Assembly (NCBI RefSeq): GCF_900143015.1
Contig: NZ_FSRT01000001.1
Span: forward strand, 806,001 to 870,000
DNA length: 64,000 nt
Source of the DNA: Fibrobacter sp. UWB11
Lineage (GTDB): Bacteria > Fibrobacterota > Fibrobacteria > Fibrobacterales > Fibrobacteraceae
Direction: 5' to 3'
Below the pieces are notes generated by a model. The model did not search any database. It was not told where the DNA came from and saw nothing but the letters and a program-made list of their open reading frames with translations. Shown here in pieces: positions 1 through 64,000 of the stretch. The position numbers and the translations under genes are program-made. Positions within the stretch are counted from its first letter, which is position 1. Each line of letters starts with the position of its first letter.

Positions 1-1189
1 CGTAATCGGTGTTGCGCAATATGACTACGAATTCATCGCCTCCGATTCTGTAAACGGGGGAATGTTTGTATGTTGTACAAATGATATTGCATGATCTGGA
101 AATGTACTTGTCCCCGCAATCATGACCATAAGTGTCGTTCACATTCTTGAGGTCGTTGATGTCGATCATTACGATAGCGAATGTGGCTGAACCGCTGTTG
201 ATTTGTTCTTGAAGTGTATCCTTCATCTTGTCGTAAGCGATTTTACTATTGACATGAGTCAAGGCGTCTTTGAAAGCGAGAATTGTCATGCCTTGAGCCT
301 GTTCCTGGGCAGAACGGGCTTTGGCTTCGGCTGTTAAAAGTCCCCGGACATAGTTGCGCATGTCTTGTGACATTTGTGAAATCGCATTTGCCAAAGATTC
401 GACTTCGTTGTTCGTATGGATATCGGGATCATCGAAAACGAGTTCTTCGGGGGTCTTGTTTTCGCGGCTTTTTTCTGCGAAATGGCGTGCGCTTCTTTCG
501 AGTGCAAGGATGGGGCCTGTAACGTTATGACGTAGCCAAATAATCAGGATAAGGCCAAAAAGGATTCCCAAGCACAGCGTTAAAAGAACGTTATAAATAA
601 CATAGTGATTGACAGTCTTGTGCAGTTCTGCAATAGAAATGTCGGCGCAAATGACACCGAAATGGACTCCGACCGAATTCACGTAAGGTTTGCATGCGGT
701 GTAGGCTGCTCCCCAGTCGGAATCTTCTTCAAAGTAAGAAGTTTTTTCTTCTTTAATGGCTCTAGCGAATTTTTGAATTTCAGCTGGTTGGTAGGCATCG
801 GTTGTTTCTAGGAGCTTCATATCCTCTTCGCCACGGGCGCGTTCCTCGTTGCTCGTGGCAGAGCAAATGTTGTACATGGAATCGTTGCGGACGAATAAAG
901 AGTACAGGTAGAACAACTCGAAATCATCGACCATGCCGTTGAGCAATGTTTGGACTTTTTCGTATTTTTCGCTTTTTTGCCCAGTGAGGGTACACTGGTA
1001 AAGGTCGTCCATGTCAATCTGGTTTGTAATGTAATTCAGAATATTGTCAAGTTTGTCGTCATAACGTTTGTAGAGTGACTTGGAGTAAGTAAGATAGGAT
1101 TGGATTGAAAGTATAAAACACAAAAATGCGACAAAGACAGCGCTTCCGACAATAAGGCTTTTATGAATAGGCTTCTTGCGATTCTTCAT
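1..1189 (-). CDS. Membrane-anchored diguanylate cyclase, C-terminus cut by window edge
   Basis: Translating the minus strand from the ATG at 1189 gives an open frame that runs off the window start (about 396 codons). Order of parts: one N-terminal membrane helix (about residues 10-30), an extracytoplasmic sensor region of roughly 170 residues, a second membrane helix, a HAMP-like linker with a coiled-coil stretch, and a GGDEF domain whose signature RIGGDEF is read near positions 34-55. Such proteins make cyclic di-GMP in response to a periplasmic signal. The start is preceded by AAGGAG and by a TATATT -10 box, so this gene uses an ordinary leader. The C-terminal part of the cyclase domain is outside the window, so a further output domain cannot be excluded. 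Confidence 0.85.
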   Translation of the reverse strand, partial: MKNRKKPIHKSLIVGSAVFVAFLCFILSIQSYLTYSKSLYKRYDDKLDNILNYITNQIDMDDLYQCTLTGQKSEKYEKVQTLLNGMVDDFELFYLYSLFVRNDSMYNICSATSNEERARGEEDMKLLETTDAYQPAEIQKFARAIKEEKTSYFEEDSDWGAAYTACKPYVNSVGVHFGVICADISIAELHKTVNHYVIYNVLLTLCLGILFGLILIIWLRHNVTGPILALERSARHFAEKSRENKTPEELVFDDPDIHTNNEVESLANAISQMSQDMRNYVRGLLTAEAKARSAQEQAQGMTILAFKDALTHVNSKIAYDKMKDTLQEQINSGSATFAIVMIDINDLKNVNDTYGHDCGDKYISRSCNIICTTYKHSPVYRIGGDEFVVILRNTDY

Positions 1190-1232
1190 ACATTGCTCCT
1201 TATGAGGAAAATATAGACTTTTTTTGAAAAAA

Positions 1233-1273
1233 AGCAAAAAAAGCCATCACTCACGTGAGGACTTTTTTGAGAA
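1233..1273 (-). terminator. Rho-independent terminator after aconitase
   Basis: On the minus strand an imperfect hairpin centred on CTCACGTGAG is followed by a run of seven T, about 45 nt after the aconitase stop. Confidence 0.6.
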
Positions 1274-1316
1274 ATTCGCCTTGCCTAGCGCAAGTTGCGG
1301 ACTTGTCGAGTGTATG

Positions 1317-3590
1317 TTATTTGTTGTTCGCGCGGATAAGGTTGAGGGCGGAACCGGCCTTGAACCATGCCCACTGCTGTTCGTTGTAAGTGTGGCTTAA
1401 GGCGATGTTATCGACGGAGCCATCCTTGTGGTGGGCGACGAGCGTGAACTCGGAGCCCGGAGCGAACTTGGTGAGACCTGTGATATCGAACACATCCTGT
1501 TCCTGGATCTTGTCGTAGTCGGCGGCGTTCTTGAAGGTGAGGGCGAGCATGCCCTGCTTCTTGAGGTTCGTTTCGTGGATGCGGGCGAAGCTCTTCACGA
1601 TCACGGCCTTCACGCCGAGGAAGCGCGGTTCCATAGCGGCGTGTTCGCGGCTGGAGCCTTCACCGTAGTTTTCGTCACCGATGACGATGGAGCCCGAGCC
1701 CTTGGCCTTGTAAATCTTGGCAAGTTCGGGGACTTCCTTGTATTCACCGCACTGGCAGAGGACCTTGTTGGTTTCGCCGTTGAAAGCGTTCACGGCACCG
1801 ATGAGCATGTTGTTCGAAATGTTTTCGAGGTGACCGCGGTAGTTGAGCCACGGACCAGCCATAGAAATGTGGTCGGTGGTGCACTTGCCCTTGGCCTTGA
1901 TGAGGAGCGGGGCTCCGGCGATGTCCTTGCCGTCCCAGGCGGCGAACGGGGCGAGAGCCTGCAAGCGCTTGCTGGTCGGGTTGATGGAAACGGTAATGTT
2001 GGAACCGTCTGCTGCCGGAGCCTGGTAGCCAGCATCCTTCACGTCGAAGCCCTTCGGCGGGAGTTCGCACTGTTCCGGCGGGTCGAGCTTCACGGCCTTG
2101 CCTTCGTTATTGACGAGGGTGTCGGTCATCGGGTTGAAGCGGATGTCACCGCTGAGGGCTGCAATCACGGCCATGAGCGGGGAGGCTACGAAGGCGTGCG
2201 TATTCGGGTTACCGTCAGCGCGCTTTGCGAAGTTGCGGTTGAAGCTGTGAACGATGGTGTTAAGTTCTTTCTTGTCGGCGCCGGCACGGTCCCAGCGGCC
2301 AATGCAAGGACCGCAGGCGTTCGTCATAATCGTTGCACCGAACTGCTTGAACAAGTCGATGAGGCCGTCGCGTTCGGCGGTGTAGCGAACTTGTTCGGAA
2401 CCCGGGTTGATGAGGAGCGGGCACTTCGGGGAAAGACCCTTGGCGAGAGCCTGCTTGATCATGTTAGCGGCCATGTAGAGGTCTTCGTAGCTGGAGTTCG
2501 TGCAAGAACCGATGAGGGCGGCACTCACGACCGGAGTGGATTCCGGCTTGGTTTCGGTAGCCTTGAGAGATTCTGCCATGTCGGTCACGGCGAATGCGCG
2601 GTCCGGGCTGAACGGGCCGTTGTAATGCGGGATGAGCGTGTTGAGGTCGATTTCCACAACGCGGTCAAAATACTTTTCCGGTTCTGCTTCAACTTCCGGG
2701 TCTGCCTTGAGGTCGGCAGCAATCTTGTCGGCGGCGTCAGCGACATCGGCACGGCCAGTAGCGCGGAGGTAACGGCTCATGGAATCGTCGTAGCTGAAGG
2801 TGGAGCAGGTGGCGCCCACTTCGGCACCCATGTTGGCAATCGTTGCCTTGCCAGTAGCGGAGAGGCTGCGTGCGCCTTCGCCAAAGTATTCGATAATAGC
2901 GTTCGTGCCACCCTTAACCGTAAGGATGCCGGCGAGCTTGAGGATGATGTCCTTAGCCGTTGCAAAGCCCTGGAGTTTGCCAGTGAGCTTCACACCGATC
3001 ATCTTCGGGTACTTGAGTTCCCACGGGAGACCGACCATGGCGTCCACAGCGTCTGCACCGCCCACGCCAATCGCGAGCATGCCGAGGCCGCCGGCGTTCA
3101 CGGTGTGGGAGTCGGTACCGATCATCATTCCGCCCGGGAAGGCGTAGTTTTCGAGCACCACCTGGTGGATGATGCCTGCACCCGGGAGCCAGCAGTCAAT
3201 GCCGTACTTGGCAGAGACGGACTGCAAGAAGTCGTACACTTCCTTGCTTTCTTCCTTGGCGCGGGGGAGGTCCTTTTCGACACCTTCGCGAGCGATAATC
3301 AAGTGGTCGCAGTGCACGGAACTCGGCACAGCCACGCGGGACTTGCCTGCAGTCGTGAACTGGAGGAGGGCCATTTGGGCGGTTGCGTCTTGCATGGCCA
3401 CGCGGTCCGGGTGGAATTCGGCAAAATCAGCGCCGCGCTTGTAGGTTCTGTTTTCTGCGCCATCGATCAGGTGGCTGTAGAGAATCTTCTCGGCGAGAGT
3501 GAGCGGGCGGCCAAGCTGCTTGCGGGCAACAGCGACGCGTGCAGGAATGCGAGCGTATGTGGCCTGGATCATGTCGAAATTAAAAAGCAT
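1317..3590 (-). CDS. acn: Aconitate hydratase
   Basis: A 757-residue aconitase of the mitochondrial-like type common in the FCB group. It interconverts citrate and isocitrate through a labile [4Fe-4S] cluster. Cluster-ligand motifs are visible as [11 protein letters not shown] and [10 protein letters not shown] in the catalytic part, and the swivel domain contains [13 protein letters not shown] with the substrate-binding arginine context. Length fits the family. The ATG at 3590 has TGAGGTAAC upstream. It is a single-gene unit with its own terminator. Codon use is GC-rich, unlike the AT-rich lipoprotein gene upstream. Its GC-rich codons also produce long antisense frames, which are not genes. 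Confidence 0.95.
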
Positions 3591-3752
3591 AGTTACCTCA
3601 TGTAATTTTCGAGCGTAAAGATAGAAATTTTAGCATAAAAAGGGGGGAGGGATCCCCCTCGCTCCAGCCTTGGCTTACACTACCCCCACTGCGGGGGACA
3701 CCCCCGCAACGCCCCCGGAATGCTGGCGTCTAGATATGAAATTTGAGCCTTA
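3591..3752. other. Intergenic C/G-rich hairpins, no gene seen
   Basis: Contains CCCCC/GGGGG inverted segments (about 3640-3725) of the dispersed palindromic type found elsewhere in the window; no reading frame is supported. Confidence 0.4.
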
Positions 3753-4535
3753 CTAAAGGGTGTATGTTAATTTGACTTCTTTTTCAAAGCCATTTCTTAA
3801 AATAGTCATGGTCCAAATATCTCCAAAATTTGTTTTTTTCATGACATCATAGTAGTCTTCGGTTGAATAGATTCTTTTCCCGTTGATTTTTGTAATTATA
3901 TCACCATGGGATAAATTGGCGTAGTAAGCTTCTGTATTTTTATAAATAATATTAATCAACGCTCCTGTATTTTGTTTGTAAATTTCGCGATCGTGACGGG
4001 TTAATTCAGATACTGCAATTCCTGGTGTATATGCGGCTCTTTTGTTTTTAGGAATTCGAATGAATAAATATGCAGAATAATCGTATCGTTGAATTGAGTA
4101 CGAATAATTTGTATATGAAGTTGTTGCATAAGAACTTGTTGCCCCATATGCATTTGTGTAATAATGATAATTTGTGTATGGTACGGAATAGCTTCCATTT
4201 CTTGTGTCAGTATAATTTTCAGACCATATGGCTCTAGTTGCTTTTTCTTTTTTACAGAGTTTTTTTATTGCAGTATAGACTTCTTCATCACTAATTGCAG
4301 GTCCGTTAAATCCTGAATATCCTATACACCAATACCAATATGATGCAATTTCTCTAAATTCCTCATCTATATTATTTACTTTGAAAATTTTAATCTCTTC
4401 TCCTTCTTTAAGATATGCTTCTTTAGGAAAAAAGCCTTCGTCATGCCAAGGTTTATAGAAATCATCAAATCCTGTTGTGACACATCCTGTAAGAATGAAT
4501 AAGCTGAAAGTGTATAGAATCAAAAATTTTTTCAT
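3753..4535 (-). CDS. Lipoprotein with C-terminal PDZ-like domain
   Basis: The 260-residue product starts with a lipoprotein signal (hydrophobic stretch, then LTGC at about residue 18). The middle is rich in Tyr, Asn, Thr and Ser. The last ~80 residues look like a PDZ domain (LSHGDIITKINGKRI pattern). I do not recognise a specific function; a surface or periplasmic protein-binding role is an inference. Base composition is clearly more AT-rich than the aconitase and trp genes on either side, which may mark recent acquisition. The start has no Shine-Dalgarno: a TATATT -10 box at 4542-4547 is followed by exactly six nucleotides and then ATG, so the transcript is probably leaderless. Confidence 0.8.
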   Translation of the reverse strand: MKKFLILYTFSLFILTGCVTTGFDDFYKPWHDEGFFPKEAYLKEGEEIKIFKVNNIDEEFREIASYWYWCIGYSGFNGPAISDEEVYTAIKKLCKKEKATRAIWSENYTDTRNGSYSVPYTNYHYYTNAYGATSSYATTSYTNYSYSIQRYDYSAYLFIRIPKNKRAAYTPGIAVSELTRHDREIYKQNTGALINIIYKNTEAYYANLSHGDIITKINGKRIYSTEDYYDVMKKTNFGDIWTMTILRNGFEKEVKLTYTL

Positions 4536-4612
4536 GCCGTAAATATATTTTATGTGTGATTATTTTTCAAATGAGGACTATTAGCTGAAGGCTAACCTTG
4601 AATAAGGTTCGT

Positions 4613-4650
4613 GCAAAAAAAAGAGGCCGGTTGAATCCGACCTCTTTTTG
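4613..4650 (-). terminator. Terminator of the trpBA operon
   Basis: GAGGTCGG / CCGGCCTC stem (one wobble pair) followed by T8 on the minus strand, about 40 nt after the trpA stop. A-rich flanks make it bidirectional in form. Confidence 0.85.
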
Positions 4651-4690
4651 CGAAATGCGCACGGAATGTACGCGAAAATGCGCGCGGGCT

Positions 4691-5443
4691 TTACTTCCCG
4701 GCGATTTCCTTGGCCTTGGCTTCGATTTCGGCGATTGCCTTTGCGCGACCTTCGGCGGTGTCTGCGTTGCTGAGCACAATATTCACGAACACGGAACCTG
4801 CGACTACGGCGTACACATGCTTAGAGAGCACCTTGGATTGTTCGCCATTGCGGATGCCAAAGCCGCCAAGAACCTTAGCGCCACCCTTACCGACGGTGTC
4901 GATAAAGTCGAGCGTCGCCTGGTCAATTGTGGTTTCGCTGCCGGTCGTGCCTGCGCGTAGGGCGGCGTAGATGTACTTGAAGCCCTTGGAAGCCATCGTT
5001 TCGAGGCGTTCCTTGGTCATGCTCGGTGCGGCAACCGGAATGTTTTCGAGACCGTGCTTCTTGCAAGCTTCGGTGAGGCCTTCGTCATGGTCGAACGGAA
5101 GGTCCGGAATGATGCAAGCAGAAACGCCTGCGTCCTTGCACATCTTGACAAAGTTTTCGACGCCCGGCGTAAAGGCGAGGGAACCGTAAGTCATGATGTA
5201 AATCGGCGTTTCAGGGTGGCGTTCGTGAATCTGCTTCACGATGGCGAGGCCCTGCTTGGTAGAATAGCCCTTTTCGAGAGCGATGGTGGAGGCCGTCTGG
5301 ATGGCCGGACCGTCTGCGCTCGGGTCGCTGAAGGCGAGCTGGATTTCAAGAATGTTCGCGCCACCCTTCACAAGTGCGTCGGCAATGGCGATAGAAGTTT
5401 CAGCGTCAGGAAAACCCGCAATAAGATGAGACATTAAATTCAT
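4691..5443 (-). CDS. trpA: Tryptophan synthase alpha subunit
   Basis: The 250-residue TIM-barrel subunit cleaves indole-3-glycerol phosphate to indole and glyceraldehyde 3-phosphate and passes indole to TrpB. The catalytic acids are present as Glu33 (ILEIQL) and Asp44 (SADGP), corresponding to Glu49 and Asp60 of the enterobacterial enzyme. It is about 15 residues shorter at the N-terminus than usual, so helix 0 appears to be missing. The substrate loop has LRAGTTG. The start at 5443 is chosen because AAGGAAG lies just upstream; an upstream in-frame extension only reads through the end of trpB. It follows trpB by 5 nt, so the two are translationally close. Confidence 0.93.
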   Translation of the reverse strand: MNLMSHLIAGFPDAETSIAIADALVKGGANILEIQLAFSDPSADGPAIQTASTIALEKGYSTKQGLAIVKQIHERHPETPIYIMTYGSLAFTPGVENFVKMCKDAGVSACIIPDLPFDHDEGLTEACKKHGLENIPVAAPSMTKERLETMASKGFKYIYAALRAGTTGSETTIDQATLDFIDTVGKGGAKVLGGFGIRNGEQSKVLSKHVYAVVAGSVFVNIVLSNADTAEGRAKAIAEIEAKAKEIAGK

Positions 5444-5448
5444 GGTGA

Positions 5449-6726
5449 TTACTTCCTTGTCATAATTTCGGCGTCGTGGATGTCTTCGTTGTTTTCGAGG
5501 CGAACAAGTTCGGCCTTGAGGAATTCCTTCCACTTTTCGGGGCGGAACACCGGGCTTGTGATGAAGATGTCCTTGTCACCGCGGCCACTCATGTTGATGA
5601 CGAGCGCCTTGTCTTTCGGGAGTTCCTTCGCAATCTTCATGGCGGCAGCACCGGCGTGTGCGCTTTCGAGTGCGAACAAAATGCCTTCGTTCCTAGCGAA
5701 GAACTTGACGGCTTCAAGAGCTTCCTTGTCGAGAATTGCCGTGAATTCCACGCGGCCCGATTCTCCGAGGGCAGCGAGCTGCGGACCAATGCCCATGTAG
5801 TCGAGACCTGCCGAAATGGAGCGCGTCGGCATGGATTGACCGTCTTCGTCAATGAGGAAGCGGCTCTTGTAACCCTGCACAATGCCTTCGCGGCTGGCGT
5901 TACCCGTCATGCGGGCTGCATTTTCACCGACGTTCGGGCCTATGCCACCGGCTTCGGCACCAATCAGGCGCACATTCTTGTCTTCGATAAACGGAGTGAA
6001 CACGCCGATAGAGTTGCTACCGCCACCCACGCAGGCGACAACGGCTGCGATGTCAATGTTGCGTTCAGCGGCCTGGCGCTTGACTTCTTCACCGATAATC
6101 GACTGGAAGGTACGAACGATATCCGGGAACGGAGCCGGACCGAGAGCAGAACCCAGCACATAGTGGGTGTTCTTGAAATTCGTAGCCCAGTCGCGCATGG
6201 CTTCGTTCACGGCATCCTTGAGTGTGCGGCTACCGCTTGTGACCGGCACAACCTTGGCTCCGTACATTTCCATCGTTGCCACGTTCGGCTGCTGACGACG
6301 GACGTCCACTTCACCCATGTACACCACGCATTCGAGGCCGAGCTTTGCGCAAGCGGCGGCAGTGGCGAGCCCGTGCTGACCGGCGCCTGTTTCGGCGATG
6401 ATGCGGGTCTTGCCCATCTTCTTGGCCAAAAGGCACTGACCGATAGCGTTGTTAATCTTGTGGGCGCCCGTGTTGGCAAGGCCTTCGAGCTTGATGTAAA
6501 TCTGCGCACCGCCCAAGAGCTTGGTTGCCGTCGGGGCAAAGTACAGCGGAGTTTCGCGGCCAATATAGTCGCGCTGGATGATGCGGAGCTCTTCGAGAAA
6601 TTCCGGATCGTGGATGTACTTGTTGAATGCCGCTTCGAGGTCGTCGAGCGGGCGGCGGATGATTTCGGCAACGTACTTGCCGCCGAACTTGTCAAAGAAA
6701 CCGTTGTTAGAAGTTGTAGAGGTCAT
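5449..6726 (-). CDS. trpB: Tryptophan synthase beta subunit
   Basis: The 425-residue PLP enzyme condenses indole with serine to tryptophan. The PLP lysine lies in GAHKINNAIGQ and the glycine-rich phosphate-binding segment is VGGGSNS. The catalytic glutamate context AETGAGQHG is intact. It is the first gene of the trpBA operon. The 5' region (6727-7180) carries two successive promoter-attenuator units, so expression is probably set by charged tRNA-Trp. Length and sequence are ordinary for the TrpB1 type. Confidence 0.96.
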   Translation of the reverse strand: MTSTTSNNGFFDKFGGKYVAEIIRRPLDDLEAAFNKYIHDPEFLEELRIIQRDYIGRETPLYFAPTATKLLGGAQIYIKLEGLANTGAHKINNAIGQCLLAKKMGKTRIIAETGAGQHGLATAAACAKLGLECVVYMGEVDVRRQQPNVATMEMYGAKVVPVTSGSRTLKDAVNEAMRDWATNFKNTHYVLGSALGPAPFPDIVRTFQSIIGEEVKRQAAERNIDIAAVVACVGGGSNSIGVFTPFIEDKNVRLIGAEAGGIGPNVGENAARMTGNASREGIVQGYKSRFLIDEDGQSMPTRSISAGLDYMGIGPQLAALGESGRVEFTAILDKEALEAVKFFARNEGILFALESAHAGAAAMKIAKELPKDKALVINMSGRGDKDIFITSPVFRPEKWKEFLKAELVRLENNEDIHDAEIMTRK

Positions 6727-6732
6727 TGTTGT

Positions 6733-6778
6733 TCTGTCATCCTGAGCGATGGGCGGAGCCCGAAGTCGAAGGATCTAG
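6733..6778. repeat. Dispersed intergenic repeat, GTCATCCTGAGC type
   Basis: Starts GTCATCCTGAGC and ends GAAGGATCT. Related copies are at 16614-16752, 40698-40732 and 50958-51004. It lies between the attenuator and trpB. Confidence 0.6.
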
Positions 6779-6830
6779 TTAAGGGTTAAAGTCTCTATGC
6801 TTGTTGAAAAACCTTCGAGTCCAGAAACCA

Positions 6831-6863
6831 AAAAAAATCGGCTTCCGGAGAGTCCCGAAAGCC
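6831..6863 (-). terminator. trpB attenuator terminator (3:4 stem)
   Basis: Stem GGCTTTCGG / CCGGAAGCC followed by seven T. Its 5' arm and loop contain GGACTCT, the exact complement of AGAGTCC just after the leader-peptide stop. That gives the alternative antiterminator pairing expected of a ribosome-mediated trp attenuator. Confidence 0.88.
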
Positions 6864-6899
6864 TTTTACAAACACTTGATGAAATCAGCAAACCGGACT

Positions 6900-6956
6900 C
6901 TATTTCGTAGAGCCCCACCACCAACGGTTGAAACGGATTACTGCATTCATCTTCAT
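6900..6956 (-). CDS. trpL: trp leader peptide with three consecutive Trp codons
   Basis: An 18-codon frame encoding MKMNAVIRFNRWWWGSTK ends in TAG. Three tandem TGG codons lie directly upstream of an 8-bp protector hairpin (GGGCTCTA / TAGAGTCC) whose 3' arm includes the stop codon. When charged tRNA-Trp is scarce the ribosome stalls on TGG-TGG-TGG and covers the first arm, freeing TAGAGTCC to pair with the terminator arm. When Trp is plentiful the ribosome reaches the stop and the terminator forms. The first ATG is two nucleotides from the predicted transcription start, so the leader is probably leaderless; an in-frame ATG two codons on is the alternative start. Confidence 0.88.
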   Translation of the reverse strand: MKMNAVIRFNRWWWGSTK

Positions 6957-6963
6957 GTCATAA

Positions 6964-6992
6964 AATTTAGGAAGCCACGATAAATTTGGCAA
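6964..6992 (-). promoter_or_regulatory. Promoter of the trpBA transcript (proximal)
   Basis: TTGCCA (6987-6992), 17-nt spacer, TAAATT (6964-6969) on the minus strand; predicted start C6957, directly before the leader ATG. Confidence 0.75.
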
Positions 6993-7013
6993 GGGAATAG
7001 GAAAAAATTTGAT

Positions 7014-7047
7014 ATAAAAAATAGGCTTCCGATAACGCTCGGAAGCC
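7014..7047 (-). terminator. Distal attenuator-like terminator upstream of trpB
   Basis: Perfect 9-bp stem GGCTTCCGA / TCGGAAGCC plus a T run. It is a sequence relative of the proximal attenuator terminator and sits at the same position in the second, upstream unit. Confidence 0.75.
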
Positions 7048-7089
7048 ATTTTATCAAACACTTGATGAAACCAGCAGATCCGTTCCGTT

Positions 7090-7137
7090 TTACGGGAACC
7101 CCTCCCGCAAGCGGTCTGAGTGGATTACCGATTTCAC
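7090..7137 (-). pseudogene. Decayed trp leader peptide (distal unit)
   Basis: This frame aligns with the proximal leader along its whole length: GTG start, VKSVIHSDRLREGFP, stop. The WWW codons of the proximal copy correspond to TTG, CGG and GAG here, so no Trp codon remains. The start is GTG and no good ribosome site is visible. Downstream it shares a 17-nt block with the proximal unit (TTTCATCAAGTGTTTG at 7055-7070), then its own terminator. I read it as a duplicated leader that has lost Trp sensing; a shift to another signal is possible but no codon is repeated. Confidence 0.6.
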
Positions 7138-7150
7138 CTTTACGTATATC

Positions 7151-7179
7151 AATATACACTGTAATTCGTTGATTGTCAA
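7151..7179 (-). promoter_or_regulatory. Distal promoter upstream of trpB
   Basis: Near-consensus promoter on the minus strand: TTGACA (7174-7179), 17-nt spacer, TATATT (7151-7156). Confidence 0.75.
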
Positions 7180-7232
7180 TAGGTTACGATAACTTTTTTG
7201 TAAATTTTTGGTACGATTTTGGTGCTGTATAG

Positions 7233-7257
7233 AAAAAGCCTATCTTTGTGGATAGGC
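7233..7257 (-). terminator. Terminator of trpCF
   Basis: Perfect GCCTATC / GATAGGC stem followed by T5 on the minus strand, 30 nt after the trpCF stop. It separates trpCF from the trpBA promoters. Confidence 0.85.
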
Positions 7258-7287
7258 GTTTTGTTTTAATCGCATTTTTTTTGAATG

Positions 7288-8841
7288 TTATTTTGCGGCG
7301 ATTGCTGCAAACAGCGCTTTCATCTTGTCGTGATTCTTGATGCCGGGGGCGTCTTCGATGCCGCTTGAAACGTCGATAAGTTCGGGGTTGAACTTTTCGC
7401 AGATGGTGGCTACGTTTTCAGGGGTGATGCCGCCGGCGAGCCAGAGTGGGGAACCGCTTGCTTTTTCGCGGAGGAGCGATTCGGGGATGGTCTTGCCGGT
7501 GCCGCCTGGGATGCCTTCGACTTTGGCGTCCAGCAAAATGCGGGGTTCGCCGTTCTTGCGGATGCCTGCGACGTAATCGAAGTCTTCGGGGGCGCCTACG
7601 CGTGCTGCGCTGTAGTAGGGGAGGGCGTTACCGGATGCATCGTCGATGGATTTGTGCGGATCAACGCCGTGGAACTGTACGGCGTCGAGCACGCCTTCTT
7701 GGGCGAGCTTGATGGCTGTTTTGCCTTCGACGGAATTGGGGTCGGTAATCACGCCAACGAGAAGTGGAGCTACGTCATTGCAAGCGGAGCGAAGCAATCT
7801 AGTCTTGAAACTGCGCACGAATTCTTCGGTGGTAAGTCTCTTGGTGGTGCTGAACACGAAACCGAGCATGTCTGCGCCGAGTTCGGCGGCGAGGAGGCCG
7901 TCTTCTTCGCGGGTGATGCCGCAAATTTTCACGAGCGGGCGGCGCGCATCTTGTGATGAGGCTGCGCGAGTCTCGTTATTGGCAAACTTGCGTTCAGCGA
8001 ACTTTTTCCAGAACTGTCCGCGGGCGTTTTCGCATCCGCTTTCGAATGCGCTGACCACGTCTTTGGCGAGCGGCGGATTCTTGGCGACTGCTTCACCGAC
8101 GAGAATTCCCGTGAATCCGAGATTGCGGGCGTATGTCGCATCGGCGGCACTCAAAATGCCTGATTCAAAAACGGCTTTGGCGGGGAGCTTGCTGCGGACA
8201 CTTGCGGGAATCAGCGGGTCCGTATGGAACGTGGCGAGGTCGCGCGAATTCACTCCTGCGACAATCGTCTTGGCGGCTGCAACACCGAGAGCGTCCGTCA
8301 CAACGGAGAGCTTGCGGAAATCGTCAGCTTCACGGACTTCAACGAATGCCTGAATGCCGAACTGCTGTGCGCGCTCGGCCATTTTTACGAGCTGGGCGTC
8401 GTCGAGGATGCGGGCGATGAGCAAAACCGCATCGGCACCGCAGCGATAAGCGATGTCAATTTCGTCTTCAAATAAAAGGAAATCTTTGCGGAGAACAGCG
8501 CAAGTATGCAAGCCCTGCTGACGGCGGCGTTCCATCAAGTCCGCTACGGCAATCAGGTCTCGGAGCGAACCCTTGAAAAAGTTCATTTCGGTCAGCACGG
8601 AGACCGCTTGAGCGTGAGCTTCGGCATAAGTCGTGGCGAGTTCCACCGGATTCAGGTCCGGAGCAATGTCTCCCTTGGATGGCGAAGCCCTCTTGACCTC
8701 AAGGATTGCTCCTGCGTTTCCAAGAAATTCTGTATGACCAACGCGACGAGCCTCGGGAATATCAATATTGAAATTCAATCCGAGTCTGTCGATGTCCTCG
8801 CGGCGCATGCGCACGATTTTTTGCAAAATATCTTCGCTCAT
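7288..8841 (-). CDS. trpCF: Bifunctional indole-3-glycerol-phosphate synthase / phosphoribosylanthranilate isomerase
   Basis: A 517-residue fusion. Residues about 1-265 are TrpC: EVKRASPSKGDI carries the catalytic lysine, and the barrel strands end with the FESGI and GFTGILVGEA phosphate-binding segments. Residues about 303-515 are TrpF: PLVKICGIT contains the catalytic cysteine, followed by LGFVFS and the glycine-rich LAGGITPEN. A low-complexity linker joins them. Together they perform the fourth and third steps of tryptophan synthesis. AGAGGAATT precedes the ATG. Unlike trpB and trpE, no Trp-codon leader is seen upstream, so this gene may escape attenuation. Confidence 0.94.
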   Translation of the reverse strand: MSEDILQKIVRMRREDIDRLGLNFNIDIPEARRVGHTEFLGNAGAILEVKRASPSKGDIAPDLNPVELATTYAEAHAQAVSVLTEMNFFKGSLRDLIAVADLMERRRQQGLHTCAVLRKDFLLFEDEIDIAYRCGADAVLLIARILDDAQLVKMAERAQQFGIQAFVEVREADDFRKLSVVTDALGVAAAKTIVAGVNSRDLATFHTDPLIPASVRSKLPAKAVFESGILSAADATYARNLGFTGILVGEAVAKNPPLAKDVVSAFESGCENARGQFWKKFAERKFANNETRAASSQDARRPLVKICGITREEDGLLAAELGADMLGFVFSTTKRLTTEEFVRSFKTRLLRSACNDVAPLLVGVITDPNSVEGKTAIKLAQEGVLDAVQFHGVDPHKSIDDASGNALPYYSAARVGAPEDFDYVAGIRKNGEPRILLDAKVEGIPGGTGKTIPESLLREKASGSPLWLAGGITPENVATICEKFNPELIDVSSGIEDAPGIKNHDKMKALFAAIAAK

Positions 8842-9009
8842 AATTCCTCTACGCCAATTGTAGAAAAATTTAAGGCGCGTTCCAATAAAATACTGTTTTA
8901 GTAGGAGTTTTGGAGTTGTCTATAGAGGACACTTTGAGTTGTGTGGGGCTCTTTTTTGATGTTTTCCCTTGTCTTTCGGCATAAATTTAAGGAAAAAAAG
9001 GGATGTTTT
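8842..9009. promoter_or_regulatory. Divergent intergenic region, trpCF and pectate lyase
   Basis: AT-rich spacer holding both upstream regions. The pectate lyase start is preceded by AGGGA; no operator was recognised. Confidence 0.4.
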
Positions 9010-10710
9010 ATGAATTATTTGTTCTCTAAATCGATTGGTGCTGTAGCAACATTTGCGGCTATGGCTGTGACAACGGCTGCGATTCCTGCGTTTGCTGTGA
9101 CATCGCCGGACTTTCCGATGGCGGGTTTTGCCACGCAGAATGGTGGCACCACGGGCGGCAAGGGCTATTCTGAGGTCACGGTTGATAATGTGAGTGACCT
9201 CAAGAGTTATGCCAAGGCGGGCAACAAGATTATTTACGTGAAGCCGGGCACGTACATGGGGCCGGTGGAAGTCGGTAGCAACGTGACGATTTACGGTTAC
9301 CAGGGCGCCATTATCGCGCAGCCTACTTCGGGCAGTGCCATGAAACTGAGCGGTTCGAAGAACGTCATCATCCGCAACCTGAAATTCAAGGGTGTGGGTG
9401 CGCACGATGACGATGATGAAGATTGCCTCCAAGTGAATCACGAATCCAAGAACGTGTGGATTGACCACGTGGATGTCTACGACGGTCACGACGGCAACTT
9501 GGATATTACCAACGCCTCGGACTTTGTTACGATTTCGTGGACCAAGTTCAGCTACACTTCGGCATCGAGTGGTCATCAGTTCAGCAACCTGATTGGTAAC
9601 AGCAAGACAAAGACGAGCGACCGCGGACACCTGAATGTGACGATTCACCATACGTGGTGGGCTGACGGCGTGGTCGAACGCATGCCGCGTGTGCGTTTTG
9701 GCAAGGTACATGTGGCGAACAACCTCTTCGATAGCAAGAATGCGAGCTATTGCGTGCGAGCCGCTATCGAGGCGGACATCCGCATTGAGAAAAATGTGTT
9801 TATCGGTGTGCAGAAGGCGCTTGACTTGTACACGAGCGATGGAGCCATTACGGCGGCGCAAATGATTAGCAACTACGAAGAAAATGTGAAAAAGCAACAG
9901 GCGGGTACGGGAACCGCATTTACGCCACCTTATTCTATGAGCTTGACTGATGTGAGTACACAGGCAAAGGCTTATGCCCTTCGCGATTCTATTAAGTTGT
10001 ATGCTGGCGCAACACTCCCTGATCCGGGAAAAACTCAGACGGTAACGCCCGCATCATCTTCTAGCGAAGCAGCGTCTAGTTCCAGCGTGGCTGTGTCTAG
10101 TTCAAGTGTTGCGAAATCCAGCAGCAGTGTCGCACAGTCCAGCTCCTCGCAGGCTGTATCTAGTTCCTCGCAGGGGGAGGTTGTTTCTGGAACGGCAACG
10201 CTTACTAAGCACGGCTCGGGTAGCGCCAAGCAAGAAGTCAAGCAAGGTGAATCTATCGAAGAATTTTACTTTACCGTTGCTGGCGCCACGGGTGCGACTG
10301 TTACGGGACTCCCCGATGGTATTGTGGGGACAATGAAGGGTAGTGATTTTTATATCTCAGGCACGGTCGCTCAAAATGCTGAAGTGGGGGCGTACAACTT
10401 TACCGTGACGACAACCGGAGCTACGACAAATGCAACCAAGAGCGGAACGATTACGGTTGTTGGTGAAAATATGGAGCAGGGCACGACTTCGTTGGATGTC
10501 GCTACGGTTGCTCCGCATTTCAATGTCTCTGTCGACGGTCGAGTGCTTACCGTACAAGGTGCTACGCAGGCGGCGTATCTCCTGGATGCTCAGGGAAGGC
10601 TGATTACAAAAGTTCAGTCTTTGGGTAGCGAAAACTCGATTACAGTTCCTCGTGCGGGCATGTACCTCTTGCGAGTTGGTAACGAAGCGCGTCGCGTTAT
10701 CGTGCGGTAG
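9010..10710 (+). CDS. Secreted pectate lyase, polysaccharide lyase family 1, with Ser-rich linker and C-terminal sorting-like domain
   Basis: The 566-residue protein begins with a signal peptide ending near AFA (residues 1-30). Residues about 35-320 form a parallel beta-helix pectate lyase of family PL1: [19 protein letters not shown] and the HHTWW...RMPRVRFG block with the catalytic arginine region are present. It cleaves polygalacturonate by beta-elimination, usually with calcium bound by acidic residues; a DDDDED stretch is near residue 137. A linker rich in serine (about 340-390) leads to an Ig/cadherin-like module and a final ~75 residues ending [18 protein letters not shown], which resembles a type IX secretion sorting domain. 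Start chosen at 9010 (AGGGA upstream), not the longer frame. Confidence 0.9.
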
Positions 10711-10711
10711 T

Positions 10712-11211
10712 TTTCTCGTAAATCTGGTCAAAAATGGCGCCGTCGGCATGATGCCGATGCCATCCTTGACGAGATCGTTCCAGTCCCTGATTTTCTTGGG
10801 ATTCCCCTTGCGCACGAGAAACACAATCGTCGAAGTGTAAGGAGCGCTGTTGCGCGGAAATTCCTTGACCTAGCCGTTTTCAATAAGCCCTGCGTCACGG
10901 ACAATGTTCACATCGTATTCCAGCGCGAGCGTGACCACATCCGCCTCAAGCCCGTTCACCACCTCAAGCGCCTGCTTGCCCGAACCGCCATGAAACTGCG
11001 TAATCTTCACATCTTTGCCGGTTGTCTCTTTCCAATGCTTCATGAAAATATGATTGTAATTGGAATAGAATTCACGCGTTGGATCGTAAGACACGTTGAC
11101 AAGCGTGTTGTTCTCAACCTCGGGAGCCCTCTTCGAAGAGCAACCGAAAAAAACAACCCGCGCCCGCCACCAACGCCACCGTAAAAACTGTCTTGAAAAA
11201 TGCAGATTCAT
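10712..11211 (-). pseudogene. Deleted sulfate-binding-protein gene remnant
   Basis: This is a broken copy of the intact gene at 39564-40589, matching it from its promoter region (to about 11255) through codon ~170 and again over the last ~12 codons. Defects: two compensating frameshifts in the signal-peptide region, a TAG where the intact gene has a Trp codon (GLIEDGW), and an internal deletion of about 0.5 kb. The deletion joins two sites that share TCGGC in the intact copy and shifts the frame. Its 3' end abuts the pectate lyase stop. It cannot encode a working binding protein. Confidence 0.88.
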
Positions 11212-11297
11212 AGTGAAATTCCTTCTTGCTGAGAATGATAGTAGTATTTTATTGTCAATAATTTGTTACTTCAAAAAGAAAATGCTATATCAGACTA

Positions 11298-11891
11298 CTA
11301 TTTCACAATCCCAATGGCGCAATACAGTAGCGAGAATCCCATAAGCGTGTAGAAAATTCTGTGGTGCTTTTTGAAAAGCCCTTGCAATAGAACGCCTGCG
11401 AAAAGCCATGCCAAATTGCAAATGGGGCCTGTAAGCGGCAAAAGTAAGCCGAGAAAGAATAAATGCGGGAAATCCTGGTGGTAGGGGAGCATGTAGGTCG
11501 TGATTGCCGTGAGGCAGAACACCATGATTTTGACGTTTGTGAGTTGCACAAAGAGCCCGGTGCGGAAACTGCCGGTTATGCTGTTGTTACGGATTTCTTT
11601 AAGGGGCTTGAACGCTTGAATTATAAGGCTGATTGCCAAATATGCAATGTAGGTTGCGCCAACGAATGAGAATACCTTGATGAAATTTTCAAAGGCGCTA
11701 CTGATAAAATAAACGATAAAAACGGATACTAGCGAGACTATTGTGTAACCTGTAAAAATGCCGTACCATTGCTTTATCGCTACGCTTTTCCCGCTCCCCA
11801 TCGCTACCGAGAGAGAACAGAGATTCGCGGGCCCTGGGGTAATCCCCGAGACGAATGCGTAAAGTAAAAATGAAAGTGCAATATTACACAT
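11298..11891 (-). CDS. LysE/RhtB-family exporter
   Basis: The 197-residue protein has about five or six membrane helices. Its N-terminal FVSGITPGPANL motif is typical of LysE/RhtB amino-acid exporters, which expel basic amino acids, homoserine lactone or related compounds. The start at 11891 overlaps the end of the cupin gene by 8 nt, indicating translational coupling. The longer open frame upstream only reads through the cupin gene. It is the last gene of the sulfhydrylase-methyltransferase-cupin operon, so its cargo may be a sulfur-containing or homoserine-derived metabolite. That is inference from context. Confidence 0.85.
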   Translation of the reverse strand: MCNIALSFLLYAFVSGITPGPANLCSLSVAMGSGKSVAIKQWYGIFTGYTIVSLVSVFIVYFISSAFENFIKVFSFVGATYIAYLAISLIIQAFKPLKEIRNNSITGSFRTGLFVQLTNVKIMVFCLTAITTYMLPYHQDFPHLFFLGLLLPLTGPICNLAWLFAGVLLQGLFKKHHRIFYTLMGFSLLYCAIGIVK

Positions 11892-12489
11892 ATTTTGAAA
11901 GCGTTTTGACGTCTTTGCCGCTCCAGGTGTAAAGGGCAAGCATGGGTTCGTTCTCGGTTTGCATGGAATGGATGTGGTTTGATGGATGCAGAATGAAATC
12001 CCCTGGGCCTCGTATTTGGGAATGTCCGTCGAGAGTCCAAATGGCGTGCCCAGAAAGTACAACGTAAAGCTCTGTAGCGGGGTGCTGGTGTGATGGGTAA
12101 AAGGTATTTTTCCCAAGGAGCGTAAATCCAAAACAAAATTGCTCGTCACGATACGGCGCTTCTGGGCCGAGAATTTCTCCCCATCCCAGTTGATTTTCGA
12201 TACCGGCCATATCGGGGCGAGGCTCGTAATTGTATTTCCAAGGCAAATAGGGAAGTGCCGGCTCAATTGCTTTTAAAAAGTCGTTCGTTTCGGAGTTGCC
12301 ATGCTTGACTGCATCCTTAATCCAGTGGATTAAGGGTGATTTGCTTTTTTCGAATTTGCCCAAAGGTTTGGGAATATCGTGTACGGCAAACTTGGCGGCT
12401 TCCAGTCCGATTTTGTCGTCTATCTTGGCCCTTTTGAAAAGAAAATTTTGGGATTCTTCGATTAAATTGTTTATAACGATTTGTTCCAT
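11884..12489 (-). CDS. Cupin of the DMSP-lyase (DddL-like) family
   Basis: A 201-residue single-cupin protein. The first metal-binding motif is YPSHQHPATELYVVLSG (HxHxxxExY) and the second is LHPSNHIHSM. These match the layout of the DMSP-lyase cupin family, whose studied members release dimethyl sulfide from dimethylsulfoniopropionate by metal-assisted beta-elimination. The N-terminal ~95 residues are helical, as in DddL-like proteins. It stands between an MmtN-like methyltransferase gene and an exporter, under a sulfur-type promoter box. The real substrate is not known; another sulfonium compound such as S-methylmethionine is possible. Confidence 0.75.
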   Translation of the reverse strand: MEQIVINNLIEESQNFLFKRAKIDDKIGLEAAKFAVHDIPKPLGKFEKSKSPLIHWIKDAVKHGNSETNDFLKAIEPALPYLPWKYNYEPRPDMAGIENQLGWGEILGPEAPYRDEQFCFGFTLLGKNTFYPSHQHPATELYVVLSGHAIWTLDGHSQIRGPGDFILHPSNHIHSMQTENEPMLALYTWSGKDVKTLSKYV

Positions 12490-12496
12490 AAATTAT

Positions 12497-13456
12497 TTAT
12501 CTTGTACTTGATTTTAATACAGCAACGGTGTGGCCTATGGTTTCGCCTTGTTTGAATGCTTCGTATGCGGCGTTAGCGGAAAGTTTTACGGAGTCCAGTG
12601 ACTTTTCGATTTCGAAAGCGCGGCTTCCGGATTCCTTGACCGTGACGGATGCGAATGCTTTTTGCAAGTCGCTTGCGCGGTAGAAACGGAATGGTCCGAG
12701 TCCGGCCTTTTCTTGTGCGGCGTATCCCGAAATCACGTCTTCTGGTTCTGCCTGAACTTTCCAGGAGTATGTGAAAATTTCGGAATTGAGCCCTGCAAAT
12801 TCGCCAAGCTTGATAAATGCGTTTAATGGAACGCGCCCGCCGAGCGTAGAATAGACCGCCCCGTCTTCTGCCAAGAATTCTTTGGCTTGCTTGAGTGCGA
12901 GGTAATGCAAGTCTAGCATTTGCTCGTGTACGAATTCGGGAATTGGCTCTATGCGTTTTTCCAAGTAATGGCCGCTGTTGCGTTTGTCTTCAATCTTTGT
13001 ATCGCTTGCAAGAGGAACGTTGGGGAGGTTCTCGTAAATGACATCGAATTTTCGTTTGCCGTTTTGGAGCGGCTGTAGAAGATCTCCATTGCCAAATTCA
13101 AACTCAATGGATTTGAAGTCTTTTACATTGTTCCTAACGTTTTGTGCGGCTGCTGCAACGACACTTTTTTGCAGATCCGTGAAACCGACTCGCTTTGCTC
13201 CCAAAAGTTCGATGCCTGTCAAAACATCAATTCCAGAACCGGTGCCAATAGAGGCGAAGGCTTCGATGTCTTTGCCTAATTTTTCGCGGATGAGCTTGAA
13301 TGCTGGGGCTGCAATATAGGCGACCCAGTCGCTTTTGATGTCTTCTGTTTTAGGCAGGTAAGCGTGATCAGCGACTTCAATAGACAGGTAATCCTTGATG
13401 TGTTTTGGAGCGCTATCTAAGGAAAGGTATTTATTAACATCAACAATGATACTCAA
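12497..13456 (-). CDS. Class I SAM-dependent methyltransferase, methionine S-methyltransferase (MmtN/MMT)-like
   Basis: The 319-residue product has a Rossmann-type methyltransferase core: motif I ASIGTGSGIDVLTG (about residue 67), and motif IV replaced by YENLPNVPL. Near residue 215 it has STLGGRVP, followed by a segment ending FRFYRA. From memory this layout matches the N-terminal domain of plant methionine S-methyltransferase and bacterial MmtN, which make S-methylmethionine. No alignment was run. The start is taken as TTG directly after the upstream stop (TAATTG) with GGCGG just before it. Its neighbours are an O-acetylhomoserine sulfhydrylase and a DMSP-lyase-like cupin, which supports a role on a methionine-type substrate. 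Confidence 0.6.
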   Translation of the reverse strand: MSIIVDVNKYLSLDSAPKHIKDYLSIEVADHAYLPKTEDIKSDWVAYIAAPAFKLIREKLGKDIEAFASIGTGSGIDVLTGIELLGAKRVGFTDLQKSVVAAAAQNVRNNVKDFKSIEFEFGNGDLLQPLQNGKRKFDVIYENLPNVPLASDTKIEDKRNSGHYLEKRIEPIPEFVHEQMLDLHYLALKQAKEFLAEDGAVYSTLGGRVPLNAFIKLGEFAGLNSEIFTYSWKVQAEPEDVISGYAAQEKAGLGPFRFYRASDLQKAFASVTVKESGSRAFEIEKSLDSVKLSANAAYEAFKQGETIGHTVAVLKSSTR

Positions 13457-14800
13457 TTACTTACCGCCTTTGATACTTGTATTAATAGCTTGTTCGAAGT
13501 CTGCAATAATATCGCGTGGATCTTCGATACCGACGGATACACGAATCATATCGTCGGGGATGCCTGCGGCGAGCCTATCTTTAGGAGAAAGCTGCGAATG
13601 TGTACTTGTTGCCGGATGCAAAACGCTTGTACGTGCATCACCTACATGTACCACGAGGGCTGCGACTTTCAAGGCTTTGACAAATGAACGAATAGCTGTT
13701 TTGCCGCCCTTGAGACCGAATGTGAGCACACCGCTACCGCCTTGATAGTCGAAGTATTTGCGGATGCGCTTGAAATTTGGGCTAGATTTGAGTCCCGGAT
13801 AGCTAACCCAGTTGACAGCTGGATTTTTGGAAAGGAATTCAGCTAATGCTAAAGCGTTGTTGCTGTGTTGCGGCATGCGCAAGTGGAGCGTTTCGAGACC
13901 GAGATTCAAAAGGAATGCGTTGAACGGGCTTAATGCTGCGCCGAAATCACGCAAATATTGAGCCCGTGCCTTTGCGATAAATGCGGCTCGTCCAAATTTT
14001 TTAGTATAGGAAGTGTTGGCGTATTGAGCATCGGGTTCTACGAGGTCTGGAAATTTTCCGTTTTCCCAATTATAGTTGCCGCCGTCAATCACGACACCGC
14101 CAAGAGCAATTGCGTGGCCGTCGATATACTTTGTTGCGGAATGAATGACCACGTTTGCGCCATGCTGTAAGGGCTTTACAAGGAATGGTGTGGCGAGCGT
14201 GTTGTCGACAAGGAAGGGAACGTCAAATTCTTTGGCGAGTTTCGAAAATTTATCGAAATCCAGAATACCCAAGGCAGGATTTCCGATCGTTTCTCCGAAA
14301 ATGAGCTTGGTGTTCGGGCGGAAAGCCTTGCGAAGTTCTGCAATGGAATCTTCGGGATTGATGAATGTGGTCTCAATGCCGAGTTTTGAAAGTCTTACGC
14401 TAAGCAGCGTGTAACTGCCGCCATAAATGTGTTTGCTTGCAACAATGTGGTCGCCTGCTTTTACGAGATTCGAAATGGCCAACAACACAGCGGATTGCCC
14501 TGATGCTGTGGCTACTGCGCCTACGCCGCCTTCGAGTTCCGTAATTTTGCTTTCGAACGCAGCAACGGTTGGGTTTCCGGTGCGGGTGTATTTATTGCCG
14601 GATTGCTTCAGTGCGAAAAGTCTTTCGACTTCGTCTACATCTTCGTACTTGTAAGTAGTTGATTGGAAAATTGGGAGAACGCGCGGCTCACCAATCTTGG
14701 GCTTCCAGCCGGCTTGTAGACATTTTGTTGCAAAATTCCAATTGTTTGAATCAGCGATATTTGCTGTATTGATATCTTTTTTTGAATTTAGTTTGGACAT
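13457..14800 (-). CDS. metY: O-acetylhomoserine sulfhydrylase (PLP, MetY/cystathionine gamma-synthase family)
   Basis: A 447-residue Cys/Met-metabolism PLP enzyme. The internal aldimine lysine is in VIHSATKYIDGHA, the PLP-stacking region is ASGQSA, and the substrate arginine region is IRVSVGIED. Length fits the O-acetylhomoserine/O-acetylserine sulfhydrylase group that adds sulfide or a thiol such as methanethiol to O-acetylhomoserine. It differs from the second copy at 23692-24921. It is the first gene of a four-gene operon, and the promoter at 14834-14878 carries the sulfur-regulon element. Confidence 0.9.
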   Translation of the reverse strand: MSKLNSKKDINTANIADSNNWNFATKCLQAGWKPKIGEPRVLPIFQSTTYKYEDVDEVERLFALKQSGNKYTRTGNPTVAAFESKITELEGGVGAVATASGQSAVLLAISNLVKAGDHIVASKHIYGGSYTLLSVRLSKLGIETTFINPEDSIAELRKAFRPNTKLIFGETIGNPALGILDFDKFSKLAKEFDVPFLVDNTLATPFLVKPLQHGANVVIHSATKYIDGHAIALGGVVIDGGNYNWENGKFPDLVEPDAQYANTSYTKKFGRAAFIAKARAQYLRDFGAALSPFNAFLLNLGLETLHLRMPQHSNNALALAEFLSKNPAVNWVSYPGLKSSPNFKRIRKYFDYQGGSGVLTFGLKGGKTAIRSFVKALKVAALVVHVGDARTSVLHPATSTHSQLSPKDRLAAGIPDDMIRVSVGIEDPRDIIADFEQAINTSIKGGK

Positions 14801-14833
14801 TTAAAAGCCTCCATGTGGCTATATTTTTTTGAA

Positions 14834-14878
14834 AATATAGAACGCAGTTATAGCTTTGTCCAATACTAAATTAATATC
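14834..14878 (-). promoter_or_regulatory. Sulfur-regulon promoter box 1
   Basis: Minus strand: imperfect dyad ATATT-N5-AGTAT, TTGGAC, 18 nt ending CGTTC, then TATATT. Shared with boxes 2-8. Confidence 0.82.
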
Positions 14879-14938
14879 GTGTATTATAGATTTAATTTAT
14901 TGGTAACTACTGAATATTTTATTTGAGAATAGGTCGGC

Positions 14939-15472
14939 TTAAAGGCTTTCTTCAAATGCAGCAAGAAATGCTCGGCCTTGTTCCCATTCACGTAAGTCTG
15001 TTGCAGAATTGATATGCCCGAGTTTACCGGCGTTGAATAACTTTACGCCCCAAGCGGATGCGAAAAATTCAGCACGTTCCATAGAGACGAACGGATCGTT
15101 TTCGCTGGCGACAACGCATGCGGGAACAGGTAATTTTTCTAATGGCATTGGTGCAAAAGATTTGATGACTTCGATGTTGTCCACATCGCTCGGAGAAACT
15201 AGGAAAGCTCCTTTGATGTGTGCCGGAATTTTACCTTGATTTTGCGTGAGGTACATGACTGTTGTTGCCACGCCAAGACTATGCGCTACGATAATTGTAT
15301 CCTGATTCAATTTTTGAATTGTATCGCCGAGAGTTGCAATCCAATCGTTTTTTTGCGGATTGTCCCAACTATGTTGTTGCACGCGAAGCGTATTGGGCAA
15401 GCTCTTTTCCCAAAAAGTTTGCCAATGTTTTTCGTCTGAATTATTTAAACCAGGTACAATCAGGTAGTTCAT
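14939..15472 (-). CDS. Alpha/beta hydrolase of the RBBP9/YdeN type
   Basis: A 177-residue serine hydrolase-like protein. The nucleophile motif is AHSLG (about residue 84), a candidate acid is in ASENDPF, and the histidine is in GHINSATD near the C-terminus. N-terminal IVPGLNNSDEKHWQTFWE is characteristic of this small family. The substrate is unknown. ACGGAGA precedes the ATG. It is downstream of the cysE terminator, so probably a separate unit; any link to sulfur metabolism is positional only. Confidence 0.85.
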   Translation of the reverse strand: MNYLIVPGLNNSDEKHWQTFWEKSLPNTLRVQQHSWDNPQKNDWIATLGDTIQKLNQDTIIVAHSLGVATTVMYLTQNQGKIPAHIKGAFLVSPSDVDNIEVIKSFAPMPLEKLPVPACVVASENDPFVSMERAEFFASAWGVKLFNAGKLGHINSATDLREWEQGRAFLAAFEESL

Positions 15473-15532
15473 AAAATCTCCGTATATTTCCTAGTGTAAT
15501 TGTAGTAAAATGACTGACTTGATATTTGACTT

Positions 15533-15563
15533 TAAAAAGGAGATGCCCCGTCGAGCGGGGCAT
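15533..15563 (-). terminator. Terminator of the encapsulin-cysE operon
   Basis: ATGCCCCG / CGGGGCAT stem with T5 on the minus strand. Confidence 0.85.
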
Positions 15564-15578
15564 GACACTTCTTGCCGT

Positions 15579-15616
15579 CTACAGCCTACTATCCACTGTT
15601 TACTAATCACTAAATA
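15579..15616 (-). repeat. Degenerate heptamer array at the cysE 3' end
   Basis: Five 7-nt units of form NNNYAGT, beginning in the cysE stop codon and ending before the terminator. Similar arrays lie at 23657-23694, 44203-44243, 46366-46390 and 57970-58016. Confidence 0.55.
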
Positions 15617-16572
15617 ATGTAGTACCAATCGTCACTTTGCGTGATTTCTGTGGTTTTGTGTTTTTTGCTATCGGTTGTGGTGTAGTCGAGTTCCAAATTC
15701 TTGATGCTGACGCGGGTGTTGGCATCGATGGAACGTGTAATGAATGCGTTGCCGCCGATGACCGCATTTTCACCTACGACCGTATCGCCGCCGAGAATGG
15801 ATGCGCCTGCATAAATAGTGACGTTATCCTGAATTGTCGGGTGGCGCTTTTTGCCGGAGAGTCTTTGGCCGCCTCGTGTGGAAAGTGCTCCCAGCGTAAC
15901 GCCTTGATAAATCTTCACATTCTTGCCGATGACTGCTGTTTCGCCAATTACAATGCCGGTACCGTGATCGATAAAGAAGTATTTGCCGATGGTTGCACCC
16001 GGGTGAATATCGATACCCGTTTTAGAGTGTGCGTATTCGGTCATGAGTCGCGGGAGAACCGGAACGTGCAAAAGGTAGAGCTCATGGGCAATGCGGTAGA
16101 TTGTCGTTGCCATGAGGCCGGGGTAGGCGAGGATGATTTCGTCAAGGCAGCCGGCAGCCGGGTCGCCGTCATAGGCTGCGTGCAAGTCCGTTTCTAGGAA
16201 TTCACGGATTTGCGGAATCTTGGCGAAAAATTCCTTACAAATTCTGTAACTTTCGATTTTGCGTTCATCGGAAGTCATAGTGCCACGAAGCTTACAGTAA
16301 TCCAAAGCAATTGCCACCTGTTTGTGGAGATGGTAGAAGATATCTTCGATAAGAACTGCAAAGCTGTTTTTCGGATTGTAAATCTTATGCGTACGATCTC
16401 TGAAGTGTCCAGGATAAACGACTCGAATCAAATTCTGCAAAATCGTCTGGATCTCGGCCTGGTCGGGTCGATTGTAAATATCGATATTGTCGATATGCTT
16501 GCCGCGATTGTAATCGTCGAAAATAATTTGTACGGCTTTTTCAACTTCAGATTCTTGGATAAGTTCGTGCAT
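15610..16572 (-). CDS. cysE: Serine O-acetyltransferase
   Basis: The product (320 residues from the ATG at 16572; 336 if started at 16620) makes O-acetylserine, the carbon acceptor for cysteine synthesis. An N-terminal helical domain of ~190 residues is followed by a left-handed beta-helix of hexapeptide repeats. These include the catalytic histidine region GIDIHPGATIG and IDHGTGIVIGETA, and the GGQRLSGKKRHPTI loop. Neither start has a strong ribosome site. It lies last in the encapsulin and cysteine desulfurase operon, the context known for Family 2A encapsulins in other bacteria. Confidence 0.92.
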   Translation of the reverse strand: MHELIQESEVEKAVQIIFDDYNRGKHIDNIDIYNRPDQAEIQTILQNLIRVVYPGHFRDRTHKIYNPKNSFAVLIEDIFYHLHKQVAIALDYCKLRGTMTSDERKIESYRICKEFFAKIPQIREFLETDLHAAYDGDPAAGCLDEIILAYPGLMATTIYRIAHELYLLHVPVLPRLMTEYAHSKTGIDIHPGATIGKYFFIDHGTGIVIGETAVIGKNVKIYQGVTLGALSTRGGQRLSGKKRHPTIQDNVTIYAGASILGGDTVVGENAVIGGNAFITRSIDANTRVSIKNLELDYTTTDSKKHKTTEITQSDDWYYII

Positions 16573-16613
16573 AGTTTGAGTAGGAAGTAAAAAATTAAAG
16601 TGATAAGCTTTAG

Positions 16614-16752
16614 GCGTCATACTGAGTCTGAAAGGCGAAGTATCCAGTTAAAATGCCCTGAATCCTGCTCCTTCGAACCTAACTCTACTAAGGCAACAAG
16701 TTGCCAAGTATCGTATATCGACTTCGTGCTAGGCACTCTGCTCAGGATGACT
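16614..16752. repeat. MITE-like element between cysE and the desulfurase gene
   Basis: About 139 bp bounded by inverted ends GTCATACTGAG and CTCAGGATGAC, variants of the dispersed GTCATCCTGAG repeat. No coding capacity. Confidence 0.5.
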
Positions 16753-16781
16753 CTCCTAAAACCAATCACCTGTTATCTAAC

Positions 16782-18524
16782 TTACGCGAACGTCTTCAGC
16801 GCTCTTACGAGTGCATCGATGTCATCGGGCGAGTTGTAGAGTGCGAGAGTGGGTCGCACGGTACTTTCGTATCCGAAATGGCGTAAGACAGGCTGTGCGC
16901 AGTGATGACCGGTGCGAACGGCAACGCCGTAAGCATCGAGTCTCTTGCCAACTTCTTCGTCGGAATAACCGTCGAGCTTGAAGGCAAGCGCAGATGCCTT
17001 GTTGAGTGCGGTTCCTACAAGGTGAATTCCCTTGACGGTCTTCAATTCCTTGAGGCCATACTGCAACAGTTCATGTTCCCAACGGAATACGCAGGGCATT
17101 CCGATTTCGGAGAGGTACTGGAGTGCAGCACCAAGGCCAACAGCGTCGGCGATGCTTCCCGTTCCTGCTTCGAACTTGTTCGGAATTCCGTTGTAAATGG
17201 TGCGTTCGAACGTCACGTCCGCAATCATGTTACCGCCGCCATGGTAAGGTCTTGCTGCTTCGAGCAATTCCTTTTTGCCATAGATAACGCCGATGCCGGT
17301 CGGAGCAAACACCTTGTGTCCAGAGAACACGAAGAAGTCTGCGTCGAGGGCTGCGACATTCACCGGAATGTGAGCGATAGACTGTGCACCGTCAATGAGG
17401 ATTCTCACGCCGTGTCTATGAGCGATGGCGATGAGTTCTTCAATCGGGGTCACAGTGCCGAGCACGTTCGAAACATGCGTCACGGAAACGAACTTGGTGC
17501 GCTTCGTGAACAATGCTTCGTAATCGTGGAGCTTGAGCTGACCGGTAGAATCGCACGGAATTACCTTAATCACGGCACCTGTTTCTTCGGCAATGAGCTG
17601 CCAAGGAACGATGTTGGCGTGATGTTCCAGGATGGAAACGATGATCTCGTCACCCGGCTGGAGCGTCGGCTTTACGTAAGCGTTTGCAACCAAGTTAATA
17701 GCTTCGGTCGTACCGCGAACAAAAACGACTTCCTGAGAAGACGGAGCACCGATAAAGTCACGAACAATGTTGCGTGCGTTTTCGTATGCGTCTGTCGATG
17801 CTGCCGCGAGCGTGTGTGCGCCACGGTGAACGTTGGAGTTTTCGTTTTCGTAGTAGTACTTGAGGCGGTCAATGACTACCTGCGGGCGCTGCGTCGTTGC
17901 ACCGTTATCGAGCCAAACGAGTGGATGACCGTTGATCTGCTTCGAAAGAATCGGGAAGTCAGAACGGATCTGGGCAAGCGTCTTGGAACCGATGCGGATG
18001 GAATCGTTGCGAGAATTTGCGCCGCTGTTTGCAGAACCTGTCTTCACGGAGTCACCACCGAGAGATGTCGGAGCGTCGATCTGGCGATTAGCTTCGGCAG
18101 CCTGCGTCTTGGACACGACTTTCGGGGAGTAACCCTGAGCCGGTGCGGGGGCTGTCGGAATATCGCTCAGCTGCGATGCAAACTGCGATTCGGGAACCGC
18201 AGGGGCTTCGACCGTGTTGAGCCAGGTGTCTGTAGAACTTCCGCCGTAGGCAAACGGAGCCGAAGATGTCGGCTGGTCGCCATAAGTCGCAAAGGGATGT
18301 TCCCAGTCGAAAGCTGGAGTTTGGCTAATGGCTGCGGCACCCTGTGCTGCACTGACACCCTGTGCTGCAGATGCATTCTGCGCTTCGGGAGCAGCGGGGG
18401 TTGCTGCGTATGCGCTATCCGTCAAATCCGGAAAATACGCATTTGCCAATTGCTCCAGTTCAGCCGCATTGGGAACTCCGGCGAGTTCTTCCAGCGATCT
18501 GGTTTCTGGATTATTCGTAGTCAT
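16782..18524 (-). CDS. Encapsulin-cargo cysteine desulfurase (SufS-like) with long disordered N-terminal domain
   Basis: A 580-residue PLP enzyme that removes sulfur from cysteine to form a protein persulfide. The last ~400 residues are a group II (SufS-like) desulfurase: the PLP lysine is in FSGHKVFAPTG and the persulfide cysteine in VRTGHHCAQP (about residue 542). The first ~175 residues are rich in Ala, Ser, Pro and Gln and predicted disordered, apart from a short helix-like start (SLEELAGVPNAAELEQLANA) and a DWEHPFATYG patch. Such N-terminal domains load this desulfurase into Family 2A encapsulin shells. The ATG at 18524 overlaps the encapsulin gene by 14 nt with GAGG upstream; a TTG at 18536 is less likely. 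Confidence 0.93.
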   Translation of the reverse strand: MTTNNPETRSLEELAGVPNAAELEQLANAYFPDLTDSAYAATPAAPEAQNASAAQGVSAAQGAAAISQTPAFDWEHPFATYGDQPTSSAPFAYGGSSTDTWLNTVEAPAVPESQFASQLSDIPTAPAPAQGYSPKVVSKTQAAEANRQIDAPTSLGGDSVKTGSANSGANSRNDSIRIGSKTLAQIRSDFPILSKQINGHPLVWLDNGATTQRPQVVIDRLKYYYENENSNVHRGAHTLAAASTDAYENARNIVRDFIGAPSSQEVVFVRGTTEAINLVANAYVKPTLQPGDEIIVSILEHHANIVPWQLIAEETGAVIKVIPCDSTGQLKLHDYEALFTKRTKFVSVTHVSNVLGTVTPIEELIAIAHRHGVRILIDGAQSIAHIPVNVAALDADFFVFSGHKVFAPTGIGVIYGKKELLEAARPYHGGGNMIADVTFERTIYNGIPNKFEAGTGSIADAVGLGAALQYLSEIGMPCVFRWEHELLQYGLKELKTVKGIHLVGTALNKASALAFKLDGYSDEEVGKRLDAYGVAVRTGHHCAQPVLRHFGYESTVRPTLALYNSPDDIDALVRALKTFA

Positions 18525-19473
18525 AGTATTCGCCAACCTCTACGTCTTCAAGGACTGCGATAGCGTCGTCGGAAAGGATTGCTGCAGAGCAGTAGAGCGA
18601 CAGGAGGTAAGATGCGACACCCTTGTTGTCGATACCGCGGAAACGCACGGAGAGGCCGCGAGAGTGTTCGTTCTTGAGGCCAGCCTGGAAGAGACCGATA
18701 ACACCGCGCTTTGCTTCGCCAGTACGGACGAGCAAGATGTTGGTCTTGCCACCCTTGGACTTCGGATTCTTCACGCCATCGACAAGGAGCTTGTCGGTCG
18801 GGACGAGAGGAATGCCGCGCCAGGTGAGGAACTTGCCACCGGCGATGTCAACGACGACAGGCGGCACGCCACGGCGGGTGCATTCGCGTTCGAAAGCTGC
18901 AATAGCACGCGGGTGGGCGAGGAAGAAGGACGGTTCCTTCCAAACCTTGGAGATGAGTTCATCGAGATCGTCCGGAGTCGGACGGCCATCGTCGCGGAGC
19001 GGCTGGATGCGCTGGGTGTCAGCGATGTTCTTCAAGAGACCGTAGTCGTCATTGTTGATGAGCTGGCTTTCCTGACGTTCGCGGAGAGATTCGATAGCGA
19101 GACCGAGCTGTTCCTGAACCTGATCATACGGAGAGCTGTAAACGTCTTCGATAGCGGTGTTGACGTTGATGATCGTGGAAATGGAGTTGAGCTTGTATTC
19201 ACGCGGTTCGGTTTCGTATTCGACGTAGCCTTCCGGGATAATGTCAGACTTCTTGGTTGCGCTGCAGAGAATGTCGAGCGGTGTCTGGCCTTCGACGACC
19301 TTGTTCACGCGGAAAAGACCTGTTTCGAGACCCTTGAATTCAAGGAACTTGGTGAGCCACTTGGGCGTGAGCGCGCCAAATTGCGGCTTGGTCTTGGTGA
19401 CGTTCGCCAGGTTGTATGCGGCCTTGGCGCCGAGGGCGTTAAGGCCCGTGTTCTTTTCTGCTTCATTTGCCAT
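18511..19473 (-). CDS. Family 2A encapsulin shell protein (SrpI-like)
   Basis: A 320-residue HK97-fold shell protein of the encapsulin Family 2A, close in pattern to SrpI of Synechococcus. Recognisable blocks are SSPYDQVQEQL, RERQESQLINN.DYGLL, GRPTPDDLDELISKVWKEP, FFLAHPRAIAAF, RRGVPP and the C-terminal YCSAAILSDDAIAVLEDV. It assembles into icosahedral nanocompartments that hold cysteine desulfurase. The desulfurase gene follows with overlap and cysE after it, so the unit is a sulfur-storage or sulfur-trafficking operon. AGAGGTAAAC precedes the ATG. No sulfur-regulon box was found in the 155-nt upstream gap. Confidence 0.96.
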   Translation of the reverse strand: MANEAEKNTGLNALGAKAAYNLANVTKTKPQFGALTPKWLTKFLEFKGLETGLFRVNKVVEGQTPLDILCSATKKSDIIPEGYVEYETEPREYKLNSISTIINVNTAIEDVYSSPYDQVQEQLGLAIESLRERQESQLINNDDYGLLKNIADTQRIQPLRDDGRPTPDDLDELISKVWKEPSFFLAHPRAIAAFERECTRRGVPPVVVDIAGGKFLTWRGIPLVPTDKLLVDGVKNPKSKGGKTNILLVRTGEAKRGVIGLFQAGLKNEHSRGLSVRFRGIDNKGVASYLLSLYCSAAILSDDAIAVLEDVEVGEYYDYE

Positions 19474-19628
19474 AATGGTTTACCTCTTATTGTTAGTTGT
19501 GTTTAAAACTATTTTCCTAGTATTTAAGTGCGAATATTAGAAAATAATAAGCTTATCTTGTTGTTACGAGAATCTGCCCTTGTCGAAAAATTTTTTTGAC
19601 ATAGCTTTTCCCTATTCAAAACCCTCTG
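19474..19628 (-). promoter_or_regulatory. Upstream region of the encapsulin operon
   Basis: AT-rich 155-nt gap. A TAATAT -10-like box is present, but no convincing -35, operator or terminator was found. Confidence 0.35.
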
Positions 19629-21095
19629 TTATAACCAAGCGCCTTCGTGCGAGAACATGATGTCCTTCATTGCGTCGATACCGCCCTTCAAGTTGTACAG
19701 AGGACCGGTGTAACCCGCTTCGCGCAAGGTGTTGATGGCGAGTTCGCTGCGTTTGCCCTGCTTGCAGACGAAAATGGTATCCTTGTTCGGGTCGAGTTCC
19801 TTTTGCCTGCGGACGAGCTGTCCAATCGGAATCACGATGGCGTTCGGGAATCGCAGAATTGCGCGTTCGTGCGGTTCGCGGACATCCACGATGGTCATGT
19901 CGTCGCCGTTGTCGATGCGCTTGGCAAGTTCTTCGGGCGTGAATCCTTCTACAGGCGTTTCGTTTGTGGTCTTCAATCCGCAAAGTTCTTCGTAGTCGAT
20001 TTCTTCAACGCTCGTGATTGTCGGGTTGTTCCCGCAAATCGGGCAATGGCAATTGCGTTCGACTTTGAGAATTCTCGATGACAAGTACAAGCTATCGACA
20101 TGGAGAATTTTGCCGTTCAGGTGTTCGCCGATTCCCAAGATGAGCTTGAGCGCTTCATTCGCTTGGATGCTACCGATGATGCCTGGGAGCGGACTGATGG
20201 CACCACCTTCTGCGCAAGAGGGGATGAGCCCTGCCGGCGGAGGAGATGGGTATTGGCAACGCAAGCACGGACCGCCATCCAGATTGAATACGCCGACTTG
20301 GCCTTCGAACTGGTAAATGGCGCCGAATACAACCGGAATGCCGTGCAGTGCGCAAGCATCGTTGATCAAGTAGCGAGCCTTGTAGTTGTCTGTGCAATCG
20401 ACGACTAAATCGTAGCCTTCAATTTCAGCTTCGATGTTCGATGCGTCGAGCTGTTCCTTGACGGCTTCGAAGACTATTGTCTTGTTGATGTTTTTTACTT
20501 TGTCCCTTGCGGAGGCGACTTTTGGACGCTTGACATCGCGTGTGCCGTGAATGACTTGGCTCTGCAAATTTTCAAGCGAGACTTCGTCAAAATCGATGAC
20601 CTTGATGGTGCCAACGCCTGCAGCGGCGAGGTATTGGATGACTGGGGAACCGAGGGCTCCTGCGCCTACGACGACCACTTTTGCGGCCTTGATGCGCTTT
20701 TGACCCTTGACGCCGATATCGCGGAGCATCAGGTGCTTGCCGAAACGTTCGATTTCAGAATCATCAAATGAAACGGCTTTGCGCCTTTCGTCCGAAATTA
20801 GGCTCTCTACGGGAGCGTCGGTCGGTGCACCGCCAGCGATGGCGGGCAAAAGTAGAATTTCGGTATCTTCTGGAAGAGTGGCGTCCCAAATCGTTTCAAC
20901 GGTCAATTTTTTGTTGTTGACGTAAATCTGGATGAAGTCCCTGACCTTTTTATTGTCGTCGTAAAGAACCTTTTCTCCTTCTGGGTAAGTCGTCGTTAAA
21001 AATGCGAGAGCCTTTCTGACCGTATCGGCAGGGGCTTCTACTTGGGAGTTCTTCCCAAAGAAATTCCTGAGTGTTGCTGATATGTATATTTTCAC
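19629..21095 (-). CDS. Three-domain fusion: ubiquitin-like sulfur carrier, E1-like (ThiF/MoeB) adenylyltransferase, rhodanese
   Basis: A 488-residue fusion. Residues 1-89 are a MoaD/ThiS/CysO-like beta-grasp fold ending LLLPAIAGG, so the di-glycine that is normally a free C-terminus is buried at residues 88-89. Residues about 112-350 are an E1-like domain: GAGALGS nucleotide loop, zinc pairs CLRC and CPIC, and a candidate active cysteine in PSCAEGG. Residues about 385-488 are a rhodanese with persulfide cysteine in FVCKQGKRS. The start is GTG with ACGGAG upstream. Such proteins adenylate the carrier C-terminus and load sulfur. Here cleavage after GG would first be needed, and JAMM protease genes lie directly upstream. 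It carries its own sulfur-regulon box. Confidence 0.9.
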   Translation of the reverse strand: MKIYISATLRNFFGKNSQVEAPADTVRKALAFLTTTYPEGEKVLYDDNKKVRDFIQIYVNNKKLTVETIWDATLPEDTEILLLPAIAGGAPTDAPVESLISDERRKAVSFDDSEIERFGKHLMLRDIGVKGQKRIKAAKVVVVGAGALGSPVIQYLAAAGVGTIKVIDFDEVSLENLQSQVIHGTRDVKRPKVASARDKVKNINKTIVFEAVKEQLDASNIEAEIEGYDLVVDCTDNYKARYLINDACALHGIPVVFGAIYQFEGQVGVFNLDGGPCLRCQYPSPPPAGLIPSCAEGGAISPLPGIIGSIQANEALKLILGIGEHLNGKILHVDSLYLSSRILKVERNCHCPICGNNPTITSVEEIDYEELCGLKTTNETPVEGFTPEELAKRIDNGDDMTIVDVREPHERAILRFPNAIVIPIGQLVRRQKELDPNKDTIFVCKQGKRSELAINTLREAGYTGPLYNLKGGIDAMKDIMFSHEGAWL

Positions 21096-21194
21096 TTTTT
21101 TCTCCGTACATTGGGCCGCTCAAGTAGAGGTTCCCTAAAAAGTGTTGTTTCCGTACAAATTTTCCCACAATACTTGTAGGATTTTTCAAGCCGA

Positions 21195-21239
21195 AATATA
21201 GAACGTAAAAATCCGTTTGTCCAATACTTAATTTTTATG
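21195..21239 (-). promoter_or_regulatory. Sulfur-regulon promoter box 2
   Basis: TAAGTATTGGAC, 18 nt ending CGTTC, then TATATT on the minus strand, about 100 nt before the fusion gene. Confidence 0.85.
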
Positions 21240-21294
21240 CTGAGATATTGATTTTATTTATAGCCAAACTCGTTTTGAAACGTTAGGCTATAAC

Positions 21295-21684
21295 TCATTG
21301 CAAATCCCGCTGATAGCTTTTCACATCTACGACTTCGCCGTTTTTTACAGACATGATGACGTATTCGAGGCCGGGGACCATGTAATTCTCGTCTTCTTTG
21401 GAGAGGATGGCGGGACAGTCGGGGTGTGAGTGGTAAACGCCGACAATCTCAAGACCGCTGGCTTCGATTTCTTGTTCCAAGTGGTAGATAAATAGCGGGT
21501 CTATTTGAAAATGGACAGATTTTTGCCCATGAAACAGGTTTGGGGCTTCGCGAATATCGGTGACTTCGATTTCGCCCTTTTCAGACTTTTTTCCAACCAA
21601 AATGCCGCAGCATTCACTTGGGTATGCTTTTTTTGCGGCTAAAGCCATTTGCTCTGAAACTATTTTACTAAATTTGGTTGTCAA
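21295..21684 (-). CDS. JAMM/MPN+ metalloprotease (Mec/CysO-protease type), second copy
   Basis: A 129-residue zinc metalloprotease. The JAMM motif is complete: upstream glutamate in the SECCGILVG region, then HSHPDCPAILSKED (HxHPx6SxxD). Relatives of this size remove residues from the C-terminus of ubiquitin-like sulfur carriers to expose Gly-Gly, or release cysteine from them. The likely start is TTG at 21684 because AGGAG lies seven nucleotides upstream; the next ATG is 12 codons later. It lies between the hcyD terminator and the promoter of the carrier-E1-rhodanese fusion, which makes that fusion a candidate substrate. Confidence 0.85.
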   Translation of the reverse strand: MTTKFSKIVSEQMALAAKKAYPSECCGILVGKKSEKGEIEVTDIREAPNLFHGQKSVHFQIDPLFIYHLEQEIEASGLEIVGVYHSHPDCPAILSKEDENYMVPGLEYVIMSVKNGEVVDVKSYQRDLQ

Positions 21685-21699
21685 AATTTTCTCCTAAAG

Positions 21700-21745
21700 A
21701 GAAGTGCCCCCGGAATCGGAATTTCACAAGGATCCCGGGGACACC
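21700..21745. repeat. Palindromic CCCCGG hairpin
   Basis: GTGTCCCCGG / CCGGGGGCAC inverted arms with no T run, between the two JAMM genes; resembles the dispersed GTCATCCCGG repeats. Confidence 0.4.
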
Positions 21746-21759
21746 ATTGTACGGAGATT

Positions 21760-21798
21760 CAAAAAGAGCGCCTTCGCTATTGAGCGGAGCGCTTTTTA
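21760..21798 (-). terminator. Terminator after hcyD
   Basis: AGCGCTCCGCT-type stem with A5 and T5 flanks, immediately after the hcyD stop. Confidence 0.7.
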
Positions 21799-21799
21799 A

Positions 21800-22210
21800 T
21801 TACTCAATCACCAAGCCTTCGTTTGTGGCGTTGTCGCCTTCGATATGGAACGAATTGAGTACCGGATTTGCGCGGTCCATCAGCGAAAGAATCAAGTAGC
21901 TAGCCTTGCTGTCGAAAGCGAGGCGCTTGTCTTCTTGCGACGGGCGCGACGGGGATTCAGGGTGAGAATGCCAGTTGCCAAGCGGGGATAGGCCATTTTG
22001 GCGCATATCCTTGATGGCGGCTAAGTGTTCCTTGGGGTCAAGCGAAAAGTGCTCATTGGAATGGTCTATGTTCGTGAGCAGGTAAACCTTTTCAATATGC
22101 TTGTCGTTCCCCTCAATTTTCCCGGCAATCAGCCCGCAAGCCTCTTCGGGGAGGTTCTTCTGGGCATGCTCCAGGATTTTTTGATAATTATCTTTTGAAA
22201 TTGTAATCAT
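21800..22210 (-). CDS. hcyD: JAMM/MPN+ metalloprotease, HcyD-like
   Basis: A 136-residue JAMM protease with EEACGLIAGK and GNWHSHPESPSRPSQED (HxHPx6SxxD). In the protein-thiocarboxylate methionine pathway described in Wolinella, HcyD trims the C-terminal tail of the sulfur carrier HcyS to expose Gly-Gly. The carrier encoded two genes upstream ends GGGQ, so exactly one residue would need to be removed. It is the last gene of a tusA-like, hcyS, hcyF, hcyD operon driven by box 3 and is followed by a terminator. Confidence 0.87.
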   Translation of the reverse strand: MITISKDNYQKILEHAQKNLPEEACGLIAGKIEGNDKHIEKVYLLTNIDHSNEHFSLDPKEHLAAIKDMRQNGLSPLGNWHSHPESPSRPSQEDKRLAFDSKASYLILSLMDRANPVLNSFHIEGDNATNEGLVIE

Positions 22211-22219
22211 TGAAATTCC

Positions 22220-23029
22220 TTAGTGCTTCATCTCACAGACGGCTTGTTCGTAGTCGATCAGATGGTCAATCGTCGGATGGTCACCGCAGACTGCGCAATC
22301 CTTCGTGTTCGTCGGGAGCTTGATCTTGCGGAATTCCATCGTGAGCGCATTGTAGGTGAGCAAGTATCCCGTGAGCAAATTGCCGACACCGAGAATGTAC
22401 TTGACGGCTTCCATCGCCTGGAGGCTTCCGATAACACCGCCCATAGCGCCGATTACGCCTGCCTGCTTGCAAGTCGGCACGGCATCTTTCGGAGGGGGTT
22501 CCTTGAAGACGCAGCGGTAGCACGGACCTTGACCCGGAACGTACGTCATGAGCTGCCCCTGGAAGCGGATAATGCCCGCGTGAGAGAACGGCTTCTTGGC
22601 CATGACGCATGCGTCGTTGATGAGGAACTTTGCCGGGAAGTTGTCGGTTCCATCAATGATAAAATCGTAATCCTTGATGAGGTCCATGATGTTTTCGCTG
22701 GTGACGAACGTGTGGTACGTAATCACCTTGACATCCGGGTTCATCGCTTCCATCGTTTCCTTGGCGGACTGCACCTTGGGCTTGCCCACGTCCTTTGTAG
22801 CGTGTATTATCTGGCGCTGCAAATTGGAAAGGTCAACGACGTCTGCATCGGCAATGCCGATGGTGCCAACGCCTGCGGCGGCGAGGTACATAGCGACAGG
22901 AGCACCGAGGCCACCTGCGCCAATGACGAGCACCTTGGCGTTCAAAAGCTTCTTCTGGCCCTTTGCGCCCACTTCCTTGAGGATGATGTGGCGGGAATAG
23001 CGTTCAAGTTGTTCGTTAGTAAAAGCCAT
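22220..23029 (-). CDS. hcyF: E1-like adenylyltransferase, HcyF-like (ThiF/MoeB family)
   Basis: A 269-residue ThiF/MoeB protein. It shows the GAGGLGAPV nucleotide loop, DNLQR-type SNLQRQIIHATKDVG, catalytic aspartate in IDGTDNFPAKFLIND, zinc pairs CYRC and CAVC, and a candidate cysteine in PTCKQAGV. It would adenylate the C-terminal glycine of HcyS and allow sulfide to form the thiocarboxylate. The start codon overlaps the hcyS stop by one nucleotide (TAATG), which indicates tight coupling of carrier and enzyme. Confidence 0.9.
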   Translation of the reverse strand: MAFTNEQLERYSRHIILKEVGAKGQKKLLNAKVLVIGAGGLGAPVAMYLAAAGVGTIGIADADVVDLSNLQRQIIHATKDVGKPKVQSAKETMEAMNPDVKVITYHTFVTSENIMDLIKDYDFIIDGTDNFPAKFLINDACVMAKKPFSHAGIIRFQGQLMTYVPGQGPCYRCVFKEPPPKDAVPTCKQAGVIGAMGGVIGSLQAMEAVKYILGVGNLLTGYLLTYNALTMEFRKIKLPTNTKDCAVCGDHPTIDHLIDYEQAVCEMKH

Positions 23030-23235
23030 TACTGACCACCTCCCATGAAGTAGAGGAATTCGACGTTGTCGCCGTCCTTGAGAGCGGTCGTTGCGAAATT
23101 GCCGTTTTCGACAAATTCATCGTTGAGGGAAACGGTCACATACTGCGGCGTTTCGACCTTTTCTTGTTCAATGAGTTCTGCGACGGTGAGGCCGTCTTTA
23201 ACTTCTTTCTTGTTTCCTGCAACAGTAATAAACAT
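23029..23235 (-). CDS. hcyS: ThiS-like sulfur carrier with one-residue tail after Gly-Gly (HcyS-like)
   Basis: A 68-residue beta-grasp sulfur carrier. The C-terminus reads FMGGGQ, not the free Gly-Gly of ThiS or MoaD, so the Gln must be removed before adenylation. A JAMM protease is encoded in the same operon. The context of metY, hcyF, hcyD, siroheme sulfite reductase and APS reductase points to homocysteine synthesis rather than thiamin; no thiamin thiazole gene was seen nearby. Confidence 0.88.
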   Translation of the reverse strand: MFITVAGNKKEVKDGLTVAELIEQEKVETPQYVTVSLNDEFVENGNFATTALKDGDNVEFLYFMGGGQ

Positions 23236-23257
23236 GTTTGAAATTCCTTTTTTTGTT

Positions 23258-23302
23258 AAATGTTTTTGCTGTCATCCCGGACGTGTTCCGGGATCGCCTT
23301 TT
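23258..23302. repeat. GTCATCCCGG palindromic repeat within the hcy operon
   Basis: ATCCCGG / CCGGGAT hairpin between the tusA-like gene and hcyS; may modulate readthrough. Confidence 0.5.
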
Positions 23303-23306
23303 TTAC

Positions 23307-23555
23307 TTAGTCCCCGACCTTTTTTACAAACAGCGTAAAGGTTCCGTCTTGGTTGTCGTTGAGCTTGAGGATTTCGTGGCCTTCTTCCTTGAGGCTGCGC
23401 GGCACATTCTGCACCGGTTCGCCGTCATTCAGGCGCACAGCGAGAATCTGACCTTCGTCAAGTTCTTCGATGGCGACTTTTGCCTTGACAAATGTAGTGG
23501 GGCATTTGACGTCGGTGACGTCGACGGTGTCGTCTATTTTAAATTCTTCTGACAT
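23307..23555 (-). CDS. TusA/SirA-like sulfur-relay protein
   Basis: An 82-residue protein of the TusA fold. It has the signature cysteine in VKCPTTFVKAKVAIEEL (Cys17), where TusA proteins carry a persulfide, and usual length. It opens the operon with hcyS, hcyF and hcyD, so it may hand sulfur to the carrier system. In other bacteria TusA serves tRNA thiolation or sulfur oxidation; the local context favours assimilation. Confidence 0.88.
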   Translation of the reverse strand: MSEEFKIDDTVDVTDVKCPTTFVKAKVAIEELDEGQILAVRLNDGEPVQNVPRSLKEEGHEILKLNDNQDGTFTLFVKKVGD

Positions 23556-23585
23556 TTTTATCTCCGTACTTTAATTTTGATGCTA

Positions 23586-23629
23586 AATATAGAACGCATT
23601 TTTTACTTTGTCCAATACTTAATTTTTAT
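23586..23629 (-). promoter_or_regulatory. Sulfur-regulon promoter box 3
   Basis: TAAGTATTGGAC, 18 nt ending CGTTC, TATATTT; about 30 nt before the tusA-like gene. Confidence 0.85.
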
Positions 23630-23656
23630 GCTGAGTTATCGAAATTTTTTATATGG

Positions 23657-23694
23657 TCGTTAGTTATTAGTCAATGGTCATTGGTTAATAGCTA
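23657..23694 (-). repeat. Degenerate heptamer array at the metY 3' end
   Basis: Five or six 7-nt units of form CYAWTRA starting at the metY stop codon (CTATTAA, CCAATGA and so on). Confidence 0.6.
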
Positions 23695-24921
23695 CGAAAT
23701 CTGCTTTATAGCTTGTTCGAAATCTTCCTTGAGGTCATCAATATCTTCGATGCCTACGCTAATGCGGATAGAGCCTTCGAACACGCCGGCGTTTTCTTTT
23801 TGCTCTTGGGTGGCATGCGTGAAAATCGTACTTTCCGGGTGGATGACGAGCGTGCGCAAGTCGCCAATGTTCGTGGCAATCGTAGCGTATTTCAAGTTGT
23901 TGATGAGCTTGAACGCTTTTTCCTTGGTGCCTGCGTCAATTGAAATGATGGCGCCGCCCTTGCCGTTAAACTGCTTTTGAACAAGATCGTAGTAAGGGCT
24001 GTTTTTTAAGCCGGGATAGTTGACGGTGATGCCTTCGAAACCCTGCAAAAATTCAGCGAGTTGCAAGGCGTTATCACAAAGGCGTTCCATGCGGAGCCCG
24101 AGAGTTTCAAGCCCGAGCGAGTTGAGGAATGCGGTAGCGGGGGCGATACAACAACCGATATTGCGCCATACACCATTGCGGAGTTTCGCGAGATAAGCGA
24201 ACTTGCTAAAGCGTTTGTATTCTTCCAAGCCCTTGTATTTGGTGTAATCCCACTTGAATTTTCCGCTATCGACGATGATGCCGCTGATGGCACTGCCGTT
24301 TCCGTTGATGTACTTGGAAGAGGAGTGGACAACGATATCTGCGCCAAAGTCAAAAGGATGAACAAGGTAAGGAGTTGCTGTCGTGCTGTCGACAATCAGC
24401 GGGACGCCTGCTTCGTGTGCGACATCTGCAACGCTTTGAATATCAACGACATTGAGTTTCGGGTTGCCGATAAGTTCTGTAAAAACTGCCTTGGTCTTAT
24501 CGCTCAATTGCGAACGAACGCTCTCAGCGGTAACTTCTGTGACGTAACGGGTTTTAATGCCGAATGCTTCCAAATCGTGGAACAAGTCGATCGTGCCGCC
24601 AAACAATGCCGTACTTGCAATAACTTCGTCGCCGGACTGCAAAATGTTCAAGAGCGACATCGTCACGGCAGCCATGCCCGACGAGCAGGCTATGGCGCCA
24701 ATGCCCTTTTCAAGAGATGCAATGCGCCTTTCGAAAGAATCTGTCGTGGGGTTTCCAATGCGCGTATATGCAAAACCCGGAGCCCTATTGTTAAAAACAG
24801 CTTCGAGTTTCTCTGCGGATTCTTGCGAAAATGCACTGACTTGGTAAATAGGGGTAAGCGTAGAGCCGGTACTTCGTTCACTTCCAAAATTATGATGCAA
24901 TAAAGTAGTATTAAAATCCAT
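23692..24921 (-). CDS. metY: O-acetylhomoserine sulfhydrylase, likely HcyS-dependent
   Basis: A 409-residue PLP enzyme of the Cys/Met family. It has the PLP lysine in VVHSSSKYINGNG and the substrate arginine in IRISVGIEDIDD. It is shorter than the copy at 13457-14800 and distinct in sequence. It sits directly upstream of the hcy operon with its own box, which is the arrangement expected of the enzyme that takes sulfur from the HcyS thiocarboxylate to make homocysteine. The start is placed at 24921 from the conserved N-terminus and TACGGAGAACC upstream; a longer frame runs through the promoter box. Confidence 0.88.
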   Translation of the reverse strand: MDFNTTLLHHNFGSERSTGSTLTPIYQVSAFSQESAEKLEAVFNNRAPGFAYTRIGNPTTDSFERRIASLEKGIGAIACSSGMAAVTMSLLNILQSGDEVIASTALFGGTIDLFHDLEAFGIKTRYVTEVTAESVRSQLSDKTKAVFTELIGNPKLNVVDIQSVADVAHEAGVPLIVDSTTATPYLVHPFDFGADIVVHSSSKYINGNGSAISGIIVDSGKFKWDYTKYKGLEEYKRFSKFAYLAKLRNGVWRNIGCCIAPATAFLNSLGLETLGLRMERLCDNALQLAEFLQGFEGITVNYPGLKNSPYYDLVQKQFNGKGGAIISIDAGTKEKAFKLINNLKYATIATNIGDLRTLVIHPESTIFTHATQEQKENAGVFEGSIRISVGIEDIDDLKEDFEQAIKQIS

Positions 24922-24959
24922 TAGGTTCTCCGTACATATTCCTATAATTTTCGTAGGCA

Positions 24960-25003
24960 AATATAGAACGAGGTTTAGTAATTGTCCAATACTAAATTTA
25001 TAT
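24960..25003 (-). promoter_or_regulatory. Sulfur-regulon promoter box 4
   Basis: ATATA-N5-AGTAT dyad-like arm, TTGGAC, 18 nt ending CGTTC, TATATTTGC. Confidence 0.85.
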
Positions 25004-25126
25004 GGCGTTTTATAGTCAAATCCTATAATAAATATAGGGTTAAGCCTAGTCAAATTAAGGGTTTATGGTTTGGTATTTAGTAAAGAACTAATTTTGCTTC
25101 TTATAGGAAATTTTTATAAAAATGCA

Positions 25127-25157
25127 CTAAAAAAGCCCGTCTAGAACAAACGGGCTC
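25127..25157 (-). terminator. Terminator of the sulfite reductase gene
   Basis: GCCCGT / ACGGGC stem followed by T6 on the minus strand. Confidence 0.88.
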
Positions 25158-25180
25158 CTTGTGTGTTTAAGGTTTTACGC

Positions 25181-26047
25181 TTAAGGAGCGCTGTTGTAGG
25201 CGTCCTTGATTTTTTGAGCAAAGACATCATGACCAATGCGGTCGATGGTGAATTTGAATCGTTCGCCCGGATTTGCGTTTTCGGCAAAGAACGAAATGGC
25301 TGCATCACAAATTTCAAGCAGCTTTTGCTTGTCTTCTACGAACGGAATGATTGTTTCACCCTTGTTGATGGAATTGCCAAAAAGACCGCCGAAAGAAACA
25401 ATGTAGCCGTGTGTTGCTTCCCAGGCATCTGTGGGGCAGGACTTGTAGCAACGTCCGCAGAAGTTGCACTGGGATTCATCAAAGATGACTTTTTTGTTTT
25501 CGATGCGGATGGCGTTTCTGCGGCAAGCTTTGGCGCAAACGCCACAGCCGATGCAGGCGCTTTCGAGCCATTTTACCTTGATGGCGCCCTTGATGCCCAC
25601 GTCATTTTCTTCGGCCTTGAGACAGTTGTTCTGACAACCGGTCACGCCAAATTTGAACTTATGCGGAAGTTCTCGAGCGAAGTAGCGATCGTCCAGTTCT
25701 TTTGCGATGGCGTAAGTGTCGATACAGCCGCTAGGGCAAACCGCTTCGCCCTGGCATGCGGTAATCGTTCTCACGCGAGGGCCACAAACACCAGGTTCTA
25801 CGCCGCCTTCGGCAAGGGCTGCCTTTACGTCGTCAACATTTTCGAGTTTAATGAACGGAATTTCGACACTCTGTCTCGAGGTCAAATGTGCGTAGCCTTC
25901 GCCATATTTTTCGGCGACTTCGGCTATTTTTGCAAGTTGTGTTGCGGTCAGGTTGCCGCCAACGACTCGTACGCGCAGCGAGAAGTTGTTCTTCTGCTTT
26001 TGGCGCATCCAGCCGCCTTTTTTAAGTGTTGCGTAATCTGCTGCCAT
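25181..26047 (-). CDS. Small siroheme sulfite reductase with ferredoxin domain (AsrC/Fsr-like)
   Basis: A 288-residue nitrite/sulfite reductase-type protein. Siroheme-[4Fe-4S] ligands are CQGEAVC (Cx5C) and CQNNC (Cx3C). A two-cluster ferredoxin insert carries CIGCGVCAKAC and CNFCGRCYKSC. This compact layout resembles the anaerobic sulfite reductase subunit AsrC and the core of Fsr rather than the large CysI. It should reduce sulfite to sulfide by six electrons, taken from ferredoxin. It is a monocistron with box 5 and is flanked by metY and the sulfate transporter. The electron donor protein is not encoded next to it. Confidence 0.85.
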   Translation of the reverse strand: MAADYATLKKGGWMRQKQKNNFSLRVRVVGGNLTATQLAKIAEVAEKYGEGYAHLTSRQSVEIPFIKLENVDDVKAALAEGGVEPGVCGPRVRTITACQGEAVCPSGCIDTYAIAKELDDRYFARELPHKFKFGVTGCQNNCLKAEENDVGIKGAIKVKWLESACIGCGVCAKACRRNAIRIENKKVIFDESQCNFCGRCYKSCPTDAWEATHGYIVSFGGLFGNSINKGETIIPFVEDKQKLLEICDAAISFFAENANPGERFKFTIDRIGHDVFAQKIKDAYNSAP

Positions 26048-26076
26048 GTTTTAGACTCTCCATAGGTTTAAGGGCA

Positions 26077-26121
26077 AATATAGAACGCGCTTTTACATTC
26101 GTCCAATACTTAATTTTTATC
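26077..26121 (-). promoter_or_regulatory. Sulfur-regulon promoter box 5
   Basis: TAAGTATTGGAC, 18 nt ending CGTTC, TATATTTGCC; GGAGAG ribosome site follows. Confidence 0.85.
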
Positions 26122-26152
26122 GTGGTTGATAGTAAAACTTTATACGAAATTG

Positions 26153-27211
26153 CTAAATCACGATAACAGGATCTCGGAACGACTTGTTCTCAAGTAAATA
26201 GGCGTTGTCGCCTGCGGTTACGAAAATGCGGTAGACGAATACATCGACTTTTTCACCGACAGAAACGCTTGGCTCGTCAAAGCTGCGTCTTGCCGTAAGT
26301 GTTTCTCCGTTTACCAAAACGGTCAATTCGATGCCGCTTCCGCGGAAAGCTACGTCGGTTACGACACCTTCTTGAGCGGATTTTCCGTATTTTTGCGTTT
26401 CGTCTTTTTTGGTGACCTTGACAAATTCGGGACGCACGATGGCTTGTTCTGCGCCATCAATTGCTTCAAAGCTATTGAACTTGCTGTAATCCTTGAAAAT
26501 GGAAGGCTGGCCGAAGAAGGAAGCTACAAAAGAAGTTTTGGGCGTGCTATACACATCAAGCGGTTTGCCGATTTGATCGATGCGGCCCTTGTTCATGATG
26601 ATGATTTCGTCGGCGACTTCGATGGCTTCGTCTTGGTCGTGGGTGACGAAAATGCTTGTGACGCCGAGCTTTGCAATCATTTCTTTGAGCCAGTGACGGA
26701 GTTCTTGACGCACCTTTGCGTCAATGGCGGCAAATGGTTCATCGAGCAAAAGCAACTGCGGATTAGGTGCAAGCGCACGTGCAAAGGCCACTCGCTGCCT
26801 CTGGCCACCCGAAAGCTGGCTCGGGTAGCGTTTTTCGAGACCTTCTAGCCCAATCAACTTGACGAGTTCCGCGACGCGTTCCTTGATTTCGTTTTCGGGT
26901 TTCTTCAGAACGCGGAGTCCGAAAGCGATATTCTCGAAAACAGTCATGTAGCGGAACAGAGCGTAACTCTGGAACACAAATCCGATGCCGCGCTTGCTGG
27001 CGGGCACATTGTTGATGATTTTTCCGTCAATGATGATGTCGCCGTTGTCGGGTGTTTCGAGCCCTGCAATCATGCGGAGAATCGTTGTCTTTCCCGAACC
27101 GCTCGGGCCCAGAAGGCCAATGAGCTTACCCTTTTCGATACCGAAGGAAACATCGTCGGAGGCCTTGAAATTTCCAAAATGTTTGTTGATGTGTTTTAGT
27201 TCTACGTACAT
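26153..27211 (-). CDS. cysA: Sulfate/thiosulfate ABC transporter ATPase
   Basis: The 352-residue ATPase energises sulfate uptake. It shows Walker A GPSGSGKTT, Q-loop VFQSYALF, signature LSGGQRQR, Walker B LLLLDEPFAAIDA and the H-loop VTHDQDEA. The C-terminal ~110 residues form the TOBE-like regulatory domain typical of CysA. It is the third gene of cysT-cysW-cysA, 8 nt after cysW, under box 6. Two substrate-binding proteins are encoded elsewhere in the window. Confidence 0.94.
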   Translation of the reverse strand: MYVELKHINKHFGNFKASDDVSFGIEKGKLIGLLGPSGSGKTTILRMIAGLETPDNGDIIIDGKIINNVPASKRGIGFVFQSYALFRYMTVFENIAFGLRVLKKPENEIKERVAELVKLIGLEGLEKRYPSQLSGGQRQRVAFARALAPNPQLLLLDEPFAAIDAKVRQELRHWLKEMIAKLGVTSIFVTHDQDEAIEVADEIIIMNKGRIDQIGKPLDVYSTPKTSFVASFFGQPSIFKDYSKFNSFEAIDGAEQAIVRPEFVKVTKKDETQKYGKSAQEGVVTDVAFRGSGIELTVLVNGETLTARRSFDEPSVSVGEKVDVFVYRIFVTAGDNAYLLENKSFRDPVIVI

Positions 27212-27219
27212 AAAATCTC

Positions 27220-28053
27220 CTACGGCTCAACTTTGTGTTTCTTCTTTCCGTTGTATTCGATTAAACTTCTTGCAATCAAGATGATGATGGCGAGCATCAC
27301 GAGGATCGACGCTACGGCAAATGCGGGCACATACTGGAATTCGTTAAATAGAATTTCTACATGCAACGGAAGCGTGTTCGTCTTTCCGCGCAAATGACCC
27401 GAAATCACCGAAACTGCGCCGAATTCACCCATCGCACGGGCTGCGCAAAGCACCACGCCGTACAAAAAAGCCCATTTGATATGCGGAAATGTGATTTTGC
27501 TGAATATCGTCCAGCCTTTTGCGCCCATCAGCGCTGCCGCTTCTTCTTCGTCGTTACCGCGTGCTTCCAAGACGGGAATCAGTTCGCGCGAAATGAACGG
27601 GAAAGTCACGAAAATTGTAGCAAGAACAATGCCAGGAACTGCAAATACGATTTTGATGTCCCAATCTTGCAATAGCGGGTATAACGGGCTTTGGCGTCCG
27701 AATGTGAGTAAGAAAATGAGGCCTGCGATAATCGGTGAAACGGTCACCGGCAAGTCAATCAGCGTCGTGAGAATCTTTTTCCCTTTGAATTGGAATTTGG
27801 TAAGGGACCAAGCGGCACTCAATCCGAAAACGGTATTGATGAGCACGGCAAGTAGCGTTGCTTCTAGCGTGAGCCAAATGGCCTTGACGGTGTAATTGTC
27901 GGTCACAGCTTTTTCGTACACGGCAAAACCTTGCTTGAATGCTTCTGTAATCACCGTAATCAGCGGGAGCAAAAGCATTAGCACCACGAAAATGATGCTG
28001 ATACTGATTAAAGTCCACTTGACGACTTTTGAGGAAGTTGTCTCTTTGTTCAT
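27220..28053 (-). CDS. cysW: Sulfate ABC transporter permease
   Basis: A 277-residue membrane permease with six predicted helices. The cytoplasmic EAA loop reads EEEAAALMGAKGWTIFSKITFPHI, which contacts CysA. The start at 28053 overlaps the cysT stop by one nucleotide (TAATG) with GGAGGAAAT upstream. The longer open frame seen upstream is only cysT read out of frame. Confidence 0.93.
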   Translation of the reverse strand: MNKETTSSKVVKWTLISISIIFVVLMLLLPLITVITEAFKQGFAVYEKAVTDNYTVKAIWLTLEATLLAVLINTVFGLSAAWSLTKFQFKGKKILTTLIDLPVTVSPIIAGLIFLLTFGRQSPLYPLLQDWDIKIVFAVPGIVLATIFVTFPFISRELIPVLEARGNDEEEAAALMGAKGWTIFSKITFPHIKWAFLYGVVLCAARAMGEFGAVSVISGHLRGKTNTLPLHVEILFNEFQYVPAFAVASILVMLAIIILIARSLIEYNGKKKHKVEP

Positions 28054-28886
28054 TAATTTCCTCCCTTCAAAATTTTGGTGTTTCTCGTCTGGATTAAGTT
28101 CACGAGGAAGAGTGTCACGAATGAGGCGATGAGCATTACGAGCGCAATTGTTGTGGCGCTTGCGTAATCGTATTCCTGCAATTCCGACATGATGATGAGC
28201 GGGGCGATTTCTGTTTCGAACGGCTTGTTGCCGGCAATGAACACGACGCTGCCATATTCGCCTAGGCAACGCCCGAATGCGAGCCCGAATCCTGTCAACG
28301 CGGCCGGAATGATTTCGGGGAAAATAATCTTCCAGAAAATGCGGCTGCGTGAAGCACCCAAGACGCCTGCGGCTTCTTCGTAAGCGGGGTCCAGTTTTTC
28401 AAGCACCGGTTGTACTGCGCGGACGACAAACGGGATGCCGATAAACACAAGCGCAACGGTAATGCCGATTTGCGTAAAGGCTATCTTCACGCCGAACTTG
28501 GCGAAAAAGCCGCCGATTAGTCCCGTGTCTGCGGTAAGTGCGGTCAATGCGATGCCTGCCACAGCCGTTGGCAAAGCGAACGGGAGTTCGATCATTCCGT
28601 CAACCAAGCGCTTTAGCGGGAATGTGTACTTCACGAGAACCCACGCAAGGATGATGCCCATTACGGCGTTAATAAGCGAGGCGACGAACGCCGTCACGAA
28701 ACTCACTCTAAAACTCGACAAGACTCTGTCGCGTGTAATCGTTTCGATGATTTCACTGAAACTCATTTGCGCCGAAAACACCACGAGCGACGCAAGCGGA
28801 ATTAGCACCACGACACTTAAGATGGTGAGCGTGATGCCGGTAGTAAGGCCGAAGCCAGGAATGACACTTCTATTTGTTCTCTTCAT
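28053..28886 (-). CDS. cysT: Sulfate ABC transporter permease
   Basis: A 277-residue permease, partner of CysW. It has six helices and the EAA loop YEEAAGVLGASRSRIFWKIIFPEI. The ATG at 28886 is preferred over an in-frame TTG at 28898 because the TTG falls in the -10 region. The ATG lies only about five nucleotides after the predicted transcript start from box 6 and lacks a Shine-Dalgarno, so initiation is near-leaderless. Confidence 0.92.
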   Translation of the reverse strand: MKRTNRSVIPGFGLTTGITLTILSVVVLIPLASLVVFSAQMSFSEIIETITRDRVLSSFRVSFVTAFVASLINAVMGIILAWVLVKYTFPLKRLVDGMIELPFALPTAVAGIALTALTADTGLIGGFFAKFGVKIAFTQIGITVALVFIGIPFVVRAVQPVLEKLDPAYEEAAGVLGASRSRIFWKIIFPEIIPAALTGFGLAFGRCLGEYGSVVFIAGNKPFETEIAPLIIMSELQEYDYASATTIALVMLIASFVTLFLVNLIQTRNTKILKGGN

Positions 28887-28897
28887 AAGTGAAGGCA

Positions 28898-28942
28898 AAT
28901 ATAGAACGCGTCATTCGTTATGTCCAATACTAAATAAGTATC
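28898..28942 (-). promoter_or_regulatory. Sulfur-regulon promoter box 6
   Basis: The best dyad of the set, ATACT-N5-AGTAT, followed by TTGGAC, 18 nt ending CGTTC, TATATTTGCC. Confidence 0.88.
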
Positions 28943-28980
28943 ACATTTTATAGGATTTTTGTATTAGAATAAAGTAATTG

Positions 28981-29499
28981 TTAATGATGGTGGTGGTGAT
29001 GGTGCATTTCTATTGTTGTTGCCGCCTTCGGAGAGTACCCGGCAATGCCTGGATCCACCATACCAAAGATCATCGCAATGTGCGAGAGAACGAGGAATGC
29101 GGCAAGCAAAAGAATGGCGCAATTCGAACGTTTATCTTCGCCTGCTTTACGGAGTAAAAGTTTCAAGTTCAACAAAGCAAGCAAAATCATCGGAATGCCT
29201 GCAAGGATGTAAGAGCCAATCGCCACAACATCAATCCATGTTCTGAATTCTCCTGTAGAAGCAAGCGGAATAACGACATTCGGAATGAAGTAGGCTATAA
29301 TCCCGACGAATGAAAACCCTGCAAGGATTCCGGCGATGCGGTTGATTTTTGAAAGTGTCGGATGTGCATTTGGTGCTCGCAACAGGAATAAATCCGTAAT
29401 GGCAATCGTTTCGGCAAGAATGACAGGAATTGCCATAAAGATAATGAGGTTCCAAGGAGAGTTTTGCATTAGCAAATCCATGTAATGGGTAGAGTACAT
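28981..29499 (-). CDS. Small integral membrane protein with natural polyhistidine C-terminus
   Basis: A 172-residue protein with about four membrane helices and a C-terminal tail MHHHHHHH (seven His). I do not recognise a function. The histidine tail suggests metal binding. AAGGAT precedes the chosen ATG at 29499. It lies between the cysTWA promoter and the divergent rhodanese-TusA-DsrE gene and has no sulfur box of its own. Confidence 0.75.
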   Translation of the reverse strand: MYSTHYMDLLMQNSPWNLIIFMAIPVILAETIAITDLFLLRAPNAHPTLSKINRIAGILAGFSFVGIIAYFIPNVVIPLASTGEFRTWIDVVAIGSYILAGIPMILLALLNLKLLLRKAGEDKRSNCAILLLAAFLVLSHIAMIFGMVDPGIAGYSPKAATTIEMHHHHHHH

Positions 29500-29599
29500 A
29501 CAGTATCCTTTTATTGTTGTGTTTGACGGACTCTTCTTTTTGATAACGAATCTACAAAAATGATTCTGCAAAACAGTTATTGAAAATTCTGATAGCGAA

Positions 29600-29645
29600 C
29601 GATTAGAAAAATATATTGGACGCTCGTAAAAAGCAGTTTTATATT
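29600..29645 (+). promoter_or_regulatory. Candidate sulfur-regulon promoter box 9 (plus strand)
   Basis: TATTGGAC, 18-nt spacer, TATATTTGC, same geometry as boxes 1-8 but with a weaker upstream half-site and without CGTTC. Confidence 0.55.
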
Positions 29646-29687
29646 TGCGACAAATTATTTTTAGAACTTAAAAAGTAAGGTGTTTTA

Positions 29688-30692
29688 ATGTCCGAAGTCA
29701 AGAACTTTTCCGCAAAAGATTTCCATAAGATTGATGTAAATAATTCGACGTTTCTTGATGTTCGCGAACCCGGCGAAGTCATCGTTCATCCTGTGGACGG
29801 TGCGATTCAGATTCCTTTCTTTGAACTTTCGAAAAAGATTGATTACATCCCCAAGGACAAACCTGTTTATGTTTTTTGCTCTACGGGTGATCGCTCTGAA
29901 CAAGTCGCAGAAATTCTTGCGGATAGGGATTTTGATGTGTATAACATCGAGGGCGGTCTTGACGCGGCTCCGAAAGCGCTTTATGTCGATGCCAAGGGAT
30001 TGAAATGCCCTGGTCCAATCGTAAAGGTTGATGAAACCGTCAAAAAGGCTTTTGTTGGTGACGAAATCCAAGTCGAAGCGGATGAAAAAGCGTTTCTCTC
30101 GGATGTCGAGGTATGGTGCCAGCGTACCGGAAATCAATTGAAATCACTCACCGAAAATGACGGCGTCATTTACGCAACCATCGTGAAAAAAGAATCACCT
30201 GTACCCGAAAAAAAAGAATTTGAACACGGCAAAACTTTTGTCGTGTTCAGTGGCGATTTGGATAAGGCGATTGCTTCGTTCATCATGGCGAATGGTGCTG
30301 CCGCTATGGGGCGCCCGGTGACGATGTTCTTTACTTTTTGGGGCGTAAGCCTTTTGCGCAGACCCGAAAAAGTCCGTGTGAAAAAATCGCTCATCGGAAA
30401 AATGTTCAGCTTGATGCTGCCGCGAGGCTCTAAAAAGCTAGGCCTTTCTCGTATGAACTTTGGCGGTATTGGCGCCAAGATGATCCGTGCCGTCATGAAA
30501 AAGAATGGCGTGTCTTCGCTGGAAGAATTAATCCAAAGCGCACAACAAAAAGGTGTCAAGTTTGTCGCGTGCCAAATGTCGATGGAACTCATGGGAATCT
30601 CCCATGAGGAATTGATCGATGGGGTAGAACTGGGCGGCGTTGCAACGATGCTCGGCTCCACCGAAAAATCTGACTTGACGTATTTTATTTAA
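29688..30692 (+). CDS. Rhodanese - TusA - DsrE-like fusion
   Basis: A 334-residue three-part sulfur-relay protein. Residues about 5-92 are a rhodanese with the persulfide cysteine in FCSTGDRSEQ. Residues about 98-165 are TusA-like with GLKCPGPIVKV. Residues about 180-334 are a DsrE/DsrF-like domain (FVVFSGDLDKAIASFIMANGAAAMG). The same order forms the C-terminal half of some CoA-disulfide reductase-type proteins, but no flavin domain is present here. AAGGTG precedes the ATG. It probably moves sulfane sulfur between cysteines. Its 3' end overlaps the convergent bioB gene by four nucleotides. Confidence 0.88.
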   Translation: MSEVKNFSAKDFHKIDVNNSTFLDVREPGEVIVHPVDGAIQIPFFELSKKIDYIPKDKPVYVFCSTGDRSEQVAEILADRDFDVYNIEGGLDAAPKALYVDAKGLKCPGPIVKVDETVKKAFVGDEIQVEADEKAFLSDVEVWCQRTGNQLKSLTENDGVIYATIVKKESPVPEKKEFEHGKTFVVFSGDLDKAIASFIMANGAAAMGRPVTMFFTFWGVSLLRRPEKVRVKKSLIGKMFSLMLPRGSKKLGLSRMNFGGIGAKMIRAVMKKNGVSSLEELIQSAQQKGVKFVACQMSMELMGISHEELIDGVELGGVATMLGSTEKSDLTYFI

Positions 30693-31654
30693 GCGCTTTC
30701 CACTTGCCACGTAAAGCCCGCTTCTTCAATTGTGCGGAATGTGGCTTCGAGACTTTGGCCGCCCTCGGTCAAGTAACCGGATGCAAAAATGGAATCTGCA
30801 ATTTTAAACAAAGTCTTTTCGTGACCCTTGAAATAGACTTCTCGGCCGGCTGCGCAACGGATGTCCGATTTTGGTAGCATCAAACGCGCGAGGCAAAGAA
30901 CCTTGATGCAGTATTCCGGAGTCAGTGCCGAAATGTCGCGTTCGGCAAGTCGCGTTCCCTTGACTGGAAGTAAAAAATTTATGGGGACGGATTCGGGATT
31001 GATTTCTTTCAATTCAAAAAGCATGTCCACAACGTCTTCTTTTATTTCGCCCATACCGATAATGCCGCCAGAGCAGATTTCAAAGCCGATGCGCTTCAAC
31101 ATCTTTAAGTTGTCGATTCGTTCTTGGTATGTGTGCGTGGTGCAAATGCTTGGATAAAAACGACGGCTGCTATTCAAGTTGTGATTGATTCTGTTTAATC
31201 CCGCGTCTTTAAGAATTTGAGCTTGATGTTCGGTCAAGAATCCGATGGAACAGCAAATTTGCGTATCGTTCTTTTTCATTTTGCGGATGCGCTCGGCAAG
31301 GCTTTCGATATCGCTATCGACAAAGTGAATCCCGCTAAGCCCAATGCAATGTCTAGAAAGATGAAACTCATCGACGAGGTCGTTGTCACCGTAAAGTTTT
31401 TTATCTTCGACATAACGGTATTTTTCGATTGGCGCTTCGGAATCTCTTGATTGAGCGCAATAAGCGCAGTTTTGCGTGCAGTTGCCGCTACGGACATTTG
31501 TGAGCAACTGGATGTTTACCCGATTGCCTTTGTATTTTGTTCTTAACTTGTATGCGGCCTCGATGAGTTCGCTGAGTGCATCGTTTTGTAAATCTAGTAT
31601 GGCGAGGGCTTCACTTTTCGTTATTGAAATATTGTCGGCAAGTGGAAAAATCAT
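30689..31654 (-). CDS. bioB: Biotin synthase
   Basis: The 321-residue radical-SAM enzyme inserts sulfur into dethiobiotin. The radical-SAM cluster motif is CTQNCAYCAQS (Cx3Cx2C). Further BioB marks are HNLNSSRRFYPSI, the auxiliary-cluster cysteine in FEICSGGIIGMGE and the arginine in RCAAGREVYF. The start at 31654 is chosen from the conserved N-terminus. A strong promoter (31690-31718) lies upstream. A related radical-SAM family is possible but the auxiliary-cluster residues favour BioB. Confidence 0.88.
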   Translation of the reverse strand: MIFPLADNISITKSEALAILDLQNDALSELIEAAYKLRTKYKGNRVNIQLLTNVRSGNCTQNCAYCAQSRDSEAPIEKYRYVEDKKLYGDNDLVDEFHLSRHCIGLSGIHFVDSDIESLAERIRKMKKNDTQICCSIGFLTEHQAQILKDAGLNRINHNLNSSRRFYPSICTTHTYQERIDNLKMLKRIGFEICSGGIIGMGEIKEDVVDMLFELKEINPESVPINFLLPVKGTRLAERDISALTPEYCIKVLCLARLMLPKSDIRCAAGREVYFKGHEKTLFKIADSIFASGYLTEGGQSLEATFRTIEEAGFTWQVESA

Positions 31655-31689
31655 AACATACCTATAAAAATAGTAGGTTTTGAAACGCA

Positions 31690-31718
31690 AAGATAGTATG
31701 ATTATGTCAAATTGTCAA
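31690..31718 (-). promoter_or_regulatory. bioB promoter
   Basis: TTGACA (31713-31718), 17-nt spacer, TATCTTTG (-10 at 31690-31695); its -35 region overlaps the end of the sbp terminator. Confidence 0.75.
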
Positions 31719-31766
31719 AAAAACGGAAACGCCCCCAACCATTGCTTTCGCGAAAGTTGGGAACGC
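31717..31766 (-). terminator. Terminator of the porin-sbp operon
   Basis: CGTTCCCAAC / GTTGGGGGCG stem with wobble pairs, followed shortly by a T7 run on the minus strand. Confidence 0.75.
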
Positions 31767-31799
31767 TCGGTTTATACAAGAAGATTTGTTTAGACCGGA

Positions 31800-32819
31800 T
31801 TACTTCTTTTCATAAATCTGGTCGAAAATTCCGCCGTTAGAGAAGTGGGTGTTCTGAGCCTTATCCCAACCGCCAAAGCGATCGATGCTGAACAGGTTCA
31901 CGTTCGGGTCGAATTCCTTGTACTGGGCGAGGATTTCCTTGTTGGACGGACGATAGTGATTCTTGGCGGCAATGTGCTGGCCTTCGTCGGAGTAGAGGTA
32001 GCTCAGGTATTCGGTAGCAAGTTCGCGTGTGCCGCGCTTGTCAACTACCTTGTCCACGATAGCAACGGAAGGTTCTGCCAAAATGCTGATGCTCGGAATC
32101 ACGATTTCGTAGTCATTCGGATAGTCTTTAAGAGCAAGGAATGCTTCGTTTTCCCAAGAGAGCAACACATCGCCCTGGCCGTTTTCGATGAATGTTGTCG
32201 TTGAGCCACGTGCGCCCGAGGCGAGAACGAGAACGTTTGCGTAGAGTTTTTTCACGAAATCCTTAGCTTTTTCCTGATCACCGTTATACTGGTTTTCTGC
32301 CCATGCCCAAGCGGCGAGGTAGTTCCAGCGTGCGCCACCAGAAGTTTTCGGGTTCGGCGTAATGATGCCAATACCGGGCTTCACGAGGTCGCCCCAGTCC
32401 TTGAGATTTTTCGGGTTGCCCTTGCGAACCAAGAACACGATGGTGGAGGTGTAGGGAGAGCTGTTGAGCGGGAATTCCTTGACCCAACCCGGTTCAATGA
32501 GCCCAGCATCACGAACGGCGTTCACGTCGAATTCGAGAGCGAGCGTGACAACATCGGCTTCGAGACCGTTTGCAACTTCCAAGGCCTGCTTGCCAGAACC
32601 GCCATGGGACTGCGTGATTTCAACGTCCTTGCCGGTCTTTTCCTTCCAATGCTTGGCGAAAGCCACATTGTAGTTGGCGTAGAGTTCACGAGTCGGGTCG
32701 TACGACACGTTGGTGAGAGTCTGCTTGCCGTGTTCGTGTTTTTCTTCAGAAGAAGAGCAGGCTGTGAAGGCAAGGGAGAGAAGGGCGATGGATGCAATGG
32801 TAATTTTTTTGAAATTCAT
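31800..32819 (-). CDS. sbp: Sulfate/thiosulfate-binding lipoprotein
   Basis: A 339-residue ABC substrate-binding protein with lipobox AFTAC and the sulfate-binding signature [24 protein letters not shown]. It should be tethered in the periplasm and feed CysTWA. It shares an operon with an outer-membrane porin (33958-32939) under box 7, separated by a strong hairpin. A paralog is at 39564-40589 and a broken copy at 10712-11211. Confidence 0.94.
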
Positions 32820-32867
32820 GTTATAAACCTCTTTTTATTTTAAATGTTGTGATTTGTTTTTTTAGAG

Positions 32868-32921
32868 AAACGCCCTCAGCGAAATGGATCAAAGAAGCTG
32901 TTATGCTGCGCTGAGGGCGCT
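32868..32921 (-). other. Intercistronic hairpin between porin and sbp genes
   Basis: 11-bp perfect inverted repeat CGCCCTCAGCG / CGCTGAGGGCG with a 27-nt loop and no adjacent T run; a partial terminator or mRNA-stabilising structure. Confidence 0.6.
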
Positions 32922-32938
32922 CGGGGATGTGCTAAGTG

Positions 32939-33958
32939 TTATTTGAGAGATGCTGTGAATCTTGCTGCAAGAGCGACGTCGGATGCTTTCTTTTCACTAT
33001 AGACGTTCACCTGGATTTTAGAGAAATCATTGATTTTCTTGATGAAACTTATTGTCCATGCGATTCCGTCGGCACCAGCCTGCAATTCGTCTCGGTTAGA
33101 GAGATATTCCAATTCGGCATACAGATTGCTCAAGAATCCTGCGGTCGGAATTTCCAAACCGACGAAGAACGGAATGTATCGTGAATCTTGTGCGTATTCT
33201 GGCTTGATGGCATTTGCAACCTTAAGATTTTCGCTATCGCCGGTCGCGATTAAAGCGACTTCACCATAAAGGCCGAAGTTCTTTTGGAAGTAGTAACTTG
33301 CGCGACCTGCAACACGGTGTGTCACCTGAGCTGTATGCTGGATCGGGTCAAGTGCGTTCACGCGATATGCGGCGCTCACTTTGGCATCGCCAAATTTGAG
33401 TGTTTCTTCAAAACGGATATAACCCGTGTTGAATTTGGCGTCATAAGTACCGAGCAAGGCGTTGAATGTTGAAATCCCGTTTTCATAACCGAATGCGACT
33501 GCATCATGTTGGTAATCGCGGGAGAGGAATCCACGCTTGTTGAGGGCTACGTCGACATAAGTACCGAAGTTGCCGCCAACGCTCCAGTCAGTACGGAAAC
33601 GACCGAATTGAAGATTGAACTTGCCGTATTCGGTATCCCACTTGTAGTTGGCATAGTAGGTATCTGCGGAAATCTTGTCGTAGTTCTTTCCATCAATCGT
33701 GTTGCCGAAAGCCGGACTGAAAATGCGCAAGTTAATCACTGCGCTGAGACGGTCGGAGTCGTACTTTGCACCAATGTTTGCTCGCAAGAAAGAATTGTCG
33801 AGCGTGTTGTCTGCATCGTTGTCATAAAGTGATTTGATGGTTTGTGCCTGAACGTTTCCTGTCAGCTTAAATGTACTTTCCTTAGCAGCTTCTTCAGCAG
33901 AGCAAATGGATGATACCAGTGCTGTAGTAATCAAGATTTTGGATATTGTCTGGTTCAT
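32939..33958 (-). CDS. Outer-membrane beta-barrel porin, likely for sulfate
   Basis: A 339-residue protein with a signal peptide (cleavage near SICSAEE) and alternating amphipathic strands, consistent with a 14-18 strand barrel (for example KFNLQFGRFRTDWSVGG). I place the start at 33958 because AAGGAG lies just upstream; the longer frame reads through the promoter box and an Asn-rich triplet repeat. Its position in one operon with sbp, under box 7, points to passage of sulfate or another sulfur anion through the outer membrane. The family was not identified more precisely. Confidence 0.8.
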   Translation of the reverse strand: MNQTISKILITTALVSSICSAEEAAKESTFKLTGNVQAQTIKSLYDNDADNTLDNSFLRANIGAKYDSDRLSAVINLRIFSPAFGNTIDGKNYDKISADTYYANYKWDTEYGKFNLQFGRFRTDWSVGGNFGTYVDVALNKRGFLSRDYQHDAVAFGYENGISTFNALLGTYDAKFNTGYIRFEETLKFGDAKVSAAYRVNALDPIQHTAQVTHRVAGRASYYFQKNFGLYGEVALIATGDSENLKVANAIKPEYAQDSRYIPFFVGLEIPTAGFLSNLYAELEYLSNRDELQAGADGIAWTISFIKKINDFSKIQVNVYSEKKASDVALAARFTASLK

Positions 33959-33964
33959 TCGTGA

Positions 33965-34020
33965 CTCCTTGTTATTGTTTTTGTTGTTGTATGGTTCGTT
34001 GTTGTTGTTGTTGTTTTTGT
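33965..34020 (-). repeat. CAA-rich triplet tract in the porin mRNA leader
   Basis: AACAACAACAAC-type tract between box 7 and the ribosome site, likely an unstructured 5' leader. Confidence 0.6.
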
Positions 34021-34027
34021 GCGGCAA

Positions 34028-34072
34028 AATATAGAACGCGTTTTTCTGTTTGTCCAATACTAAATTTTTATG
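34028..34072 (-). promoter_or_regulatory. Sulfur-regulon promoter box 7
   Basis: TTAGTATTGGAC, 18 nt ending CGTTC, TATATTTTGC ahead of porin and sbp. Confidence 0.87.
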
Positions 34073-34155
34073 CGGAGTTATTGATTTTTGTTATTATTGT
34101 AAATTAATTAGAATTTATTTGTTAAAATAAATATAAAGTAAATTACGTGCACGAA

Positions 34156-34199
34156 AAAGAAACGCCATTCTGAGGAGTGTAACCAAAGAATGACGTTAG
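34156..34199 (-). terminator. Terminator of the apr-cysDN operon
   Basis: AACGTCATTCT / AGAATGGCGTT stem followed by TCTTTTTC on the minus strand. Confidence 0.82.
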
Positions 34200-34217
34200 G
34201 TACTATATGCAAAAATG

Positions 34218-35903
34218 TTAATGCAATACGACTTTGCGATAAGTGTCGAATGAAGCCCACTTGCGGAAGAATTCTTCACGACCTGCGATACCTGCTTTTT
34301 CGTATTCGTTGAGCAACTGCTTCACGTCTTCATCGGAATGGACCTTGATTTCAAAGCCGCGTCCATTGATGACGGGAACGTTTCCGTAGTGGTATTCCTC
34401 TGCCGTGGTGATTTCCGCGATGCGCTTGCCACGAACCTTGACGGCGATACTGTCTCGCAAAATGATGATATCAAAATCATCGGGGTAGTGGTAGCTTTCG
34501 CCTGTGGTGGGAATTTCGTCACCAACCGTGTAGTGTTGCTTTACGGGTTGCTGTTTTACGACAGAGAGCGTTGCTGTATCGTAGAAAAATTCTTCAAAAA
34601 TTTCTCCTCGACCATGGCGCTCGCCTTGCACAAAGGCTGCCTTTTCGTTGGATTGAAGTTGCTTTTCGTAGAGCCCTTCAACAACGCCGCAAGCGGCTGT
34701 TGCATGCGTTACGATGTCAATGAGAATGAGCTCGCCAAGCGTTTTGTGCTTTTCAAAAAGATCAACGACAATGGCTTCGGCGAAAACAAGTTCGCAGACG
34801 GCAATCCCGTTTTTGGAAATGCTTTCTGTTTCTAAGTGTGCGCCTGTGTTCACGTCAATGGCATAGTCGATTTTCGTGAGTGTTCCAGGAATAATCTTTG
34901 TCCCGATTTTGACGAGGTAGTCTTTGCCTAGCGAAAGCGGCTCGTCATCCATCCACAAAAGTGACGCCTTGATTTTCTTGTAGCTACCGATGCTTGCATC
35001 TCTAGCGAGCACGCAACCTCTCGATACGTCAACTTCACGGTCTAGCGTAATCGTGACCGGTTCGCCAGCGTGGGCTTCTTCGACATTCCTGTTTGTGTAG
35101 AGAATGCTTTTGACGGATGCTTTCTCGTAACTCGGGAGGGATTTGATGACGTCTCCGACGCGAATCGTTCCAGATTCAATTTGTCCTTGGAATCCGCGGA
35201 ATGTACGGTCGGGGCGGCTCACGCGCTGCACGGGCATGTAAAATCCCTTTTCTAGTGCAGAGCTTGATGTATCGACATTTTCAAGGTATTCAAGTAATGC
35301 AGGACCTTGATACCATGCAATGTTTTTCGATTTGATGGTAACGTTGTCGCCTTCTGTTGCCGAAAGCGGAATAACTTGTATGTTGCTCAGGGAATGAGTC
35401 TGTGCAAGTTCTGCGATTTGTACCTTGATTTTGTTGAATACATCTTCGCTGTAGCCCACAAGATCCATCTTGTTCACGGCAAAGACAAAGTGGCGAATAC
35501 CCATCAGCCTGCAAATGCGGGCGTGTCTACGCGTCTGTACGAGAACGCCTTGCGATGCATCTACGAGAATCACTGCGAGGTCGGCAAAAGATGCGCCCAC
35601 GGCCATGTTGCGCGTGTATTCTTCATGCCCCGGAGTGTCGGCAACGATAAAGCTGCGGTGATCTGTAGTGAAATAGCGGTATGCAACATCGATGGTAATG
35701 CCCTGTTCGCGTTCGGCCATAAGACCGTCGAGCAAAAGTGAATAGTCGATTTTACCGCTGCGGCTGCCGACTTTGCTGTCCAATTCCAAGGCCTTTTCCT
35801 GGTCGGTGTAAAGCAATTTGGAATCGTAAAGAATGTGACCGATAAGGGTTGATTTTCCGTCGTCAACGCTACCGCAAGTAATAAACTTCAATAAACCTTT
35901 CAT
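34218..35903 (-). CDS. cysN: ATP sulfurylase GTPase subunit with C-terminal extension
   Basis: A 561-residue CysN. G1 is GSVDDGKST (residues ~11-19), G3 DTPGHEEY and G4 NKMDL, followed by EF-Tu-like beta-barrels. It drives adenylylsulfate formation with CysD. It is about 85 residues longer than E. coli CysN. The last ~120 residues (HYTVGDEIPTTGE... to the end) match no domain I recognise, and no APS kinase domain is present. The start overlaps the cysD stop (TAATG). Confidence 0.93.
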   Translation of the reverse strand: MKGLLKFITCGSVDDGKSTLIGHILYDSKLLYTDQEKALELDSKVGSRSGKIDYSLLLDGLMAEREQGITIDVAYRYFTTDHRSFIVADTPGHEEYTRNMAVGASFADLAVILVDASQGVLVQTRRHARICRLMGIRHFVFAVNKMDLVGYSEDVFNKIKVQIAELAQTHSLSNIQVIPLSATEGDNVTIKSKNIAWYQGPALLEYLENVDTSSSALEKGFYMPVQRVSRPDRTFRGFQGQIESGTIRVGDVIKSLPSYEKASVKSILYTNRNVEEAHAGEPVTITLDREVDVSRGCVLARDASIGSYKKIKASLLWMDDEPLSLGKDYLVKIGTKIIPGTLTKIDYAIDVNTGAHLETESISKNGIAVCELVFAEAIVVDLFEKHKTLGELILIDIVTHATAACGVVEGLYEKQLQSNEKAAFVQGERHGRGEIFEEFFYDTATLSVVKQQPVKQHYTVGDEIPTTGESYHYPDDFDIIILRDSIAVKVRGKRIAEITTAEEYHYGNVPVINGRGFEIKVHSDEDVKQLLNEYEKAGIAGREEFFRKWASFDTYRKVVLH

Positions 35904-36802
35904 TAGAAATAGCCCTCCCTCTTGCGGCGTTCCATGCTGCCGGCAGCTTCGTTGTCAATCACACGTGAAGTTCTTTCCGAAGAGACTGCGCTTAATGTTT
36001 CGTCAATGATTTCGTCAAGCGTCGTGGCTGTTGATTCAACGCCACCCGTGAGCGGATAGCAACCGAGCGTACGGAAACGCACCGACTTGATTTCGGGTGT
36101 TTCGCCTTCACGCAATGGGAATCGTTCGTCATCGACCATGATGATGTTCCCGTCGCGCACCACGACCGGGCGCGGGGCTGCAAAGTAAAGCGGAACGATG
36201 TCGATGTTTTCGCGCTTGATGTACTGCCAAATATCTTTTTCGGTCCAGTTCGAAATTGGGAAAACGCGGATGCTTTCACCTTTATTGATTTTTGTGTTGT
36301 AGAGTTTCCACATTTCCGGGCGTTGGTTCTTGGGGTCCCAAGCGTGGGCCGAATTGCGGAACGAGAATATGCGTTCCTTGGCGCGAGACTTTTCTTCATC
36401 GCGGCGTCCACCGCCAAATGCAGCTGTAAAGCCGTACTTGTTCAGCGCTTGCTTCAAGGCTTGCGTCTTCATGATGTCGGTGTAAGCCGAACCATGATCG
36501 AACGGGTTGATGCCTTGCTTGACACCATCTTGGTTGATGTATTCCAGCATTTCGATGCCGAGCTTTTTTGCAATGTTGTCGCGGAACTCAATCATTTCGC
36601 GGAACTTCCACGTGGTATTCACGTGCAAGAACGGGAAGGGTGGCTTCTCGGGGTAGAATGCCTTGAGAGCCAAATGTAGCATGACGGAACTGTCCTTGCC
36701 AATCGAATACAGCATCACCGGCTTTTCGCATTCAGCGGCGACTTCGCGGATGATGTAGATGGCTTCGGCTTCCAGCTCGTCGAGGTGTGAAAATTCGCTC
36801 AC
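35903..36802 (-). CDS. cysD: ATP sulfurylase catalytic subunit
   Basis: A 299-residue PP-loop adenylyltransferase that converts sulfate and ATP to APS. It has [13 protein letters not shown] (PP-loop) and [19 protein letters not shown]. The start is taken as GTG at 36802, with AGGAG eight nucleotides upstream, which gives the family length; a TTG at 36847 is unlikely. It follows aprB by 10 nt, so sulfate activation and APS reduction are encoded in one transcript. Confidence 0.93.
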
Positions 36803-36812
36803 TGTGAAACTC

Positions 36813-37127
36813 CTAGTATTTGTTGGATTCTTTTGGGTCAATGACAATGTGCTTTACGCTCCCGTCGGGAAATTCCACAATCCAGCGGATAAGCCCATTG
36901 ACTTTTTCGGTATGTACTTTGCTGCCCTTGCCGCCAATGTCTTCGCCGAGGAAGAATCGGATGGCGTGAACGGGGCACTCCTTGATACACGAAGTGCAAC
37001 CCCAGCAATCTTTGGGGTACTTGATATAGGCTTTTTTCAGTTCGTTAATCTTGATCAGCGTGCCGGGACAAACGTCGTGACATCTCCCGCAGCCGATGCA
37101 AATGTTTGGATCAATGTTGATGCTCAT
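36813..37127 (-). CDS. aprB: Adenylylsulfate reductase beta subunit
   Basis: A 104-residue iron-sulfur protein with [11 protein letters not shown] and [11 protein letters not shown] motifs for two [4Fe-4S] clusters. It is shorter than the ~150-residue AprB of sulfate reducers, lacking their C-terminal tail. It passes electrons to the FAD of AprA. The start overlaps the aprA end by 17 nt. Confidence 0.9.
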
Positions 37128-38844
37128 AATTCTTTTGCCCTTCTGCGGTAAGTTCGCGTGTGAAAGTCTTGATTTCGCCGTTGACTAAGCGGGAATTCAC
37201 ATACTTTCGCCAGTGAATGTTGTCTTTTTCGGGATAGTCCCAGTTTTCTGCAAAACTGTGCCAGCGTGTTTCGTGGCGTGTGGCGAGATGCGCGATGACG
37301 CTCTTGCAAACGGTGAGGCGTTCCTTTAGCTCGTAGATGTACATGACTTCTTGCAAGTCGATGGCGCTAAGCTTGCCCGTAAGGCTTTCGATTTCGTCAA
37401 TTTTTTCTTTGGCGATATTGAGCTGCTTTTCGGTATAGCCGTAGCCTGTCGTGATTCCGCCTGCATATTCGTCCATGGCGATTTGCATGGCTTCTTCAAG
37501 TTGCTCTGTCGTGTACAGCGAATTTTTCTGTGATAGATATGTTTCGATTTCTGCGACGTGGCTTGCGATTTCGGCTTCTTTGATGGTTGCTTCGGTTTCT
37601 ACGTCATTGCGAGACCCCTGTAAGGGGGCGTGGCGATCCACCGTTGCGTTAATGTATTTCACAGCCGACTTTGCTGCTATTTCGCCTTCGGCAAGTGCGC
37701 CCGTCACATATTTTTGCGGGCAACCTCCGGCCACATCGCCCGCGGCGTAAAGCCCTTCGATGGTTGTGGCGCGCTTGGTGTCGACCCAGTAACCGCTTGC
37801 TGTGTGGCCGCCTACAATGTAAGGCTCCGTACCTTCGATTTCCACATTTGCTTTGGAGGGCGTTTCGTTTTCAAGCCAACGAATTGTTTGCGAAGGAGCC
37901 ATGTTCAGGTACGCCTTCAAAAGCGATTCTTCTTGTTCTGCCGAAATCCCTTCAGTTCTCAAGTAGCATGGCCCACGACCTTCCAGATTTTCGGCGACGG
38001 TTCCGTAAACGCGTTCCGAAGTAGAAATGCCGTATTTCGTTTCGTAAACTTCTCCGAGCGAATTGACCTGCTTGGCGCCCACGCCTTGCGCGAGCGTTCC
38101 TGTCGGTGCGATTGTATCCTTGCAACGGAGTGCAATGAATCGCATTTCGAATGTTGTCATTTCGGCGCCGTGGCGAATTCCCATGGCGTATCCGGCTCCC
38201 GTGTTGAATGGCGGGTACCACATTTTATGCCTTGAAAATCCTGGATTATTCGGGCGGTAAAGCCCGGCTGCTCCGCCTGTTGCGATAATGACGACTTTGG
38301 CTTCAATCGCGTAAAATGTATCGTTCTCGATTCCAAAACCGTATGCGCCATCGATTTTATTGTCGTGAACTGAAAAGTCGAAAATGTTGACATGATTTAA
38401 AACGGTCACATTGGGGAGCTTCTTGACAGCATTGGCTAAAATCGGCTTGATGTTTTCGCCATTAATTTTGATGTTGCGATTTCCGCGTGTAACGTATTTC
38501 CCGTCTTTATCCTTTAAGATGACAAGTCCGAGTTTTTCCAAGTGCGCTGTGATTTCGTTAAATCTTTCTGATATAGAATAAAGTAAATCTTCGCGGACGA
38601 TCCCGTCGGCGTCTTTCTTTGCGTATTCTACATAATCTTTGGGTTCACGGCCTTCGGTGATGTAGGCGTTTAAAGCGTTTACGCCAGCTGCAAGGCAGCC
38701 ACTGCGTTTGATATTTGCTTTTTCGACGATAAGAATTTTGAGGTCAGCAGCGTTGCTTGATTCTTTCGCTGTAATTGCGGCGTAGCAGCCTGCTGTCCCA
38801 CCGCCAATAATCAATAAGTCTGTATTTATTCGTTCTATCTTCAC
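37111..38844 (-). CDS. aprA: Adenylylsulfate reductase alpha subunit
   Basis: A 577-residue flavoprotein of the succinate dehydrogenase/AprA fold. It has the FAD loop LLIIGGGTAGCYAAI, LIVEKANIKRSG, RGNRNIKINGENIKP and the AAGDVAGGCPQKYVTGA block. It reduces APS to sulfite and AMP. AprAB is best known from dissimilatory sulfate reducers, but here it stands with CysDN, CysTWA and a small sulfite reductase and without Dsr or Qmo genes, so an assimilatory role is likely. The start is GTG with GCGGAGG upstream, driven by box 8. Confidence 0.92.
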   Translation of the reverse strand: MKIERINTDLLIIGGGTAGCYAAITAKESSNAADLKILIVEKANIKRSGCLAAGVNALNAYITEGREPKDYVEYAKKDADGIVREDLLYSISERFNEITAHLEKLGLVILKDKDGKYVTRGNRNIKINGENIKPILANAVKKLPNVTVLNHVNIFDFSVHDNKIDGAYGFGIENDTFYAIEAKVVIIATGGAAGLYRPNNPGFSRHKMWYPPFNTGAGYAMGIRHGAEMTTFEMRFIALRCKDTIAPTGTLAQGVGAKQVNSLGEVYETKYGISTSERVYGTVAENLEGRGPCYLRTEGISAEQEESLLKAYLNMAPSQTIRWLENETPSKANVEIEGTEPYIVGGHTASGYWVDTKRATTIEGLYAAGDVAGGCPQKYVTGALAEGEIAAKSAVKYINATVDRHAPLQGSRNDVETEATIKEAEIASHVAEIETYLSQKNSLYTTEQLEEAMQIAMDEYAGGITTGYGYTEKQLNIAKEKIDEIESLTGKLSAIDLQEVMYIYELKERLTVCKSVIAHLATRHETRWHSFAENWDYPEKDNIHWRKYVNSRLVNGEIKTFTRELTAEGQKNYEHQH

Positions 38845-38871
38845 AGCGCCTCCGCATTTTCAAGTGCAGCA

Positions 38872-38915
38872 AATATAGAACGCGACTTTTCAAGTGTCCA
38901 ATACTTAATTCATAT
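38872..38915 (-). promoter_or_regulatory. Sulfur-regulon promoter box 8
   Basis: TAAGTATTGGAC, 18 nt ending CGTTC, TATATTTGC before aprA-aprB-cysD-cysN. Confidence 0.87.
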
Positions 38916-38972
38916 CGCCATTGATAAAAAAAATGTATTAGAAAATCGTGCTCATCGCAAATAGGAAAATGT

Positions 38973-38985
38973 TATATTTTGGCAC
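38973..38985 (+). promoter_or_regulatory. Leaderless -10 element of the HD-domain gene
   Basis: TATATT (38973-38978), six nucleotides, one predicted leader base, then ATG. Confidence 0.6.
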
Positions 38986-39549
38986 ATGGCATTATCAGCA
39001 AATATTACACGCGAAGGAGCCCTGGAACTCCTCAAAAAGTACAATTCGGATCCCTTCCACCTCGAACATGGCGAAATCGTCGAGAATACCATGCGCTATT
39101 TTGCACGCGAACTCGGTTACGGCGAGGACGAGGAATTCTGGGGAATTGTCGGCCTTTTGCACGACCTTGATTTTGAACAGTGGCCCGAACAGCACTGCAT
39201 CAAGGAACGTGAACTCATGCAAGAAGCGGGTCTTTCCGAAGAAATCATTCACGCTACGACAAGTCACGGCTGGTCTATAACTGTTGACGTGAAGCCCGAA
39301 CACGAAATGGAAAAAGTCCTTTACGCAGTCGATGAATTGACTGGATTGATTGGCGCTGTCGTGTTGATGCGCCCGTCAAAAAGCGTACAAGATTTGGAAC
39401 TAAAATCGGTGCTGAAAAAGTATAAGTCCCCGAAATTTGCCGCCGGTTGCTCTCGCGAAGTCATTGAACGCGGTGCAAACTTGTTGGGCTGGGAACTGAA
39501 CGATTTGATTTCCCGCACGATTGCAGCGTTGAAAACATTTAGACCGTAA
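38986..39549 (+). CDS. HD-domain metal-dependent phosphohydrolase
   Basis: A 187-residue protein with an HD-type helical domain: first histidine in HLEHGEIVENTMRYFA, the HD pair in IVGLLHDLDFEQWPEQH, and a later aspartate in YAVDELTGLIGAVV. Members of this group act on nucleotides or phosphate esters; the substrate here is unknown. It lies divergently from aprA and carries no sulfur box on its own strand. No Shine-Dalgarno precedes the ATG. Confidence 0.88.
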   Translation: MALSANITREGALELLKKYNSDPFHLEHGEIVENTMRYFARELGYGEDEEFWGIVGLLHDLDFEQWPEQHCIKERELMQEAGLSEEIIHATTSHGWSITVDVKPEHEMEKVLYAVDELTGLIGAVVLMRPSKSVQDLELKSVLKKYKSPKFAAGCSREVIERGANLLGWELNDLISRTIAALKTFRP

Positions 39550-39563
39550 TACGGTAGAATCCG

Positions 39564-40589
39564 TTACTTCTTTTCGTAAATCTGGTCAAAAATGGCGCCG
39601 TCGGCAAAGTGCTTGGCTTGCGCCTTGTCCCAACCACCAAAATGTTCAATTGCAATTAGGTTGACATTTTGGTCAAATTCCTTGTACTCGTCAAGAATAG
39701 CTTTGTTCGTCGGGCGGTAATGATGCTTTGCCGCAACACGCTGCGCTTCGTCGGAGTAGAGATAATTCAGGTATTCCGTTGCGAGTTTGCGCGTATTGCG
39801 CTTGTCTACAATTTTATCTACAATTGCGACAGAGGGTTCTGCCAAAACACTCACGCTAGGCATCACGATTTCGTATTCTTTAGGGTAATCCTTGAGCGAA
39901 AGGAATGCCTCGTTTTCCCAAGAAAGCAGCACATCGCCCTTGCGATCTTCAATGAACGTGTTCGTAGAACTACGAGCTCCCGAAGCGAGATCAAGAACGT
40001 TGTGATAGAGCTTCTTCATGAAATCCTTAATTTGTCCCTCATCGCCGTTGTACAGCTTTTCTGCGTACGCCCAAGCCGCGAGATAGTTCCAGCGTGCACC
40101 ACCCGAAAACTTCGGGTTCGGCGTGATGATACCGACGCCGTCTTTTGCGAGATCGCCCCAATCCTTGATTTTCTTGGGATTGCCCTTGCGGACGAGGAAC
40201 ACGATAGTCGAAGTGTAAGGAGCGCTGTTGTGCGGAAATTCCTTGATCCAGCCGTCTTCAATGAGACCCGCGTTGCGAACAATGTTAACGTCGAATTCCA
40301 GCGCGAGCGTCACCACGTCGGCTTCGAGCCCGTTCACCACCTCAAGCGCCTGCTTGCCCGAACCGCCATGGAACTGCGTAATCTTCACATCTTTGCCGGT
40401 CGCCTCTTTCCAATGCTTCATGAAAATATGATTGTAATTGGAATAGAACTCACGCGTCGGATCATAAGACACATTGACAAGCGTGTTGTTCTCGACCTCG
40501 GGAGTTTTCTCCGAAGAGCAACCGTAAAAACAACTTGAGCCCGCCACTAGCGCCACCGCAAAAACCGTCTTGAAAAAATGCAGATTCAT
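39564..40589 (-). CDS. sbp: Sulfate-binding lipoprotein, second copy
   Basis: A 341-residue periplasmic binding protein with lipobox CFYGC and the [24 protein letters not shown] signature. It is clearly homologous to the protein at 31800-32819 but not identical and not in an operon with a porin. It lacks the sulfur-regulon box. AAGGAATTTC precedes the ATG at 40589; the longer frame is not needed. The broken copy at 10712-11211 is closer to this gene than to the other. Confidence 0.93.
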
Positions 40590-40662
40590 AGTGAAATTCC
40601 TTCTTAATAAAAATGATAGTAATATTTTTGCAATGTCACCCCGGACTTGTTCTATCAATAAA

Positions 40663-40690
40663 CTAAAAACGCTCCGAATCCTCGGAGCGA
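40663..40690 (-). terminator. Terminator of the trpE-trpGD operon
   Basis: CGCTCCGA / TCGGAGCG perfect stem followed by T5. Confidence 0.88.
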
Positions 40691-40697
40691 TTTTGCG

Positions 40698-40732
40698 TTA
40701 TGTCATCCTGAACCCGTCAGGGTGAAGGATCC
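40698..40732. repeat. Dispersed repeat, GTCATCCTGA type
   Basis: GTCATCCTGAACCCGTC...GAAGGATCC, related to the copy at 6733-6778. Confidence 0.55.
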
Positions 40733-40775
40733 AGGTCTGGATTTTTCGTCCCCCTGCAGTGTTCTCAGAATAACG

Positions 40776-42371
40776 TTAGGAGTTGGTTGCGACCTTCACT
40801 TCTTCGATCTTCTTCAAGACGGAGCCGTCTTCCATGGCCTTAATCGCCTTGTCGAAGCCTTCCTTGATGCTAGCTGCCTTATTGCTGATGTAGAGCGCAG
40901 CACCTGCGTTCAGGGCGCAGGCATACTTGATGCCCGGACGGCCCTTGCCGTTCAGCACGTCGAGAGCGAGGTTGAAATTGTCCACGCCCGTACCGCCTGC
41001 GAGATCTTCCGGGTCCACAGCCGGGACGCCGAATTCCTTCGGGTCGATGCGGTATTCGCGATACTCGCCGTCTTCCAAGATTTCGGCAATGGTCGTCGGG
41101 ACGCATGGAGAAATTTCATCGTAGCCGTCATCAGAGATAGCGACCATCACGCGCTTGGCACCGAGGGACTTTGCAGCCTTGGTGAACGGTTCGAGAATCG
41201 ACTTGCTGTAAACGCCGAGCATCAGGTACTTGGCTTCAGCCGGGTTCGTGAGAGGTCCGAGCAAGTTCATGATGGTTTTGACGCCGAGGGCACCGCGAAC
41301 CGGGCCGGCAAAGCGCATGGCGCTGTGGTAGACCGGAGCCATGAGGAACACGAAGTTCGTCTTGTCGATGACGCTTGCTGCCTTTTCCGGAGTCATGTCG
41401 AGCTTGAAACCTGCAGCCGTGTAGAAGTCAGCGGCACCGGACTTGCTCGAAACCGCGCGGTTGCCGTGCTTGGCAATCTTGGCGCCACAGCTTGCTGCGA
41501 TAAGGCCGGAGAGAGAGCTCACGTTGAAGCTACCCTTGCCGTCGCCACCGGTACCCACGATATCGGTGAGTTCGTCACCGCTGTACGGGAACTTGCGCTT
41601 CTTGCTGCTGAGCACCTTGGCGCAGCCTGCAATTTCTTCGGTCACGGGGCCCTTGCTGGATAGTGCGGTAAGGATTGCAGCCATCTGGCGTTCGTCCATG
41701 ATACCATCCGTCAAGTCTTCCATGAACATTTCGGCGGTTTCGCGAGTCAAATCCTTGCCTGCAGTAAGCGTGTTCAAGATTCCGCGGATGTCAAGCGGTT
41801 CGCGACGGTAGTTGAGGAATGCCTTGAAGAATTCGTCGGCGCGGCCGCTAGCGATGGATTCCGGGTGGAACTGCACGCCTTCAATCGGGAGCGTCTTGTG
41901 GCGAATGCCCATGATGTCGCCGTCTGTTGCGCGGGCGGTCACTTCGAAATCGGCTGGGAGCGTAGATTCGTCGATGACCAAGCTGTGGTAACGTGTAAAG
42001 ATGTTCTTCTTGCCGATGGTGCGGAAGAGACCCTTACCATCGAGGTCAATTTCTTCGGCGATGCCGTGCTTGATGAACTTGGCCTGCACAATCTTCGCGC
42101 CGAATGCGTAACCGATAGCCTGGTGGCCGAGGCACACGCCCAAAATCGGGAGCTTGCCTGCGAAATACTTGATGGCTTCGACGGAAATACCGGCATCTTC
42201 CGGACGGCCCGGGCCCGGGCTCACAATGAGGCGACTCGGGTTCAACTTTTCGATGTCTGCAATGGTGCATTCGCGGCTACGGAGCACGCAGATTTCTTCG
42301 GTGGTAATCTTGGCCAAAGCCTGATAAACGTTGTAAGTAAAAGAATCGTAGTTGTCGATAATGATAATCAT
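40776..42371 (-). CDS. trpGD: Anthranilate synthase glutaminase / anthranilate phosphoribosyltransferase fusion
   Basis: A 531-residue fusion. Residues ~1-195 are the TrpG glutaminase with the nucleophile in GVCLGHQAIGYAFG and the catalytic HPE in VQFHPES. Residues ~200-531 are TrpD with GTGGDGKGSFNVS and KHGNRAVSSKSGAADF. It provides ammonia to TrpE and then transfers phosphoribose to anthranilate. It follows trpE by 65 nt and would be controlled by the same attenuator. Confidence 0.95.
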   Translation of the reverse strand: MIIIIDNYDSFTYNVYQALAKITTEEICVLRSRECTIADIEKLNPSRLIVSPGPGRPEDAGISVEAIKYFAGKLPILGVCLGHQAIGYAFGAKIVQAKFIKHGIAEEIDLDGKGLFRTIGKKNIFTRYHSLVIDESTLPADFEVTARATDGDIMGIRHKTLPIEGVQFHPESIASGRADEFFKAFLNYRREPLDIRGILNTLTAGKDLTRETAEMFMEDLTDGIMDERQMAAILTALSSKGPVTEEIAGCAKVLSSKKRKFPYSGDELTDIVGTGGDGKGSFNVSSLSGLIAASCGAKIAKHGNRAVSSKSGAADFYTAAGFKLDMTPEKAASVIDKTNFVFLMAPVYHSAMRFAGPVRGALGVKTIMNLLGPLTNPAEAKYLMLGVYSKSILEPFTKAAKSLGAKRVMVAISDDGYDEISPCVPTTIAEILEDGEYREYRIDPKEFGVPAVDPEDLAGGTGVDNFNLALDVLNGKGRPGIKYACALNAGAALYISNKAASIKEGFDKAIKAMEDGSVLKKIEEVKVATNS

Positions 42372-42436
42372 GGTTGTAATCTCTTTTTTAAAGTTTTGGG
42401 GTGTTTCGTCATTGCTAGGCTGAAAGCCGAAGCAAT

Positions 42437-43882
42437 CTAGTTGTCACCCTCCAGTACAGCCCTGATTGCTCCGAGCTTTTCGTTCGTTTCTTCAAATTCG
42501 CGGTCAGCATTCGAGGCCGCGACAATGCCACCACCGGCCTGGAGGCTGATGGTCTTGCCCTGCTTTAAGCAGCAACGGATGGCGATGCAGAAATCCAAGT
42601 CACCGTCCGATTCAATGTAACCCACGGCGCCAGCGTAGAAGCGACGCTTGATTTTTTCGAGACCAGAAAGAATTTCAATGGCGCTGATTTTCGGAGCGCC
42701 GCTCACCGTACCTGCCGGGAAGCTGGAACGCAGCACTTCAATTGCCTTCTTGTTCTTGGAAACGCGGCCTTGCACGTCAGAGACCAAATGGATCACGTGG
42801 CTGAACTTTTCGCATTCCATGTACTTGGTCGTTTCGACCGTACCGGCATCGCAAACGCGGCCGAGGTCATTGCGGGCGAGGTCTACGAGCATCAAGTGTT
42901 CTGCGCGTTCCTTCGGATCGCCCTTCAAATTCTTCATCAATGCTTCGTCTTCCATATCATCTTTACCACGGCGGCGGGTACCTGCAATCGGGTGGATGGT
43001 GGCGATGCCTTCACGCACGCGGATCAAGCTTTCCGGAGATGCGCCGATGAACTGGTGCGTTCCGTAATCGAGGAAGAACATGTACGGAGACGGGTTCACC
43101 GTACGGAGGCGGCGGTAAATGTCGAGGGCTTCGATATCGCTTGCGAACTGGATGCGGCGGGATGGCACAGCCTGAACAATGTTGCCTGCCACGATGTGCT
43201 TCTGCAAAGCGGCGACCTTTTCCACGTATTCCTTGCGGGACTGTTCGAGGTCGGTCATCGTGATGCCCTTGCCGTACTGCTTTTCCGGAGCGAGGTAGCT
43301 GAAGTCAAGGTCTGCAAGGCGTGCCTTCACCTTTTCAATTGCAGCCTTCAAATCAATCTGGTGTTCTTCGTAGTTCAGGGCGAACAAATGCAATTTTTCG
43401 GTGAAGTGGTCAAACACAATGTAAATGTGGCCGACCAAAAATTCGGCTTCGGGAATGTTGAGCTCATCCACCTGCGGGGCCAAGCGAATCGTATCGCAGC
43501 GGGCGCAGAATTCGTAGCCGAGGTAGCCCACGCCCGAAGACGGAATAGGAATCTGGTTGGGCGGCACCGTATTTTCGGCAGAAATCTTGAGTAAGGCGTC
43601 GAGAATATCACCATCACCTTCAGCCAAGAATTCGCTTTCCTTGCCATCCACGACAATGCTCACGTTCTTGTCGTTCTGGCGCAGGCGGAAACCTTCGTCC
43701 ACCATCAAGGTCGAATAGCGGCTGCGACCGTGGTCAAAGCTTGCCGATTCGAAGATGGCCTTTGCGCCGAGCTTCTTGGCGAGTGAAAACGGGGTGTAAC
43801 GTTCGCCGGGGAGTGCAACGTAAATGCTGTCAGTACGCGGAGCGTAACCCGGGCGTTCGGTGATGTGAGTAATCTTAGTCAT
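42437..43882 (-). CDS. trpE: Anthranilate synthase component I
   Basis: The 481-residue chorismate-using enzyme catalyses the first committed step of tryptophan synthesis. The C-terminal chorismate-binding domain has PSRRIQFAS, GASPESLIRV, IAGTRRRGKDD, DLARNDLGRV and FPAGTVSGAPKI. The N-terminal FESASFDHGRSRYS segment corresponds to the tryptophan feedback site. Upstream at 43971-44140 lies a complete promoter, leader peptide and attenuator. Confidence 0.95.
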   Translation of the reverse strand: MTKITHITERPGYAPRTDSIYVALPGERYTPFSLAKKLGAKAIFESASFDHGRSRYSTLMVDEGFRLRQNDKNVSIVVDGKESEFLAEGDGDILDALLKISAENTVPPNQIPIPSSGVGYLGYEFCARCDTIRLAPQVDELNIPEAEFLVGHIYIVFDHFTEKLHLFALNYEEHQIDLKAAIEKVKARLADLDFSYLAPEKQYGKGITMTDLEQSRKEYVEKVAALQKHIVAGNIVQAVPSRRIQFASDIEALDIYRRLRTVNPSPYMFFLDYGTHQFIGASPESLIRVREGIATIHPIAGTRRRGKDDMEDEALMKNLKGDPKERAEHLMLVDLARNDLGRVCDAGTVETTKYMECEKFSHVIHLVSDVQGRVSKNKKAIEVLRSSFPAGTVSGAPKISAIEILSGLEKIKRRFYAGAVGYIESDGDLDFCIAIRCCLKQGKTISLQAGGGIVAASNADREFEETNEKLGAIRAVLEGDN

Positions 43883-43970
43883 TTTAATCCTCTAGTTTTA
43901 AAACTTGTTTGCCTTTTCGTTTAAGGTTCACAAAGGCTTTAAGTCCCGGAGGATTTCGTCAATTTTCGGT

Positions 43971-44003
43971 AAAAAGGAAGGCCTCCGTGAGTCCGGAAGC
44001 CTT
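43971..44003 (-). terminator. trpE attenuator terminator (3:4 stem)
   Basis: AAGGCTTCCG / CGGAGGCCTT stem with T5. The loop side carries CCGGACTC, able to pair instead with GAGCCCGG (one mismatch) after the leader stop codon. Confidence 0.88.
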
Positions 44004-44048
44004 TGCCTAAAAATCTTGGGTGATTTGTAACAAATACCGGGCTCTATG

Positions 44049-44105
44049 TTAGAGTCCGCGCCACCAACGACGGTTGAGAGTTGCACTTGTTACGAAATTC
44101 ATCAT
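44049..44105 (-). CDS. trpL: trp leader peptide with tandem Trp codons
   Basis: An 18-codon frame encodes MMNFVTSATLNRRWWRGL, stop TAA. Two adjacent TGG codons lie just before a small hairpin (GGACTCTA / TAGAGCCC) whose loop abuts the stop, then the antiterminator and terminator arms. The leader shows the same length (18 codons), the same RW.W.G core and the same downstream pairing logic as the leader ahead of trpB. The A of the first ATG is exactly the predicted transcription start, so translation of this regulatory peptide should begin on a leaderless RNA. Confidence 0.9.
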   Translation of the reverse strand: MMNFVTSATLNRRWWRGL

Positions 44106-44111
44106 GCCACA

Positions 44112-44140
44112 AAAATATCAATCATTTTTTCACATGGCAA
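44112..44140 (-). promoter_or_regulatory. trpE promoter
   Basis: TTGCCA (44135-44140), 17-nt spacer, TATTTTTG (-10 at 44112-44117), six nucleotides, then the leader ATG. Confidence 0.78.
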
Positions 44141-44161
44141 GGGGTAAGTTCAAAATTTTTG

Positions 44162-44196
44162 AAAAAAATCCCCGCGACCATTCGCGGGGATTCTCG
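44162..44196 (-). terminator. Terminator of the CobW-family gene
   Basis: ATCCCCGCG / CGCGGGGAT stem followed by T6. Confidence 0.88.
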
Positions 44197-44202
44197 TCTT
44201 AC

Positions 44203-44243
44203 ATTCTAATAACTAATGACCAATGACTATTGACCAATAATTA
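44203..44243 (-). repeat. Degenerate heptamer array at the CobW-gene 3' end
   Basis: Five 7-nt units such as TTGGTCA and ATAGTCA between stop codon and terminator. Confidence 0.6.
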
Positions 44244-45560
44244 GTCGTCCAGGCAGTCGTTCATGACCTGGATGATCTTCTTTTTGTCCATGTGCTGGCC
44301 AATGAACACCAAACGGATGATGCGGTCGCCGTACTTTTCGTCCCAGATTTTTTGGAGTTGCGGATTTTCGGCGAGGATACGCTTCTGTTCGGCTTCGCTT
44401 TCGGCGGCAAACCAGCGACCAAAATTCTGGGCGGAGGCCTGCTTGCCTGCCTGCTCGAACAAGTAGCTTTCGCTGCGTTCGTCGCTGAACCAGAGGAGAC
44501 CCTTCGTGCGGATGATGCTCGTCGGATAGTCGTCGAGGAATGCTTCGAACTTTTCTCGATTCAGCGGACGGTGGTCTTCGAACACGAACGTGCTGATGCC
44601 GTATTCGTCACCATGCGGATGGTCCTTGTCGTGGTGGTGGCCGCAGTGGCAAACACCATGTTCATGGTCGCAATGACTGTGGTCTTCATCGTCGTGGTCA
44701 TGGTGATGCTCGTGTTCATCATGATCGTGATGATGGTGTTCGTGCTCATCGTGGTCATCGTCATGGTCGTGGTGGTGATGTTCATGTTCGTCATGATCGT
44801 CATCATCATCGTCATCGTTGTCGTGACCTTCTTCGTTGAGCTTGATCGCCCAAGTGCTCGATTCGGCAACCTTGTTGAAGTCGAACTGCTTCGTGTCGAG
44901 AATGTCCTTCATGTCGACCTTGCCGTAGTTCGTCTCGATCATCTTGGCTGTCGGCTGCAAAGCCTTCACGACGGCCTTCACGTGCTCCAAGTCGTGCTTG
45001 CTGAGAGCGTCGACCTTGTTCATGATAATCGTGTTGCAGAATTCAATCTGCTGGATGAGCAAGTTTGCGATATCTTCTTCTTCGAGGTCTTCTTCGAGGA
45101 GCTTTTCGCCACCGGCAAATTCGTCGGCAAGGCGGAGCACGTCAACGACTGCCACGATGTTGTCCAAATGGCAGGGGAGAGGTCTGCCGTCTTTGCTGCG
45201 GAGCTGGCTACCTGCAAAGCTAATGGTCTGGGCTATAGGAATCGGCTCGCAGATACCGCTAGCTTCGATGAGAATGTAGTCGAACTTGCCCATTTCCAAA
45301 AGTTCGGCGATTTGTTCGATCAAGTCGGTCTTGAGCGAGCAGCAGATGCAACCGTTCGAAAGCGGGACAACCTTGCCCGAATCTTCCTTCGTGATATTTC
45401 CGCCCTTTTCAATTAAAGTTTGGTCGATGTTCACTTCGCCAATGTCATTTACGATGACGGCGACGTGGTAACCCTGCTGATTGTTGAGAACGTAGTTGAG
45501 GAGAGTTGTTTTGCCGGCTCCCAGGTAACCGGTCAGGAGCGTTATAGGTACTGATTTCAT
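44241..45560 (-). CDS. CobW/COG0523-family metal-chaperone GTPase with long His/Asp tract
   Basis: A 439-residue G3E GTPase. It has Walker A GYLGAGKTTLL, the metal-site motif GCICCSL (CxCC) and the guanine-specificity motif NKVD. Between the GTPase and the C-terminal CobW domain (about residues 245-320) is a tract of alternating His, Asp and Glu with repeated DEHEHHHHDHD units and Cys-containing CHCGHHH. This suggests binding of many zinc, nickel or cobalt ions. Related proteins deliver zinc to target enzymes under limitation. A promoter without ribosome site (45568-45596) puts the ATG one base after the predicted start. Nothing nearby names the client. Confidence 0.9.
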   Translation of the reverse strand: MKSVPITLLTGYLGAGKTTLLNYVLNNQQGYHVAVIVNDIGEVNIDQTLIEKGGNITKEDSGKVVPLSNGCICCSLKTDLIEQIAELLEMGKFDYILIEASGICEPIPIAQTISFAGSQLRSKDGRPLPCHLDNIVAVVDVLRLADEFAGGEKLLEEDLEEEDIANLLIQQIEFCNTIIMNKVDALSKHDLEHVKAVVKALQPTAKMIETNYGKVDMKDILDTKQFDFNKVAESSTWAIKLNEEGHDNDDDDDDDHDEHEHHHHDHDDDHDEHEHHHHDHDEHEHHHDHDDEDHSHCDHEHGVCHCGHHHDKDHPHGDEYGISTFVFEDHRPLNREKFEAFLDDYPTSIIRTKGLLWFSDERSESYLFEQAGKQASAQNFGRWFAAESEAEQKRILAENPQLQKIWDEKYGDRIIRLVFIGQHMDKKKIIQVMNDCLDD

Positions 45561-45567
45561 GTGCTAA

Positions 45568-45596
45568 AATTTACTAAAAAAAGCGGTTTTAGGCAA
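45568..45596 (-). promoter_or_regulatory. Leaderless promoter of the CobW-family gene
   Basis: TTGCCT (45591-45596), 17-nt spacer, TAAATTTT (-10 at 45568-45573), predicted start C45561, ATG at 45560. Confidence 0.75.
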
Positions 45597-45602
45597 TTAG
45601 GC

Positions 45603-45629
45603 TTGGAATAGGCGTTAAAACCATTCCAA
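45603..45629. promoter_or_regulatory. TTGGAAT dyad, possible operator
   Basis: Perfect inverted repeat TTGGAAT-N13-ATTCCAA directly upstream of the CobW-gene promoter and of the plus-strand RNA candidate. Confidence 0.45.
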
Positions 45630-45654
45630 TTTGTACTATTAAATATCTTGCCGC

Positions 45655-45838
45655 TTTCTTAAATTTTTATTACATTTCTTTTTAGGATTGAAGCGAGGGC
45701 TTTTGAGCCGAGTTTTGTTCCGAAACGAATTGTGTTGATGACCGTCCTTCCTTGAGGATGGAAGATTGTAGCTTCGCTGTGCTAAATCTTTTAGTCTATG
45801 CAATTCTGGGCGCCCGTTGTGGGGCGCCTTTTTTGTTT
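45655..45838 (+). ncRNA. Candidate structured small RNA with terminator
   Basis: A 375-nt gap holds no credible gene. On the plus strand it forms successive hairpins: GGCttttgaGCC, GTTTTGTTCCGAAAC, and CCGTCCT / AGGATGG. These are followed by a strong terminator (GGCGCC-type stem at 45808-45828 plus T6). The 5' end is uncertain. It does not match tmRNA, RNase P or SRP motifs that I know, and I cannot name it. Confidence 0.45.
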
Positions 45839-45935
45839 TATAGCCTTTCAAAAAGCTGAAATTCCTTAAAAAAAATCGCAAAATATGGAAACTATAGTTT
45901 GCACTATTTTTTAGACATATTCATAAAATTGGAAA

Positions 45936-46298
45936 ATGCGATATGACATTGATGTCATCCAAAAAGCTGAAAAAGAACTTTTAGCACAGATGCAGGGAGC
46001 GACTTCTTTAACCAAGAAGAGGTTGTCTTTAGATAGTGGTATTAGCCGCCAGCATCTTGGACTTATCGCCAAAGGCAAACGCAATTTTTCCCTTAAATCT
46101 TTCTGTGACCTAGCCGATGCTTTCGGGTGTACTGCAACAGAACTCATGGCAAAACTCGAAGCAATCATGATGGAATTGGTAAAGCTACAAGTATCTATGG
46201 CTGCAGACAAAACCAAAGGTATAAATTATGTCAAGAGTACCTCTGGCAAAAATGCTCAAAAGCCTTCCAAAGAATTGAAAGACGGGAAAAAACTGTAA
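45936..46298 (+). CDS. XRE-family helix-turn-helix regulator
   Basis: A 120-residue protein. An N-terminal XRE-type HTH spans about residues 20-75 (TKKRLSLDSGISRQHLGLIAKGKRNFSLKSFCDLADAFG), with a lysine-rich tail after it. The ribosome site is weak. No toxin partner or phage gene is adjacent; the target is unknown. Confidence 0.8.
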   Translation: MRYDIDVIQKAEKELLAQMQGATSLTKKRLSLDSGISRQHLGLIAKGKRNFSLKSFCDLADAFGCTATELMAKLEAIMMELVKLQVSMAADKTKGINYVKSTSGKNAQKPSKELKDGKKL

Positions 46299-46335
46299 AT
46301 TCCTTAAATTTTTTTGAAAATTTCATGATATGTAA

Positions 46336-46366
46336 AGAAGCTCGCCCTGCGGCGAGCTTCTTTTAA
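46336..46366. terminator. Bidirectional terminator between XRE and activase genes
   Basis: GAAGCTCGCC / GGCGAGCTTC perfect 10-bp stem with T-rich flanks on both strands. Confidence 0.85.
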
Positions 46367-46390
46367 TAACTGACGATTAATGACTAGTGA
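46366..46390 (-). repeat. Short heptamer array at the activase 3' end
   Basis: Units TTAGTCA, CTAGTCA, TTAATCG, TCAGTTA from stop codon to terminator. Confidence 0.5.
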
Positions 46391-49300
46391 CTAACGTTCA
46401 CCTTATTTGCTCGTTCGAGTTCGCGAGCGTTGATGATGAGCATCTGCAAGCGGTTTTCGATGTTGGCAAAGCTGGTATCCGGATCGTAGTCCAAGCTCAG
46501 GATTTGCACGTGCGGGCAACGTTCCTTCACAGCCTTCGTGAGGCCACGGCCACTGATGTGGTTCGCGAGGCAGGCAAACGGCTGCACAATGATGAAGCTG
46601 TTGATGCCGTGCTTAGAGTTGTAAAGGATTTCAGCCGGGATGAGCCAACCTTCACCTGTGTTGTACGTTGGGTCGATAATACCGTCGATGTAGTTCACGA
46701 GTTCGAAGCAGTCTGCATGGTGTTCGTAGAGCTTGAACGATTGCATGACCTTCTTGGCGGTTTCTGCAGCGTGTGCAAAGAGCTTTGCGGTGACACCACC
46801 TTCGAGGCGGTCTGCAATCGGGTTGGCCGAGAATCCGCGCTTGATCTTTTCGGCACGGACCACTTCGTCCACGCGGAAAAAGTCCATCATGCCCGGGAGG
46901 TAAACTTCCATGCCGTTGTCCATGAGGTAGTCTTCGACATGTCCGTTTGCGCTCGGGTGGTAGTTCATGAGGATTTCGCCGAGCACGGCAACGCGCGGCT
47001 TGCGGATGCCCTTCTGGCGAGCTTCCGTGATTTCGACCTTGTTGAATTCGTCGATGCACTGGCGAAGCATTTCGACAAGGCGCTTGGCAGAGCCGAGTTC
47101 CGTCTTCTTGAGTGTAGCGGCGGTCTTCATCAATTCCGGCATCCACTTGCTGTAAATTTTCTTGGAATCACCCTTGTGGATTTCGTAGGGGCGGAGTGCG
47201 CGGTAAGCCGTTTCGATGGCGTCCATGAAGGCGAGGCCCCAGAGCGTATGGAGGCGGAAGTCGAGCCCGAGCTGGAATCCCGGATGCATGCCTTTATAGT
47301 CGATGCCGGTCGTGATGATGGAAACGTCCTTGTAGCCCGCTTCGTCAAGAGCTTTACGGCCAAGCACGGAGTACTGCACAGCGCGGCAGTTTTCGCAGTT
47401 CTTGGCAAGGCACATTGAAACTTCGGTCTGCGGAACGTTCGGGTGTTCTTCGAGCCACTTGAGGCATTCGCCGATGTTGATTTGGCAGGGGAAGCAAATG
47501 TCGTTATGCACGTACTTCTTGCCGAGTTCAATAGCGCGCTTGTCTGCAACCGGGAGGTAATCCGAGAGGTAACCCTTGCCCTGGATGTAGCTACTGGCGA
47601 GGATTGCAAATGCAGGGGAGAGGTTCGGCGTCAAGATGATACGCTTGGTCTTGTCGCTTGCCAGGTACGGCGTGTGGAACTGCGGTTCGTTCGAAATCGG
47701 CTTTTCCGGGAGGTTTGCCGCACGGCGGGCCTTCACGGTTTCGATAAAGCTCTTGATACGGATGCCGACCGGGCCGCGGGCGTCACCTTCGTCGAGCTTG
47801 AGCATGAGCATTTCCTTGTTGGAATCGCGGTGCATCATGCGCATCATTTCGTCGGTCAACACGGAGTCGTGTCCGCAACCGAAGCTCACGATCTGGGCAA
47901 GTTCAACATGCGGGTCTCTCGAAGCAATCATCGTTGCACCGAGCATGCGCAAATGGAACGTGTTCTTGATTTCCACGCGGGTGTGGCTCGGAACGTCCTG
48001 ATCGTAAACGCCCGGGAGCGATTCGGTGGTAAGCACCGGAATGCCCATGGCGGTAAAGTGGCTTGCAATGTTGTGGTTGATGAGCAAGTCGGCATGATAG
48101 GGGCGGCCTGCAATCACCACGGCAAAGCTGTCGTTTGCCTTCACGTCGTCGAGAATCTTCTGGCCTTCTTCGAGGAGCGTGGTGCGGTAGTTGTTGAGAG
48201 CCTTTTCGCCTTCCGTGACGGCTTTGTCCAAAATCTTGCGGTCAATGTTCCAGTTGTCGTGGAACCAGTCGATCGTCTGGCTTCTGCGGAGCTTGGTGTT
48301 TGCCCAGTGGAAAATCGGCTGGTCCATCGGGATGCCATAATTCTTTTCGGGTTCGTCCGTGTTCTGGCAGATGTTCGGGTAACCTTGCACGACCGGGCAG
48401 ACCGTCGTGGCGTTAAACTTGGTGTGGTCGCTGGGGAGCGAAATCATCATCGGGAAGAAGATGCGGTCGACCTTCTTTTCGATGAGGCTGAGCACATGAC
48501 CGTGAACGAGCTTGGCCGGGAAGCAGACCGTGTCGCTGGGCACGCTGTGGAGGCCCGCTTCGAACATCTTGTAGTCGCTCTGACGGCTTACGACAACGGT
48601 GTAACCGAGGGCCGTGAAGAATGCTTTCCAGTAGGGGAGGCTGTTCCAGAATTCGAGCACGCGCGGGATACCGATGGTCTTTCCGTTCTGCGGCAAGAGA
48701 ATCTGCGGAGCGTAGTCCTTGACCAAGAGCTGGTTCGTGCGCTTGATCATGTCCGGCACAGCCTGCATCTTCTTGTTGATTTCGGCAATGAGCTTCTTCG
48801 TTGCCGGATCGTTCGGATCGGCGGTGACTTCGCCGCGTTCGCAGCGGTTGCCCGTCACAAAGCTCTGGCCATCGCTAAAGGTCACGATAGTGCGGGAGCA
48901 GTGGTTGGTGCAGTACTGGCAGAGCTGACCTGGCTGGTTGTGCCAGCTAAAGGTGCGCATGGCTTCAAGCCCGATAAACTTACTTTGCACGTTCGGGTCG
49001 GCGGCACGCTTTTCTTCCATGAACTTCTTCGTGAGGAGTGCGATACCGATAGCGCCCATTTCGCCCGGGCGTTCCGGACGGATGGCCTTGAGGCCCGTGT
49101 ACTGTTCGAAGGCGCGGAGAACGGCGTTGTTCTTGAATGTACCGCCCTGCACCACAACCTTCTTGCCGAGCGTGTTGAGGTTACGAATACGGATGACCTT
49201 CGTAAAGACGTTGTTGATGATGGAACGGCAGATACCCGCGATAATGTCTTCTGGCTGCTTGCCGTCGCGCTGTTCCGTGATGATGGAACTGTTCATGAAC

Positions 49301-50829
49301 ACGGTGCAGCGGCTGCCGAGCTGAGACGGACTCTTGGAGTTGAAAGCCATGTCGGCAATCTTTTCCATTGGGATACCGAGGCTGCGTGCGTACGTTTCGA
49401 TGAATGAACCGCAACCCGAGGAGCAAGCTTCGTTGAGGATGATACCCGTGACGACACCGTCTTGCACGGAGATGGCCTTCATGTCCTGACCGCCGATGTC
49501 CAAGATGAACGAGACGTCGGGGCAGAGGCGCTGGGCTGCGTTTGCGTGGGCGACTGTTTCCACAGTGTGATAGTCCGCGTGGACGGCCTTTGCAAAGAGC
49601 TGTTCGCCGTATCCGGTTGTACCCACGCCCAAGATGTTGAGCTTCACGCCGTATTCTTCGTAGCGGTCGGCGAGGTCTACCATGGCGCGCTTCAAGACGG
49701 CGAGCGGTTCACCGTCGTTACTCGCGTAGAAGCCGTCGATGACCTTTTCGTTTTCGTCGATGAGCACGAACTTTGTGGTGGTAGAGCCTGCGTCAATGCC
49801 CAAGTAGGCGTTGATGGTCGAGCCGGAAGGCGGCTGCGGGTAATGGTTGTCCGCCATCTTGTGTTCTTCGAGGAACAGCTTGTATTCCGCTTCGCTCTGG
49901 AAGAAGAGGTCGGAGGCAGCCTTGGCCTTGTTTTCGGCCTGGCGGATTTCGTTAAAGTGAACGAGCGCGTCGAGAGAACCCTCTTCGCGGTACATGCATT
50001 CCTGGTTTGCGAACATGGAACCGTTAGCGAGAGCGGCACCCATGGCAACGAGCACTTCGGAATGTTCCGGGACAATAGCCTGTTCGTTAGAAATGCCCAA
50101 GCGTTCCTTGAATGCCTTCACGAGAGTCGGGTTAAATGTGAGCGGGCCACCTTCAAAAATGACAGGCGGCTTGATTTCCATGCCCTGGGCTAAGCCACCG
50201 ATGGTCTGCTTCGCGATAGCGTGGAAACTTGAAAGGGCGATATCTTCCTTCGCGATGCCGTTGTTGAGCATCGGCTGGATGTCCGTCTTGGCGAACACGC
50301 CGCAACGGCCCGAGATTTCATAGACTTTTTGGCCACGCTTGGCGTAGCTTTCGAATACTTCTGTCTTGATGCGGAGGAGTTCCGCGACCTGGTCGATAAA
50401 TGCACCCGTACCGCCGGCGCACACACCGTTCATGCGCATGTCGGAGGCGATGAGCTTGCCCGTGGTCTTGTCCTTTTCGAAGAAGACGACCTTGGCATCC
50501 TGACCGCCGAGTTCGATGGCGACCCTGGAATCGGGGTAGGTGGCACGCACCGCAAGTGCGTTTGCGACTACTTCTTGCACAAAGAAGGCGTGAGTGGCCT
50601 CGGCGAACGGCTGACCGCCGCTACCGCAGAACGTGACCCTGAAGTTCTTGCCCGGGAAAAGGGCATGGGCTTCGCGCAGGACCTCGTAGACCTTTTTCGC
50701 CTGCATGGCGTTATGACGCTGATATGTATAGTGTAAAAGCTTAGATGTCTCGGGATCGACTACAGCAATTTTCACAGTGGTGGAGCCTACGTCGACACCC
50801 ACCCATAAATCGTTCATAGAAGTATTCAT
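46384..50829 (-). CDS. Giant acyl-CoA dehydratase activase-related protein
   Basis: The 1481-residue protein contains two BadF/HgdC-type ATPase domains in tandem (about residues 8-265 and 340-605). Phosphate motifs are GVDVGSTTVKIAVVD and GIDAGSTTTKFVLID, and cluster-binding regions GVCAGGTGAFIDQ and EACSSGCGSFIET. A conserved middle region follows (about 650-950), then a C-terminal part resembling the 2-hydroxyacyl-CoA dehydratase subunit. The family fuses activator and dehydratase-like parts; its reaction is not well established. Usual length is about 1400-1500. No separate dehydratase genes are adjacent. Confidence 0.88.
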   Translation of the reverse strand: MNTSMNDLWVGVDVGSTTVKIAVVDPETSKLLHYTYQRHNAMQAKKVYEVLREAHALFPGKNFRVTFCGSGGQPFAEATHAFFVQEVVANALAVRATYPDSRVAIELGGQDAKVVFFEKDKTTGKLIASDMRMNGVCAGGTGAFIDQVAELLRIKTEVFESYAKRGQKVYEISGRCGVFAKTDIQPMLNNGIAKEDIALSSFHAIAKQTIGGLAQGMEIKPPVIFEGGPLTFNPTLVKAFKERLGISNEQAIVPEHSEVLVAMGAALANGSMFANQECMYREEGSLDALVHFNEIRQAENKAKAASDLFFQSEAEYKLFLEEHKMADNHYPQPPSGSTINAYLGIDAGSTTTKFVLIDENEKVIDGFYASNDGEPLAVLKRAMVDLADRYEEYGVKLNILGVGTTGYGEQLFAKAVHADYHTVETVAHANAAQRLCPDVSFILDIGGQDMKAISVQDGVVTGIILNEACSSGCGSFIETYARSLGIPMEKIADMAFNSKSPSQLGSRCTVFMNSSIITEQRDGKQPEDIIAGICRSIINNVFTKVIRIRNLNTLGKKVVVQGGTFKNNAVLRAFEQYTGLKAIRPERPGEMGAIGIALLTKKFMEEKRAADPNVQSKFIGLEAMRTFSWHNQPGQLCQYCTNHCSRTIVTFSDGQSFVTGNRCERGEVTADPNDPATKKLIAEINKKMQAVPDMIKRTNQLLVKDYAPQILLPQNGKTIGIPRVLEFWNSLPYWKAFFTALGYTVVVSRQSDYKMFEAGLHSVPSDTVCFPAKLVHGHVLSLIEKKVDRIFFPMMISLPSDHTKFNATTVCPVVQGYPNICQNTDEPEKNYGIPMDQPIFHWANTKLRRSQTIDWFHDNWNIDRKILDKAVTEGEKALNNYRTTLLEEGQKILDDVKANDSFAVVIAGRPYHADLLINHNIASHFTAMGIPVLTTESLPGVYDQDVPSHTRVEIKNTFHLRMLGATMIASRDPHVELAQIVSFGCGHDSVLTDEMMRMMHRDSNKEMLMLKLDEGDARGPVGIRIKSFIETVKARRAANLPEKPISNEPQFHTPYLASDKTKRIILTPNLSPAFAILASSYIQGKGYLSDYLPVADKRAIELGKKYVHNDICFPCQINIGECLKWLEEHPNVPQTEVSMCLAKNCENCRAVQYSVLGRKALDEAGYKDVSIITTGIDYKGMHPGFQLGLDFRLHTLWGLAFMDAIETAYRALRPYEIHKGDSKKIYSKWMPELMKTAATLKKTELGSAKRLVEMLRQCIDEFNKVEITEARQKGIRKPRVAVLGEILMNYHPSANGHVEDYLMDNGMEVYLPGMMDFFRVDEVVRAEKIKRGFSANPIADRLEGGVTAKLFAHAAETAKKVMQSFKLYEHHADCFELVNYIDGIIDPTYNTGEGWLIPAEILYNSKHGINSFIIVQPFACLANHISGRGLTKAVKERCPHVQILSLDYDPDTSFANIENRLQMLIINARELERANKVNVSH

Positions 50830-50957
50830 AGTGAAGCCAAATTTAGTTTTTTTTCATTATTTGAAAATGTTTTTTGGCGTTTATGGCGATAAAACGAGCG
50901 ATTTGAGGGGTAGAATGCAGTTGTTCACGTGTGCAGTGTGTGCGGGCGGCGCAACTG

Positions 50958-51004
50958 CGTCATCCTCAATCTTGTCATTCTGACGCGAAGCGGAAGGATC
51001 CAGC
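50958..51004. repeat. Dispersed repeat, GTCATTCTGACG type
   Basis: Tandem GTCATCCTC and GTCATTCTGACGCG...GAAGGATCC, related to other copies in the window. Confidence 0.5.
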
Positions 51005-51044
51005 GGAGTTCTTTAAAACGACTGAATTTTGTATATTCGGTTGT

Positions 51045-52466
51045 ATGAAAAAGAAACGACTTTTAGTAGCCATTTGCGTTGGATTTGCAATTGCAAGTAT
51101 CGCTTTAATGTGCCAAACTGACGATGCTAATGGAATCGACAATGTAATGCATTTCCAAAGAACATTTGATTTGAATCGAGATTCTTTAGGCTCTGAAATG
51201 TGGCTTGAAGTCGAAAAGAACGAGGTCGTCAAGATTTGCATGGACTCAAAAGTCCGTGTTTGGGACAACGCACCGAATACGGAAGTTCTTAATGATTCTT
51301 GTTTGAAATACCGAATGCCAACTCTTGTTGGTGTTCATTCTATCAATGTGAAGTTTCTTGATTCTGACAGTTCCCATAAAATCAACTTAGCCATCGGCAT
51401 GAAGTATCTTGATTTCAAAAATGAAGAAACTTTATACGGAAATGATTCTTATCAAATGAACCCATTCTCAAAGAAAATCGTACAAGTTTCGGGTTCTTAT
51501 TTAGTTGACAAATATCCCGTGACCAATTGTGAATTTTTACAACTGTTATGGAATGAGATTCCCCAAAAATCCTCAAAAATTGATAGCATGAAAAATGATT
51601 TTATAAATTTTTGGGTAAATCGAAAAGAATCGGGAACACGTAATGAAAAATGTATTGCCCATGATTCCGCAGCAAGTTCTATTCCTTTATATTTGGCGAT
51701 GAAATACGCCAACATTCGCAGTGTTCGAGAAGGTCTAAAGCCGTATTATATATTTTCAAACACTCATAGTGAATCTGTACGAATTGACAGAATGAAACAA
51801 GTCAATCAGAATGGGAAAAAAGAAGTGCCAAATCATCATTATTTTATCGCTTACAAGGATTTCATAGAACATGAAAACAAACTGATTGAAGTCTCTGTAG
51901 ATTCTTCTTCTGATGGTTATCGGCTTCCTTATTACGACGAATGGGTTATGCTTGCTCGTGCAGGAGATAAAAAGAATAATGCGCCCTGGGGTAATTCAAC
52001 TTCTTTTAACGAAATTTCTAAATACGCAAAATTCGAAGATAAAGTAAATTGTTTTGATTTAAAGGATTTAGGTCTTTTACAAAAGATAATATCATTTTTT
52101 CATTGGTGCAAAAATGATTATGAATCAGGACCTGTTGGTGAATTGCTACCTAATGGATTTGGCCTATATGATATGTTTGGATTAGTTGAAGAACAAGTTC
52201 TATTTGAAAAGCATAATGTCTTAAGAGATAATGCAATATTGATGGTAGATCCTCGCAGTATCGCAGAAAGAGAGCGAAACCCATTCAGATGTATAGATGA
52301 TTGCCCAGCATGTTTAAAAGGTGGAATTCATCGTTCTGACTTAGAAAGAATTAATTATGGTTATATTTCGAACGATTATTTTCCTAAATACGCTGGCGGT
52401 TTCCGCCTAATCCGCAACATCGGCAACAACGCCAAATGGACTGAAGTCAAGTCTGACAAGGAATAA
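51045..52466 (+). CDS. FGE/SUMF-fold paralog 1, secreted
   Basis: A 473-residue protein with an N-terminal hydrophobic signal, a conserved ~100-residue domain (EMWLEVEKNEVVKICMDSKV to AIGMKYLDFKNE), and a C-terminal domain of the formylglycine-generating-enzyme fold. Marks of the latter are YLVDKYPVTNCEF, GYRLPYYDEWVMLARAGDKKNNAPWG and PVGELLPNGFGLYDMFGLV. The cysteine pair of true FGE is not evident, so catalysis is doubtful and ligand or carbohydrate binding is possible. The ATG follows the -10 box by seven nucleotides. Its last 20 residues match those of paralogs 3 and 4 almost exactly. Confidence 0.8.
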   Translation: MKKKRLLVAICVGFAIASIALMCQTDDANGIDNVMHFQRTFDLNRDSLGSEMWLEVEKNEVVKICMDSKVRVWDNAPNTEVLNDSCLKYRMPTLVGVHSINVKFLDSDSSHKINLAIGMKYLDFKNEETLYGNDSYQMNPFSKKIVQVSGSYLVDKYPVTNCEFLQLLWNEIPQKSSKIDSMKNDFINFWVNRKESGTRNEKCIAHDSAASSIPLYLAMKYANIRSVREGLKPYYIFSNTHSESVRIDRMKQVNQNGKKEVPNHHYFIAYKDFIEHENKLIEVSVDSSSDGYRLPYYDEWVMLARAGDKKNNAPWGNSTSFNEISKYAKFEDKVNCFDLKDLGLLQKIISFFHWCKNDYESGPVGELLPNGFGLYDMFGLVEEQVLFEKHNVLRDNAILMVDPRSIAERERNPFRCIDDCPACLKGGIHRSDLERINYGYISNDYFPKYAGGFRLIRNIGNNAKWTEVKSDKE

Positions 52467-52522
52467 TTTTTTCCTGAAAATGTAGAACCGAGCAATTTCC
52501 TTTTTTTTGTATATTCTGTTGT

Positions 52523-53845
52523 ATGAAAATAAAGATTCTTTTACTATGTGTATCTTTTTTTGTTCTTGTTTTGAATGCGTGCTCGAATAGCGTTAAAAAA
52601 CAGGATATTTCAGCGGAAATAATAAAGCAGTTTAGCCCGATAGAAAGAATCTTTGATGTAATCCGAGATTCTCTGGGCGAAGAAAACTGGCTTGAAGTCG
52701 AAAAAAATGAAAACGTTAAAATTTGTGTTGACCAGAAAGTTTTTGCTTGGAAGACGGTATTAAAATCAAGTGTTCTCAATGATTCCTGCTTAGTTTTCCA
52801 AGCTCCGACTCTTGTTGGAGTCGAAACTGTTGATGTGTCTTTTTCGGAAGCGGATAGTTCGCATCAAATCAATTTAGCCATCGGAATGAAATACTTAAAT
52901 TTCAAGAATGAAGAAGTTCTGTTAGGATTTAACACATGTCGAGAAAACCAACTTGTCGGTCGATGCAAAAACGAAGATCCAGAAAGACTATTTTCTGTAA
53001 CGGGCACTTACTTAGTCGATAAATATCCTGTTACCAACTGCGAGTTTACGCAACTGATGTGGGATAGCATTCCAGCAACATCCTTGTATAGAAACGAATC
53101 GTTAAGAAAGGATTATTATGAAGATTGGCTAAACAGAAAAAGTGCTTCTAAACGTAATGAAAACTGCATAACACAAGACACGGCTGCCAATACTGTATCT
53201 TTATTTCAGGCGATGAAATATGCAAATGCACGCAGTATTCGTGAAGGTCTAAAGCCTTATTATATATTTACTCCTGTAGAAGAATATGCAGAAAGAGAAA
53301 GTATTTTATCGACTACACAACGTATAGTAACTCGTAGGGATTTTACTATACATGATATCAAATATATTCAAGTTTCTGACGACAGTACCTCAAACGGTTA
53401 TAGACTTCCATATTACAATGAATGGATGATGTTTGCTCGTGGTGGCGACAAAAAGAATATGGCCCCCTGGGGAGACTCTTCGGGCACTTTCGAAAAAACA
53501 AAAAAATACGCTAGATTTAAAACAAAAATGGTTTCTTTTGAAACAGAACCCGTTGGCCAGCTGACACCCAATGGATACGGATTATACGATATGTTTGGTC
53601 TCGTTCAAGAGCATGTACTCTTAAAATCAAGTTTGTTTAGAGGAGACCTTGGTTTTGCGTCTTGTTTGAAGGGCGGAGATTATCACGTTTCTCTAGAAGA
53701 CGGATCCGACGACACCTTAAGTCCTTATTGGAAATGGATAAGCTACGGATATTACGAACCAGGTCATCAAGGTTATGGAGCTGGTTTCCGTCTCATCCGC
53801 AACATCGGCAATAATGCTAAGTGGACCTATCTCAAGTCCAAATGA
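52523..53845 (+). CDS. FGE/SUMF-fold paralog 2, lipoprotein
   Basis: A 440-residue predicted lipoprotein (VLNAC lipobox) with the same two-domain plan: ENWLEVEKNENVKICVDQKV segment, then the FGE-like domain with YLVDKYPVTNCEFTQLMWD, GYRLPYYNEWMMFARGGDKKN and PNGYGLYDMFGLVQEHVL. It begins 56 nt after paralog 1, again with TATATT-CTGTTG-T-ATG. Its C-terminal half is closest to paralog 4. Confidence 0.8.
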   Translation: MKIKILLLCVSFFVLVLNACSNSVKKQDISAEIIKQFSPIERIFDVIRDSLGEENWLEVEKNENVKICVDQKVFAWKTVLKSSVLNDSCLVFQAPTLVGVETVDVSFSEADSSHQINLAIGMKYLNFKNEEVLLGFNTCRENQLVGRCKNEDPERLFSVTGTYLVDKYPVTNCEFTQLMWDSIPATSLYRNESLRKDYYEDWLNRKSASKRNENCITQDTAANTVSLFQAMKYANARSIREGLKPYYIFTPVEEYAERESILSTTQRIVTRRDFTIHDIKYIQVSDDSTSNGYRLPYYNEWMMFARGGDKKNMAPWGDSSGTFEKTKKYARFKTKMVSFETEPVGQLTPNGYGLYDMFGLVQEHVLLKSSLFRGDLGFASCLKGGDYHVSLEDGSDDTLSPYWKWISYGYYEPGHQGYGAGFRLIRNIGNNAKWTYLKSK

Positions 53846-53867
53846 CAACTTTTGTATATTCAATTGT

Positions 53868-55157
53868 ATGAAAAAGATTTTGTGTTTGGTTGCAAGTTAT
53901 GGGGCCGTAATTGCCGGCTTGTTATTTTGTACAGCCTGCTCAGATAGGGAAAAATATATCGCTTTAAATCGAGGTTCTTTAAAAAACGAAACTTGGCTTG
54001 AAGTTGAAAAGAATGAAACGGTAAAAATCTGCATAGATTCCAAAGTACAAGTATGGAACACTGCACTGGATTCTGAAATTCTTGGTGAATCCTGTTTAAA
54101 AGTTCGAGTTCCAACGCTTATTGGTGTCAGCAAAATCAATGTAAAATTTTCCGATACAGAAAGTGCCCTCAAAATCAATTTAGCGGTTGGGATGAAGTAC
54201 CTTGACTTTAAAAATGAAGAAGTTCTATTGGGATTTGATTATATGCATGAATATATAGATAATGAAAGACTAGCAAAAATCACAGGAATGTTTTTAGTTG
54301 ATAAATATCCTGTTACTAACTGCGAATTTTTACAGTTAATGTGGGATGAAATTCCTTCAGAACTACATGATGAAAAAGAAAAAAATTGGATTAAAAGAAA
54401 GAAGTTAAGCGTACGTAAAGAAGGTTGCGACACACACGACTCTGCGACAAATATTGTTTATTTATATCAAGCCTTAAAATATGCAAATAAGCGCAGTATT
54501 CGAGAAGGATTAAAACCGTATTATACATTTTCAGAAGAAACATTCTCGAAAAATGAATTTGAATATGATAAAACTATATCTGAAGGTCAATATATTATAA
54601 GCTATCGTGATTTCACCCACCATGATGAAACGCGAATCAAAGTTTCAGTTGATTCATCTTCGGATGGTTATCGACTACCCTATTACGATGAATGGATGAT
54701 GTTAGCTCGAGGCGGAGATAAGAAGCACAAAGCACCTTGGGGGGATTCAGCGACGTTTAAAGATGTACAAAAATACGCAAAATTCAATGATAAAACTGAA
54801 TATTATGAAAAAATAAATAGTTCTATAACAGGACCTGTAGGCCAGTTACAGCCTAATGGATATGGTTTGTATGATATTTTCGGTCTAGTTAATGAACTGG
54901 TTTTATTAGAGAAACCCCAAAAATTCAGAAAGTACCAAATATTATCAAGACCTAACCCCAATAGACCTCGTTACGCTAATACAAACTGTAAAAGGAAAAA
55001 CAATTGTCCTTCTTATTTAAAGGGAGGAGGCGCTGATGATAATTGGCAAAATATTAGCTATGGGTATTATTCATATGGTAGTATTGGCGGTTTCCGTCTC
55101 ATCCGCAACATCGGCAACAACGCCAAGTGGACCGAAGTCAAGTCTGACAAGGAATAA
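53868..55157 (+). CDS. FGE/SUMF-fold paralog 3, lipoprotein
   Basis: A 429-residue predicted lipoprotein (CTAC lipobox) and the shortest of the set. It has TWLEVEKNETVKICIDSKV and the FGE-like domain GYRLPYYDEWMMLARGGDKKHKAPWG with GLYDIFGLVNELVL. The start at 53868 is 22 nt after paralog 2 and carries the same TATATT-N6-T-ATG promoter. The upstream extension is paralog 2 read in another frame. Internal sequence is diverged and AT-rich, but the 3' end is nearly identical to that of paralog 1. Confidence 0.8.
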   Translation: MKKILCLVASYGAVIAGLLFCTACSDREKYIALNRGSLKNETWLEVEKNETVKICIDSKVQVWNTALDSEILGESCLKVRVPTLIGVSKINVKFSDTESALKINLAVGMKYLDFKNEEVLLGFDYMHEYIDNERLAKITGMFLVDKYPVTNCEFLQLMWDEIPSELHDEKEKNWIKRKKLSVRKEGCDTHDSATNIVYLYQALKYANKRSIREGLKPYYTFSEETFSKNEFEYDKTISEGQYIISYRDFTHHDETRIKVSVDSSSDGYRLPYYDEWMMLARGGDKKHKAPWGDSATFKDVQKYAKFNDKTEYYEKINSSITGPVGQLQPNGYGLYDIFGLVNELVLLEKPQKFRKYQILSRPNPNRPRYANTNCKRKNNCPSYLKGGGADDNWQNISYGYYSYGSIGGFRLIRNIGNNAKWTEVKSDKE

Positions 55158-55177
55158 CCTGTTCCTAAAATGAGATT

Positions 55178-55214
55178 ATCAAAATGAGACCCCATATGAG
55201 GCCTCTTTTTTTTC
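55178..55214 (+). terminator. Terminator after FGE paralog 3
   Basis: GAGACC / GGCCTC stem followed by T8 on the plus strand. Confidence 0.75.
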
Positions 55215-55235
55215 GTATACACATACTCTGCTACA

Positions 55236-55356
55236 GAAGATTCCCGCCTTCGCGGGAATGACGAAATGCAGATTTCGCCATTGCGGAGTTTATCCCGAAC
55301 TTGTTTCGGGACGGAAATGACGGTAAAATCCCGGCATAAAGCCGGGAAATCCGGTT
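55236..55356. repeat. Cluster of GGGAATGAC/TCCCGG palindromes
   Basis: Three consecutive short palindromes of the dispersed GTCATTCCCG type, adjoining the Rpn-like nuclease gene. Confidence 0.55.
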
Positions 55357-55357
55357 G

Positions 55358-56356
55358 TTACTTGCGCGTTTCCTTCGCCAGTGACTGTTTCAGTTCAAGA
55401 ATTTTATCCTCGGAAAGACGGGAGTACTTGACGATTTTTTCAACAGGCTCGTCATCAGCAAGCATGTCAAGAGCCATTTCAACATTTCGGTTATCACGCC
55501 CCTGTTTTCGACCTTGTTCACGTCCTTTGAGCCAAATTTCGGCTTCGATAGCTTCATCAGCGTGTTTATCGAACATATGTTCCTCCAAGGCTTTAAGCAG
55601 TTCAGGGCTTATGCGGCTTACGCGCAAACGGTTGAGCGCGTCCCTAAAGATCGGGTCCTTCGATTCGGGAACTTCAAGTGGCCCTTGAGACAAGAGTTTC
55701 AGCCAGTAGTCCTCGCGTGAACTGATGCTCTTGCGAATCCTCTTAAAGTTCGGTAAATCAATTACAATATATCTATTTTTACTGAAAATGGGAAGAGCCC
55801 GATGTGTTGAGTCGCTGTGGTGAACTTCGTCCTCGCTATAGACCGCCCAAGTGTCCTTAAAAATATCCTTTGACTTGAGAATTTGGAAATTACAAAGCCA
55901 AATGGATACTGTTTCAGGAAGTTCATAAAAATGAACCTTACGCTCCTTTTCGTCCATCAATTTGAAATACGTTGACCTGTTATATTCGTATTTGCCACGC
56001 AATGTTTGGTAGGAATTGTAGAGTTGGAGACGGTCAAGAAAGAATGGATGGCTCCTATTCTGCATCTCTATGTTGAAATAACGGTGATCCTTTGTAGTTA
56101 CCCACACGTCAAGTCGCGCGGAATCATCTTCCGGCATGAAAACGTCAATGGGCTTTTCGAACTCGTAGTCGAGATCAATGATTTCATGGTCATGGTCAAG
56201 CCCAAGCAAACAATTGAGCATATCGCGGATGGTGTCCTTGTCATCCATCAGCACACGGAACGTTTCGCTGTAATATGGAAGCAAAAATTCCTCACCCTGC
56301 GCGTTCGTGACGATGTAGTAGGCCTTCTTTTCTGAAGTTGTGTTATTTTCGGTCAT
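55358..56356 (-). CDS. Rpn-family / PD-(D/E)XK nuclease transposase-like protein
   Basis: A 332-residue protein of the Rpn/YhgA-like group. The nuclease core is ARLDVWVTTKDHRYFNIEMQNR (D...ExQ), followed by the family's YNSYQTLRGKYEYN and a charged C-terminal region with GREQGRKQGRDNRN. Rpn proteins are DNA endonucleases that promote recombination; other members are described as transposon-linked. It is on the opposite strand and splits the FGE paralog array between copies 3 and 4. It may be mobile, but no inverted ends were found. Confidence 0.82.
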   Translation of the reverse strand: MTENNTTSEKKAYYIVTNAQGEEFLLPYYSETFRVLMDDKDTIRDMLNCLLGLDHDHEIIDLDYEFEKPIDVFMPEDDSARLDVWVTTKDHRYFNIEMQNRSHPFFLDRLQLYNSYQTLRGKYEYNRSTYFKLMDEKERKVHFYELPETVSIWLCNFQILKSKDIFKDTWAVYSEDEVHHSDSTHRALPIFSKNRYIVIDLPNFKRIRKSISSREDYWLKLLSQGPLEVPESKDPIFRDALNRLRVSRISPELLKALEEHMFDKHADEAIEAEIWLKGREQGRKQGRDNRNVEMALDMLADDEPVEKIVKYSRLSEDKILELKQSLAKETRK

Positions 56357-56515
56357 TTACAATTCCTTTAGAGGGTTGGTTATGATTTGCCCCCTATACT
56401 ATTAACACGCTTCAGCAAGCCGTTTGGCTCATGAAAACTTTGTAAAATATTTTTAGGCAGGAGCGGGGCATGCGCTGACAATTGCAAATGACGCTACTTT
56501 TGTATATTCTGTTGT

Positions 56516-57934
56516 ATGAGAAAGATTTTGTTGTTTCTGACGATATGCGTTGCGTTTGCGAATGCTCAATTCTATTACGACAAGCATGGAGAAAGTCGCG
56601 GTGCGTATAAGGACAGCTTGGAGTATTCAAAGCTTGTTGAACTTGCAAAAAGATTTCGTGGTCCGATATTGGTGAAAAAGCCGGTTGATGGCGTCAAACC
56701 AAGAAAAAATTTGGAAAAGATTCCTGAAAATAAAATTCAAAGAACATTTAATGTAAATTGCGATACTTTGAACAAAGAAAAGTGGCTCGAAGTCGAAAAG
56801 AACGAAATCGTTAAAATTTGTGTTGATGCGCCTGTTGTTGCGTGGGAAACATCGTTAAAGGCGATTATATCTAGCGATTCGTGCCTTGCATTTCAAACGC
56901 CGACGCTTATTGGTGTTGAAACACTTAGGGTGCATTTCCCTGACTCGGATAGTTCGAAGAAAATCAATTTAGCTGTCGGTATGAAGTATCTTGATTTCAA
57001 AAACGAAGAAGTTCTGTTAGGATTTAATCGATACTCCGAAAAAGAATTAAAGATGCAAGGGTTTTGCAATACAGAGGAAAACGGAACAATAGCTTGTGGT
57101 CCCAAAAATGAGGATCCAGAAAGGCTTGTTTCCATTACTGGTACATACTTAGTCGATAAATATCCTGTTACAAACTGCGAATTTACACAACTGATGTGGG
57201 ATGATAGTCTTCTTGATTATAAGTGGCAAAACAGAAAGAGAGCTTCTATACGTAATGGAAACTGCATAACACAAGACACGGCCGCAAATACTGTATCTCT
57301 ATTTGGGGCTATGGAATATGCCAACGCACGCAGTATTCGTGAAGGTCTAAAGCCTTATTATATATTTTCTCCTGTAGAATATGCAGAAAGAGAAAGTATT
57401 TTATCGGCTCGACAACGTATTATTAAACAATATGTTTTCGGATATATTCAAGTTTCTGACGACAGTACCTCGAACGGTTATAGACTTCCATATTACAATG
57501 AATGGATGATGCTTGCTCGTGGTGGCGACAAAAAGAATAGGGCCCCTTGGGGAGATTCTTCGGGCTTTTTTGAAAAAACAAAAAAATACGCTAGATTTAA
57601 AACAAAAATGGTTTCCTTTGAAACAGAACCCGTTGGCCAACTGATGCCTAATGGATACGGATTATACGATATGTTTGGTCTCGCTCAAGAGCATGTTCTT
57701 TTTGAATACGATTTGTTTGAAGGAAACTTGGGGTTCGCATCCTGTCTAAAAGGTGGCGATTATCATGTTTCTCTAGAAGATGGGTTCGACGATACCGTAA
57801 GTCCTTATTGGAAATGGATAAACTACGGATATTACGAACCTGGTCATCCAGGTAATGGAGCGGGTTTTCGCCTAATCCGCAACATCGGCAATAACGCCAA
57901 ATGGAGCGAAGTCAAGTCTGATTCCCAAGAATAG
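56516..57934 (+). CDS. FGE/SUMF-fold paralog 4, secreted
   Basis: A 472-residue protein with a signal peptide (AFANAQ) and an extra ~60 residues before the shared KWLEVEKNEIVKICVDAPV domain. The FGE-like part has GYRLPYYNEWMMLARGGDKKNRAPWG, PNGYGLYDMFGLAQEHVLFE and ASCLKGGDYHVSLED. From about residue 260 it is nearly identical to paralog 2, including the DTAANTVSLF stretch, so the two have recently duplicated or exchanged sequence. Promoter TATATT-CTGTTG-T-ATG as in the others. Confidence 0.8.
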   Translation: MRKILLFLTICVAFANAQFYYDKHGESRGAYKDSLEYSKLVELAKRFRGPILVKKPVDGVKPRKNLEKIPENKIQRTFNVNCDTLNKEKWLEVEKNEIVKICVDAPVVAWETSLKAIISSDSCLAFQTPTLIGVETLRVHFPDSDSSKKINLAVGMKYLDFKNEEVLLGFNRYSEKELKMQGFCNTEENGTIACGPKNEDPERLVSITGTYLVDKYPVTNCEFTQLMWDDSLLDYKWQNRKRASIRNGNCITQDTAANTVSLFGAMEYANARSIREGLKPYYIFSPVEYAERESILSARQRIIKQYVFGYIQVSDDSTSNGYRLPYYNEWMMLARGGDKKNRAPWGDSSGFFEKTKKYARFKTKMVSFETEPVGQLMPNGYGLYDMFGLAQEHVLFEYDLFEGNLGFASCLKGGDYHVSLEDGFDDTVSPYWKWINYGYYEPGHPGNGAGFRLIRNIGNNAKWSEVKSDSQE

Positions 57935-57969
57935 TGCTTTTCTTTATTGAACTTGCGCAATTTCCTATT

Positions 57970-58016
57970 CACCATGTGATATTCACTAGTAACTACTAAC
58001 TATTAACTAGTAACTA
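57970..58016 (+). repeat. Heptamer array between FGE paralog 4 and the AlgX-like gene
   Basis: Five clean units of form ACTANTA (ACTAGTA, ACTACTA, ACTATTA, ACTAGTA, then ACTATTT). Confidence 0.65.
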
Positions 58017-58042
58017 TTTTACAAAATACTATCTTATTTCTC

Positions 58043-59854
58043 GTGAATAAGAAATATTTAATATCCGTTATTGTATTTTCAGTCCTTTTGCTGGTCCCGT
58101 TTGGCGTGCAGGCGGTTGCCGACTTGCGTGGCGAAAAGCGTTTCCAGCCGTTTGACATTTTCAAGGACGTGGTTTACACTCCGATTGTGCGCGAGAAAAA
58201 GGTCGCTGCGGCTGCGGACTCGCTCGATGCAAAATGGCGTGCGGCGCGCGAGGCTATTGCTGCGGGTGCTGAGGTTGCTGAAGCGTTGGAGCCTGTGACG
58301 TCTTCGCTTTCGGACTTGGAAGCGGCTGTGCTTTCGGTGAATACGTATGCCGAACTCGATACATCTGAAGCTCGATACAAGAGCCTCAAGTTGGCGGATA
58401 CGCTCATTTCGAAGTTGGAGGATGAACCGGAATCTTTTCCGCAGGCGGATTCTTGCATCAAGTCGCTCGTGGCTGACCTTGGGCATGTGTCGCTGTGGCG
58501 TGCGTTCTTGGATGTGAAACATTACGGCGTGTGGACGAGTCGCTATTTGCGTGCTTTTGAAAATAAGATTGATGACGAAAGCGCTATTGTGTTGGCGTTG
58601 CGCCCCAAGTACCAACTTGCGGTGTGGAACCTCTTTAGCGATCCGGGCGAGAAGGTCGTTCTAGGCGCTGCTGGCGATTGTATCGGCAAGTCGTGCGGCA
58701 GGGAAGAGGCCAAGCCCGAAGACAAGTGGCTTTTCTACCGCCAGGATGTGGAATTCCTGGTGCAGCCGTCTCCGCTGGATGTGCGCAGTGCAAAGCTCGA
58801 CAATCCGGTGAAGGCGATTGAACGGTTCCGCGACCAGCTCAAGGCGAAGGGCGTGGAACTCTTGGTGGTGATTACTCCGGGCAAGCCGAGCATCTATACC
58901 GAACGTTTGACAGGGCGCGATGAAAATGTCGCCGGGCTCCAGTCGCACGGCAAGAATATTTTGGATTCGCTCACGCGTGCTGGCTTTAACACTGTAGATT
59001 TGTATACGCCGCTTTTGGCTGCGAAGGCTGACGATGACAAGCTGGGGGCACTCTACCTGAACGACGATACGCACTGGACCCCGCGCGGGGCGGAACTTGC
59101 GGCGGGTGAAATTGCGGCTGCCGTAAATCGTTTGGAATCCGAGGGTAAAATTAAGTTGAAAAAACTCCAGAAGCATGAGGATGGTAGTTATCCTTTGAGT
59201 TTTGTAACAAAGGATTCCGTTGCAGACCGTATGGGCGACGTGGGCGAGATGAGTGGGCTTAACAAGTTCAATGTGTTCAAGGTACAGAAGGTAATCGGGC
59301 ATGTCGTGATGCAGCAGAATATAGAAGAAAGAATTGATATGGCTCAGAGTAGTGCTAATTGTTTGGATTCGTTAAAGAGAGAATGCCCTAAAGGAGATGA
59401 TTCTTGTTTTAGAGTAAAAAGAAATCCGTGTGATGAAGAAGATATGGCTTGTGTACGGGCTTTGACGAAAAGTTGTCCTAAGGGGAGTGCTTTTGATTCT
59501 TGCTATTATACTAGATTGAATCCATGCGAGGAAAATGATTCGCTTTATTACGACACCACAATCACTCCATTCAAAGACGATTTCCGCAAGTCCGAAATCT
59601 TGATTCTAGGTGACAGCTTCAGCCGCATTTACCAGACCGATTCGCCGGTGAACGCCGGATGGATTGCGCATTTCGCGAAGAACATGAACCGCCCGGTTGC
59701 ATCCATCGTGAGTGACGGTGGCGCCTCGACGCTCGTCCGTGAAAAGCTCGCCCGCAAATCTAGCGTGCTCAAGGGCAAGAAACTCCTCATCTGGGAATTC
59801 GTGGAACGCGACCTCCGCTTCGGCGCCGAAGGCTGGAAAAGTGTGGAATTTTAA
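58043..59854 (+). CDS. AlgX/AlgJ-like SGNH-fold protein with Cys-rich insertion
   Basis: A 603-residue protein with one N-terminal membrane or signal segment. From residue ~225 it shows the AlgJ/AlgX acetyltransferase-like fold: DKWLFYRQDVEFL, LNDDTHWTPRGAELAA with the catalytic Asp-His region, and ILGDSFSRIY with the serine. Such proteins acetylate exopolysaccharides with an MBOAT partner, which is not in this window. About residues 430-510 are an insertion of two cysteine-rich repeats (CPKG...NPCDEED and CPKG...NPCEEND). The start is GTG, seven nucleotides after TATCTT, without ribosome site. Confidence 0.8.
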   Translation: MNKKYLISVIVFSVLLLVPFGVQAVADLRGEKRFQPFDIFKDVVYTPIVREKKVAAAADSLDAKWRAAREAIAAGAEVAEALEPVTSSLSDLEAAVLSVNTYAELDTSEARYKSLKLADTLISKLEDEPESFPQADSCIKSLVADLGHVSLWRAFLDVKHYGVWTSRYLRAFENKIDDESAIVLALRPKYQLAVWNLFSDPGEKVVLGAAGDCIGKSCGREEAKPEDKWLFYRQDVEFLVQPSPLDVRSAKLDNPVKAIERFRDQLKAKGVELLVVITPGKPSIYTERLTGRDENVAGLQSHGKNILDSLTRAGFNTVDLYTPLLAAKADDDKLGALYLNDDTHWTPRGAELAAGEIAAAVNRLESEGKIKLKKLQKHEDGSYPLSFVTKDSVADRMGDVGEMSGLNKFNVFKVQKVIGHVVMQQNIEERIDMAQSSANCLDSLKRECPKGDDSCFRVKRNPCDEEDMACVRALTKSCPKGSAFDSCYYTRLNPCEENDSLYYDTTITPFKDDFRKSEILILGDSFSRIYQTDSPVNAGWIAHFAKNMNRPVASIVSDGGASTLVREKLARKSSVLKGKKLLIWEFVERDLRFGAEGWKSVEF

Positions 59855-59876
59855 AAATCGGAATTAGGAATAAATT

Positions 59877-60113
59877 ATGCCAAGACATGGAACACCGACG
59901 CCGGGACAGGCGATTCTCGAAGGTATTGAATGGCTTAAGATCGATAAGCCGGAATTTGCCCGTAGGGTGGGCGTTTCGGTTGAAATTTTGGACCAACTGA
60001 TTGCGGGTGAAATCAGCATTTCGACCGAAATGGCGAATGCGCTTGAATCGGTAACGGGAAGCCCCGCTGCCTACTGGAAAATGCTCGAACGCAAAAGCCA
60101 CGCTTCTCGATAA
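59877..60113 (+). CDS. HigA-type antitoxin-like HTH protein, orphan
   Basis: A 78-residue XRE-family protein resembling HigA antitoxins (PGQAILEGIEWLKIDKPEFARRVGVSVEILDQLIAGE). TAGGAATAA precedes the ATG. No HigB-like toxin gene was found on either side, so it may be an orphan or a chromosomal regulator. Confidence 0.8.
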   Translation: MPRHGTPTPGQAILEGIEWLKIDKPEFARRVGVSVEILDQLIAGEISISTEMANALESVTGSPAAYWKMLERKSHASR

Positions 60114-60136
60114 GCCGCACTTCTCGATAAAGCGAA

Positions 60137-60164
60137 TGTCATTCCCGGCTTGACCGGGAATCTC
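60137..60164. repeat. GTCATTCCCGG palindromic repeat
   Basis: ATTCCCGGcttgaCCGGGAAT hairpin between the HigA-like and pmbA genes. Confidence 0.6.
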
Positions 60165-60191
60165 CTTCTTGAATTTAATTATACTTGCGAT

Positions 60192-61520
60192 ATGAATATT
60201 AAAGATGCCGTTTCTTTTATGTGTGACCTCGCCAAGGGCGAAGCCGACCAGTTTGATGTGATTGCTTCTAACTCCCATTCCGAAGGCCTTTCGGTTTTTC
60301 AGGGACAAGTGCAGAATACGGAAATTTCTGATTCCGTTGGACTTGGCGTTCGTGTCATTAAGGATGGCCGTCCAGGGTATGCTCACACGGAACGCTTGAC
60401 GGACGAAGCTCTCCGCCAAACGCTCAAGGACGCTCTTTGCCACACGCAGTGGACCGAAAAAATCGATATTACGCTCCCTCAGGCGGTAGAACTCCCGAAG
60501 GGCGAACCGAACTACAATCCCGCGCTTGAATCGCTTGACCTTGCGACCATGAAGGATTTTTGCATTAAACTCGAAAAAGAGACGTTTGCAAAGTCCAAGG
60601 AAATCGAAAACATCCCGTACCTCGGCGGTGATATCGAACATGATTATTCCATTGTTGCAAATAATACGGGTCTTTTTTATGAAGCCCGCTCGAACTGTGC
60701 TTCTGCGGGTGCAGGCGCGGTTGCAAGTCGCGATGGCATCAAGAAGCTTGGAAATTTTGTGAAAAATGGCCGTGACTGGAACGAATTTTCAGTCGAAGAA
60801 ATCGCAAGCAAGACTGCCGAATACGCTACAGAACTCTTTGGCGCCCAGAAAATTGAAAGCGGCAAGATTCCGGTAATCCTTTCGGAACGCATCTCGGCGC
60901 GGTTCCTTGGCATGTACAACCAACCGTTCTTTGCCGAAACCATGCAGAAAGGGCAGTCTCGCCTTGACGGCAAGGAAGGTGAAAAAATTGCAAGCGACGT
61001 GTTCTCTCTGTGGAACGATCCGGTCGGTGAAATGTTTGAACACAAGTTCTACTTTGACTCCGAAGGTTGTGTGACCAAGCGTGTCAAGGTTGTCGAAAAT
61101 GGCGTTTTCAATTCTGCTCTTTATAACCTTGAAACAGCATCCAAGGCAAAGTGCGAAACGACAGGAAGTGGTGCGCGTAGCTTTGGTAGCAAAATGTCCA
61201 CCAGCTTCTATAATTTGCTTGTACCGCCAGGAACGATGACAACTGCAGAACTCCTCAAACTTTTCCCGAAGTGCTTGCTTGTGGTACGCCTGGAAGGCAA
61301 TTCCGGCTGCAATCCTATAAGCGGCGAACTGAGTATTGGTGCTCACGGCTTCTGGTGCGAAAACGGGGCTATCCAGCATCCGGTCGATGGCGTTACGCTC
61401 AGCGGGAACTTCTTTGACATCATCAAGAACATTGTGGCGGTCGGTAATGAATACCGCGACCCGTTTGCAAGCTACAAGGTGCCTGCTCTCGCCATTAGCG
61501 AACTCAGCGTTAGCGCTTAG
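60192..61520 (+). CDS. pmbA: TldE/PmbA metalloprotease-family protein
   Basis: A 442-residue PmbA (TldE). The family partners TldD to form a heterodimeric protease that matures peptides and degrades unfolded ones. It shows SVGLGVRVIKDGRPGYAHTERL near the N-terminus, and the C-terminal LEGNSGCNPISGELSIGAHGFWCENGAI block. TldE lacks the zinc motif of TldD, as expected; tldD is not in the window. The ATG is the first base predicted by a TATACT -10 box (60180-60185), so it is leaderless. Confidence 0.92.
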   Translation: MNIKDAVSFMCDLAKGEADQFDVIASNSHSEGLSVFQGQVQNTEISDSVGLGVRVIKDGRPGYAHTERLTDEALRQTLKDALCHTQWTEKIDITLPQAVELPKGEPNYNPALESLDLATMKDFCIKLEKETFAKSKEIENIPYLGGDIEHDYSIVANNTGLFYEARSNCASAGAGAVASRDGIKKLGNFVKNGRDWNEFSVEEIASKTAEYATELFGAQKIESGKIPVILSERISARFLGMYNQPFFAETMQKGQSRLDGKEGEKIASDVFSLWNDPVGEMFEHKFYFDSEGCVTKRVKVVENGVFNSALYNLETASKAKCETTGSGARSFGSKMSTSFYNLLVPPGTMTTAELLKLFPKCLLVVRLEGNSGCNPISGELSIGAHGFWCENGAIQHPVDGVTLSGNFFDIIKNIVAVGNEYRDPFASYKVPALAISELSVSA

Positions 61521-61563
61521 CCGCTCGTGCGCATCTTGAAATGCGCACATCTCGCCTTTACAT

Positions 61564-61590
61564 GTCATCCCGTGCTTGTCACGGGATCGC
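61564..61590. repeat. GTCATCCCG palindromic repeat
   Basis: ATCCCGTgcttgtcACGGGAT hairpin after pmbA. Confidence 0.6.
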
Positions 61591-61641
61591 CATCTTGTCT
61601 TGCGTAAACATGGTCTTTTCGACTCTTGTTATACAATAAGA

Positions 61642-61686
61642 AATGCTGCAAGAACTTTTGGGACGTCCGTCAGCTCTTGCAGCATT
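61642..61686 (-). terminator. Long-stem hairpin after the 61704 gene
   Basis: 12-bp perfect stem AATGCTGCAAGA / TCTTGCAGCATT with a 21-nt loop that can itself pair (GACGGACGTCC). A weak T-rich tail follows on the minus strand. Confidence 0.6.
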
Positions 61687-61703
61687 ATGTTTGAGGTGTA
61701 ATG

Positions 61704-62267
61704 TTAGTGTAAAATTCCCAAAGCCGCGCAAATTTTCGGTGGAAAATGCAAGTTGTTCGGAATGACGAACTGGGCTTGTTTTCTTTTCGCATTTTCTATC
61801 AAATCTTTGATGTCCTTGATTGCAATTCCGCAGGCGTTCAAAAGATTTCTCAAAAAACGTTCAATAGCATTGCTCAAAGCGTTGCTTTTTAACAAATGAA
61901 TATGCTTTTCGTTTTCTGTGTCGATTAGATTATCTATAATTTTTTGAACAGATTCATGAACGGAATCTTCTGATTCCGTCGCAAAACTTTTGGTGCAGTT
62001 GTATTCGGCGGCGTGCTCGGCGTAAAGATCGAGGAGCGTTGTTGTTTTGCCCGCCGTTATGTTGGATGCTGCATCGCTGCTAGGAATATCAATTTTTAGA
62101 TTTGGATTGTTTTTTAGCTCTGTTGCGGCTGTAAGTAGCAAGCTGATTACTTCAGCTTGCTTGAGGCTAACGTGCGAAACGTCCTTGAATACAAGTATCA
62201 TCGCGAGCGATACAATGTCTAAAGAAGGACTTGCCCCCTCAGCTACGATGTTGTTCCGTTGAGCCAT
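61704..62267 (-). CDS. Unrecognised 187-residue protein
   Basis: I do not recognise this family. It is predicted mostly helical, with no signal or membrane segment. A central stretch is acidic and His/Glu-rich (DTENEKHIHLLKSN). The start is uncertain: ATG at 62267, or an in-frame ATG at 62279 which touches GGAG. It lies downstream of a LuxR-TPR regulator gene on the same strand. Confidence 0.55.
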   Translation of the reverse strand: MAQRNNIVAEGASPSLDIVSLAMILVFKDVSHVSLKQAEVISLLLTAATELKNNPNLKIDIPSSDAASNITAGKTTTLLDLYAEHAAEYNCTKSFATESEDSVHESVQKIIDNLIDTENEKHIHLLKSNALSNAIERFLRNLLNACGIAIKDIKDLIENAKRKQAQFVIPNNLHFPPKICAALGILH

Positions 62268-62372
62268 GCTACATTCCATCTCCGTCTAGATGGAAATAAA
62301 AATAGCTTGAACAACACCTGTTTTGCAATAACCCATTTGGGTTATTTTTCATTAAAAAATGAGTGGAAACGC

Positions 62373-63716
62373 CTATTTGTTGGCAAAAATGCTCTGAACA
62401 CATTGCAAGAAGTAGTTCTTCTTGGATTCGGTCACGCCTTTTAAAAGTTGCTCTACGTCGCCTTTTGTCAAGTTCGGATAGTATTCCAAAAGCTTTTTTG
62501 CATGGCTCTTGCTTTCGTCGGTTTCTCCCAAAATGTTGCAACAGGCGATAATAATCAAACGGATAGCCATCGCTTTGGGCGTAAAAAGCAAAACTTGGTT
62601 AGCGAGGTTCTTGCATTCTTCGATTTTGCCTTGCAATAGCAAAAGGAATGTCTTTGCTTGGTGCGTATGCTGAAGGGCCGATTCCGGAACATGCTTTATG
62701 CAGTCGTCAATAAGTTCTGTGGCGAGCTTTTCTTGTCCGGTCAGCAGGTAAATCTGGGAAAGAATTGTTCGAGGCATAATCGCTTGCGGATTTGCTTCGA
62801 TAACTTGTTTGAGATATGCAATGGCTTCGGCTTTGTTTCCGATGGTGATGTTGTAGAACGCCATAATCATTTGTGAATAAATGGAATAAGGCGCGTTGTA
62901 CATGGCCTTGCGTGCTAAGTCTCCCAGCGTTTTGGCGTTCTCGATTGCGTTACCCCAGTTTTCCAGCGTAGCGAAATAATAAGCTGAGGCGAGAATGTAG
63001 AGGGCAAAATCATTGAAGGACTCGTCCTTGACAAGCGGACCGAGCTTCTTTTTGCAGATTTCGAAGGATTCTTGGCTGCGGTTTTCGAGCTTGGCGTAAC
63101 AGTAGGTCGCCGCGTACCACCAGTAAGGAATGGGGCTATTATCGGTGTGCTTTAACTTGGCCGAAGCGAGTACGATGCTTCTGAACAACAGAATCGTAGA
63201 CTTCTGAGCGAGCGTCTGTAAAGTGTCTGAATTGATTTTAATTGAGGTTGTCCAAAGAATTTCGTGAGAATTGCCGATTTTTACGGATATGTACAAAATT
63301 TCTTCGCCGCTCTCGGATGCAGAAACTTCAATCAGAAAACTGGGATTGAAGTTTGTTTCGGACTCATCGATAATCCGGAAAAGGTGGTATTGGTGTAAAG
63401 CTTCGACAATTGACAGATAAAGGCTATAGGCGTTGCTATGTTCGGGAAAAGTACCCTTTGTTTGGAATGTTATGACTAGATCTTTAGGACTGCTTTCTTT
63501 TTCGTCGTTGTCTTTGACCTCTAGTCCTGCGGAAACGGCTTCGGTTCTGTTGGTGACTTCGAGTATTTTGTATATGTTGGCGAGGTGTACTTTGACTGTA
63601 TTTGCTGAAATGTTTAATGTCTTGCAAATTTCGTTATTCGTAAGCCCTTTACGAAGTAAAGTCAAAATCTCTCTTTGCCGCGGAGTCAACTCTTGCATTT
63701 TTTTATTCTCAAACAT
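62373..63716 (-). CDS. LuxR-type HTH regulator with TPR-like helical domain
   Basis: A 447-residue protein. Residues ~8-65 are a LuxR/GerE HTH at the N-terminus (LTPRQREILTLLRKGLTNNEICKTLNISANTVKVHLANIYKILEV), the reverse of the usual C-terminal position. The rest has a mixed region (80-180) and TPR-like helices (about 195-420). There is no receiver domain. The ATG is preceded by TAAATT and six nucleotides, so leaderless start is likely. Confidence 0.85.
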   Translation of the reverse strand: MFENKKMQELTPRQREILTLLRKGLTNNEICKTLNISANTVKVHLANIYKILEVTNRTEAVSAGLEVKDNDEKESSPKDLVITFQTKGTFPEHSNAYSLYLSIVEALHQYHLFRIIDESETNFNPSFLIEVSASESGEEILYISVKIGNSHEILWTTSIKINSDTLQTLAQKSTILLFRSIVLASAKLKHTDNSPIPYWWYAATYCYAKLENRSQESFEICKKKLGPLVKDESFNDFALYILASAYYFATLENWGNAIENAKTLGDLARKAMYNAPYSIYSQMIMAFYNITIGNKAEAIAYLKQVIEANPQAIMPRTILSQIYLLTGQEKLATELIDDCIKHVPESALQHTHQAKTFLLLLQGKIEECKNLANQVLLFTPKAMAIRLIIIACCNILGETDESKSHAKKLLEYYPNLTKGDVEQLLKGVTESKKNYFLQCVQSIFANK

Positions 63717-63854
63717 GAGCCAAATTTAATTTTTTAACCTATAGGAATTATTCTGTAAAAGGTCTAAAAGTGTTTGTTTTACGCTAAAAAACGGAATTTT
63801 GACCCAAAAACAGGGGGAAATGCTTGCTGTTGAACGCTTGATTGGCTGCTTGTA

Positions 63855-63936
63855 TAGCCTATATATAGAATAACATATATATAGATACGTTAGTTTGATA
63901 AATAATGTAATGCTCTTTTGTTCTATATATATAGAT
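63855..63936. repeat. CTATATATAG repeats in an AT-rich region
   Basis: Three palindromic copies (63859-63868, 63875-63884, 63923-63934) in the otherwise gene-free 63717-63984 stretch. Could be operator sites or melted DNA. Confidence 0.45.
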
Positions 63937-63984
63937 AAAATTGCGTAAATCTATACAAACTCCTAATTTTACGAACAAGAAAAC

Positions 63985-64000
63985 ATGAGTTTATTGAAAA
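63985..64000 (+). CDS. Possible start of a gene cut by the window end
   Basis: ATG AGT TTA TTG AAA follows an A-rich leader. Too short to judge. Confidence 0.25.

Follow-up and report, generated by a model that had tools for sequence, protein, structure and literature searches.

A carrier-E1-rhodanese fusion gene beside a family 2A encapsulin gene in Fibrobacter, with a predicted cut after its internal Gly-Gly

Genes at the locus

The window analysed here is a stretch of 64,000 nucleotides from the genome of Fibrobacter sp. UWB11 (contig NZ_FSRT01000001.1). It contains a gene that encodes a CysO-type sulfur carrier, an E1 enzyme and a rhodanese in one polypeptide (Table 1). The reading frame starts with GTG, is preceded by a GGAG box and has no internal stop. 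Pfam placed the ThiS family at residues 4–89, ThiF at 120–352 and the rhodanese at 386–476. A preliminary description of the locus had read a carrier ending AIAGG at residue 89, an E1 and a rhodanese in this single frame, and both the frame and the Pfam domains bear this out. The closest folds to the full-length AF2 model were Uba4 (6yub), which was the top full-length match, and MoeB (1jw9).

The gene of a JAMM metalloprotease (JAMM1) lies upstream, as had been described, at a distance of 200 bases, and its product has the metal-binding motif (E24, H-S-H-P, S and D). Downstream lies a shell protein gene whose product exceeded the NCBIfam cut-off for family 2A encapsulins only: against the 2B model it scored 366 bits, under the cut-off of 400. 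In the cysteine desulfurase of the encapsulin cargo type, the SufS domain begins at residue 189, and the cargo model score was just under the cut-off.

Table 1. Positions of the genes and sequence features in the window
Feature	Position	Strand	Evidence
Serine O-acetyltransferase (CysE/EpsC)	15610..16620	(-)	NF041874 over cut-off
Cysteine desulfurase, encapsulin cargo type, N-terminal extension of ~185 residues	16782..18536	(-)	NF041166 759 bits (cut-off 800); TIGR01979 sufS over cut-off
Family 2A encapsulin shell protein	18511..19473	(-)	NF041162 475 bits (cut-off 380); PF19307 3e-92
CysO-E1(MoeB/MoeZ)-rhodanese fusion, 488 aa	19629..21095	(-)	ORF; Pfam ThiS/ThiF/Rhodanese; 77 aligned sequences
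Rhodanese (active Cys444) and clade-specific C-terminal tail DIMFSHEGAWL	19632..19946	(-)	Pfam; alignment
E1 adenylation domain; zinc pairs, C294 loop, K120 and S179 at Arg positions	20028..20771	(-)	Pfam; alignment; fold match MoeB 1jw9, Uba4 6yub
Predicted cut site, Gly88-Gly89 / Ala90-Pro-Thr	20820..20834	(-)	GG kept; low pLDDT; unfused carrier ends
Carrier domain, residues 1-89, ending PAIAGG	20829..21095	(-)	AF2 pLDDT 90; CysO 3dwg_C TM 0.83
Promoter/operator repeat before the fusion gene	21194..21276	(-)	Core AATTAAGTATTGGAC at 21219-21233
JAMM1 metalloprotease, candidate processing enzyme	21295..21684	(-)	Prok-JAB 2e-20; upstream of fusion 65/71; JAMM residues kept
JAMM2 (HcyD-like)	21800..22210	(-)	Prok-JAB 2e-26
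HcyF-like E1, both Arg kept (RYSRH, NLQRQ)	22220..23029	(-)	Profile match; alignment
HcyS-like carrier, ends FMGGGQ	23029..23235	(-)	Sequence; PF02597
O-acetylhomoserine sulfhydrylase-type PLP enzyme	23692..25053	(-)	Profile match; immediately precedes JAMM1 in many clade A loci

The fusion had been proposed to be separate from a HcyS/HcyF/HcyD system, and a set of this type is indeed encoded next door (21800–23235). The genome (3.76 Mb, 9 contigs) contains two Prok-JAB genes, both within the sulfur cluster, and three ThiS-family carriers: the fusion, the HcyS-like carrier and a ThiS elsewhere. The genome has six PALP-family genes, of which one lies in the window, ~13 kb from the fusion. Two other roles of the carrier were considered. 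A role in molybdopterin synthesis was ruled out, as MoaE is absent from the genome. A thiamine role was rejected as well: there is a separate ThiS at 1.325 Mb, beside a partial ThiF match.

Occurrence of the fusion and its neighbours

The search for related loci returned 78 loci, almost entirely from rumen or gut (Fibrobacter, Lachnospiraceae and other Clostridia, Thermoguttaceae, Ruminobacter/Succinivibrio and Treponema). The architecture was common to 77 aligned sequences from five phyla, and 73 of the aligned sequences formed the core set for conservation scoring. The JAMM neighbour recurs as well: in 65 of 71 loci its gene immediately precedes the fusion, in some with a 4-base overlap. The JAMM motif (E/HxH/S/D) was matched automatically in 57 of 69 homologues and was complete by eye in the others, except for two cut at contig ends. 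Succinivibrio L079 and L197 had a HcyD-type JAMM only. No close copy of the fusion was found in a plasmid search.

Directly downstream of the fusion, an encapsulin gene was present in all 69 loci with enough sequence, followed by the cysteine desulfurase cargo and usually by the serine acetyltransferase. The system had been described as self-contained; this has to be revised, since the fusion is one gene of an operon that also encodes a family 2A encapsulin, a cysteine desulfurase and a serine acetyltransferase. In an encapsulin survey of the class to which one of the Lachnospiraceae loci belongs, 7 of 391 genomes had a shell gene.

In the tree, the window's clade (clade A) had a support of 100/100. 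The Fibrobacter copies were nested among Lachnospiraceae, as expected if the gene was transferred within the rumen. Further fusions, from other Fibrobacterota, formed a set of their own (clade B) that grouped with the unfused L198 and L196. With moderate support, the tree thus suggests at least two separate fusion events.

The operons of clade B and of the unfused relatives read cysM-JAMM-carrier/E1-rhodanese (L118, L119, L120, L196 and L198). Shell and desulfurase are also present in L119, L196, L197 and L198, and the full order in L196 and L198 is cysM-JAMM-carrier-E1-encapsulin-desulfurase. No cysM lies beside the fusion in the window, but it is present in the sister operons (L118, L119, L120, L196, L197 and L198). 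The cysM position is often occupied in clade A by the O-acetylhomoserine sulfhydrylase-type gene.

The carrier domain and its Gly-Gly

The carrier domain has a beta-grasp fold nearest to CysO, both by profile and by fold match. Against solved structures, CysO ranked first (4n6e_B 2.7e-18, 3dwg_C 6e-17), and it was also the top fold match of the AF2 model. Other fold matches were SAMP1, Urm1 and MoaD-related chains, among them MoaD from its complex with MoeB.

The Gly-Gly was present in 74 of the 77 aligned sequences. In the core sequences, the conservation of P-x-x-A-G-G was 0.95, versus 0.61 for the carrier body. The linker between the Gly-Gly and the conserved start of the E1 was mostly 21–31 residues long and variable in sequence. 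In the full-length AF2 model, residues 88–94 had a pLDDT <50, and the Gly-Gly loop was modelled as disordered.

Unfused relatives came from the order of Thermoguttaceae and from Spirochaetota. The Gly-Gly is internal in the window's fusion, and it is terminal or near-terminal in the carriers of these relatives. In L194 and L195, the separate carrier gene ends exactly with PAIAGG, and the E1-rhodanese starts 0–1 codon on in the same frame. The separate carriers that adjoin a JAMM have one to four extra residues after the Gly-Gly: in L196 the carrier ends PAIAGGF and is in frame with the E1-rhodanese just after, and the L198 carrier has the end PAIAGGTSRG and is directly followed by the E1-rhodanese gene. 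As the unfused carriers stop at PAIAGG or one to four residues on, Gly89 is the ancestral C-terminus of the carrier. As this comparison shows, the fusion arose by the loss of the stop codon between the carrier gene and the adjacent E1-rhodanese gene.

L194 and L195, both unfused and without encapsulin, also have a second E1-like gene directly upstream of the carrier (L194:8584-9420 (-), L195:6151-6996 (+)).

In three Thermoguttaceae fusions (L075, L076 and L078), GE replaces the Gly-Gly. The cysteine of the E1 catalytic (crossover) loop, C294, was missing from exactly these three proteins and present in all 74 proteins with the Gly-Gly. Where the upstream sequence extends far enough, no JAMM was found beside these fusions. 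At the genome level, a Prok-JAB gene was present in 0 of 3 GG-less genomes versus 21 of 22 with a fused GG carrier, the only exception among the latter being G054, which is 83% complete. The chance of such a split is 0.0017 by counting, with the three GG-less cases forming one lineage and therefore counting as one event. This distribution ties the Gly-Gly, the catalytic cysteine of the E1 and the JAMM together, as elements that are retained or lost jointly.

Between carrier and E1, the GG-less fusions have a Cys-rich repeat linker (CGSPCDSGCESV...; L075:7932-9737, L076:3-1559, L078:7141-8775), which possibly binds metal or persulfide.

The E1 and rhodanese domains

The E1 domain retained the GxGxxG motif (G144/146/149), the catalytic Asp D236, the RPK Lys K192 and the two zinc pairs (C277/C280 and C351/C354). 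C294 matches Uba4 C202. The two arginines that contact the ATP phosphates were replaced: the position of MoeB Arg14/Uba4 Arg18 is K120, and that of MoeB Arg73/Uba4 Arg77 is S179. The second site was S, N or C in 76 of the 77 sequences and Arg in one. Both arginines were retained in clade B, in the unfused relatives and in the HcyF-like E1. Hence, the preliminary description of an intact E1 holds for the zinc pairs, GxGxxG, D236, K192 and C294, but not for the ATP-phosphate arginines.

Arg18 and Arg77 are part of the nucleotide site of Uba4, whose R18A+R77A double mutant no longer hydrolyses ATP (PMC7527816). The E1 chemistry may therefore be altered in clade A. The Gly-Gly, C294 and the JAMM are still selected in this clade despite the loss of the arginines. 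An E1 without both arginines, yet with the Gly-Gly of the carrier and the catalytic cysteine retained, is a puzzle in itself. A strict tie between D236 and the Gly-Gly was considered and rejected, as two proteins with the Gly-Gly have N there too.

The rhodanese (PF00581, 2e-15) has C444 as its active cysteine. In clade A, its end (window 19632-19664 (-)) reads AMKDIxFSHEGAWL, and other E1-rhodaneses end WA..(V/I)D.S.P.Y. The strong conservation of the clade A tail suggests a possible use in docking.

Proposed pathway and alternatives

On balance, we lean towards a pathway in which the CysO-MoeZ fusion channels sulfur from the encapsulin desulfurase into the synthesis of cysteine or homocysteine, with the carrier freed by a JAMM. 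We are much surer of the cut than of the full route: a cut after Gly89 is probable, and it is well supported by the ancestral C-terminus, by the Gly-Gly kept despite the variable linker and by the joint loss of Gly-Gly, cysteine and JAMM.

The cut site rests on comparison; we infer which protease cuts, how the carrier is loaded, where the sulfur comes from and which acceptor takes it. JAMM1, encoded upstream, would cut after Gly89 and thereby split the fusion into a carrier that ends in Gly-Gly and an enzyme made up of E1 and rhodanese. The E1 would then activate the C-terminus of the carrier. The rhodanese would accept sulfur as a persulfide, with the encapsulated cysteine desulfurase as the most likely donor, and this sulfur would turn the carrier into a thiocarboxylate. 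The predicted product is a thiocarboxylated CysO-type carrier, which a PLP sulfhydrylase would use to form cysteine or homocysteine. This sulfhydrylase would be CysM in the sister operons and here probably the O-acetylhomoserine sulfhydrylase-type enzyme. O-acetylserine would be supplied by the serine acetyltransferase of the operon. The JAMM may additionally free the amino acid from the carrier, like Mec+. That genes of sulfate uptake and reduction have the operator repeat too is in line with this pathway; the genome G054, in which no JAMM was seen, and L079 and L197, with the HcyD-type JAMM only, count against it.

The locus had earlier been read as a precursor that is cut and then loaded. 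The Gly89 end, the joint retention of Gly-Gly, C294 and JAMM, the carrier fold and the precedent of cut fusions speak for this reading; the arginine replacements in the E1 and the lack of self-containment speak against it.

Alternatively, the fusion could stay whole, with the carrier as a docking or regulatory part in cis, the E1 as a scaffold and the rhodanese working on sulfur of the desulfurase or the shell. The GG-less Thermoguttaceae fusions, without C294 and JAMM, keep the rhodanese cysteine and the C-terminal tail and still lie beside an encapsulin, so an uncut fusion must have some use; the window's clade lacks both ATP-phosphate arginines. A scaffold, however, needs none of the Gly-Gly, C294 and JAMM, which are retained in 74 of 77 cases and lost together, and unfused carriers stop at the same Gly-Gly. 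We consider this reading unlikely.

It is a little less likely still that another protease releases the carrier and that JAMM1 acts mainly later, as a Mec+ on a carrier-cysteine adduct. The substrate that Mec+ hydrolyses in Mycobacterium is an adduct of CysO with cysteine (PMC3227635), and JAMM1 may accordingly have a cutting role, an adduct role or both. As the related pathway is CysO-MoeZ-CysM-Mec+, the JAMM may equally or also hydrolyse such an adduct. As a Mec+, JAMM1 would be expected at the locus without any fusion, which counts against the cut, and sister operons do have the order cysM-JAMM-carrier-E1 even with an unfused carrier (L196, L198). On the other side, the JAMM DR0402 of Deinococcus cuts a MoaD-MoaE fusion (PMC8832034), so that one enzyme could plausibly do both, and the unfused carriers beside a JAMM need their one to four extra residues trimmed too.

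We regard it as very improbable that the released carrier is a ubiquitin-like modifier (similar to SAMP1 or Urm1) that is attached to proteins, perhaps the encapsulin or its cargo, and removed by JAMM1. The carrier matched the NCBIfam SAMP1 model (1.3e-10) and JAMM1 the desampylase model (1.2e-17), both below cut-off, and the fold matches include SAMP1 and Urm1. Yet no E2-like gene was seen beside the fusion, those of its neighbours that were identified serve sulfur assimilation, and cysM is present in the related operons.

We give even less credence to an E1 of clade A that, with both phosphate-binding arginines lost, departs from the usual ATP use and relies on the Gly89-Ala90 peptide bond of its own carrier. 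Either C294 or the persulfide of the rhodanese would attack this bond directly and yield a carrier thiocarboxylate in a single-use reaction, with the encapsulated desulfurase as the sulfur source.

An artefact of assembly or gene calling (a missed stop or a frameshift) is practically ruled out: in two relatives the carrier stop and the E1 start adjoin in one frame, where one misread base could fuse both genes, but the fused frame recurs in many assemblies and in 77 sequences of five phyla, and the linker differs in length and composition.

Comparison with known systems

The nearest known pathway is that of Mycobacterium, in which CysO, MoeZ (MoeZR), CysM and Mec+ make cysteine (PMC3227635). 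The locus shares with it a CysO-type carrier, an E1 with a C-terminal rhodanese and a JAMM, and the sister operons have cysM. In Mycobacterium, CysO is a separate gene, whereas here carrier and E1-rhodanese form one polypeptide. Moreover, a family 2A encapsulin and a desulfurase are part of the operon, and the window's clade has an O-acetylhomoserine sulfhydrylase-type gene in place of cysM and altered ATP residues in the E1.

Carriers with an internal Gly-Gly fused to a partner are known from MoaX of M. tuberculosis, which is cut after Gly82 (PMC4326299), and from DR2607, the MoaD-MoaE fusion that DR0402 cuts (PMC8832034). In both, a cut after the second Gly frees the carrier. Their partner is MoaE, a user of sulfur for molybdopterin, whereas the carrier described here is fused to its activating enzyme, in a genome that lacks MoaE. 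Uba4/MOCS3 likewise combines an E1 and a rhodanese to thiocarboxylate a ubiquitin-fold carrier, Urm1 (PMC7527816). Urm1 is a separate protein, and Uba4 retains Arg18 and Arg77, unlike the window's fusion.

Family 2A encapsulins of the SrpI type with cysteine desulfurase cargo have reported partners in serine acetyltransferase and rhodanese (PMC8049743, PMC8346489). The window's operon is similar in its shell over the NCBIfam cut-off, its desulfurase with a long extension and its adjoining serine acetyltransferase. The difference is that here the rhodanese is joined to a carrier and an E1 in one protein, and the shell is thereby linked to thiocarboxylate chemistry.

The methionine system HcyS/HcyF/HcyD of Wolinella (Krishnamoorthy and Begley 2011, as cited in PMC5764234) also has a carrier, an E1 and a JAMM in a sulfur locus. 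These are separate genes with an E1 that has no rhodanese, and in the window the carrier of the similar set ends GGGQ. The fusion is a second system. The operons 4b-4c of Iyer et al. 2006 combine an E1-rhodanese, a ThiS/MoaD protein and a JAB (plus a cysteine synthase), with a predicted sulfur transfer to cysteine synthesis (PMC1779556). The gene set is the same, but carrier and E1 are separate proteins there, and the passages on these operons do not mention encapsulin. For the Ubl-ThiF fusion of Campylobacter, the corresponding passage has operons that also contain a free ThiS (PMC1779556).

Hence, thiocarboxylate carriers, E1-rhodaneses, carrier fusions cut by JAMM proteases and family 2A encapsulins with rhodanese neighbours (PMC8346489) were already known. 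New are the fusion of a carrier to its own activating enzyme in a CysO-type pathway, the strict link that the window's clade shows to a 2A encapsulin, and an E1 whose ATP residues are altered. Among openly accessible papers, we found none that pairs 'encapsulin' with 'sulfur carrier', and in the openly accessible literature no report of an acceptor for sulfur from family 2A encapsulated cysteine desulfurases. The operon offers a physical candidate acceptor: a carrier-E1-rhodanese whose gene adjoins that of the shell at every locus with enough sequence, across five phyla. This position suggests a destination of the compartment's sulfur. The natural series of unfused, extended, fused and dead carriers makes processing by the JAMM testable.

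Shared repeat and candidate regulators

The core of the repeat before the fusion gene, AATTNAGTATTGGAC, had eight copies in the window versus 0.03 expected, all on one strand (14858, 21219, 23610, 24984, 26101, 28922, 34052 and 38896 (-)). In the five copies inspected, CGTTCTATATTT was also common downstream. The repeat precedes the fusion and seven other units, including genes for sulfate transport, ATP sulfurylase, APS reductase and sulfite reductase. Judged from the repeat, these units look like one regulon.

In the sulfate transport region, a gene at window 29688-30692 (+) encodes a protein that by eye resembles a rhodanese-TusA-DsrE single chain, with no NCBIfam match at E <= 1e-30. At four other loci (L075:12740-13246, L076:4627-5052, L078:11811-12272 and L197:12795-13244, all (-)), genes that by eye resemble Rrf2-type regulators converge on the downstream end of the encapsulin operon and are candidates for its regulator.
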